Assembly: GCA_944324235.1 (NCBI GenBank)
Contig: CALUVN010000020.1
Location: 1 to 35,248, forward strand
Reading direction: 5' to 3'
Length of the DNA stretch: 35,248 nt
Source of the DNA: Candidatus Gastranaerophilales bacterium
GTDB lineage: Bacteria; Cyanobacteriota; Vampirovibrionia; Gastranaerophilales; Gastranaerophilaceae
Notes under the pieces: generated by a model
Databases searched by the model: none
Told to the model about the DNA's origin: nothing
What the model saw: only the letters and a program-made list of their open reading frames with translations
In this document: piece after piece, positions 1-35,248 of the stretch
How positions within the stretch are numbered: the first letter of the stretch is position 1
Layout: each line of letters begins with the position of its first letter
Position numbers and translations under genes: made by a program

Positions 1-9
1 TAACTATCG

Positions 10-77
10 AAAGAAAAATCATTTTCGGGACACGCTTTCGCTCTGCTCACGCTATTGTCCTCAAATAATTTTTCTTT
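10..77. repeat. Long imperfect inverted repeat
   Basis: About 22 bases at 10-32 pair with 56-77 with few mismatches. The AAAGAAAAAT of the left arm faces ATTTTTCTTT on the right, and GGGACA faces TGTCC. The loop is GC-rich. No open reading frame covers it. It is probably part of a dispersed palindromic element or a transcription end for a gene left of the window. Confidence 0.5.
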
Positions 78-98
78 AATTATTTTTTATTAAGTTCA

Positions 99-135
99 TT
101 TCTTTCTCTTTTATTGCGAGTAAAAGAGAAAGAAA
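99..135. repeat. Perfect 15-bp inverted repeat
   Basis: TTTCTTTCTCTTTTA (99-113) is an exact reverse complement of 121-135, with a 7-base loop TTGCGAG. The arms are purely purine on one side and pyrimidine on the other. A related purine-rich stretch (AAAGAAAGAGAAA) follows at about 145-157. It could act as a terminator or be part of a dispersed repeat. Nothing coding is visible here. Confidence 0.6.
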
Positions 136-238
136 CGCAACCAAAGAAAGAGAAAAACGCGACCGACAGAAACGAGTCATCAGAAACTACGTTTCCGAAC
201 CTTCCTGCTGTAAACATCATGTCTGTCCCCTCACCCTA

Positions 239-262
239 ACCCTCTCCCTCAAGGGGCGAGGG
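239..262. repeat. GC-rich short hairpin of dispersed-repeat type
   Basis: CCCTCTCCC followed by TCAA and GGGGCGAGGG forms a near-perfect GC hairpin in an otherwise AT-rich stretch. Its composition differs sharply from the flanking genes, as is common for dispersed intergenic repeats. I cannot confirm copy number from one window. Confidence 0.4.
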
Positions 263-360
263 AACTACGGTTTTATATAAAAGCCAACAGCTAAAAGTTT
301 TTGAAAGTTTTTTGATTATCTTTAAAAAGGCGATTTCTCAGTTTGCGAAAAAATATTGAT

Positions 361-505
361 GCAAACGTTTCGTTTGCCAAACATTATGTTTGCCCCTGTC
401 TTGGATTTGCTCCACGCTCACGGAGACTCGACAAAAAGCCTGCGGCTTAGTCGTCTCGTTCCATTCGCTATCCGGACTTACTTCGTGTCGTCCGTCCGCA
501 AATCC
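361..505. repeat. Cluster of nested palindromes
   Basis: Four inverted repeats follow one another. GCAAACG-TTT-CGTTTGC lies at 361-377 and CAAACA-TTA-TGTTTG at 378-392. A larger nested structure is closed by GGATTTGC (403-410) with GCAAATCC (498-505). Inside it, GAGAC/GAC (423-432) pairs with GTCGTCTC (450-457), and AAGCC-TGC-GGCTT (436-448) forms the tip. The region is richer in GC than its surroundings. A 67-codon frame at 356-559 is an accidental reading of these repeats. This looks like a structured, probably mobile or dispersed non-coding element. Confidence 0.5.
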
Positions 506-579
506 GCCTCCTACTTAGGAGAGGGGAATACACTTTTCATAACTTTCAAAGTAATATAGCCTAAGACTTTCTCAGATAT

Positions 580-777
580 CTAAAAAATACGCTTAAGTTT
601 GTCTATGTCCTCAATAACTCTATCTAAAATCCAGTTTAGTGTCCCCATAGATTTTGCATCCTGTACATGTTTTTCTGTATATTCATAACATACGTGTAAA
701 TATGTATGTAAATCTTGCACTAAATATTCAAGTTCTTCGTATTCTTCTTCTGTAATTTCTTTGCCGGGAAACATCAT
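580..777 (-). CDS. Small acidic helical protein, unknown function (65 aa)
   Basis: I do not recognise this protein. It starts MMFPGKEITEEEYEELEYL and is rich in Glu, Asp and Tyr/Leu, suggesting two amphipathic helices. It has no signal peptide or membrane segment. AAGG sits a few bases before the paired ATG codons, and either Met can be the start. It is transcribed away from the AbrB-type gene at 891, and the 113-base space between them is full of palindromes. A divergent regulator/target or toxin-antitoxin-like pair is possible, but nothing in the protein identifies a toxin. A real gene is likely because of the ribosome site and the protein-like composition. Confidence 0.5.
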   Translation of the reverse strand: MMFPGKEITEEEYEELEYLVQDLHTYLHVCYEYTEKHVQDAKSMGTLNWILDRVIEDIDKLKRIF

Positions 778-799
778 TTAAACCTTAATTGTTACAGTA

Positions 800-833
800 A
801 TTGTTATTACTTAATAATAACAATGTAATAACA
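800..833. promoter_or_regulatory. Nested palindromes, candidate operator for the AbrB-type protein
   Basis: ATTGTTATTA (800-809) and TAATAACAAT (815-824) are perfect inverted arms around CTTAA. GTAATAACA (825-833) repeats the right-arm motif and is the reverse complement of 802-810. A possible promoter TTGTTA-N17-TGTAAT (801-829) lies inside the palindromes and reads toward the gene at 891. AbrB/MazE-type proteins are dimers that often bind such sites in their own promoters. Autoregulation is therefore inferred. Confidence 0.4.
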
Positions 834-890
834 TAATGTCAATCAAAAATGTTATACTTAATAGTAATTAAGTTATAATTTGGAGCGAAA

Positions 891-1049
891 ATGATACGCA
901 AACCTCTTAGAGCTATTGGCAATAGCTGGGGAGTAATTATCCCTAAGATATATCTTGAAGAATTGGGCATTAACCCTGTTCTGCATGATGTTAATTTAGA
1001 AATTGTCGATGGTGTTTTAAAGATTACCAAAGCCCCAAAAGCTGATTAA
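891..1049 (+). CDS. AbrB/MazE-type DNA-binding protein (52 aa)
   Basis: The product is only 52 residues. It begins MIRKPLRAIGNSWGVIIPK and continues YLEELGI, the typical start of a SpoVT-AbrB swapped-hairpin domain: a basic strand, then GNSWGV.IPK, then a short helix. The family acts as transition-state regulators or as antitoxins that repress their own promoter. GGAG lies 5 bases before the ATG. A TATAAT at 874-879 would place the transcript start almost at the start codon, so an upstream promoter overlapping the palindromes at 800-833 may be used instead. No adjacent MazF/PemK or VapC-like toxin is seen. The divergent 65-aa gene is the only candidate partner. Confidence 0.65.
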   Translation: MIRKPLRAIGNSWGVIIPKIYLEELGINPVLHDVNLEIVDGVLKITKAPKAD

Positions 1050-1068
1050 TTTTTTTCGGTTTTATGTA

Positions 1069-2403
1069 TTATTTTTCGGCCAGTTCACCTTTTAGGTACC
1101 ATGTTTTCGCGCCTGTGATTTTTGCGTTTACAAATTGGCCTGTGAGGTCTTTGTCGTAAGGTATATGAACTGTTTTGTTGTTTCTTGTTTTTCCTGTATT
1201 TATAAACATCCCTTTGCGTTCGTAAAAGCTTTCTACAAGGATTTCCATTTCTCTTCCGACAAATTTTAGGTTTGATTTGAGACAGTTTTCCTGAATTTTT
1301 TTATTCAGTCGCTGAAATCTTTCGTCTTTTACGTCTTCAGGGATATATTTATCAACCCATTTTGCTGCAACGGTTTTTTCTCTCGGTGAGTATGCGGCAA
1401 CATTTGAGTAATCAAGTTCAAACTCGTCGATGGCAGTAAGAGTTTCTTCAAACTGTTCTTCTGTTTCTCCTGGGAATCCTGCGATAAAGTCGCTTGTGAT
1501 GGTTACATCAGGAACTATTTTTCTTACTTTTTCAACGATTTTTGCATAAGTTTCCCTGTCATAGCGGCGGTTCATTTTTTTCAAAACTTCTGATGAACCT
1601 GACTGCATAGGAATATGGAAGTATTCGCAAACTTTATCGAGTTTGACAACGGTTTCAATCAATTCATCCGTAATATCCGTCGGGTATGACGTTACAAATC
1701 TGATACGGAATTTTCCGTCAAGCGCGTTGAGGTCTTTCAGTAAATCCGCAAGTCTGTAGTTTTTATCTTTGAAATCTTTTCCGTAGCTGTCGACATTTTG
1801 CCCGAGCAGGGTAATCTCTTTAAATCCGTCATTCAGCGCATCCTGTGCTTCTTTGATAATGGTTTCTGGAAGTCTGGAGCGTTCTCTGCCTCTTGTGTAC
1901 GGTACGATACAGTACGTACAGAAATTGTTGCAGCCTTCAGTTATAGGAATCCATGCGTTTGTAGATTTGACGCGTTTGATTTCGTAATCTTTTTCCCTGT
2001 CGGCTTCTGTCTGGTGAGTTTCCGTGCATTCGCAGACCTTTTCGCCTTTGTTTACTTTTTGTATAATATCAGGCAGTGAATAGATTTTGTGTGTGCCTAG
2101 TACAAAATCAACATAGGGTGCGCGTTTGAAAATTTCTTCAGCTTTTTGTTGTGCAACACAACCGCAGAATCCTATTTTCAGGTTAGGATTATTACGTTTT
2201 TTCCACATACCCCATGTTCCGATGAGGCTGAATGCTTTATCTTCACTCAGCTGACGGATGGAACATGTATTAACCATTAATAAATCCGCCTCTTCCGGAG
2301 TTGTTGTTTCTGTGTAATCAAAGTGTGCGAGCATTCCGAGCATTCTTTCCGTATCGGATTTGTTCATCTGGCAGCCCATTGTTTCTATATAAACTTTTTT
2401 CAT
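1069..2403 (-). CDS. miaB: tRNA-2-methylthio-N6-dimethylallyladenosine synthase MiaB
   Basis: MiaB adds the 2-methylthio group to i6A37 of tRNAs reading UNN codons, using two iron-sulfur clusters and S-adenosylmethionine. The 444-aa protein is of normal family length. Cys11, Cys47 and Cys82 (or Cys80) of the N-terminal MTTase domain would hold the sulfur-donating cluster. The radical SAM motif CNNFCTYC supplies Cys158, Cys162 and Cys165, followed by YTRGRERSR. The last ~65 residues have TRAM-domain character for tRNA binding. AGAGGA lies just before the ATG. It is divergent from the acyl-CoA ligase gene and probably transcribed alone. The related RimO and MtaB are less likely because the N terminus and CIVPYTRGRE match MiaB best. 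Confidence 0.95.
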   Translation of the reverse strand: MKKVYIETMGCQMNKSDTERMLGMLAHFDYTETTTPEEADLLMVNTCSIRQLSEDKAFSLIGTWGMWKKRNNPNLKIGFCGCVAQQKAEEIFKRAPYVDFVLGTHKIYSLPDIIQKVNKGEKVCECTETHQTEADREKDYEIKRVKSTNAWIPITEGCNNFCTYCIVPYTRGRERSRLPETIIKEAQDALNDGFKEITLLGQNVDSYGKDFKDKNYRLADLLKDLNALDGKFRIRFVTSYPTDITDELIETVVKLDKVCEYFHIPMQSGSSEVLKKMNRRYDRETYAKIVEKVRKIVPDVTITSDFIAGFPGETEEQFEETLTAIDEFELDYSNVAAYSPREKTVAAKWVDKYIPEDVKDERFQRLNKKIQENCLKSNLKFVGREMEILVESFYERKGMFINTGKTRNNKTVHIPYDKDLTGQFVNAKITGAKTWYLKGELAEK

Positions 2404-2462
2404 ATTTCCTCTTTTTTATAATTCGGTCTGTAATTTAATTGTATAACAAACAAGCCGAAAAC

Positions 2463-2491
2463 TTGACTTTTTCCTCGTAACATAATATTCT
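2463..2491 (+). promoter_or_regulatory. Candidate sigma-70-type promoter of the AMP ligase gene
   Basis: TTGACT (2463-2468), a 17-base spacer and TATTCT (2486-2491) lie about 38 bases upstream of the start codon. An AGGGG ribosome site follows at 2517-2521. Confidence 0.45.
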
Positions 2492-2528
2492 AAAATCATA
2501 TTGTGTTTATTGTTTTAGGGGCAACGTG

Positions 2529-4208
2529 ATGGGATTAAGAAAAAAGAATATACTTACACTTCTGGACGAGCGGACAAAGATTTACGGTGACAGAATTGCT
2601 CTCGGGATGAGAACTCCGGTCGGCTGGAAAGAATTTTCGTACAAGGGGTTGGGGCTTATTTCCAGAAAGCTTGCCTGTCATTTAATTCTTGATTTGGATG
2701 TCAAAAAAGGCGAGCGTCTTGCGATACTTTCGGAATCCAAGCCTGAATTCGGCGCGTGTGTTTTTGCAGCAATTCTTGCCGGTATGACAACCGTGCCGCT
2801 TGATATTAAGCTTACAAAGTACGAGTTAATCTCAATATTATCTGACTGTGAACCTGCTGTTATGCTGGTGTCGCATTCGTATGCGGGGCTTGCTCTGGAA
2901 TTGCAAAAGGCAATTCCTGCAATAAAACATATTATTGTAATGGACGAACCTGCTTATAATCAGGAGTTGCCAAGTATTTACAATCTGCCTGACAGGTATG
3001 AGGCAAAATGGAGACCCAGAAGTTCAAAATCAACTGCTTTGATTATTTATACATCCGGCACAACAGGTGCGCCTAAGGGGGTTGAGATTACTTTTAACAA
3101 CATGTTGACCCAGCTTGATGATTTGGAGGACGCGTTGAATGCTATTTTGCCGAATCGTCATATTACTGTGCTTTCCATTCTTCCTATGAATCATTTGTTT
3201 GAGCTGACTGTCGGATTTGCTACGTTTTTGCATTTCGGATTTTCGGTTTATTATACGCAAAGTCTCAAGCCTAAAGATATTCTCGGAATTATGCGCGATA
3301 AAAAAGTTGATTTTATGATTGTCGTGCCTGCGTTTTTAAAACTTTTGAAAACGTCTATTGAAAATGAATTGAATTCATTGCCAAAGTACAAACGTGCCGT
3401 TTTCGGTTTAATGTACAAACTGGCGAAATATATTCCGTCTTATAAGATTAAAAAAATTATGTTTAAACCTGTACATGACAAATTCGGCGGACATTTTATC
3501 GGGTGTATTTCCGGCGGAGCACCTCTTGATATTGAAGTGGGCAGTTTTTTTGAAAGAATAGGATTGCAGGTTTATCAGGGGTACGGTTTGTCGGAAACAA
3601 GTCCTGTAGTGTCGGTTAACACTGACAAACGGAATAATCTTGCCTCTGTCGGACGACCTTTAAAGAGTTTTGATGCTAAAATTGACAAAGAAACCGGAGA
3701 ACTTCTTCTGCGCGGACCGTCTGTTATGAAGGGGTATCATAATCAGCCGGAAGCCACATCAAGTGTTCTGGATTCTGATGGCTGGCTGCATACTGGGGAT
3801 ATCGCAAATATTGATAAAGACGGCCATATTTTTATTACCGGACGGATTAAAAATATGATAGTTCTTTCCGGCGGCAAAAAAGTTTTTCCTGAAGAAGTTG
3901 AAGCCGTACTTGAAAAAAGTCCTTATATAAATGAGGTTTGCGTGCTCGGTACTTCGAAAACTTTCGGTTCTAAAGGCGGCACTGAAGAAGTTACGGCCGT
4001 TATCTACCCGAAAGAAGATTTGTTTGAACGTTTTAGCGATAGTGAATTGAATAATTTTATCCGCGTTGAAGTGAAAAATATTTCCAATCAGCTTACGCAA
4101 TATAAACGACCGAATAATATTGTTGTCGTGAAAGAACCTTTGCCAAAGACTACGACCCGCAAAGTTAAACGAAAAGACGTGAAAGAACTTGTTTCTGCCG
4201 GAAATTAA
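2529..4208 (+). CDS. AMP-forming acyl-CoA synthetase/ligase
   Basis: This ANL-superfamily enzyme (559 aa) activates a carboxylate, probably a fatty acid, as an acyl-AMP and then transfers it to CoA or another carrier. The AMP-binding loop IIYTSGTTGAPKG lies at about 173-185. QGYGLSETSP (A5) is near 351-360 and GWLHTGDIA (A7) near 419-427. GRIKNMIVLSGGK (A8 hinge) is near 439-451, and the C-terminal lysine sits in TTRKVKRKD. Its length and motifs resemble long-chain acyl-CoA ligases (FadD type), but substrate cannot be read from sequence. I chose ATG 2529 because AGGGG is 7 bases upstream; an in-frame GTG at 2526 is too close. It converges on queH with a 4-base gap. Confidence 0.85.
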   Translation: MGLRKKNILTLLDERTKIYGDRIALGMRTPVGWKEFSYKGLGLISRKLACHLILDLDVKKGERLAILSESKPEFGACVFAAILAGMTTVPLDIKLTKYELISILSDCEPAVMLVSHSYAGLALELQKAIPAIKHIIVMDEPAYNQELPSIYNLPDRYEAKWRPRSSKSTALIIYTSGTTGAPKGVEITFNNMLTQLDDLEDALNAILPNRHITVLSILPMNHLFELTVGFATFLHFGFSVYYTQSLKPKDILGIMRDKKVDFMIVVPAFLKLLKTSIENELNSLPKYKRAVFGLMYKLAKYIPSYKIKKIMFKPVHDKFGGHFIGCISGGAPLDIEVGSFFERIGLQVYQGYGLSETSPVVSVNTDKRNNLASVGRPLKSFDAKIDKETGELLLRGPSVMKGYHNQPEATSSVLDSDGWLHTGDIANIDKDGHIFITGRIKNMIVLSGGKKVFPEEVEAVLEKSPYINEVCVLGTSKTFGSKGGTEEVTAVIYPKEDLFERFSDSELNNFIRVEVKNISNQLTQYKRPNNIVVVKEPLPKTTTRKVKRKDVKELVSAGN

Positions 4209-4212
4209 ATTT

Positions 4213-4773
4213 TTATGAAACTTCAGGTCTGATGCTGTATTGGCATCCGCAATAGTGCTGCCGGTAGAGGTTTAATTCTTTTGAAATTTTATTTGTTTTT
4301 AAAAATCCGTCGTTTTTTCTGAAATTAATCCCGACGTATGTAAGATTTGTTTCTTGTGCGATACGAGTCCCGATTTCTGTTAATTTCTCATAATTTTTAT
4401 GCGGGCTTATAACTATTGAGGTTGTAAATTTTTCGATTTTAAGTCCCAGTGCTTTTTCGGCTGTTTTACGAAGTCTTAATTCAAAGCATTTGTCGCAGCG
4501 TTTTCCTTTTTCGGGTTCGTTTTCAAGACCTTTGGCCGCTTCTTGAAAATCTTCCGGGCGATAGTCTCCTTCGATTAATTCCACGTTGTATTTTTTACAT
4601 AAAATTCTTTCCGCCTCAAGCCGTTTCAGGTATTCTTCCCGTGGAAAAATATTCGGGTTATAAAAGTATACATTTACATCATAGCCTGCTTCCCGTAAAT
4701 AATTTATCGGGTGAGCCGAACATATTCCGCAGCAGGCATGTAATAATATTTTATTATCTTTTCTTTGCTCCAT
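4213..4773 (-). CDS. queH: Epoxyqueuosine reductase QueH (DUF208)
   Basis: QueH reduces epoxyqueuosine to queuosine in the last step of tRNA wobble-base synthesis. It is the non-cobalamin alternative to QueG. The 186-aa protein shows the family cysteine set: HACCGIC near the N terminus (Cys14, Cys15, Cys18), CDKC (Cys93, Cys96) and CGC (Cys175, Cys177). Known family members use these to bind an iron-sulfur cluster and an adjacent metal site. FYNPNIFPREEYLKR and TTSIVISPHKN are typical family blocks. The first 20 bases overlap the end of the VKOR-DsbA gene, so the two are co-transcribed. No other queuosine gene lies in the window. Confidence 0.92.
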   Translation of the reverse strand: MEQRKDNKILLHACCGICSAHPINYLREAGYDVNVYFYNPNIFPREEYLKRLEAERILCKKYNVELIEGDYRPEDFQEAAKGLENEPEKGKRCDKCFELRLRKTAEKALGLKIEKFTTSIVISPHKNYEKLTEIGTRIAQETNLTYVGINFRKNDGFLKTNKISKELNLYRQHYCGCQYSIRPEVS

Positions 4774-5965
4774 GTTTGATTAATATTGCCTTTAAATCAT
4801 CATACGGTTTCAATCCGATAACAACTTCATCTTCAATTAACATTGAAGGGGTTGCGTCTATTTTTTTAGCGTAAGAATTGTCAATCCCTTTTAAAAGATT
4901 GTCATTTACTTCTTTGCTTTCCGCATACTTTTTCATTTCATCAAAATTCAGGCCTAATTCTTCTGCAATCGCTTTTATTTCCTGTTCGCTTTGAGGTTTT
5001 TTCTCAAAAAACAGAGAGTTAACATCCCAGAATTTTCCTTGAGCCTCTGCGGCTGCCGCGTATTTTGCCATTCTGCATGAGCCGTTGTGGAACGGACGGA
5101 TTAAGTATTTGTTGCACTCCATATCAAGCGGCAAATCACGGTGTATTACTTCAAACCCCTTTAATTCTTTTGCAAGTTTGTGTATCATTTTGTTGTATAC
5201 AGGGCAAATCGGGCACATATAATCAGTATACACATACACTTTTAATTTTGCGTCTTTATCCCCGAGCACATTGCCTGATACTGCGTACTGGTTGTGTTTG
5301 CTTGCGAAAAACTCTTTGAACTGTTTTTGTCTTTTAACCTGCGGGGCAAATTTGTATGATGTTCCTGTCCAGAACAAGAATCCGCCTGCCGCTACCATTA
5401 CACATATAAATGCAATGAGGTATGCTCTAACTTTAACCGCATCAAGAAAATCAGCCACGCTGTTTTTAAATGCCTGTACCCAGCCGCCGTTTTTGAAGTC
5501 TGTTGCGATAATACTTATCAGCAAATTGAGTATATATGTAAATGCGCACAGTACGCAGAGTTTTTTTATCTCAAACAAGCTTACGCATAAAAGAATCATT
5601 GATATGATAAACGAAATAAGTCCGAGCATTGATATATAATCAAGCGGACGTTTGAAAACTTCCATAAATTTCAAAAGTCTGAAATTTTTTAATTTGTCAG
5701 CAATCAGCATAAGGAAAATAAACGAATATAAAAACATTCCCCAGTATGCCAGCGGTATCCCGAAAAATTGTGATTCCGTCGTCTTTGCTATCCCGTCACA
5801 GTCTATAAAATCGTTTATTGAACAGAAACTCGCAAGCGCATAAGGATTGAAATTTGCGTCATAATATATAACAGCTAACTTTATTGTTGTAATAAAACCT
5901 ATCAATGCTATTATAAAAATACTTATTTTTTTTGCTGCCTCTTTTGAAATGTTCATAGTTTCCAT
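4754..5965 (-). CDS. VKOR family oxidoreductase fused to a DsbA-like thioredoxin domain
   Basis: The protein (403 aa) reoxidises a disulfide-forming thioredoxin partner using quinone and carries that partner in the same chain. Residues 1-145 form the VKOR membrane part with about four helices. Its Cys48/Cys56 loop pair is followed by the CVLC active pair (Cys137, Cys140). A further membrane segment lies near 181-200. From about 225 onward comes a periplasmic DsbA/thioredoxin-4 domain with CPIC (Cys251, Cys254) and the cis-proline loop DATPSM near the end. VKOR-thioredoxin fusions are typical of cyanobacteria; here the partner looks DsbA-like, not classical thioredoxin. A second possible start is Met4. 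It overlaps queH by 20 bases. Confidence 0.88.
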   Translation of the reverse strand: METMNISKEAAKKISIFIIALIGFITTIKLAVIYYDANFNPYALASFCSINDFIDCDGIAKTTESQFFGIPLAYWGMFLYSFIFLMLIADKLKNFRLLKFMEVFKRPLDYISMLGLISFIISMILLCVSLFEIKKLCVLCAFTYILNLLISIIATDFKNGGWVQAFKNSVADFLDAVKVRAYLIAFICVMVAAGGFLFWTGTSYKFAPQVKRQKQFKEFFASKHNQYAVSGNVLGDKDAKLKVYVYTDYMCPICPVYNKMIHKLAKELKGFEVIHRDLPLDMECNKYLIRPFHNGSCRMAKYAAAAEAQGKFWDVNSLFFEKKPQSEQEIKAIAEELGLNFDEMKKYAESKEVNDNLLKGIDNSYAKKIDATPSMLIEDEVVIGLKPYDDLKAILIKHGAKKR

Positions 5966-6063
5966 AATTCCATATTAATAAACATATACGATATTACTAT
6001 TTTACAATTTCGTCTCCTATAAATCAATAGCAGAAAGTATGTAAAAAATTTTTTTGAATTTTA

Positions 6064-6092
6064 TTGCAAAGTTTAAGATAATAGGTTAAAAT
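6064..6092 (+). promoter_or_regulatory. Candidate promoter of the MshEN-asparaginase operon
   Basis: TTGCAA (6064-6069), exactly 17 bases, then TAAAAT (6087-6092). Transcription would begin near 6099, giving a leader of about 25 bases before the GTG start at 6124. Confidence 0.55.
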
Positions 6093-6123
6093 AAAGATTG
6101 CAATAGATTGTAGAGAGTCAATC

Positions 6124-6858
6124 GTGAAAAAAAATTTGTTTGAGATATTTATAGCAAGGATAATGTCATTTCCTCTATGGGTCAGGCAGATAATTTATGT
6201 GCGCCTTGCGATGGATATGCGTAAGAATTTATGCGAAGAATTTATCAGAAGCAATGTTTCAAAGATTCTCGCGTTGTATTCCCCGATATTGACGTTTGAA
6301 GGCTCTACCGAACTCGCTGAACATAAATGCGGTTGGGATAGCAATATCTATAATTTTTTGCAATATTGTTCCGAAAATTTTTCCATCATTGATATTTCAA
6401 TAAGTTCGTATTTTTCAATGGAAGAGGTATCTAAATATTTGATATTCTGTATTGAACAGGGGTATGTCGAAGTGCCTAAGTCTAAAGAAGTTAATGCCAT
6501 GGCCAATTTCATTGCAGGTAAAACAAGATTAGGCGAATATTTTCTTGAACGCGGACTTATAAATGAAATGCAGCTTAATGATGTTTTGCTGGAGGTTGGT
6601 AAATATCCGTCAAAAATCGGAGAAGTGCTGCTCCAAAAAGGTTATATCGCAGAGAATGATTTGAAATCGGTCGTAATATTAAAAGAAGAATCAAAGAAAA
6701 GATTTATTCTTGATTTTTCAATGATACCTCAAGGTGTTACTTCCGTTTCTTATACTAAGGAAGAAACGGATGAACTGGCGGCTCTCAGAGATGAAAATAA
6801 AAAGTTGAAGTTAAAATTGGAAAGGCTTTTAAGTTTGGTGAAAAAAGATGAAGAATAA
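6124..6858 (+). CDS. Stand-alone MshEN-like (c-di-GMP-binding type) domain protein
   Basis: This 244-aa protein has no full-length family I can name. Residues 135-187 match the MshEN/GspE N-terminal fold. A 24-residue motif RLGEYFLERGLIN... (135-158) and a 5-residue spacer precede a second 24-residue motif KIGEVLLQKGYIA... (164-187). In MshE-type ATPases this paired arrangement binds cyclic di-GMP, although the terminal Gln of each motif is missing here. No Walker motifs or ATPase domain follow; instead residues 211-240 form a short charged coiled coil. The N-terminal 120 residues are unassigned and lack a clear membrane segment. Translation starts at GTG with a weak GAGAG site. It overlaps the asparaginase gene by 11 bases. 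Confidence 0.6.
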   Translation: MKKNLFEIFIARIMSFPLWVRQIIYVRLAMDMRKNLCEEFIRSNVSKILALYSPILTFEGSTELAEHKCGWDSNIYNFLQYCSENFSIIDISISSYFSMEEVSKYLIFCIEQGYVEVPKSKEVNAMANFIAGKTRLGEYFLERGLINEMQLNDVLLEVGKYPSKIGEVLLQKGYIAENDLKSVVILKEESKKRFILDFSMIPQGVTSVSYTKEETDELAALRDENKKLKLKLERLLSLVKKDEE

Positions 6859-7798
6859 CGAACCTCAATTACTGGTAGAATATTTAAGAGACGGACTTGC
6901 AGACGAAGAACATTACGGTTTTGTCGTTTTGTCAGATAAAGAACGTGCTTTCGATTTTACGGGAGACGATAAGAAATATCCTTTCTTCCTCCGGTCTTGC
7001 GGAAAACCTTTGCAGGCTGCTCTTTTGATAGATTACGGTATGGATATACGCTATAATATGACGGAAGAAGAAATTGCGCTATGCTGTGCCTCACATGCAG
7101 GTGAAGAGGTTCATGTAAATATTGCCAGAGGGCTTTTAGAAAAAATCGGACTTGATGAAAGCTATCTTAAATGCGGACTTTTGAAGCCGCTTTCCAAAAC
7201 CGAACAAATTAAGCTTGTTATGGAAAATAAGTCAGAAAATGTTCTTCAAAATAATTGCTCAGGAAAGCATATTATGATGCTGGGAATTTGCAAAATGAAC
7301 GATTGGAATCTTGCAACTTACGACGAGCCTGATCATCCGCTGCAAGTTGCAATAAGAAAAAAAATTACCGAACTTTGCGAACTTAAAAAAGAATATCCTG
7401 AAACAAAAGACGGATGCGGTGTTCCTATTATGGCAATGCCTCTGGAAAATATGCTCAAAGGTTATTTGAATCTTTTCTGTAATCCGCGTTATGAAAAGAT
7501 TAAAAATGCTTTTTTAAATCATCCGTACATTATCGGCGGCGAAGACAGAACAGATACAAAAATTATGGATTTAACAGATGGTATAGTGGCAAAAGTAGGC
7601 GCTGGCGGACTTTGTATTGTTGTTAATACAAAAGAAGAACAGGCTTTTGTTGTAAAAATTTCCGATTGCAACATGAAAGCAAGAGAACTTGTTGCTTTAA
7701 AATCTATTAATAATCTTCATTGGGGAGAAATTGAAATTCCTACTTCAATAAAGACAGCTCATGGCGATATTGTTGGTGAAATTAAAATTTATGCTTAA
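6848..7798 (+). CDS. ansA: L-asparaginase of the Rhizobium etli type (Asparaginase_II)
   Basis: This enzyme hydrolyses L-asparagine to aspartate and ammonia. It belongs to the family with a serine beta-lactamase-like fold that is unrelated to E. coli AnsA/AnsB. At 316 aa it is near normal family length. All the residues described for the R. etli enzyme can be placed. SCGK (Ser50, Lys53) and CASHAGE (Ser82) form the Ser-Lys centre. NCSGKH (Cys137, Lys140) and DGCGVP (Cys190) form the zinc site. There is no signal peptide, so it acts in the cytoplasm. It is translationally coupled to the upstream MshEN-like gene (11-base overlap) and followed by a strong terminator. The gene symbol is used loosely. 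Confidence 0.88.
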   Translation: MKNNEPQLLVEYLRDGLADEEHYGFVVLSDKERAFDFTGDDKKYPFFLRSCGKPLQAALLIDYGMDIRYNMTEEEIALCCASHAGEEVHVNIARGLLEKIGLDESYLKCGLLKPLSKTEQIKLVMENKSENVLQNNCSGKHIMMLGICKMNDWNLATYDEPDHPLQVAIRKKITELCELKKEYPETKDGCGVPIMAMPLENMLKGYLNLFCNPRYEKIKNAFLNHPYIIGGEDRTDTKIMDLTDGIVAKVGAGGLCIVVNTKEEQAFVVKISDCNMKARELVALKSINNLHWGEIEIPTSIKTAHGDIVGEIKIYA

Positions 7799-7813
7799 TA
7801 ATTTATAACTTAT

Positions 7814-7846
7814 AAAAAAGGACAAATTATTAATTTGTCCTTTTTT
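7814..7846. terminator. Bidirectional rho-independent terminator
   Basis: AAAAAAGGACAAATT (7814-7828) and AATTTGTCCTTTTTT (7832-7846) form a perfect 15-bp stem with a 3-base loop. The A-run and T-run make it work on both strands. It serves the convergent asparaginase and wall-hydrolase genes. Confidence 0.85.
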
Positions 7847-7849
7847 ATT

Positions 7850-10294
7850 CTATTCTTTTAATTTTATTTTATTGCCCCAATAAGTTTGAACATCTTTATT
7901 ATAACCGACTAATTGGTTTTCAAAATTCAGACCTTTTTCATTACATTCATTTTTTAATAATTCAATACCTCGATTATATACTTGTTGCGCGGTTCTTATT
8001 ACAGATGCAGGTGGATTACCGTTATACATTTCCGCTGCTAATGACATATCAAACAGTCGGCGTTTGCTTAGTCCGCTCATTTCTTTTTTAGTTTTTGCAG
8101 AACGATTATTTGTCATTTTGCAAATTGCACCTTCATATCGGTCATTTTTTAAAGCCCAAACCATTCCTTCGGTATTTTTAATAATGCCTGGGCCTTTATT
8201 AAATGTCATATCAAGCAATGCTTCTTTTATACTTTGAGGTAATTTAGTATAGTGCTCTTTACCTAGTAATTCTATTAATGCGTATTCCGCTTTTTTCAAA
8301 TCTTTAGCTAGTAATTGGCAAACTTCTTTATCATTTAACTTGGTAGGTTCACCTTTTCTCCATAGATGACCGATGCCAATTGTTAGATTGCCTGCATTAT
8401 CTTTGTAGCGTGTGTTGTGAAACTCGTCATCATCGAGTTCACCTTTGTCTTCAACTCGTTTTAATTTTAGAATAAATTCATTACTGATATTTAAATAATC
8501 AGCAATATCTTCTAAATTTTCAACATCATTTAAGTTTACTATATGGTTCGTATTATTTGAAATGTTATCTGTATTAGCTGTTTCGTCAGCGGTGATTTCT
8601 GATTCAGTTTGTGGTGCCAGATATTCTACTATTCCATCTGTAAGGTGTTTTGCAAATCCTTGACGGAAAGTCCTAGAATCAATATTTGCTAAATCTTTAG
8701 GATTGCTTTGAAAACCTGTTTCTATCAAGATAGATGGAATATTTGAAGATGTTTTTAATACCCCAAGACCTCTGTCATCTTTTCTTGTTTTACAATTTTC
8801 CTCAGAAATCCAATCGTGTTCTTCAAGATTTTTTTCTACAATTGATGCAAACTTTTTAGCTTCAGGATTTTCAGTTCTGAATAATATAGTTTGTCCATTT
8901 GCAGTTGATTTTGAACTTGAGTCGCAGTGTATACTTACAAATAAATCAGCATCATTATATTTATTTTTAGCTTTCATAACTGCAGCTGCAGAGCCGTTCA
9001 TATATATAACACGTGCTCCTTGGGCTTGTAGTGTCGGTATAATTTCGTCAACAAAGTTTTTATTTTTGTACCATTCTTCTATAAGTTTGCCATTTTTGTC
9101 ATCAGCAAAGGTGCCTCTGTCGAATAATCCGTTTTTAGGATTATATCCACCGTGTCCTGCATTAATAATTATCGTTTGGCCATCAAGTTTTCCGCTGAAG
9201 GTTGGTTCAAACTCTCTTACATCTGCAATTATATTACCGTTTTCATCTAAAATTGGTTCAGGGCGAGATACAGTTGCTTGTTCTTTTTTTGCAATTTTAT
9301 TAGCTTCATTTCTTAATGCAGCTACTGTTGTTTCTTTTCCATTTCTTAAATTTACGGTTGTATTATTATTTGAAACCGGAAATCCATTTTCATCAACTCC
9401 TGAAATTTCGCCTAATGCGTCTTTAGTATAGTTTTTAGGCTTTTTGTATTCTTCTATAAGTGTGTTAATAATTTTATCCATTTTTCCTGTTGAGACCCAA
9501 AATAGAGAATCAAACTCATCGTTCATTTCATCCATGAATTCTTTTTTTATTTCATCTGTTGCAATATTAGGGCCAACTTTTTCACATAGTGTATTGAATA
9601 CTTTTGTAATGGCATTCTTTCTATCTTCTTCAGAGTTTGTAACTTCATCAGCAATCATTTCTATTAAAGATTCACCTTTAGAAATTTCATCATAGGATGT
9701 GATGACATCAATAATATTGTTTTTATTAATTTTGCTGAAAGGTTCTTTAAATGCATCTTTGTTAACTGCACCCCATTTGTTTGCGGATTTTTTTAATGCT
9801 CGTGCAAGCTCTTCCGCAGAAACAGGTTTCTGTTTTATTGGCGCACTATTTTCTGCAGCTACCGTTGCCGCAGTTTTTTTCGGTTTTGTTTTTGAAACTT
9901 GTGCTTGTGTTGTATCTTTTGGTGTTGTTTTTTTTGTGAATGCTCTAATCGGAGTGTTAATCGGTGTATTTTTCTTTAGCACATCAAAATTTTCTATTTG
10001 AGGGTTAAGAGCTTTTAAATCCGCTATTGACATGTTATATTTTCTGGAAATCGCGGTAAAAGTGGTTTCCAGAGGGGTTGTCGGAACTTTTAATATCTGC
10101 CCTGCTTTTAGTTTTGCAGTGTCTTTAAGTCCGAAATATTCTCTGAATTCCTTTTCATTTTTGAAATTAAAAGCTTTGACAAGTTTAGCTATTGTATCTC
10201 CGTTTTTAATTTTGTACCCTTGTATTTCTTCAGTTTTTTGCTTTTTTTGTTCAGTTTTATTTAAGGCTTTGCCGCCTTCAACTCTAAAAACCAT
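7850..10294 (-). CDS. Multidomain peptidoglycan hydrolase: LysM x2, amidase_3, GH24 lysozyme
   Basis: The 814-aa protein should cut peptidoglycan at two bonds. Two LysM wall-binding repeats lie at about 26-71 and 75-116. A Lys/Thr/Ala linker and a helical segment of unknown role follow (160-300). An N-acetylmuramoyl-L-alanine amidase_3 domain spans about 373-559, with INAGHGG (His381), SIHCDSS (His456) and LIETGF (Glu525) as zinc and catalytic residues. A GH24 phage-lysozyme-type domain runs from about 607, with RVEDKG (Glu614), YKD (Asp632) and LTIGIGH (Thr638) plus a downstream GLSKRR block. No signal peptide is present: the N terminus is charged. AGGAG sits 6 bases before the ATG. No phage genes flank it. 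Confidence 0.85.
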   Translation of the reverse strand: MVFRVEGGKALNKTEQKKQKTEEIQGYKIKNGDTIAKLVKAFNFKNEKEFREYFGLKDTAKLKAGQILKVPTTPLETTFTAISRKYNMSIADLKALNPQIENFDVLKKNTPINTPIRAFTKKTTPKDTTQAQVSKTKPKKTAATVAAENSAPIKQKPVSAEELARALKKSANKWGAVNKDAFKEPFSKINKNNIIDVITSYDEISKGESLIEMIADEVTNSEEDRKNAITKVFNTLCEKVGPNIATDEIKKEFMDEMNDEFDSLFWVSTGKMDKIINTLIEEYKKPKNYTKDALGEISGVDENGFPVSNNNTTVNLRNGKETTVAALRNEANKIAKKEQATVSRPEPILDENGNIIADVREFEPTFSGKLDGQTIIINAGHGGYNPKNGLFDRGTFADDKNGKLIEEWYKNKNFVDEIIPTLQAQGARVIYMNGSAAAVMKAKNKYNDADLFVSIHCDSSSKSTANGQTILFRTENPEAKKFASIVEKNLEEHDWISEENCKTRKDDRGLGVLKTSSNIPSILIETGFQSNPKDLANIDSRTFRQGFAKHLTDGIVEYLAPQTESEITADETANTDNISNNTNHIVNLNDVENLEDIADYLNISNEFILKLKRVEDKGELDDDEFHNTRYKDNAGNLTIGIGHLWRKGEPTKLNDKEVCQLLAKDLKKAEYALIELLGKEHYTKLPQSIKEALLDMTFNKGPGIIKNTEGMVWALKNDRYEGAICKMTNNRSAKTKKEMSGLSKRRLFDMSLAAEMYNGNPPASVIRTAQQVYNRGIELLKNECNEKGLNFENQLVGYNKDVQTYWGNKIKLKE

Positions 10295-10327
10295 AAAAGT
10301 CTCCTGCTTTTCTTCTTTTACACAAAT

Positions 10328-10376
10328 ACAAATAACGGCATTTTTTTTCAGAACTTTAAAAAATACCGTTATTTGT
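10328..10376. other. Long hairpin between upp and the wall-hydrolase gene
   Basis: ACAAATAACGGCA (10328-10340) pairs with TACCGTTATTTGT (10364-10376) with one mismatch. The stem is extended inward by T8 facing A6, around an 11-base loop. It sits just after the end of upp and before the next gene on the same strand. No T-run follows the stem, so it may be a processed or attenuating structure and not a standard terminator. Confidence 0.45.
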
Positions 10377-10402
10377 TAAATAATATTTACAAAAGATAGT
10401 TG

Positions 10403-11053
10403 TTATGTGTTAAAGATTCTATCGCCTGCGTCGCCCATACCAGGAACAATGTATCCTTTTTCATTTAAATGGTCATCCACTGCTGCAGTTATGATTTCAA
10501 TATCAGGATAATGTTTTTGGATATTTTCAATACCTTCAGGAGCTGCAATAATACAGATTACCTTAATGTTTTCAATAGGTATGCCTTTATCTGCATATAA
10601 TTTGATTGCCTCTAACAGTGAATTCCCTGTTGCAAGCATAGGATCTGTAATATATATATAAAATTTTTCCGGATTTGGGGCTTCCATAGGTACTTTATTG
10701 TAATACCATACAGGTTTCAGAGTTTTTTCATCTCTGTACATTCCTATGTGTCTTATGCATGCTTGCGGCAGAATATCAATGGCTTCATCCGTAAAAATTA
10801 AGCCTGCTCTCAATATTGGAGAGATGATTAAGTTTATATCCGGATCAACGGTTTTGGTTGTAAATGTTGCAACAGGTGTTGTAATTTTTTTATCAACCAG
10901 CGGAAGATTATTGGATGCTTCATATAAAAGGCATCTTGTAATTTTTCTGGCAGCGATGCGCACCCCCTGACTGTCTGTTTTTGCATCGCGCATTGTGCAT
11001 AAATTCAACCTTACAACAGGGTTTGAGATAATTCTTACTTTTGCGCTATTCAT
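10403..11053 (-). CDS. upp: Uracil phosphoribosyltransferase
   Basis: Upp converts uracil and PRPP to UMP in pyrimidine salvage. The 216-aa length is normal. ISPILRAGL (about 77-85) and the PRPP loop DPMLATGNS (137-145) are canonical. The C-terminal YIVPGMGDAGDRIFNT is the uracil-binding end of the family. The start overlaps the end of the MCE-domain gene by 8 bases, so both are read from the mlaD-side promoter although their functions are not obviously linked. It makes sense with the uridine and purine nucleoside phosphorylases elsewhere in the window. Confidence 0.95.
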   Translation of the reverse strand: MNSAKVRIISNPVVRLNLCTMRDAKTDSQGVRIAARKITRCLLYEASNNLPLVDKKITTPVATFTTKTVDPDINLIISPILRAGLIFTDEAIDILPQACIRHIGMYRDEKTLKPVWYYNKVPMEAPNPEKFYIYITDPMLATGNSLLEAIKLYADKGIPIENIKVICIIAAPEGIENIQKHYPDIEIITAAVDDHLNEKGYIVPGMGDAGDRIFNT

Positions 11054-11678
11054 CTTTTAACTCCTTTATTTTTTCTTTAAAATGCTGCCGTTCATCGGTA
11101 TATTCCTGTAATTTTTCATCAAAATTATCAAGATTTTCTTGAATTTTTTCAATGTCAACCTGCTCTGCTGATGATGGTAAAAAGCCTGTGTTGTTTGCAA
11201 ATGTTGATAATTTTACACATATCGCATTCAATTTATCAAACATGTCATCCAGCCGCCAGACAGTTGAACTCAATCGGTTTGTCTCTTTTACGTAGACAAG
11301 TTTTTTGCTGCTGATGCTTTCCAGAGTCGGAGGATAAATTTCAAGTGATTTTGACCCTCCCAAACCGTTGAATTCGACATTTGCAATAACTCCCTGAGGA
11401 AGTTTTAAACCCTTTTCCGTTATTACAAATTTTACATAAACGTCGTTTGTAAGAATTTTTATTTTTTGTATGTGTCCGACCTGTACTCCCATATATTTAA
11501 CGGGCGAGCCTACAATCAAGCCGTCTACATCCTGCAAAAATATTTGATATGTTGCAAGCTGTTTGTTGTGTTTGTAATTTGTATATTTAATGCCGATTAC
11601 AACTATACAAAGCAGAAGAAACCAAACCAGAAATTCAATCCAATGATATAACCGTATATTTTCTTTAGAGTTATTCAT
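11046..11678 (-). CDS. MCE/MlaD-domain lipid-transport protein
   Basis: MCE proteins hold lipids in the periplasm while they move between the membranes, normally with an MlaE permease and MlaF ATPase. The 210-aa product has a single N-terminal membrane anchor at about residues 11-33. An MCE domain follows, with the block DVDGLIVGSPVKYMGVQVG and FNGLGGSKSLEIYP. The C terminus is a coiled coil (about 165-210), shorter than in most cyanobacterial homologues. The open frame extends to a TTG at 11705, but ATG 11678 is preferred: it gives a normal N terminus and lies 7 bases after a TATAAT. It overlaps upp; no permease or ATPase gene is adjacent. Confidence 0.8.
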   Translation of the reverse strand: MNNSKENIRLYHWIEFLVWFLLLCIVVIGIKYTNYKHNKQLATYQIFLQDVDGLIVGSPVKYMGVQVGHIQKIKILTNDVYVKFVITEKGLKLPQGVIANVEFNGLGGSKSLEIYPPTLESISSKKLVYVKETNRLSSTVWRLDDMFDKLNAICVKLSTFANNTGFLPSSAEQVDIEKIQENLDNFDEKLQEYTDERQHFKEKIKELKDE

Positions 11679-11685
11679 AAGCCTT

Positions 11686-11691
11686 ATTATA
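11686..11691 (-). promoter_or_regulatory. -10 element seven bases before the mlaD start codon
   Basis: TATAAT reads on the minus strand from 11691 to 11686. AAGGCTT and then ATG follow. Transcription would start at or next to the start codon. No good -35 hexamer is seen at 17 bases. AAGG could alternatively be a ribosome site on a longer transcript. Confidence 0.4.
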
Positions 11692-11715
11692 CATGGAATA
11701 CGCAATTTTTACCAC

Positions 11716-11744
11716 TTGTCAAAAATTTTTTTATATTATATTAT
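11716..11744 (+). promoter_or_regulatory. Candidate promoter of the omega-like gene
   Basis: TTGTCA (11716-11721), 17 bases, TATTAT (11739-11744). The TTGxCAAAAATTTT stretch recurs upstream of the 760-aa protein gene (12918). GAGG precedes the ATG at 11775. Confidence 0.5.
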
Positions 11745-11774
11745 TAATTTATATCAAGAAAAGAGGTTTAAGAA

Positions 11775-12014
11775 ATGGATCAAATAATTAAAGTAGCGTG
11801 GGATTTAAATGAAAACACCGAAAACAGATACCAGCTTGTATATGAAATCGCTGAACTTGCAAAGAAACTGGTAGATGAAACACAGGCTAAAAAAGCCCGT
11901 GATGAATACGGTTTTGAAGAAAATTTCGAAAACGGATATAAAAAAGAAAATCCGGTAGAACACGCAATTATGGTAAAAGCATCAGAAGCTGACGATAACA
12001 GATTGGTCGGCTAG
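11775..12014 (+). CDS. rpoZ: Probable RNA polymerase omega subunit
   Basis: The 79-aa protein contains NRYQLVYEIAELAKKLVDE at residues 17-35, which matches the conserved N-R-[YF]-x-L-V block of omega. The later PVEHAIMVKASEAD matches the strand and helix that end the omega core. Omega helps fold and assemble the beta-prime subunit. Length fits the family (70-100 aa). It is preceded by its own promoter and followed by a strong terminator, so it is transcribed alone. Divergence from well-known omega proteins is considerable, so a small unrelated helical protein remains possible. Confidence 0.55.
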   Translation: MDQIIKVAWDLNENTENRYQLVYEIAELAKKLVDETQAKKARDEYGFEENFENGYKKENPVEHAIMVKASEADDNRLVG

Positions 12015-12026
12015 TTATAAATTAAA

Positions 12027-12063
12027 AAAACACAAGAGGACTCAGGCTCTCTTGTGTTTTTGT
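12027..12063 (+). terminator. Rho-independent terminator after the omega-like gene
   Basis: AAAACACAAGAG (12027-12038) pairs exactly with CTCTTGTGTTTT (12049-12060) around a 10-base loop, followed by more T. The next gene starts 21 bases beyond it, so that gene needs a promoter in or past this stem, or reads through. Confidence 0.75.
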
Positions 12064-12080
12064 GTCTGAGGGGAGTATAT

Positions 12081-12878
12081 ATGGGAACAATAGAATTTTT
12101 AAATGAGAAAACAAACAATTATGCGCCTGAAATCGGGATTATACTGGGGTCAGGGCTTGGCGAACTCGCTGATGAATATTGCGATATAGCAATTCCGTAC
12201 AGTGAAATCCCTGATTTTATCAAGTCTACCGTCAAAGGTCATAAGGGTCGACTTGTGTTTGCGAAAATAAACGGCAAGCGGGTTGTTATGATGCAGGGCC
12301 GTAATCATTATTATGAAGGGCACTCCATGCAGGAAATAACTTATCCGGTTAAAGTTATGAAAAAACTGGGAGTTAAAACTCTTATACTTACTAATGCAGC
12401 CGGTGCTGTTAATGAAAGTTTCAAACCGTCGGATTTAATGCTGATTACTGACCACATAAACAATATGGGCGCAAATCCGTTATTCGGAGCAAACGATGAA
12501 ACTCTGGGCGAAAGATTTCCGGATATGAGTGAAATATATAAGAAAAAACTTATTGAACTGGCGGAAGGGTGTGCCGACAAACTCGGCATAAAATTACAAA
12601 AAGGAGTATATTTTGCCAATTCCGGCCCGAGTTATGAAACACCTGCCGAAATTCGCATGGCAAGAATTCTTGGCGCGGACGCCGTCGGGATGTCAACGGT
12701 TCCGGAGGCTATAGTCGCAAATTACTGCAAGCTTGATGTGCTCGGTATAAGCTGTATCTCGAATGCTGCCAGCGGTGTCGGCAGTGCCGCTTTATCTCAT
12801 GAAGAAGTTATTGATGTTACAAATCAATCAAAAGCAAAGTTTAAAAACTTGATAAAAGCCATTGTACAAGCACTTTAG
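12081..12878 (+). CDS. punA: Purine nucleoside phosphorylase (trimeric, PunA type)
   Basis: The enzyme cleaves purine nucleosides with phosphate to base and ribose-1-phosphate. The 265-aa protein has LGSGLGE (phosphate loop, 22-28), GRNHYYEG with His76, TNAAG (104-108), SGPSYETPAEIRM (181-193) and VGMSTVPE (202-209). These identify the trimeric PNP/MTAP family. I start at ATG 12081 because GGGGAG lies 5-6 bases upstream. An upstream extension to GTG 12054 would begin inside the preceding terminator. Tyr in GPSYET replaces the Phe of many PNPs. The methylthioadenosine branch is less likely but not excluded. Confidence 0.9.
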   Translation: MGTIEFLNEKTNNYAPEIGIILGSGLGELADEYCDIAIPYSEIPDFIKSTVKGHKGRLVFAKINGKRVVMMQGRNHYYEGHSMQEITYPVKVMKKLGVKTLILTNAAGAVNESFKPSDLMLITDHINNMGANPLFGANDETLGERFPDMSEIYKKKLIELAEGCADKLGIKLQKGVYFANSGPSYETPAEIRMARILGADAVGMSTVPEAIVANYCKLDVLGISCISNAASGVGSAALSHEEVIDVTNQSKAKFKNLIKAIVQAL

Positions 12879-12917
12879 CTAATTGTAAACTCATGTAAAA
12901 TTTTTACGTTAATACTC

Positions 12918-12946
12918 TTGCCAAAAATTTTCATTTGATAAATAAT
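12918..12946 (+). promoter_or_regulatory. Candidate promoter of the 760-aa protein gene
   Basis: TTGCCA (12918-12923), 17 bases, AATAAT (12941-12946). A strong ribosome site AAAGGAGGA (about 12952-12960) lies 9 bases before the ATG at 12970, which suggests high expression. Confidence 0.4.
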
Positions 12947-12969
12947 CATGCAAAGGAGGAAGTTTCAAA

Positions 12970-15252
12970 ATGTTGAACGAAAGACTGCAGCAACCTGCCA
13001 GACTTAAGCAAATGGAAAACCAAAAGATTCCGGTCAGACGAATTCCCCTTTCGCATCCCATGAATTCAATAGACAGTTTTAATAAAGAGAGGCCTTTAAA
13101 AACAAATTCAGCGAATTTATCTTTTAAAGGTCTCTCTTTTTGGTATAAATCTTCAAAAACCTATTCTCTGGAAAAGTATTTTGAACTTGTAAAAAAATAC
13201 CGCATCTCTGATATGGGTGAAGAATTTATGGACAGTATAAGAAATTCTAAATACACCCACGGAATGGTCAAGTTTATAAAAGATGAAGCCACCGGAAAAG
13301 AATTAATAAATATCAGAGAAAAAGGCATAGGTCACAGAATAGTTGATGACTTAACATATCCGTTAAGACTTCCGGGTGAAATGCTCAACGGTATGGTAAG
13401 TTTAATGACTAAAATTAAGCCTATCGAAAAATTCTCAAAAGATTTGTATAACAAACCTTTCTTTAAAAATATCCGTCAGCAGGCTAAAACTGATGCAAAA
13501 GTTAATGCTTTAAGAGGTATTTTTGAATTTGAAAATATAAAAAATCTTGATGCTAAATCCGCAGAGGAACAAGCAGCTATTATATTCCAACAAGGTATGA
13601 AATCATTTGACCCTAATCTGGGTAATTATGATACAAAACATGAAAGAGCGCTTACCCGTATCGTTTCCGGTATGCCGCCTGCAATATTTTTGGCAAATGA
13701 TGCTTACAACCTCTCAAGATTAATGGATGATGATCCTGCGGCAGCAAAAGAAGAACAAAAAGCAAGATTTAAACAGGAAGTGAGCCGTGTAGGCTGGAAT
13801 GCATATTTGCAGCTGGTTACTTTCGGTGCTTTGTCAAAATATGTAAACAATTCAACACTGGGTGTAATGCTTATTACTGCAATTACAACAGTGCTTACCG
13901 AGGGTGTTTCACGTTTGTCTAACGGCAAACACATTAAACGCCTGTCTCCGGAAGAAGCCCGTGCTGAAAATGAACGAAACCATGCTCCGGAAGCTGATAT
14001 TAAACCGGATGCGTCTTTTAAAGCTGAAACAAAATCTGACGAGAAAGAAAAACAGCAAAAACCGCTTCTTTCTTTCGATATATTAATGAAAGCTTCAGGT
14101 ATGATAATTGCCGCAGGCTACGGAATTAAATTTATCAGAGGCAAATTCGGAGATCACAGCGCTGTAAAAGCTCTCTTTAAGCCTATTGACAACACAATGG
14201 ACTTTATCATCGGTAAGAAAAGTGCTGCTTATGATAAACTTACAAAATATTCAAATTATCAATATCCTAGAGAAAAATTTGATAAAATTGTTCAAGTGCT
14301 CAGAGAAAACGGATTTAACGATATTGCAGACGAATATGTGCTTTTTGCAAAACCTGCAATGAGTCCTGACGGCAATTATATAAATTTAGGCCCTAAAGAT
14401 AAAAGATATGCTCCTGCTATAAAATTCTTTAAAGCTCCGATTAAATTTGCGATGGACGCAATTACCCTTCCATACCGAATGACAGAACTCGCTGTAAACG
14501 GTATAAGAAAAGCTATTAACGGTAACAAGGTGTCAACTCCAGTAAAAGCTGAAACGCCGGAAGAATTAACAGCAAGACTTATTAAAGGTAATATTGCAGC
14601 ACTTCAAAAAAGTATTGACAATATCGGACCGAAAGCCTTGAGAGAAGATTTTAACCCTGAAAAATTCAAAGAATTTGTTAAAGATAACCGACTGAAAGCA
14701 TTCAATGCGGATTCAATGTCTCATCTTTCAAACGCGGAATTGTCAAACCTTGCAAAAGCTGCAGGTACAGCCGCAACTCTGTGGTTCTTGATGACTGATA
14801 ACTACAATATGGTAATGCTGAAATCTAACGGTAACAACGTAGAAGGTGCAGAAACCAAATTTAAAGAACGTGCGGTTCAGGAAACTTCAAGATTGTTCTA
14901 TCAGGCTCTGTTAATTGACCTGTTCAACAGTACATTCAGCAAACAGTACCACAAGTCTTTGCTTGGCGCAAGCTGGGTAACTCTGACAAATACAACTATC
15001 AGTGAATGGTTAAACAGAAAATCTGTAGGTCTTCCGACAGGAAAACATACACGTGATGAATTAATCTCTATGGAAAAATCTCAAAATGAGGCAACCGGAT
15101 TCTTGAAAGATTACTACACGTTTATGCGCAGATTGACAGGTAAACGACCTATTGAAACTTATAAAGTAGAACCTAAAAATAATGCAAATATTAATATGAC
15201 AGGTTCTCCGATTAAAGATACAAGTATTCTTGCACAGATGATAAGAAGTTAG
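12970..15252 (+). CDS. Unrecognised 760-aa protein with a twofold internal repeat
   Basis: I recognise no family. Two halves resemble each other. LTYPLRLPGEMLNGM (128-142) parallels ITLPYRMTELAVNGI (498-512). NDAYNLSRL (243-251) followed by EEQKARFKQEVSR parallels TDNYNMVML (609-617) followed by ETKFKERAVQETSR. A hydrophobic stretch and SNGKHIKRLSPEE (317-329) parallel a hydrophobic stretch and PTGKHTRDELISME (689-702). Each copy has hydrophobic helices (about 276-312 and 640-680), with another at 372-388. The halves are joined by a charged Lys/Glu linker (329-366). No signal peptide is seen. The N terminus has an isolated NLSFKGL motif. The ribosome site is very strong. Membrane association is plausible; function is unknown. 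Confidence 0.85.
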   Translation: MLNERLQQPARLKQMENQKIPVRRIPLSHPMNSIDSFNKERPLKTNSANLSFKGLSFWYKSSKTYSLEKYFELVKKYRISDMGEEFMDSIRNSKYTHGMVKFIKDEATGKELINIREKGIGHRIVDDLTYPLRLPGEMLNGMVSLMTKIKPIEKFSKDLYNKPFFKNIRQQAKTDAKVNALRGIFEFENIKNLDAKSAEEQAAIIFQQGMKSFDPNLGNYDTKHERALTRIVSGMPPAIFLANDAYNLSRLMDDDPAAAKEEQKARFKQEVSRVGWNAYLQLVTFGALSKYVNNSTLGVMLITAITTVLTEGVSRLSNGKHIKRLSPEEARAENERNHAPEADIKPDASFKAETKSDEKEKQQKPLLSFDILMKASGMIIAAGYGIKFIRGKFGDHSAVKALFKPIDNTMDFIIGKKSAAYDKLTKYSNYQYPREKFDKIVQVLRENGFNDIADEYVLFAKPAMSPDGNYINLGPKDKRYAPAIKFFKAPIKFAMDAITLPYRMTELAVNGIRKAINGNKVSTPVKAETPEELTARLIKGNIAALQKSIDNIGPKALREDFNPEKFKEFVKDNRLKAFNADSMSHLSNAELSNLAKAAGTAATLWFLMTDNYNMVMLKSNGNNVEGAETKFKERAVQETSRLFYQALLIDLFNSTFSKQYHKSLLGASWVTLTNTTISEWLNRKSVGLPTGKHTRDELISMEKSQNEATGFLKDYYTFMRRLTGKRPIETYKVEPKNNANINMTGSPIKDTSILAQMIRS

Positions 15253-15285
15253 TATCCAATCTTAATAAATAAAATAATTATACAG

Positions 15286-15315
15286 ATAAAGACAGATGAA
15301 AACATCTGTCTTTAT
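15286..15315. terminator. Hairpin terminator between convergent genes
   Basis: ATAAAGACAGATG (15286-15298), AAAA loop, CATCTGTCTTTAT (15303-15315): a perfect 13-bp stem. It lies between the 760-aa protein gene and the response-regulator gene and can serve both, although the trailing T-runs are short. Confidence 0.65.
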
Positions 15316-15356
15316 TGTATTTAATTATATTCAGCGGGCAGAGTTTAAAATAAAAA

Positions 15357-16052
15357 CTATACAACCAATTTATAACCGCCGCCGTAGATAGTTTCTATAT
15401 ATTTTTTTCCGTTGGAGATTTTATCAAGTTTGCTTCTTAAATGTCTTATGTGTACGCGGATTGTTTCAATATCATCATCAGGAGAATAGCCCCAGATATC
15501 TTTTAATAATTGTGCTGACGAAACCATGTTTCCATGGTTTTGGAATAAAAGATTAAATATATCAAATTCAATAGGCGTTAATTTGGCAATTTTATCGTTA
15601 ATTTTAACGCTGTAATTTTCAGGCAGCAGAGTTATCTCTCCTAATGTGAGCAGTTCACGGGTGGATGCTGATTTAGGAATCTGGTGAGAACGTTTTAACA
15701 GTGCGCGGACTCTGACCTGTAACTCTTCCATTTCAAAAGGTTTTACCAGATAATCATCTACGCCGATGTTGAATCCGTTAACCTTGTCGCTTACCTGTGA
15801 TAAGGCTGTCAGCATAAGTATAGGGATTTCTGCGGTTGATTCGTTTTTTCTTATTCTTTGTGCAACCGTAAATCCGTCAACTTCTGGCATCATGACATCA
15901 AGAATTACGCATGACGGCAGTTCCTGTTTGCATAGTGCAAATCCCGTAGTCCCGTCATAGGCTTGTATAACCTTGTATCCGTTCAATTCAAGGTTTACTT
16001 TGATTAATTCATTTATTGCCAAATCGTCGTCTACTACCAATATTTTGTTCAT
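15357..16052 (-). CDS. OmpR/PhoB-family response regulator
   Basis: A 231-aa two-domain regulator. The receiver domain has the acidic pocket DDD (8-10), the phosphorylated Asp52 in LDVMMPEVDG, Thr82 and Lys104 in YLVKPF. The C-terminal winged-helix DNA-binding domain (about 135-231) has LTPIEFDIFNLL, the recognition-helix region IETIRVHIRHLRSKL and the terminal wing IYGGGYKL. No sensor kinase gene is nearby, so it is an orphan regulator in this window. Cyanobacterial RpaB is organised the same way, which makes an RpaB-like role possible but unproven. Its promoter places transcription start almost on the ATG, with no ribosome site. Confidence 0.93.
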   Translation of the reverse strand: MNKILVVDDDLAINELIKVNLELNGYKVIQAYDGTTGFALCKQELPSCVILDVMMPEVDGFTVAQRIRKNESTAEIPILMLTALSQVSDKVNGFNIGVDDYLVKPFEMEELQVRVRALLKRSHQIPKSASTRELLTLGEITLLPENYSVKINDKIAKLTPIEFDIFNLLFQNHGNMVSSAQLLKDIWGYSPDDDIETIRVHIRHLRSKLDKISNGKKYIETIYGGGYKLVV

Positions 16053-16058
16053 ACGTTA

Positions 16059-16087
16059 ATTTTATATGCAACAAAAATCTTTTTCAA
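16059..16087 (-). promoter_or_regulatory. Promoter abutting the response-regulator start codon
   Basis: On the minus strand TTGAAA (16087-16082), exactly 17 bases, TAAAAT (16064-16059), then TAACGT and the ATG. Transcription should start at or within a base or two of the start codon, giving a leaderless mRNA. Confidence 0.5.
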
Positions 16088-16220
16088 ACATCTAAAATAC
16101 TACATAGTTAATATATCTTAATAAACCTTGTAAGCTTAAAACAATTATCTACCGTACGTTATAGCTTTTTCAGCAAAAAAAAATGAAAAAATTTTTAATT
16201 TTAAGTGTAAATTTTACAAA

Positions 16221-16249
16221 TTTACAGTTTTTTTATTGTAATATGTTAT
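16221..16249 (+). promoter_or_regulatory. Candidate speD promoter
   Basis: TTTACA (16221-16226), 17 bases, TGTTAT (16244-16249). The downstream leader has GTTAT and ATAAC arms around AGCGTAAGC (16245-16263). The rest of the gap 16088-16220 is AT-rich with no coding signal. Confidence 0.4.
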
Positions 16250-16301
16250 AGCGTAAGCATAACAATGTAGTAAGTAGAACTTATAAAAGGAGGCACATGA
16301 A

Positions 16302-16757
16302 TTGGCAATAACATCACCATTCACAGCGTTTAAAGAAAACGGCAAAAAGGAAATCCACTTGGGACAACATGTACTGGCAGAATTTTTCGAATGCGACCCC
16401 AATACTTTAAATAGCCTTGATAAGGTAGAAAAATATATGGTTGACGCAGCCTTAGAATGCGGAGCAACAATTGTTCAAAAATGTTTTCATATGTTTAACC
16501 CGTATGGTGTTTCGGGCGTTGTAATTATTTCCGAAAGCCACCTTGCAATACATACATGGCCGGAATTGGGTTATGCCGCCGTTGATTTATTCACTTGTGG
16601 TGACAAATGCGATCCAAAAGTGTCTTATGAATTTTTGAAAAAAATGTTTAATTCCAAAAAGGCAACATTTACGGAATTAAAAAGAGGCATAATTGATGAA
16701 GAAACAATGAAAGTAGCAGAAAAACCTTTTGAAATTATGCAGCAATTGGAAAATTAA
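16302..16757 (+). CDS. speD: S-adenosylmethionine decarboxylase proenzyme
   Basis: SpeD decarboxylates S-adenosylmethionine to supply aminopropyl groups for spermidine. The 151-aa protein belongs to the short bacterial/archaeal class typified by Thermotoga. Self-cleavage should occur between Glu78 and Ser79 in ISESHLAIHTWPE, giving the pyruvoyl group. His84 and Cys99 (LFTCGD) are the expected processing and catalytic residues. AGGAGG (16288-16293) points to the TTG at 16302 as start, 8 bases away; no in-frame ATG is available. An out-of-frame ATG at 16297 opens a four-codon frame that ends over the start. A spermidine synthase gene is not adjacent. A terminator follows. Confidence 0.93.
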   Translation: MAITSPFTAFKENGKKEIHLGQHVLAEFFECDPNTLNSLDKVEKYMVDAALECGATIVQKCFHMFNPYGVSGVVIISESHLAIHTWPELGYAAVDLFTCGDKCDPKVSYEFLKKMFNSKKATFTELKRGIIDEETMKVAEKPFEIMQQLEN

Positions 16758-16778
16758 TCAAGAATTCAATATAAATAT

Positions 16779-16817
16779 AAAAAGAACCGATTTCTATTAA
16801 GAATCGGTTCTTTTTTT
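16779..16817 (+). terminator. Rho-independent terminator after speD
   Basis: AAAAAGAACCGATT (16779-16792) pairs perfectly with AATCGGTTCTTTTT (16802-16815), with a 9-base loop and a T7 run. Confidence 0.88.
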
Positions 16818-16838
16818 AAATTATGTAAAAAAGTTGTA

Positions 16839-16875
16839 AATCATGCATGACAAACCGGCATGATTATTTTATTAT
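16839..16875 (+). promoter_or_regulatory. Candidate promoter overlapped by an inverted repeat operator
   Basis: AATCATGC (16839-16846) and GCATGATT (16858-16865) are perfect arms 11 bases apart, a typical dimeric-regulator spacing. They overlap the possible promoter ATGACA (16847-16852)-N17-TATTAT (16870-16875) of the 166-aa gene at 16901. Confidence 0.4.
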
Positions 16876-16900
16876 TTTACATGTAGTTCGGAGGGGCGAG

Positions 16901-17401
16901 ATGCTGGATGATATTATAGAAAAGAGATCAGATTTCGATTTAACGTCAAGAAGTGCATTTTCACGTGATGATGCAGTGTTTACGTCACGTTCTTACGCAG
17001 CACTTCTGGCAAAGAACAACGTCCCGCTTTCTCATAAAAAAGCGGCCGATAACTATATTGTAATCAAACGTATTTTCAAATTTCAGGCTGTCATGAGCCG
17101 TATAACAAATGCAGAAAAGGCGTTGTTACAGAAATACGATTTTAACACTCTCGAATACACGACTGTTAAACAGATGTACGAAGAAATATCTCTTTTACAA
17201 AAATGGGCATCTTCTGCTGACGAAAAATTAAAAGCGGATGCTGACGCTATTCTTGAGATTAGAACAAAGGAATTAAAATTCTTAGACGCCAACAGATACG
17301 CAAATATTTCAAATGAAATATACAAAGGCTACATTGCCCTTGAAAGTTATTTTGAAGAGATAAGCAAATTTAGAGATACCCCGACAAATCCTGATGCATA
17401 G
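16901..17401 (+). CDS. Unrecognised helical cytoplasmic protein (166 aa)
   Basis: I recognise no family. The protein is charged, mostly helical and free of signal or membrane segments. The middle and C-terminal parts (about 60-160) look like two or three long amphipathic helices with heptad-like Leu/Ile spacing. The N terminus MLDDIIEKRSDFDLTSRSAF is Ser/Arg/Asp-rich. GGAGGGG at 16890-16896 selects ATG 16901; the frame is open back to 16847, but that part overlaps the promoter palindrome. It appears monocistronic, between the speD terminator and a convergent small gene. Confidence 0.7.
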   Translation: MLDDIIEKRSDFDLTSRSAFSRDDAVFTSRSYAALLAKNNVPLSHKKAADNYIVIKRIFKFQAVMSRITNAEKALLQKYDFNTLEYTTVKQMYEEISLLQKWASSADEKLKADADAILEIRTKELKFLDANRYANISNEIYKGYIALESYFEEISKFRDTPTNPDA

Positions 17402-17563
17402 TCTGAGGTGAAAAACGCGTTAGTTTGTTACTGTGCGTGCACAGATAGAATTCTTCAGTAGTTCGATTCTATTGATGCAGATGTTACGTTTGCTCTGCAA
17501 GATGACTATTTCCGCAAACTGAAGAGCCGTTTATAGAAAATATTTAAAAAGTTTCTATTTTTT
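17402..17563 (+). other. Non-coding stretch with several hairpins, possible small RNA or 3' UTR
   Basis: No coding frame fits. Hairpins occur in series: TGTGC-GT-GCACA (17432-17443), ATAGAAT/ATTCTAT (17445-17472) and GTTTGC/GCAAAC (17488-17519). Last comes TAGAAA/TTTCTA followed by T6 (17534-17563), a weak terminator-like end that runs into the convergent 69-aa gene. It could be a structured 3' UTR or a small RNA. No known RNA family was recognised. Confidence 0.25.
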
Positions 17564-17764
17564 GAACAATGGCATAACGCCGTTTTCAAAAAAATTCTTT
17601 AAACATTCTGCATAAGTCATATTAGGACCTTTTACCGGTTCTTGAATAGTTTGTTTAGCCTTAATTGCCAGTTGAAGGTTACGATAATCTCTGTCGCTGT
17701 GTTCAAAAAGCTGACTTAGAGCTTTATTATATGCGGTTTGAACTTTTGGTGTAATTTTAATCAT
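17555..17764 (-). CDS. Small unknown protein downstream of era (69 aa)
   Basis: I do not recognise it. It begins MIKITPKVQTAYNKALSQL, is basic, and looks helical with a hydrophobic C-terminal tail GVMPLFKK. AAAGGG lies about 8 bases before the ATG, a reasonable ribosome site. It follows era on the same strand after 96 AT-rich bases containing TGTTTTAA/TTAAAACA arms. Composition and ribosome site favour a real gene, but the evidence is modest. Confidence 0.5.
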   Translation of the reverse strand: MIKITPKVQTAYNKALSQLFEHSDRDYRNLQLAIKAKQTIQEPVKGPNMTYAECLKNFFENGVMPLFKK

Positions 17765-17860
17765 TTTGGATGCCCTTTCTTGTTTTAATTTTGTTTTTTT
17801 AAAACAGGTAAATAAAATTTTTTGTTAATATTTGCAATTATTTTTACATATGGTAATAAT

Positions 17861-18763
17861 TTATTTTTCCTGTTCGTATCCGAAAGTTTTCAAAATATTA
17901 TCTTTCTTGCGCCAGTCTTTTTCAACTTTAACTTCAAGTCCGAGAAAAACTTTCTTTTCTACAATTTTTTCAAGCTCAAGCCTTGCTTCTGTTCCTATTT
18001 TTTTTAGAAGATTTCCGCCTTTTCCTATTAAAATTCCTTTCTGGCTTTTTGTTTCGCAGTAAATTGTCGCGGTAATCCTGTCTATGGCCTCTTCTTCTCT
18101 GTAAGTTTCAACTTTTACGGCAACAGAGTGCGGAATTTCATCAGAAGTGTTAAGAAGAATTTTTTCTCTGATAACTTCTTCCGTCACCGAACGCATGCTT
18201 TCTTCCGTCACGACATCTTCAGGGTAGAGAAGTTCTCCGTCAGGCAGTGCTTTGTAAATGTTTTTAAGAAGAGTATCAATGTTCCTTCCTGTTTTGGCTG
18301 AAATTTTTACAACAGGATAATTTCTGTCAAATAATGTTTTGTATGAAATAAGATTTTCTTCTACTTTTTCAGGCTTTTTCAGCTTATCAACCTTGTTCAT
18401 AACAATAATTACAGGAATTTCTGTCTGCAAAATGTTCCGGGCAATCCACTTATCGCCTTTTCCTGCAGGTTCTGAACCGTCAACAAGAAATAATATTACA
18501 TCGGCATCAGGTATGGCAATTTTTGCTTCATCAAGCAGAAATTCACCAAGTTTGTTCAATGGTTTATGCACTCCCGGAGTGTCAATAAAAACAATTTGAC
18601 CTGCATCGGTTGTGTAAATCCCTTTAATTCTTTTTCTTGTTGTTTGAGCCTTGTCTGTCGCGATTACAATTTTTTGACCGAGAATTTTATTTAATAGGGT
18701 TGATTTCCCTACATTCGGACGACCAATTATTGCAGCAAATCCTGATTTTATTTTTTCTTTCAT
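17861..18763 (-). CDS. era: GTPase Era
   Basis: Era is a Ras-like GTPase that binds the 3' end of 16S rRNA and helps mature the small ribosomal subunit. The 300-aa protein is full length. It shows G1 GRPNVGKS (14-21), G2 around QTTR (40-43), G3 DTPG (61-64), G4 NKVD (123-126) and G5 SAK (155-157). The C-terminal KH domain has GILIGKGG (243-250). The minus-strand -10 sequence TAAGAT lies 6 bases before the ATG and no ribosome site is present, so the mRNA may be leaderless. It is divergent from the AMIN-like gene. Confidence 0.96.
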   Translation of the reverse strand: MKEKIKSGFAAIIGRPNVGKSTLLNKILGQKIVIATDKAQTTRKRIKGIYTTDAGQIVFIDTPGVHKPLNKLGEFLLDEAKIAIPDADVILFLVDGSEPAGKGDKWIARNILQTEIPVIIVMNKVDKLKKPEKVEENLISYKTLFDRNYPVVKISAKTGRNIDTLLKNIYKALPDGELLYPEDVVTEESMRSVTEEVIREKILLNTSDEIPHSVAVKVETYREEEAIDRITATIYCETKSQKGILIGKGGNLLKKIGTEARLELEKIVEKKVFLGLEVKVEKDWRKKDNILKTFGYEQEK

Positions 18764-18769
18764 AAAGGA

Positions 18770-18778
18770 ATCTTAACA
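18770..18778 (-). promoter_or_regulatory. Extended -10 element abutting the era start codon
   Basis: On the minus strand TGT-TAAGAT (18778-18770), then TCCTTT, then ATG 18763. The TGn extension can compensate for the weak -35 (TTAAAA at 17 bases). A leaderless transcript is predicted. Confidence 0.4.
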
Positions 18779-18866
18779 TAAAAGTATCTTTTTTTTAACA
18801 AAGTAGCAATTTTTTTTCTTCCCAAGTATTATATAATATATAGTAGGGAAATTGTAACGGTAGAAA

Positions 18867-21008
18867 ATGATTAAAAAGAAAAATATATTAAGCGCTATTT
18901 TATTGTTGGGATTGGCATTAAGCCCGATAAATTATGTTAATGCAAGCGGTAATGCACTTGTGCAAATGGATATTAAAAAATCAGCAGGTGATTCGGTTGA
19001 TGTAACCTTGTTTACAACGGGAGCAGCGGCTGAAAATCCGGTTGTAACCAAAAAATCTGATAATAAATATGTTATTTTGATGCCGAATGTATCCGGCAAT
19101 CAATCCGGCAAACCGGATTTAGCTGCTATTAATGATATAATTTCCGATGTAGATATAAAATCAGTTGAAGACGGTGCTGAAGGTTATACAAAAGTTACTC
19201 TTATTACTAAAAAACCGATTAATATTAAAACAAATATAGAGACAAGCGGTGAAGTTCCTCAAGAACAAGCCGAATACAGACAGTTAATCGCAAAAGCCAG
19301 AGCTAACGGAATTAAAACATCAAGAATTCCATCTAATGAAGTTCAGGTTTCAGAACAGAAAAAAGCTCAATCAGCCCCGAAAACTATTGTTACAGTTAAT
19401 AAAGCCAAAACGGAAACTAAAAAGGTTCAAAATACAAAAACGGTTCAGCCTAAAAAGACAGCTATTAAATTTAAAGAAGTTAGTGCAGAAGAGTTGATGA
19501 AAAAGCATACCCCTTCAATTCCTGCCAAAACTCAGGCAAAACCTGTCAAACTTGAACAGGTTGACATAAAAGAAACTTCAGCACCTAAAATTGCTGAAAA
19601 ACTGCCTGAAGCAAATGCTGCAATAAAAAATGAGATGGATGAACAGATTAAAAAATCCGAACAAAAATTAGAACAAAAAACTGCTCAAAAATCAGAAAAA
19701 GAAGTTATGGTGCCTGTCAACCCTGAAAAAGCTGACAAAAATCGTAAATTCCCGTTTGGATTTGCTGTAGGTTTAATTCCGGTACTCGGACTTTTAGCTC
19801 TTATTAAGATGATAAGAACATCAGTGCAGCGTTCTGCCGTACTAAAGCAGTCTTTTATGGAAAATCTTAATAACAGACCTGCAGTTCCGGAAAATTATGA
19901 TGATATTATTGAAAATGAAGAACTTTCATGGCAAGAAAAATACAATAAATATCTGGATAAAACAGCTCCGGAAAAAGCGCTTGCTCAGAAACCTAAAAAA
20001 CAATCACGTTATAAGTTTATAAGTTTCCCTCAAAAGGATGAAGTTGAAGAAAAACGTGAAGAACTCGAACGTACTCTTGCCGCTCCTGCTGCAGAAAAAG
20101 AACCTGTTAAAAAACAAAAACCTGCAATCAAACCAAAAGCAGTTGTAACTTCAATAGAAAAAATCGAAAAACTTGATGACAAGCCGCCTGTTATAAAAGA
20201 GGTAGAACCTCCTAAAGAAGCAGTAAAAGCAGAAGATACGGTAATTCATGAAGAAATGCATAAGACAGTTAAGCTGAAAGCTTTTGCAAAAGGCGTTTCA
20301 TTAGAAGAAACAAGCAGAAGAAAAAGCCTTAATAAAAAAGCTGCCAAAATGCTCAATGACGACGTAACTGAAACTGCTACAGTTCCGTTAAGATCTTCCA
20401 AATTATCTTCCAATGTAAGACGCCTTTCCGATGCTAATTTAAAAATGGCGGAAGTTACGGAAAAAGGTATTGAAGAAGTTAAAGCAGAACAGGATTATGA
20501 GGTAACATCAATAGATGAGTACCTGTCAATTGTTGATGCGGATGTTAAACCTGAAGCAGAACCTGCACCGGTAGTTGAGCCGGCAGCTGCTATTGCCCCT
20601 GCTGCTCCTGCTCCTAAGGAAGAAAAAACTTCTGTAGCAGCAAGCCTTGCTCAGGTTAAACCTTCTATGAAATATCAAAAACCTTACAATAATCAATCCG
20701 CTGAGATTTCAAATCCTATCACCCGCAATACTGAACCTAAAAAATCTTATATGGACAGTTTGATTGTAAAATCAGGATATAATATCGATGAGGAAAGAGG
20801 TTTCTACGTTGTTAATGTTGACGGAACTTCAGCACTTGTCGGACGTGTTAAGGACGAAGTATTTGTATTGAAAAAATTTGACAACAATGTGGAAAAACCG
20901 TTACAGGTAAGACGCGACCAGCCAAATGTGTTTATGGTAAAAGCTGACGGCTACCGTTCATTAGTCAAGATTGACGAAGAAAAAATGGGCGTACTGGTTG
21001 AAATGTAA
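18867..21008 (+). CDS. AMIN-like envelope protein with central membrane segment (713 aa)
   Basis: The N terminus is a signal peptide (about 1-27, ending NYVNASG). Residues 29-125 alternate short beta strands (VQMDIKK, VDVTLFTTG, KYVILMPN, YTKVTLITK), resembling an AMIN domain as found in secretin- and amidase-associated envelope proteins. A Lys/Glu/Ala-rich disordered region follows to about 290. A membrane segment lies at 295-314 and a second long charged, Pro-rich region extends to about 620. The C terminus (about 627-713) is a compact beta domain rich in Val and Gly (FYVVNVDGTSALVGRV). The signal peptide plus central segment would put the AMIN-like part outside the inner membrane and the tail in the cytoplasm. 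The exact role is unknown. Confidence 0.75.
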   Translation: MIKKKNILSAILLLGLALSPINYVNASGNALVQMDIKKSAGDSVDVTLFTTGAAAENPVVTKKSDNKYVILMPNVSGNQSGKPDLAAINDIISDVDIKSVEDGAEGYTKVTLITKKPINIKTNIETSGEVPQEQAEYRQLIAKARANGIKTSRIPSNEVQVSEQKKAQSAPKTIVTVNKAKTETKKVQNTKTVQPKKTAIKFKEVSAEELMKKHTPSIPAKTQAKPVKLEQVDIKETSAPKIAEKLPEANAAIKNEMDEQIKKSEQKLEQKTAQKSEKEVMVPVNPEKADKNRKFPFGFAVGLIPVLGLLALIKMIRTSVQRSAVLKQSFMENLNNRPAVPENYDDIIENEELSWQEKYNKYLDKTAPEKALAQKPKKQSRYKFISFPQKDEVEEKREELERTLAAPAAEKEPVKKQKPAIKPKAVVTSIEKIEKLDDKPPVIKEVEPPKEAVKAEDTVIHEEMHKTVKLKAFAKGVSLEETSRRKSLNKKAAKMLNDDVTETATVPLRSSKLSSNVRRLSDANLKMAEVTEKGIEEVKAEQDYEVTSIDEYLSIVDADVKPEAEPAPVVEPAAAIAPAAPAPKEEKTSVAASLAQVKPSMKYQKPYNNQSAEISNPITRNTEPKKSYMDSLIVKSGYNIDEERGFYVVNVDGTSALVGRVKDEVFVLKKFDNNVEKPLQVRRDQPNVFMVKADGYRSLVKIDEEKMGVLVEM

Positions 21009-21030
21009 TCCATAACGAAAAGAGAGAGAT

Positions 21031-22188
21031 GTGAAGATTAAAACAATAGTATGCTTATTGATGCTTTCGTTTTTCCTGTGCGGCTGCAGCAACAAATCCG
21101 AAGACCGCAGTGTAATCCAATTTGCAAGCTGGGGGTCAAAATCGGAAGTTGAGATTTTAAAGCCTGTACTCGCGGATTTTGAACGGGAAAATCCCGATAT
21201 AAAAGTGGAGTTTATGCACATTCCGCAGAACTATTTTCAAAAAATTCATCTTTTATTTGCGTCAAATAAAGCGCCTGACGTTATATTTTTGAATAATCAA
21301 TATTTGCCTGTTTATGCAAATGCAGGACTTTTGAAAAAATTTTCCGATGATGAATTTGAAAAAGCTGCATTTTATCCGAAGGCAATTAAAGCATTATCAT
21401 GGAATAATGATTGTTATGCTATTCCGCGTGATATATCTATGCTTGTAATTTTTTATAACAGGGATATTTTCAGAAAAAAAGGAGTGCCATTCCCTCAAAA
21501 AACGTGGACTATGGAAGAATTTCTTACTGTGGCGCAAATGCTTACTTCTCGTCCTGACGTTTTCGGTATTAGTTTTGAAGAAGATGTGTTATTTTACCTG
21601 CCTTATTTAATGAGTTTCGGGGGCGGACTTCTATCCGATGACCTGTCGACAGATATTTCTGAAACAAAGGAAACTATTGACGGGCTTAATTTTTACTCTG
21701 ATTTAAGAAAAAAATACCACGTCGCACCTTTAAGCAGTGAAAGTGCAAGTGCAACAATGGCGCAAATGTTTATGCAAGGCCGCCTCGGGATGTATATTTC
21801 AGGCCGCTGGATTGTTCCGAAATTCAGGGAAGAAATAAAATTTGACTGGGACATTGTACAATTTCCGCAAGGTCCTGCAGGGAGTATTGTTCCTCTGGAT
21901 GCCTCGGGATGGGCAATATCCTCTTCTTCCAGAAATCCTGATGCCGCTTTTAAGCTTGTTAAATATTTATCATCCAAAGATACAATTGAAAAATTTACGA
22001 GAAGCGGGCTTATTGTGCCTGCAAGAGTTGATGTAGCTGAATCGAAGTCGTTTCTTGACGGTGCAAAACCATATTCATCGCGTGTATTTCTGGATGTAAT
22101 AAAAACATCAAAGCCGACACCGGTTTCTGTTGAATATAGAGTTATACTTGACAAAACTAAAGAAAAAAATGAAAATTTATTCAACTGA
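21031..22188 (+). CDS. Extracellular sugar-type solute-binding lipoprotein
   Basis: A family 1 solute-binding protein (385 aa) of ABC importers, MalE/UgpB-like. The N terminus ends in the lipobox LCGC with Cys19 as lipidation site. QFASWGSKSEVEILKPVLADF is the typical first strand and helix. Later blocks PDVIFLNNQYLP, YAIPRDISMLVIFYNRDIF and GRLGMYISGRWIVP match the fold. The ligand cannot be read, but sugars or glycerol-phosphate esters are usual. Translation starts at GTG after AGAGAGAG, 22 bases behind the AMIN-like gene. No permease or ATPase gene lies in the window, so its transporter is encoded elsewhere. Confidence 0.88.
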   Translation: MKIKTIVCLLMLSFFLCGCSNKSEDRSVIQFASWGSKSEVEILKPVLADFERENPDIKVEFMHIPQNYFQKIHLLFASNKAPDVIFLNNQYLPVYANAGLLKKFSDDEFEKAAFYPKAIKALSWNNDCYAIPRDISMLVIFYNRDIFRKKGVPFPQKTWTMEEFLTVAQMLTSRPDVFGISFEEDVLFYLPYLMSFGGGLLSDDLSTDISETKETIDGLNFYSDLRKKYHVAPLSSESASATMAQMFMQGRLGMYISGRWIVPKFREEIKFDWDIVQFPQGPAGSIVPLDASGWAISSSSRNPDAAFKLVKYLSSKDTIEKFTRSGLIVPARVDVAESKSFLDGAKPYSSRVFLDVIKTSKPTPVSVEYRVILDKTKEKNENLFN

Positions 22189-22241
22189 TTAGAGTATGAA
22201 AAATTATAAGAAATATTCAATAATAAAATTGAGTTTATGAT

Positions 22242-22913
22242 ATGTTTAAAAAAGCCTTTACTTTAGCAGAAATACTAATTACTATAGGTATCATCGGTGT
22301 GGTAGCGGCTTTCACCATACCTGTGTTAGTTAATAATATTGCAAATAAAGAAAACATTACTCATTTAAAAAAATCTTATGCGGTGCTTGCAAATATCGTG
22401 CAAAGAGCGCAGGTTGATAATGAAGCTTTTAACTACTGGTATTTAGTGGATAATGATTCAGAGAAAACAACGTTTGCATTCAACAGGTATGTTAAACCGT
22501 ATATGAATATAATAAAAAGCTGTGCGGACGGCGAAAGCGGATGCTGGACACAGAGTTATGAACTCAACGGAACTGCTGTTGGTAATGCAAATGGTGTTGG
22601 AAGTAATATTCACTCATTTGTATTATCTGACGGAGTTAATATTGTAATGAATATTTATTCGTCCCAGAGCGATTTGGATAAGTTTGGTATAAAAGATAAT
22701 AAATTAATGCCTTTTATCGGATTTTATGTGGATGTTAACGGAATGAAAGCCCCAAATACTTTCGGTAAAGATATTTTTGCGTTTGTTTTGACCCATAAAG
22801 GACTTGTTCCTGCAGGAATAGATTACGATGATGAGGAGTCGGATTGTAATAAAGAAAGTACCGGATATATGTGTGCGGCACAGGTTATGCAGACAGACAG
22901 CATTAGTTATTAA
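22242..22913 (+). CDS. Type IV pilin-like/pseudopilin protein
   Basis: The 223-aa precursor carries a class III signal. KKA is followed by FTLAEILITIGIIGVVAAF, so prepilin peptidase should cut after Ala5. That leaves Phe as residue 1 and Glu at position 5 of the mature protein. The hydrophobic helix extends to about residue 33. The globular part has two cysteine pairs at Cys94/Cys101 and Cys202/Cys211, suggesting disulfides. Such proteins build type IV pili or type II secretion pseudopili; which one cannot be told. No assembly ATPase or peptidase gene is adjacent. The ribosome site is weak (GAG at 22231). Confidence 0.85.
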   Translation: MFKKAFTLAEILITIGIIGVVAAFTIPVLVNNIANKENITHLKKSYAVLANIVQRAQVDNEAFNYWYLVDNDSEKTTFAFNRYVKPYMNIIKSCADGESGCWTQSYELNGTAVGNANGVGSNIHSFVLSDGVNIVMNIYSSQSDLDKFGIKDNKLMPFIGFYVDVNGMKAPNTFGKDIFAFVLTHKGLVPAGIDYDDEESDCNKESTGYMCAAQVMQTDSISY

Positions 22914-22950
22914 TGAAATTATTTTAAACGAACTGAAAATAAGTTATTTA

Positions 22951-22959
22951 TGCTAAAAT
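22951..22959 (+). promoter_or_regulatory. Extended -10 element abutting the rsmI start codon
   Basis: TGC-TAAAAT (22951-22959) is followed by six bases and ATG 22966. There is no ribosome site between them. The expected transcript start coincides with the start codon. The -35 region (AACTGA at 17 bases) is poor. Confidence 0.4.
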
Positions 22960-22965
22960 TTTCTT

Positions 22966-23790
22966 ATGAAAGAGTATGAATTTTATATAGTTCCGACACC
23001 AATAGGCAATCTTGGTGATATTACAAACAGAGCAATAGAAGTCTTAAAACAAGTGGATATTATTGCCTGCGAAGATTCTCGAGTAACGCAAAAACTTCTT
23101 AATCACTTTGATATAAGAACAAAATGTATTTCTTATCACAAATATAATGAAAAAGAACGGCTGCATTCTTTTCTTGAAATTTTGCAAAGCGGAAAGAAAA
23201 TGGCACTGGTATCCGATGCCGGCACTCCTTTAATATGCGATCCGGGGGCTGTTCTGGTAGAAGAGCTCCGAAAAAATAATATAAAAATTACAGCTTTACC
23301 AGGGGCAAATGCTGTTGTAACTTTTCTTTCACAAATTCCTCGTGAAGATGAAAAGTTTGCATTCGTCGGGTTTCTCCCTAAAACACAGGCGGGAATTGAA
23401 GAAATTTTTGTTAAAAATAAATACGCGGATACAGTTTTTTATGATTCACCAAACCGTATTATGAAAACATTATCATTTATAAAAAATGTCAGACCTGATG
23501 CAAGAATTGCTCTGGGGCGAGAACTTACAAAAGTGTTTGAAGAAGTTGTAATTGATAATGTGGATTCTGTCATTGAATATTTTGAAAAAAATATAATAAA
23601 AGGCGAAATTGTTGCAATGGTGTATAGGAGTGAAAATACTGAAGCAGACAGCGATATAGATGATAAAATAGCGATTTTAAAATCGAAAAATTTTTCCGCA
23701 AAGGATATTTCAATAATTCTTTCGGAACTTTACGGGCTCAATAAAAATGATGTTTATAAAAAAGTTCTGAATTCAAGTAACAATATGTAA
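22966..23790 (+). CDS. rsmI: 16S rRNA (cytidine1402-2'-O)-methyltransferase
   Basis: RsmI methylates the ribose of C1402 in the decoding centre. The 274-aa protein starts directly with the family strand YIVPTPIGNLGDITNRAIEVL (residues 7 onward). It continues with CEDSRVTQKLL, VSDAGTPLICDPG (the SAM-binding tetrapyrrole-methylase loop) and LPGANAVVTFLS. The C-terminal helical part (about 220-274) is present. Length matches the family. It is read from its own apparent promoter with no leader, and bamA follows after about 100 bases with a separate promoter. Confidence 0.95.
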   Translation: MKEYEFYIVPTPIGNLGDITNRAIEVLKQVDIIACEDSRVTQKLLNHFDIRTKCISYHKYNEKERLHSFLEILQSGKKMALVSDAGTPLICDPGAVLVEELRKNNIKITALPGANAVVTFLSQIPREDEKFAFVGFLPKTQAGIEEIFVKNKYADTVFYDSPNRIMKTLSFIKNVRPDARIALGRELTKVFEEVVIDNVDSVIEYFEKNIIKGEIVAMVYRSENTEADSDIDDKIAILKSKNFSAKDISIILSELYGLNKNDVYKKVLNSSNNM

Positions 23791-23820
23791 TAAATATATA
23801 TGAAATTTTCCATAAATGTT

Positions 23821-23848
23821 TTTACTTTTTTTAGATTTATACTATAAT
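23821..23848 (+). promoter_or_regulatory. Candidate promoter of the bamA operon
   Basis: TTTACT (23821-23826), 16 bases, TATAAT (23843-23848). The ribosome site AAGGGAAGAG precedes the TTG start at 23892. Confidence 0.4.
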
Positions 23849-23891
23849 ATTTGTAAGGAATAGTACTTCTTGAGTTTAAGGGAAGAGATTT

Positions 23892-25805
23892 TTGAATTCA
23901 AAAAATATAAATAATTTAATATTAACACTGGCATTACTGGTGATGTGTCCTATGTATTCCCTTGCGGCAGATGATTTATGGGGAGACAAGAGCCTCAATT
24001 ATGATGTAAAAGATTCTCAGGTGGAAAGTACTGCTCCTGCACAAAATGAAAAAACTATTAAAGATATTGAAATTCATGGCGCAAATGTAGTTAATCCGGA
24101 AGATATTTTGACCAGAATGAATCTTAAAAAAGGCGGTACATACAACCGTGATATGCTGCAGACTGACCTTAGAACAATATATCAAATGGGTTATTTTTCC
24201 GAAAGAATGAAAGCTATTCCCGTAAAAAACTCAGACGGTACTATTACCCTAAAAATCATTGTGGAGGAAAATGCTCCTGTTACCGATTTTACCATAGAAG
24301 GTAATACGGTTGTTTCAACAGAAGAAATTCTTGAATTTTTGACTCCGATGAAAGGCAAGCCTCAGAATATTTCAAAGATAAATGAGGCGATTGCAAATAT
24401 TCAAGATTGTTATGCGTCAAGAGGTTATATTCTTGCAAGAATAGATTCTGTTACAGACGATCCTGACGGAACAATTAATATTGATATCAAAGAAGGAACT
24501 GTAGGTAAAATATTAATTTCCGGAAACGAAAAGACAAAAGATTTTGTAATAGAACGAAATGTTTTGATAGAACCGGGAATGGTTTATAACGAAAATCTTT
24601 TGAAAGAGGATTTGTCAAGGTTATACGCAACTCAGGCCTTCAAGAATGTAACCAGAGAAATTGAACCGGAAGAAGACAACCCTGATGTTTACGATATAAC
24701 AATTAGTGTAGAAGAACAAAGAACTGCAAGTATATCTGTAGGCGGCGGTTTGGATTCCGTAACAGGTGTATTCGGTTCTGCCGGTATTGCAGATAACAAC
24801 TTCCGCGGCAGAAATCAGAGATTATCCTTGAACGCCTTAGCCGGTACAGGTGTTATTCTTAGTGATGCAGCTATTAAAAGACGGATGAACCTGCAGGCTG
24901 AATTGAGTTTCTTTGAACCGTATTTTCTGAATGCAGATACTTCTTTAATGGCTAAAGTATTCTACAGAGACTTCGGCAGCTATCAGGTTCCGCTTGCAAT
25001 TGAACGCAGAATTGGCGGCGAAGCAACTATTGCCCATAGATTTAAGAAAAACAGACACCTGACTTCGACATTGTCACTCGGTGTTGAAAATATTAATGTC
25101 AGTGAAGGCGACTACGGAAAAATTTCAGGGATGTATAACAAATATAATATTCCGATTGCGGAACGTGCAAAACAATTGGAAGGCGGTCTGTTCCTGTCGA
25201 TAAGTCCTGCATTGATATATGACACAAGAGATTCTGCTGTTGTTACAAGACGAGGAACAATGGCAAGTTTACGTTTTGATGAAGAATTTGGTCTTGATGG
25301 CTTTGATAAAACTCACGGTAAGTTGTCAGGTATGATTAAGCAATACATACCGATTGCGAAAAAATCGTCCTTATCCTTCACAGTCAAAGGCGGCGGCAAA
25401 ATTCACGGCGACGATATGCCTGAAGTAATGGCGTACAGATTGGGCGGACCTTATACTATCAGAGGTTTTAAAATGAGCGGTGTAGGTACTGGTGATGCGT
25501 TCATTATGGGATCAGCAGAATTTGCAACTCCTATTCCGTTTTTGGATAGAACAAGAATTAATTTTCTGCATAACTTGAGATTTACAGTCTGGGTAGATGC
25601 AGGTAAAGTATTCAATGGTGCGGATGTTACAAATACGATATACGACAGACCGATGGAAGCAGTTACTGCCGGTATCGGTTTGAAACTGTATGTTCCTGGT
25701 ATGGGACCGTTGTCTATCGATTATGGTATTCCGCTTACAAATCCGGGTGAAAACGGTAACAGAAACGGATACTTTACATTTGGTGTAGGTGATATATTAT
25801 ATTAA
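23892..25805 (+). CDS. bamA: Outer membrane assembly factor BamA/Omp85
   Basis: BamA folds and inserts beta-barrel proteins into the outer membrane. The 637-aa precursor has a signal peptide (about 1-25) and a short linker. Three POTRA domains follow at about 56-126, 130-201 and 205-275, then a C-terminal barrel (280-637) with the loop-6 motif YTIRGF and a terminal strand ending GVGDILY. Proteobacterial BamA has five POTRA domains; three is the cyanobacterial arrangement. The start is TTG: AAGGGA lies upstream, and the signal peptide needs this N terminus. ompH begins 26 bases downstream, the classical bamA-skp pairing. Confidence 0.93.
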   Translation: MNSKNINNLILTLALLVMCPMYSLAADDLWGDKSLNYDVKDSQVESTAPAQNEKTIKDIEIHGANVVNPEDILTRMNLKKGGTYNRDMLQTDLRTIYQMGYFSERMKAIPVKNSDGTITLKIIVEENAPVTDFTIEGNTVVSTEEILEFLTPMKGKPQNISKINEAIANIQDCYASRGYILARIDSVTDDPDGTINIDIKEGTVGKILISGNEKTKDFVIERNVLIEPGMVYNENLLKEDLSRLYATQAFKNVTREIEPEEDNPDVYDITISVEEQRTASISVGGGLDSVTGVFGSAGIADNNFRGRNQRLSLNALAGTGVILSDAAIKRRMNLQAELSFFEPYFLNADTSLMAKVFYRDFGSYQVPLAIERRIGGEATIAHRFKKNRHLTSTLSLGVENINVSEGDYGKISGMYNKYNIPIAERAKQLEGGLFLSISPALIYDTRDSAVVTRRGTMASLRFDEEFGLDGFDKTHGKLSGMIKQYIPIAKKSSLSFTVKGGGKIHGDDMPEVMAYRLGGPYTIRGFKMSGVGTGDAFIMGSAEFATPIPFLDRTRINFLHNLRFTVWVDAGKVFNGADVTNTIYDRPMEAVTAGIGLKLYVPGMGPLSIDYGIPLTNPGENGNRNGYFTFGVGDILY

Positions 25806-25831
25806 TACAAACAATTATAAGGAGGAATTAC

Positions 25832-26290
25832 ATGAAAAAATTTGGATTGGCAGCAATTGCACTTACCGCAGGTCTGTTTTTCTCACTCGGCACAAATGCT
25901 GATGCCGCCGGCGTAGGATATATTAACTACGCTAAAGTTCAGGACAACTATTCTTTTGCGCAAGCCGCAATTAAAGAAATTGATGCAAAAGCCCTTGAAC
26001 TTCAACAATACATGGTCGATAAAGAAAAACAATACAAAGCTCTTGATACACCGTTGAAAAAACAAAATTTTGAAGAACAAACTGCAAGAGAATTCAAAAC
26101 AAAAGAACAAGCCTTAATGACATTAAGAGCACAAAAGGAAGAACAGGTTTACAACAAAATTCAAGCAGCAACCAAACAGGTTCTTGTAGAACAAAAGCTT
26201 GATGCAGTTGTAGATTTCCGCGTAATTTTTGTCGGTGGTGTTGATATTACCGATTTGGTAATCCAAAAACTCAAATCAGGCACTTTTTAA
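25832..26290 (+). CDS. ompH: OmpH/Skp-family periplasmic chaperone
   Basis: The 152-aa precursor has a signal peptide ending near ADAAG (about residue 26). The mature protein opens with the family strand VGYINYAKVQ. A long charged coiled-coil hairpin (about 45-120) and a short hydrophobic C-terminal body (VDFRVIFVGGVDITD) follow. Skp trimers hold unfolded outer-membrane proteins on their way to BamA, the gene immediately upstream. AAGGAGGA precedes the ATG. udp follows after 9 bases. Confidence 0.85.
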   Translation: MKKFGLAAIALTAGLFFSLGTNADAAGVGYINYAKVQDNYSFAQAAIKEIDAKALELQQYMVDKEKQYKALDTPLKKQNFEEQTAREFKTKEQALMTLRAQKEEQVYNKIQAATKQVLVEQKLDAVVDFRVIFVGGVDITDLVIQKLKSGTF

Positions 26291-26299
26291 GGAGCTGCA

Positions 26300-27070
26300 A
26301 TGAATTATTCAGAAGACGGCAGACAGTATCATATAGGACTGAAAGAAGGCGATGCAGGCAGGTATGTAATCCTGCCCGGCGACCCTAAACGCTGCGTTAA
26401 AATTGCACAATATTTTGACGATGCGAAACTTGTCGCGGATAACCGTGAATACACAACTTATACAGGCTATCTGAACGGAGAAAAAGTCAGCGTTACGTCA
26501 ACCGGAATCGGCGGGCCTTCAGCCTCTATTGCGCTGGAAGAACTTGTGAATATAGGTGCTGATACTTTTATAAGAGTCGGCACATGCGGCGGTATTGATA
26601 TTAACGTAAAAGGCGGAGATTTAGTAATTGCAACAGGCGCAATTCGTATGGAAGGGACTTCCAGAGAGTATGCTCCTATAGAATTTCCTGCCGTGGCTGA
26701 TATTGATATTGTAAATGCTCTCATAGAAGCCGCAGGAATGTCCGGTACGGATTATCATGCAGGTGTTGTTCAATGTAAAGATTCTTTCTACGGACAGCAT
26801 AATCCTGAAAGTATGCCTGTAAGTTATGAACTTACAAATAAGTGGGAAGCATGGAAACGTCTCGGCTGTCTGGCTTCAGAAATGGAATCTGCCGCATTAT
26901 TTATCACCGGCAGTTACAGGAGAGTTAAAGTCGGGTCAATATTTTTGACAGTTGCTAATCAGGAAAGAGAAAAAGCCGGTCTGGATAATCCTGTTATTCA
27001 CGATACGGATAAAGCTATAAAAACTGCTGTCGAGGCTTTAAAAATTCTCATCGCAAAAAATAAAAAATAA
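26300..27070 (+). CDS. udp: Uridine phosphorylase
   Basis: Udp cleaves uridine with phosphate to uracil and ribose-1-phosphate, feeding upp for salvage or releasing sugar for catabolism. The 256-aa protein shows the family nucleotide phosphorylase blocks. ILPGDPKR comes near the N terminus, followed by [18 protein letters not shown] and the uridine-specific [15 protein letters not shown], with SEMESAALF for ribose binding. The motif order and length match hexameric Udp and not the trimeric PNP at 12081. It lies in the bamA-ompH operon with very short spacing (AAGGAG site), a grouping with no obvious functional logic. Confidence 0.92.
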
Positions 27071-27083
27071 GGAGTTGTTCATA

Positions 27084-28559
27084 ATGTATAACAAAAAAAT
27101 GCAGTATGTTATAAGAACCTGTTCCAGTGAAAATCCTCAGGAACTTCAAAATCTTTTGAACGAAATGTCCATGAACGGCTGGGAACTGTATAGTATGAAT
27201 GAAGTTGAATCGGATGACGGCTTCAAATTTAACTGTATTTTTATGAGCGAAGCTAAATCGGATGACTCTGACAAAAATGCTGATGTGATAAATATATCAA
27301 CATTCAAAAGCCAGATGGAAAAGATGCTTTCTCCTGAATTGACTCCTTATGAAAACTGTATTGAGATACAATCTAAAATCCGTGCTCAAAAAGGTAATAT
27401 CGCCAAAATTAAAAAAGAACTTGAAGGTGAAGCTCCTGCATCTGTCGGCAGAAAAAAACTGAATGATAAAATCTCCGCAGGCTTGAAAGAACTTGATGAA
27501 TTGAAAGTAAAACTTGCTAAAGCAACATCTCCTGATGTTATGTACTCAAGGCTAAAGGAAGATAAACTTGCAATTCATTTGAGTGAAGAACTTCTTGATT
27601 ATGTTGATCCGGATACGGAAATTACAGGTGAAGATTTGCTCTCTGAAACCGTCAAGTCCCGTCTTAAATTGACGGATGAACTCGGTTATGTCATCCCGAA
27701 AATTGTTTTTCAAGATGATGAAAACCTTAATCCGTTTGAGTTTTGTATTAAGGTTCGCGGCGTAAATGTTTACAGCGCAATGACTTATCCTAATTATGTG
27801 ATGTTTTTTACCGATGACATTCACCTTGACAAAAAAATAAAAAATACCATAAAAGATGTCGATATCATCACAGGCAGACCAATCATCTGGATAGAAAAGG
27901 ACAGAACAAAAGATTTCTGGGAAAAAGGCATAAACGGTGCTGAATTTATAGCCCGTGCACTTGAATATGTTGCGGTAAAACATGTTGATGAACTTTTGGA
28001 TTACAATGATGTTGAGAAATATGTAGAAATTGTAAACCGCAAAAATGAATTTCTTGTAGAAAATATTATTCCGGATTTTATAAATTTATCAGATTTAAGA
28101 TTTATCTTAACCAGCCTAATCAAAGAGCACGTCTCGGTTAGAGACATTACATACATTTTTGAACAGATGAATGATTATGCCGAAGACAGTTCAAAAATTG
28201 ATTTGTTGAAAAAAATTCGCTTGACATTATCGCGTCAAATTTGTAATAATTATATTAACGAAGACGGAGTGATGTCTGTTTTTGAATTAACAGACAAAAC
28301 AATAGATTCACTGGTAGAAAATTTTGATGAAACCGACGATGTAGTTCGTATCAACGGTGAATTCGCAGAGAAAATCGCAGAAAAAATTAACAAAAAAGCA
28401 GAACAGTTAGGTCTTGAAGAAAGTGTCAAATTAATAGTTCCAATGGAATACAGACATTTATTATTTACATTGTTATCAAATTATGTAAGGGATATAGCAG
28501 TATTGGCCAGGGAGGAAATAGGATGTAATTGTCAGTTGGAGATTTTAGCATCAATTTAA
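27084..28559 (+). CDS. Soluble FlhA/FHIPEP C-terminal-domain protein with DUF4177-like N terminus
   Basis: The 491-aa protein has no membrane segment. Residues 6-56 (QYVIRTC...MNGWELYSM...CIFMS) resemble DUF4177, and a charged coiled-coil region (about 85-150) follows. From about 185 to 491 the sequence follows the cytoplasmic domain of FlhA/SctV export-gate proteins block by block. The blocks are ELGYVIPKIVFQDD, CIKVRGVNV, RPIIWIEK, FLVENIIPDFINLSDLR, IKEHVSVRDITYIFEQM, LTLSRQI, and a final strand-helix near VPMEYRHLLFTLL. The N-terminal channel half of FlhA is absent. AAGGAG selects ATG 27084; an in-frame TTG at 27075 abuts that site. It follows udp by 13 bases in the bamA operon. No flagellar or type III secretion genes are nearby, so function is open. 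Confidence 0.75.
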   Translation: MYNKKMQYVIRTCSSENPQELQNLLNEMSMNGWELYSMNEVESDDGFKFNCIFMSEAKSDDSDKNADVINISTFKSQMEKMLSPELTPYENCIEIQSKIRAQKGNIAKIKKELEGEAPASVGRKKLNDKISAGLKELDELKVKLAKATSPDVMYSRLKEDKLAIHLSEELLDYVDPDTEITGEDLLSETVKSRLKLTDELGYVIPKIVFQDDENLNPFEFCIKVRGVNVYSAMTYPNYVMFFTDDIHLDKKIKNTIKDVDIITGRPIIWIEKDRTKDFWEKGINGAEFIARALEYVAVKHVDELLDYNDVEKYVEIVNRKNEFLVENIIPDFINLSDLRFILTSLIKEHVSVRDITYIFEQMNDYAEDSSKIDLLKKIRLTLSRQICNNYINEDGVMSVFELTDKTIDSLVENFDETDDVVRINGEFAEKIAEKINKKAEQLGLEESVKLIVPMEYRHLLFTLLSNYVRDIAVLAREEIGCNCQLEILASI

Positions 28560-28627
28560 AAATAAAACAGTTGAAAAAGATTAGTAGTAAATAGCAAAAA
28601 AATATTTGTTAGGGGTTTAAAAATAGT

Positions 28628-30664
28628 ATGCAAGTTAGTGGAATTAGGAACAGTAACATGGGACAATCCGTCGTGTTTGGTCGGCGTCCGACCCGCGCAG
28701 AAGAACCTTTTGTGCATAACACGATGAACAGAGCTTACGATTTTATGGGAACGAAGGAAAGAGCTGTTATTACTCACGGCTCATGTTTTCCAGCTTATGA
28801 CAGAAATACAAATATAGGTTCTCCATACGGGAACGGTGCAAAAGAGTGGACAAAATTTCTTGCGCTATATGGATTTAATGCACAGCAATTAGGACCGGGC
28901 GGAGAGTTGGAAAAAGGAGTGAATTCTCCTTACAAATCCTCAGCTTTTGCAAAAAATAGATTATTTATAGATTTGTTGGATTTGACAGGCGACAAGTACG
29001 GAAATCTTTTGTCTGAAGAAACATATAATAATGTTACAAAACCGCTTGAGATTACGGACAAAAATTATGAACGTACTGATTTTGATGCTGCTGATGCAAC
29101 CTATGATATAGCACTAAAAGAAGTTTATAAAAACTTCCGTAAAAATCTTGCCAAGTATCAACCGCAGGCGGTTGCTCTTGATAGAGAGTACAGTGCTTTT
29201 TTGAAAAAAAATGATGACAGGTTAACGGACGAGGGGATTTTTAAAGTTCTCTCCGATAAATACGGGACAGATGATTATGAAAGCTGGTCAGATTTGGATC
29301 ATCATCTGATTAGTCGTGTTGACCGCGGTGATGTTGATGCTGTACTTCATTACAAAGATTTATACAAATACAATAAAAATTCTATTGAGCAATATAAATT
29401 TGAACAATTTTTAATTACAAAACAAATCAAAGAAAACAAAGAGTGGCGTCAACAAATCGGTATGAAAAATATAAATGATTTGCTGGTTGGTTGCTCTAAA
29501 ATGGATGCGTGGCGATATGAAGACGCATTCCTCGACGATTGGGAAATGGGCGCACGTGAAAACAACAAACCTTCCCAGCGCTGGGGTATCAAAGTTCTTG
29601 ACCCTAAGAAAATTTTCAAAAACGGCAGATATGAATTAAATATCGGCGGTGAATTTTTGAAAGAAAAAATAGAAGCTGCTTTAGAATTTAATGAAGGTAT
29701 CAGAGTTGACCATGTTATGGGGCTTATTGAACCTTATATAATGAAGAAAAGCGCAAAAGACGAGGATTTCTTCACATATCCGCCTCATAATAAAAATAAC
29801 AATATCGAAAAATATATATCAGAATTAAAAAATCCTGAAAATCCGTATGAAGAATACGACAAATACTGGGATTATCCAAAACTTCTGGAACATCTTGTTC
29901 TTCCGCTTTTTGAAAGCAAAGGCGTGCATAAAGAAGATGCAGTATGGGAGGATGTCTGCACATATCCTGAACGTTTCAAACAGGTCTATTCAAAACTTCA
30001 GCTTCCTAAAATAACAAATATTGATTGGGAGCGTGCAGAAGATGTAATTAACGAGGGCGGACATAATAACTGGTTTGTAATAAGCACCCACGATCAGGGA
30101 GCTACCATGAATTATTTGAAACGCATCGGAGACCTGCGCAATGGCAGCAAAGGCGAATACACAAGAGAATCAAGACCATGGAATGTCGATTATCTTGCCG
30201 GATATCTGAATATGGATGATACACGTCCTAATATTGCTAAAATTCGTGAAGAACGTAAAAATCTTTATTTAAACAATGACAGGGAATGGACATTTGCAAA
30301 ATTCTCGGAACTTTTGACAACTCCTAAGTTCCAGATTTCCCACGATGACTTGCTGGGAATTACAGATGAAGATGCCGTGTATAACGTTCCTGGTACAAAT
30401 AATGACACTAACTGGAAAGAGCGTATTACACCTGATTTTCTGGATAAATACTATGACAACCTGTCAAGCGATAATCCTACAGCCTTGAATATGCCTGAAC
30501 GTGTTAAGGAAGCTTTGCAGGCTAAAATAGATATGCAGGTTAAAGCACACAATTATGATGCTGATTTCAAACGCGAAATTTACGAAAAAGCACAACCAAT
30601 TCTTAATGATTTGGATGTAATAATTGGTATTTTGAAAGAAAAAGACCCAGCAGACAAAGTTTAG
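28628..30664 (+). CDS. malQ: Divergent 4-alpha-glucanotransferase (GH77, MalQ-like)
   Basis: MalQ moves alpha-1,4-glucan segments between acceptors in glycogen or maltodextrin metabolism. The 678-aa protein is longer than typical MalQ (about 500). Family blocks are recognisable: QQLGPGG then SPYKSSAFAKN (99-109), KFEQFLITKQI, NDLLVG, QRWG (317-320) and IRVDHVMGL with the likely nucleophile Asp361. Also visible are WEDVCTYPE with the likely acid/base Glu441, and STHDQGAT with Asp489. Insertions lie around 120-250 and 375-415, and the C-terminal tail after 500 is unusual. The N terminus has an isolated VVFGRRP segment. An AGGGG site lies 12 bases before the ATG. Function as a glucanotransferase is likely; substrate preference is unknown. 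Confidence 0.75.
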   Translation: MQVSGIRNSNMGQSVVFGRRPTRAEEPFVHNTMNRAYDFMGTKERAVITHGSCFPAYDRNTNIGSPYGNGAKEWTKFLALYGFNAQQLGPGGELEKGVNSPYKSSAFAKNRLFIDLLDLTGDKYGNLLSEETYNNVTKPLEITDKNYERTDFDAADATYDIALKEVYKNFRKNLAKYQPQAVALDREYSAFLKKNDDRLTDEGIFKVLSDKYGTDDYESWSDLDHHLISRVDRGDVDAVLHYKDLYKYNKNSIEQYKFEQFLITKQIKENKEWRQQIGMKNINDLLVGCSKMDAWRYEDAFLDDWEMGARENNKPSQRWGIKVLDPKKIFKNGRYELNIGGEFLKEKIEAALEFNEGIRVDHVMGLIEPYIMKKSAKDEDFFTYPPHNKNNNIEKYISELKNPENPYEEYDKYWDYPKLLEHLVLPLFESKGVHKEDAVWEDVCTYPERFKQVYSKLQLPKITNIDWERAEDVINEGGHNNWFVISTHDQGATMNYLKRIGDLRNGSKGEYTRESRPWNVDYLAGYLNMDDTRPNIAKIREERKNLYLNNDREWTFAKFSELLTTPKFQISHDDLLGITDEDAVYNVPGTNNDTNWKERITPDFLDKYYDNLSSDNPTALNMPERVKEALQAKIDMQVKAHNYDADFKREIYEKAQPILNDLDVIIGILKEKDPADKV

Positions 30665-30676
30665 GACAACGGCAGG

Positions 30677-31321
30677 TTATTTGATTGCAGGGAAGAGGTA
30701 TTTTATGCCGTTATCCGCGCGCCATCTGATATAACCTGTCTTTGGCTGCGCGTCAATATCGACAACGCTGACAAGAACCCAGTTGCCTTTGATTGCATTC
30801 ATTTTGATGAATTTCGGCATATTAATTCTTGCAACTACCTGAGAATTTTCATCCGTTGCACTTCTCATGTCGTTAACACTTTCAGGTGCGCCTTTCAAGA
30901 CATACAAACCGTATTTGCGGCCGTACATATTGTAGAAATTAAGCCACGATAAAAATTTGTACGGATCATCTTTCTTCATCCACCCGCGAGAACCGTCCGA
31001 GTTATTATAGATAACTTCGACCCAATCCTCCGTTTCATCTGTCACTGCCATCAGCGCAAGTTCTTTCGACGGAATAAACACGACAAATAAATCTGAGAAT
31101 TTAACCGTGTCAGGAAAAACTTCTTTTTCGTTCCATTTGATACTATGCACAATCGGCGAGTTTTCTCGCGGCTCAGAGTGCAGAACAATGTTATTTGATG
31201 CCTGATAAAGCCCGAGCGTTGCAGTGAATTTCATACTCACGTCCTGCGGCATAATGTCAGCTGCCAGAACCGTCTGCATTAGTCCGAACATTATCATCAA
31301 GCATACAAATATTTTTTTCAT
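30677..31321 (-). CDS. Secreted protein with two SH3-like domains
   Basis: The 214-aa precursor has a signal peptide (1-20, ending VLAAD). Two bacterial SH3-like repeats follow. The first (about 36-120) contains LGLYQASNNIVLHSEPREN and ends DGSRGWMKKDDP. The second (about 140-205) has DMRSATDENSQVVARI, WVLVSVVDID and GYIRW. Such domains commonly bind peptidoglycan or cell-surface partners. It lies 3 bases after the pheT stop codon with an AGGGAG site, so it is the second gene of that operon. It converges on malQ with a 12-base gap and no visible hairpin. Confidence 0.75.
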   Translation of the reverse strand: MKKIFVCLMIMFGLMQTVLAADIMPQDVSMKFTATLGLYQASNNIVLHSEPRENSPIVHSIKWNEKEVFPDTVKFSDLFVVFIPSKELALMAVTDETEDWVEVIYNNSDGSRGWMKKDDPYKFLSWLNFYNMYGRKYGLYVLKGAPESVNDMRSATDENSQVVARINMPKFIKMNAIKGNWVLVSVVDIDAQPKTGYIRWRADNGIKYLFPAIK

Positions 31322-31324
31322 AAT

Positions 31325-33805
31325 TTACTCCCTGAAGCTTATGTCAGCGTAAGTTTTTTGAAGTTTGCTCCGGATGGAATTCATCTGTCCTTCAATTACT
31401 TCATCAGTTAATGTTGCATTGTTATCCTGCATATGAATTCTAAACGCCAGAGATTTGAAACCTTCTTTTATGTGTTCTCCCTGATAAACGTCAAAAACTT
31501 CACTGCCTTTGAATATATTTTGTTGAACAGCGCCTTTAATTACGCGTTGAATATCATCATAAGTAACATCGTCGTTTATGATAAACGCGAGGTCGCGTTT
31601 TACTTCAGGGAATTGCGGAAGTTTTTTAAATCTCGGAGTTGTTTCTTTTATAATTGCGATAATTTCATCCAAATCGAGTTTAAATACAAAAGCATCCTGA
31701 TTCAATTTCATTTTATCTTTCAGTATCGGGTGAATTTGTCCGAAGTAGCCTGCAGGCTGCGGATTTTTTCCGAGTACGGTTATTACTGCACTCTTATAAG
31801 GGTGCAGAGTGGTATGAGTTGCCGCCAGCGGTGATTTATCCAGCGGAATAAGTTTAATACGTTTTTCAACTCCCAGTTCCGTAAACAATTTTTCCATAAT
31901 ACCTTTTACGGTATAGAAATCTGTTTCTGCGGATTTTTGCCAGAGTGAATTTTCCACTTTACCGGTTATTACGCCGCCGAGAATTCGATGTTCTTTTACG
32001 CCTGAGAATTTTTCATCAGCTGCGTCTGTTTTATAATAAGTTCTTCCGATTTCGTATGCCCAAAAATCCTTTTGTCCGTTATCGTAATTGTATTTCATGC
32101 AGTTTAAAACGCTTGCTGTCATTGTTTGGCGGAGCATTGCGTAATCTTCACTGGCAGGGTTACAGACATAAACAGCTTTTGCTTCATCATACGGTATCAT
32201 AAATTTATCAAGCAGCGGTTTTCCGATTAATGAGCTTGTGATTATTTCGTCCAAACCTGAAGAGAGCATAATTTCGTGGACTTTTTTAATAACTTTTTCA
32301 TCCAGAGAAATCTCCGGAGTTTGTGATTTGCTCGGAAGAGACGGTGCTATTTTGTCGTAGCCGTTTATTCTTGCGATTTCTTCAATCAAATCGATTTCTC
32401 TTGTAACGTCGTTAACTCTGAAAGACGGTACGCGGAATTTTGCAGCAAGCTCGTTGCCGCCGAGTTTTTCAAATCCGAGTTTTTCAAGAATTGTAATACA
32501 TTTTTCAGGTTCTATTGCACAGCCGAGAATTCTTTTTATTTGTGCAAATCTTAAAGTAATTTCAACAGGAGCAAGTTTATTTTCTCCTGCTTCAACCACT
32601 CCTACAACCTGAGCATCTGCGTAATCTGTCAGTAATTGCATAGCACGCATAAGAGCAGGTTTAACGGCTTCTATATCTACTCCGCGTTCAAATCTTGCGC
32701 AGGCTTCACTCTTGTAACCGACACTGCGTGAACTTTTTCTGTTACTTTGCGGTGTGAAATATGCGGCTTCTAATGCCATTGCTGTTGTATTGTCGTCAAT
32801 TTCCGAGTTCATACCGCCAAACACGCCTGCGATACAAACACCTTTTTCTTTATCTGCAATCAATACGCTGTCGTGTGTTAATTGACGTTCAACACCGTCA
32901 AGAGTTACAATGCTTTCCCCTTCTTTTGCGCGTCTTACGCAAAGATAACCGTCAAGTTTGTCATAATCAAATGCGTGCAAAGGTGTGCCGTATTCAAGCA
33001 TAACATAATTTGTGATATCGACTACGTTGTTAATTGCACGAACTCCTGACGCGATAAGTCTTTTTTGCATCCAATCCGGAGACGGTTTAATTTTGATATT
33101 TTTTAACACCCCGATAGAATAGTATTTACATACATCTTCGTCGATAATTTCAACTTTAAAATCGTTTGTTGATAAATCTTTTGTGCATTCAATTCTGTTG
33201 AATTTAAGCGGTTTGTTGAAAATAGCGCTCAATTCTCTTGCCACACCGACAACAGACATCTGATCACCTCTGTTTGCAGTTGGTGCAACGTGGATAATTG
33301 TATCTTTTTCAAATCCTAAAACATCTTCAACATTTTGCCCGATTTGAACGTCAGGGAAAATTCTGTTAAGTATCAAAATACCGTCTTCTTCCTGATATTC
33401 ACGTTCAGAAACTCCGAGTTCGTCATCGGAACATAGCATTCCTTGAGATTCAACCCCTCTTATGACTGCAGGTGTAAGGGTAAACATTTCACCTGTTTTT
33501 CTGTCCAGAACCTGACTGCCGACAGATGCGTACGGGACTATTTGTCCTTCTTTAATATTTTGCGCACCGCATACAACCGTTTTTAATCCTGAGCCTGTAT
33601 TTACAGTGACAAGGTGCAGTCTGTCCGAATTCGGGTGGGCGTCGATTTTTTCTATTCTGACGGTTTTTATATTGGTAAACTTAGGTTTAACTTCTTCCAG
33701 CGCTTCAACCTCCAGACCGCTCATCGTAAGCTCGTGCGCAATCTGTTCTTCTGTTACATCCGATAAGTCAACCAGTTCGTTTAACCAATTCAATGATACT
33801 TGCAT
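31325..33805 (-). CDS. pheT: Phenylalanyl-tRNA synthetase beta subunit
   Basis: PheT forms the alpha2-beta2 enzyme that charges tRNA-Phe. At 826 aa it has all usual domains. These are an N-terminal tRNA-binding (OB) domain at about 40-150, the B3/B4 editing domain (from about 215, through YGTPLHAFDYDKL and GVFGGMNSEID), a B5 domain with EIDLIEEIARINGYDKI, the catalytic-like core, and the C-terminal FDX-ACB domain (FPEVKRDLAFIINDDVTY). pheS is not adjacent, so the two subunits are unlinked here. The ribosome site AGAGGG is rather far (12 bases) from the ATG. Confidence 0.95.
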   Translation of the reverse strand: MQVSLNWLNELVDLSDVTEEQIAHELTMSGLEVEALEEVKPKFTNIKTVRIEKIDAHPNSDRLHLVTVNTGSGLKTVVCGAQNIKEGQIVPYASVGSQVLDRKTGEMFTLTPAVIRGVESQGMLCSDDELGVSEREYQEEDGILILNRIFPDVQIGQNVEDVLGFEKDTIIHVAPTANRGDQMSVVGVARELSAIFNKPLKFNRIECTKDLSTNDFKVEIIDEDVCKYYSIGVLKNIKIKPSPDWMQKRLIASGVRAINNVVDITNYVMLEYGTPLHAFDYDKLDGYLCVRRAKEGESIVTLDGVERQLTHDSVLIADKEKGVCIAGVFGGMNSEIDDNTTAMALEAAYFTPQSNRKSSRSVGYKSEACARFERGVDIEAVKPALMRAMQLLTDYADAQVVGVVEAGENKLAPVEITLRFAQIKRILGCAIEPEKCITILEKLGFEKLGGNELAAKFRVPSFRVNDVTREIDLIEEIARINGYDKIAPSLPSKSQTPEISLDEKVIKKVHEIMLSSGLDEIITSSLIGKPLLDKFMIPYDEAKAVYVCNPASEDYAMLRQTMTASVLNCMKYNYDNGQKDFWAYEIGRTYYKTDAADEKFSGVKEHRILGGVITGKVENSLWQKSAETDFYTVKGIMEKLFTELGVEKRIKLIPLDKSPLAATHTTLHPYKSAVITVLGKNPQPAGYFGQIHPILKDKMKLNQDAFVFKLDLDEIIAIIKETTPRFKKLPQFPEVKRDLAFIINDDVTYDDIQRVIKGAVQQNIFKGSEVFDVYQGEHIKEGFKSLAFRIHMQDNNATLTDEVIEGQMNSIRSKLQKTYADISFRE

Positions 33806-33845
33806 TTTTTATAATTCCCTCTTAATCACTATTACTTATACCAGA

Positions 33846-33874
33846 ATTCTATAACAAATATAAACGATTGTAAA
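33846..33874 (-). promoter_or_regulatory. Candidate pheT promoter
   Basis: On the minus strand TTTACA (33874-33869), 17 bases, TAGAAT (33851-33846). The leader is about 35 bases. No tRNA-Phe-dependent T-box or leader peptide was recognised. Confidence 0.45.
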
Positions 33875-33900
33875 ACTTAATTTATAATACCCACTACTTC

Positions 33901-33928
33901 TTGCTTAATATCTTTTTTGTGAGATAAT
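33901..33928 (+). promoter_or_regulatory. Candidate fusA promoter
   Basis: TTGCTT (33901-33906), 16 bases, GATAAT (33923-33928). This is divergent from the pheT promoter and lies about 60 bases before the fusA start. Confidence 0.35.
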
Positions 33929-33989
33929 TTTTGTGAGGCTAAAATTTAAATAGCAAACGTACACAAGATATAAAAAGGAAAAATGAGAA

Positions 33990-35248
33990 ATGGCTAGAAA
34001 AACTCCATTGGAAAAAATTAGAAACATTGGTATTGCCGCTCACATTGACGCAGGTAAAACCACTACTACAGAACGTATCTTGTTTTATACAGGTAAAACT
34101 CACAAAATCGGTGAAGTTCACGATGGTGCAGCTGTAACTGACTTTATGGAACAAGAACGTGAAAGAGGTATTACAATCCAATCAGCAGCGGTTACTGCAG
34201 CCTGGAAAGGTTATCAAATCAACGTTATCGATACACCGGGCCACGTTGACTTCACTATCGAAGTTGAACGTTCTCTCCGTGTATTAGACGGTGTTGTTGC
34301 TGTTTTCTGTGCAGTAGGCGGTGTTCAATCACAATCTGAAACTGTTTGGAGACAAGCAAACCGTTATGAAGTTCCGCGTATGGTTTTCGTTAACAAAATG
34401 GACAGAACAGGCGCTAACTTCTACAGAGTTGTTGACCAAATCAAAAACAGATTAGGTGCTAACGCTCACCCTATCAGACTTCCTATCGGTGCTGAAGATA
34501 ATTTCAGAGGACTTATCGACCTGTTCGAAATGAAAGCTTATATCTACACTAACGATTTAGGTACTGATATTAAAGTTGAAGACATCCCTGCAGATATGCT
34601 TGAAGACGCAAAAAGCTACAGAGATGCTCTCGTTGAAGCTATCGCAGCTGAAAATGACGATTTAATGGAAAAATATTTTGAAGATCCTGAATCTTTAACA
34701 ATCGACGAATTGAAAAAAGGTTTGAGACACGCTGTATGTACTAACAAAATCGTTCCTGTTACATGCGGTACTGCTTTCAAAAACAAAGGTGTTCAATTAC
34801 TTCTCGATTCTATCGTTGAATTGATGCCTTCTCCTATCGATGTTAAAGCTATCGAAGGTGAACTTGAAGACGGTACAAAAGTTGAAAGACATTCATCTGA
34901 TGATGAACCGTTTGCAGCTCTTGCATTCAAAGTTATGACAGACCCGTTTGTAGGCCGTCTGACATTCTTAAGAATATATTCAGGTAAATTGACTTCAGGT
35001 TCTTATGTTCTTAACGCTACTAACGGTAAAAAAGAACGTATTTCAAGATTGGTTCAAATGTATGCTGATCAAAGAATTGAAGAAAATGAAGTGTTCGCAG
35101 GTGATATCTGCGCTGCTGTAGGTTTGAAAGATACTACAACAGGTGATACTCTTTGCGATGAAAAAGCACCTATTATCTTGGAAAGAATGACTTTCCCTGA
35201 ACCGGTTATCTCTGTTGCTATTGAACCTAAAACAAAAGCCGATCAGGA
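33990..35248 (+). CDS. fusA: Elongation factor G, partial at the right end
   Basis: EF-G is the GTPase that drives ribosome translocation. The visible 419 residues begin [20 protein letters not shown]. They include G1 AHIDAGKTT, the switch I RGITI, G3 DTPGHVDF and G4 NKMD, followed by domain II (about 310 onward). The frame is open to the window edge. AAGGA (33975-33979) lies 10 bases before this ATG. An out-of-frame ATG at 33983 starts a four-codon frame ending over the true start. The usual str-operon neighbours (rpsL, rpsG) are not upstream: pheT is divergent. This may be a relocated or second EF-G copy, but the sequence looks canonical. Confidence 0.95.

Follow-up and report, generated by a model that had tools for sequence, protein, structure and literature searches.

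FlhX is a standalone C-terminal domain of FlhB, which is present in some flagellates. In FlhA of Salmonella, residues D456, F459 and T490 belong to the chaperone-binding dimple, and G368 lies within the switch for domain motion (PMC8166844, PMC9431611). The flagellar gene set shared by the Gastranaerophilales has been interpreted as a flagellum being lost (PMC4040986, PMC3787301), and a non-flagellar type III secretion system (T3SS) of the Myxococcales type is mentioned in PMC9380563. Here, we describe a gene of Candidatus Gastranaerophilales, gut cyanobacteria that do not photosynthesize, that encodes the cytoplasmic part of the export-gate protein FlhA (FlhA-C) alone, as a soluble protein of 491 aa. 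The gene was found in a window of 35,248 nt, i.e. the whole stretch of DNA that was analyzed.

Results

The soluble protein comprises a complete FlhA cytoplasmic domain and a new N-terminus

The relevant features of the window are as follows (basis of assignment in parentheses):

23892-25805, +: bamA, upstream of the soluble FlhA-C gene
25832-26290, +: ompH/skp-like gene, upstream of the soluble FlhA-C gene
26300-27070, +: udp-like gene, upstream of the soluble FlhA-C gene
27069-27074, +: AAGGAG, ribosome-binding-site-like, 9 nt 5' of the ATG (sequence)
27084-28559, +: standalone FlhA cytoplasmic-domain protein, 491 aa (ORF, profile match, AF2 model, structure comparison)
27099-27251, +: N-terminal strand-helix-strand-strand domain, weakly DUF4177-like, residues 6-56 (AF2 model, profile)
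27345-27524, +: antiparallel helical hairpin, residues 88-147 (AF2 models)
27531-27563, +: residues 150-160, what is left of the FlhA linker, including the A-type signature Pro-x-x-Met (alignment)
27582-27584, +: Ser167 at the position of Gly368 of the GYXLI switch (Gly in all sampled FlhA of type A, type B and E. coli)
27861-27956, +: former chaperone-binding dimple; Asp260 kept (D456), Thr263 (F459), Arg265 (L461), Arg291 (T490)
27996-28232, +: D3-equivalent, residues 305-383, best conserved versus type A
28233-28553, +: D4-equivalent, residues 384-490, with the greatest divergence when set against the A-B baseline

The first-pass annotation of 27084-28559 had recognized the cytoplasmic domain of FlhA/SctV from residue ~185 to 491 and had noted that the membrane half is missing. 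Both claims hold. Positions 315-654 (of 657) of the FHIPEP profile PF00771 align with residues 144-481 (E=1.6e-51; 176 bits at a cut-off of 29.1 bits), and residues 144-490 represent the complete FlhA cytoplasmic domain. Profile positions 1-314, which cover the N-terminal transmembrane export-gate half, remain unmatched, and the protein contains no membrane segment (maximum Kyte-Doolittle-19 value of 1.28). With the FlhA equivalog model TIGR01398 the protein scores 162.3 bits, below the curated cut-off of 772.1. The top solved relative by sequence is FlhA-C of B. subtilis (3mix, 2.7e-27).

The AlphaFold2 (AF2) model, for which the window protein and its relatives served as input (43 sequences), reached a pLDDT of 83 and a pTM of 0.66. 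It consists of the strand-helix-strand-strand domain (residues 6-56), a low-confidence stretch, the hairpin (residues 88-147) and the FlhA-C fold. Foldseek retrieved 6ch2_C with this model (2.5e-22), and on a DALI scale it matched nonameric Vibrio FlhA (7amy) with Z 30.2 over 338 residues at 3.2 Å, followed by 6ch1 (Z 29.8) and several other FlhA-C and SctV-C chains at about 28-30.

In place of the membrane half, a DUF4177-like domain plus coiled coil had been suggested. The replacement by a new domain and a helical hairpin is borne out, but the likeness to DUF4177 is weakly supported: PF13783 matches 13 of the 27 family members (best E=0.0021; window protein E=0.083), all below the gathering score of 25. 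The domain is family-specific and conserved among the homologues. When it was compared with the PDB on its own, no match passed E ≤ 0.001, the lowest Foldseek E being 0.009, and the comparison therefore yields no function. The hairpin reaches Z of about 10, as is the case for common arrangements.

The soluble gene is conserved throughout the order

Homologues of the soluble gene are present in 92/97 genomes of the family Gastranaerophilaceae. A profile search of the class, the counts of which were read from the search tables, detected the gene in 192 of the 193 Gastranaerophilales genomes with FlhA hits, which belong to four families (f1-f4); the 42 FlhA-bearing genomes from other orders yielded no match. 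Named relatives are largely Candidatus Gastranaerophilales. Between congeners, dN/dS of the whole protein is 0.04-0.08, with low dN in each of its three parts, i.e. the gene is under purifying selection. The soluble FlhA-C protein is a real, conserved gene of the order.

Truncation alone would speak for a relic or an assembly artefact, i.e. a piece of a split flhA. However, an intact flhA of 701 aa is located on another contig of the same genome (G000, 99.8% complete) and the window holds no FlhA N-terminal half, which rules out a split or misassembled gene. As conservation with low dN/dS extends over the order and the family-specific N-terminal domain is kept, a fragment is hardly conceivable. 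The two objections that had been foreseen, lack of a PF00771 match and a fragmented flhA, are thereby answered by the strong match and the intact full-length gene.

Two types of full-length FlhA and the A-type apparatus

By score, the full-length FlhA proteins of the class form two main groups, A with about 670-740 bits and B with about 855-885 bits, and f7 lies between them. In 30 genomes checked, flagellin was restricted to those with B or to f7, and the P-ring protein FlgI occurred exclusively alongside B (8/20). Genomes with a complete flagellum hold both A and B, and A is present even without flagellin. The A-bearing genomes G002 (98% complete), G003 and G089 show no soluble copy, which possibly reflects assembly gaps, because congeners of G002 and G089 carry the gene. 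Matches in G100 that resembled FlhA-C alone were discarded as contig-end fragments.

The window genome carries type A alone, with zero matches to flagellin (PF00669) and FlgI (PF02119). A distant export apparatus had been considered in the first-pass annotation, and its flhB and fliPQR genes are indeed represented: the export core detected by HMM comprises FlhA, FliP, FlhB and FliI (544 bits, above the curated cut-off), and FliQ- and FliR-like ORFs, assigned by position and because they resemble the Pfam-tested copies of G009 in sequence, adjoin fliP (L147). FliH, FliO and a SpoA protein are also present, as are FliJ- and FliK-like proteins, both under the Pfam cut-off, four FlgB/C/F/G-like rod proteins and one FlgE/F/G-like protein. 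FliE and FliF were found in the A operons of relatives; the contig of the window genome ends before reaching them. The loci are:

A-type apparatus of the window genome: C55 (L063), C19 (L147), C10 (L345), C5 (L343), C22 (L348), C18 (L349)

In relatives, the A operon has the order fliE-fliF-(FliG-like)-fliH-flhA, with rod genes at its start in f2/f3. Its third gene, in the interval between fliF and fliH (L066:6233-7249 and equivalents), matches no Pfam family above cut-off; it may encode a divergent FliG, which is suspected because of its position and a weak MgtE_N match.

A near-complete A set (FliEFHIJ, FlhAB, FliOPQR, SpoA, rod proteins) is kept across the greater part of the class, including genomes with true flagella. 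Because A co-exists with B in flagellated genomes, the A set looks like a second, flagellin-less apparatus of the secretion type that is retained, with secretion being putative, rather than a decaying flagellum. Apparently, the literature that we found holds no description of it as a separate system. Di Rienzi et al. list a second flhA among the shared genes, which by our guess is the soluble FlhA-C gene.

Origin of the soluble protein and fate of its functional sites

In the FlhA-C tree, all 25 soluble homologues form one clade (100/99). This clade and two A-like FlhA-C paralogues attach to the A side (83/97), while B and E. coli stand apart (100/100). The soluble protein is thus most likely a duplicated, repurposed cytoplasmic domain of A-type FlhA; descent from A is likely rather than certain, because the joining branch is moderately supported. 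Soluble homologues share the linker signature Pro351/Met354 with type A but not with type B, and lack the linker Trp354, as type A does.

Separate FlhA-C proteins exist in some genera besides the soluble clade:

L158:5042-6823, -: FlhA-C-only protein
L159:5567-6424: FlhA-C-only protein
L160:5037-5684, -, and 6804-7520: FlhA-C-only proteins
L161:3001-3750, -: FlhA-C-only protein

G013 encodes a protein of 593 aa, the N-terminus of which matches the FliG-like protein of the A operon (3.7e-20), followed by hydrophobic stretches and FlhA-C without D2; G024 and G025 encode FlhA-C half proteins of 215-285 aa. Separate FlhA-C proteins have therefore arisen more than once. Near two of the half proteins, a 339-aa ORF (G025:C10:31495-31788; L160) shows a weak match to the FlhB C-terminus (23.8 bits).

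Most of the 25 homologues retain D456 (Salmonella/E. coli numbering), but F459 is replaced by T, S or N, L461 is usually K or R and T490 mostly K or R. Types A and B possess an aromatic residue at 459 and T490; a few sequences of f8/f9 and one or two more deviate. Gly368 is changed to S in nearly all homologues, and is G in every A and B sampled. As the dimple residues are gone, a role as docking ring for export chaperones, which the first-pass annotation had implied, is not supported. D3 of the soluble homologues is 36.6% identical with that of type A (A versus B, 34.2%), whereas identity in D4 drops to 17.4% (A versus B, 33.4%). Thus, the ring-associated D3 is the best-preserved part and the docking surface has been lost; ring formation itself is putative.

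The bamA-ompH neighborhood is confined to close relatives

The bamA-ompH-udp setting that had been noted is real and its order is conserved: about 75/80 close relatives exhibit rsmI-bamA-ompH-(udp or a 436-aa gene)-soluble gene, often with malQ next. The soluble gene probably shares an operon with bamA and ompH. Its location differs in f2-f4 and in genera further away, where its neighbors are mostly unrelated genes. In G281 and G284, two f3 genomes of one genus, it lies directly upstream of fliJ-fliK-flgD-flgE with a gap of 146 bp; these neighbors look flagellar (B), not A. In its own genome the soluble gene has no A-system neighbor, and linkage to A-type genes is not conserved across genomes. 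In some genomes the distance to A-type genes is below chance expectation, but this clustering is weak: 7/62 pairs of A gene and soluble gene lie within 25 kb versus about 1.6 expected, and the genomes are phylogenetically non-independent.

An N-terminal leader motif

Some proteins, including MalQ homologues, begin with an N/S/T-rich leader ending in xxF[KG]:

Window 28628-30664; L302:6892; L301:11747; L147:11032, -; and others: leader-bearing proteins

A first count, in which redundant ORFs were kept, gave no enrichment in the family. The pattern [NST][IVL][SN]F[KGSTQR] within residues 1-40, defined post hoc, occurred in 12/468 non-redundant ORFs versus 2, 1 and 0 in other residue ranges. On fresh stretches, the same expression returned 1/179 versus 0/153, which is not significant, and the leader was therefore rejected as a mark of A-system substrates.

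Discussion

Tentatively, we lean towards the soluble protein being an auxiliary partner of the gate or ring of the A system that does not dock chaperones. It would work with the A-type flagellin-less T3SS of the flagellar type, and its kept D3 would mediate self-oligomerization or packing against the cytoplasmic ring of FlhA-A. With the dimple and the GYXLI glycine lost, chaperone-substrate complexes would not be received by the soluble protein itself, and the N-terminal domain and the hairpin may act as an adaptor that controls gate access or gate state. Contact with FlhA-A, the oligomeric state and the direction of regulation are what we infer. The placement of the clade beside A, the A-type linker signature, the co-occurrence with A, the similarity of D3 to A, which is as high as that between A and B, and the export core in the own genome argue for an A partner, as do the fusion of an A-operon protein domain to FlhA-C in G013 and the adjacency to fliJ in f3. 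The soluble gene is also carried by genomes without flagellin or P-ring and therefore does not depend on a flagellum there. Against an A partner speak the bamA-ompH-udp operon in the own genome and most close relatives, the lack of a copy in A-bearing G002, G003 and G089, and the B-like appearance of the f3 neighbors. Among the roles considered in the first-pass annotation, a regulator of a distant apparatus fits best, because a flagellin-less export set is present in the genome and the gene branches beside the FlhA of this set; a repurposed ring scaffold is compatible, given the best-preserved D3 and the missing chaperone dimple, whereas a system of its own is unsupported for the gene alone.

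The main rival assumes that the FlhA-C fold has become a scaffold independent of secretion, recruited for a task in the envelope or in housekeeping that is linked to bamA and ompH. The gene order in about 75/80 close relatives, the lack of A-system neighbors in the own genome and the loss of functional FlhA sites are consistent with such a task. However, the bamA-ompH operon is confined to part of the family, with the gene being elsewhere in distant genera and f2-f4, and every checked genome carrying the soluble gene has A-type export genes, leaving this explanation somewhat doubtful. Alternatively, linker and D4 might bind FliJ and FliI and titrate both from the membrane gate, the protein acting as soluble competitor or carrier for both T3SS types where present. 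In Salmonella, FliJ is known to bind the linker of FlhA and the cleft between its D4 domains (PMC8166844), and the soluble gene adjoins fliJ in two f3 genomes. We consider a competitor quite unlikely, since D4 is the most diverged domain relative to the baseline, the adjacency is limited to one genus and includes the 146-bp gap, and Trp354 of the linker is absent, as in A. Also highly doubtful is a soluble homomeric nonamer that adds a second ring layer, below the FlhA-A ring or encircling it, and widens the substrate range: D3 is kept, the best structural match is nonameric FlhA and some genera possess other separate FlhA-C duplicates, but the chaperone dimple is lost.

An A partner could, in its boldest and unlikely form, mean a new two-component export gate: a second, rod-bearing and flagellin-less type III secretion machine, the gate ring of which would contain a dedicated soluble FlhA-C paralogue, either mixed in or stacked, and would work without docking of chaperones. 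Over the entire order, the ring part of the gate is naturally separated from the membrane part, which makes a role of FlhA-C apart from translocation testable. The data further suggest that gut Melainabacteria retain, in their 'incomplete flagella', a separate apparatus of the secretion type, which bears on interactions of these commensals with their hosts and with other microbes.

Comparison with known systems

Like the Myxococcales-type T3SS, the A system has flagellar-type export genes without a flagellum, but from a cursory comparison it differs by retaining rod proteins, FliE and FliO. The papers on 'partial flagellar gene sets' (PMC4040986, PMC3787301) deal with Gastranaerophilales as well, but read a reduced flagellum, whereas here a separate type-A set emerges, which is found also beside complete flagella. 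With FlhX the soluble protein shares the principle of an export-gate cytoplasmic domain as a separate gene. Unlike FlhX, it is derived from FlhA, is much larger, is fused to new domains and occurs in genomes without flagellin. With FlhA-C and SctV-C it shares the fold (Z 30 across about 340 residues), the D1-D4 layout, D3 motifs and the linker end; it differs by lacking the membrane half, the GYXLI glycine and the chaperone dimple, by its extra N-terminal domain and hairpin, and by the location of its gene apart from export genes.
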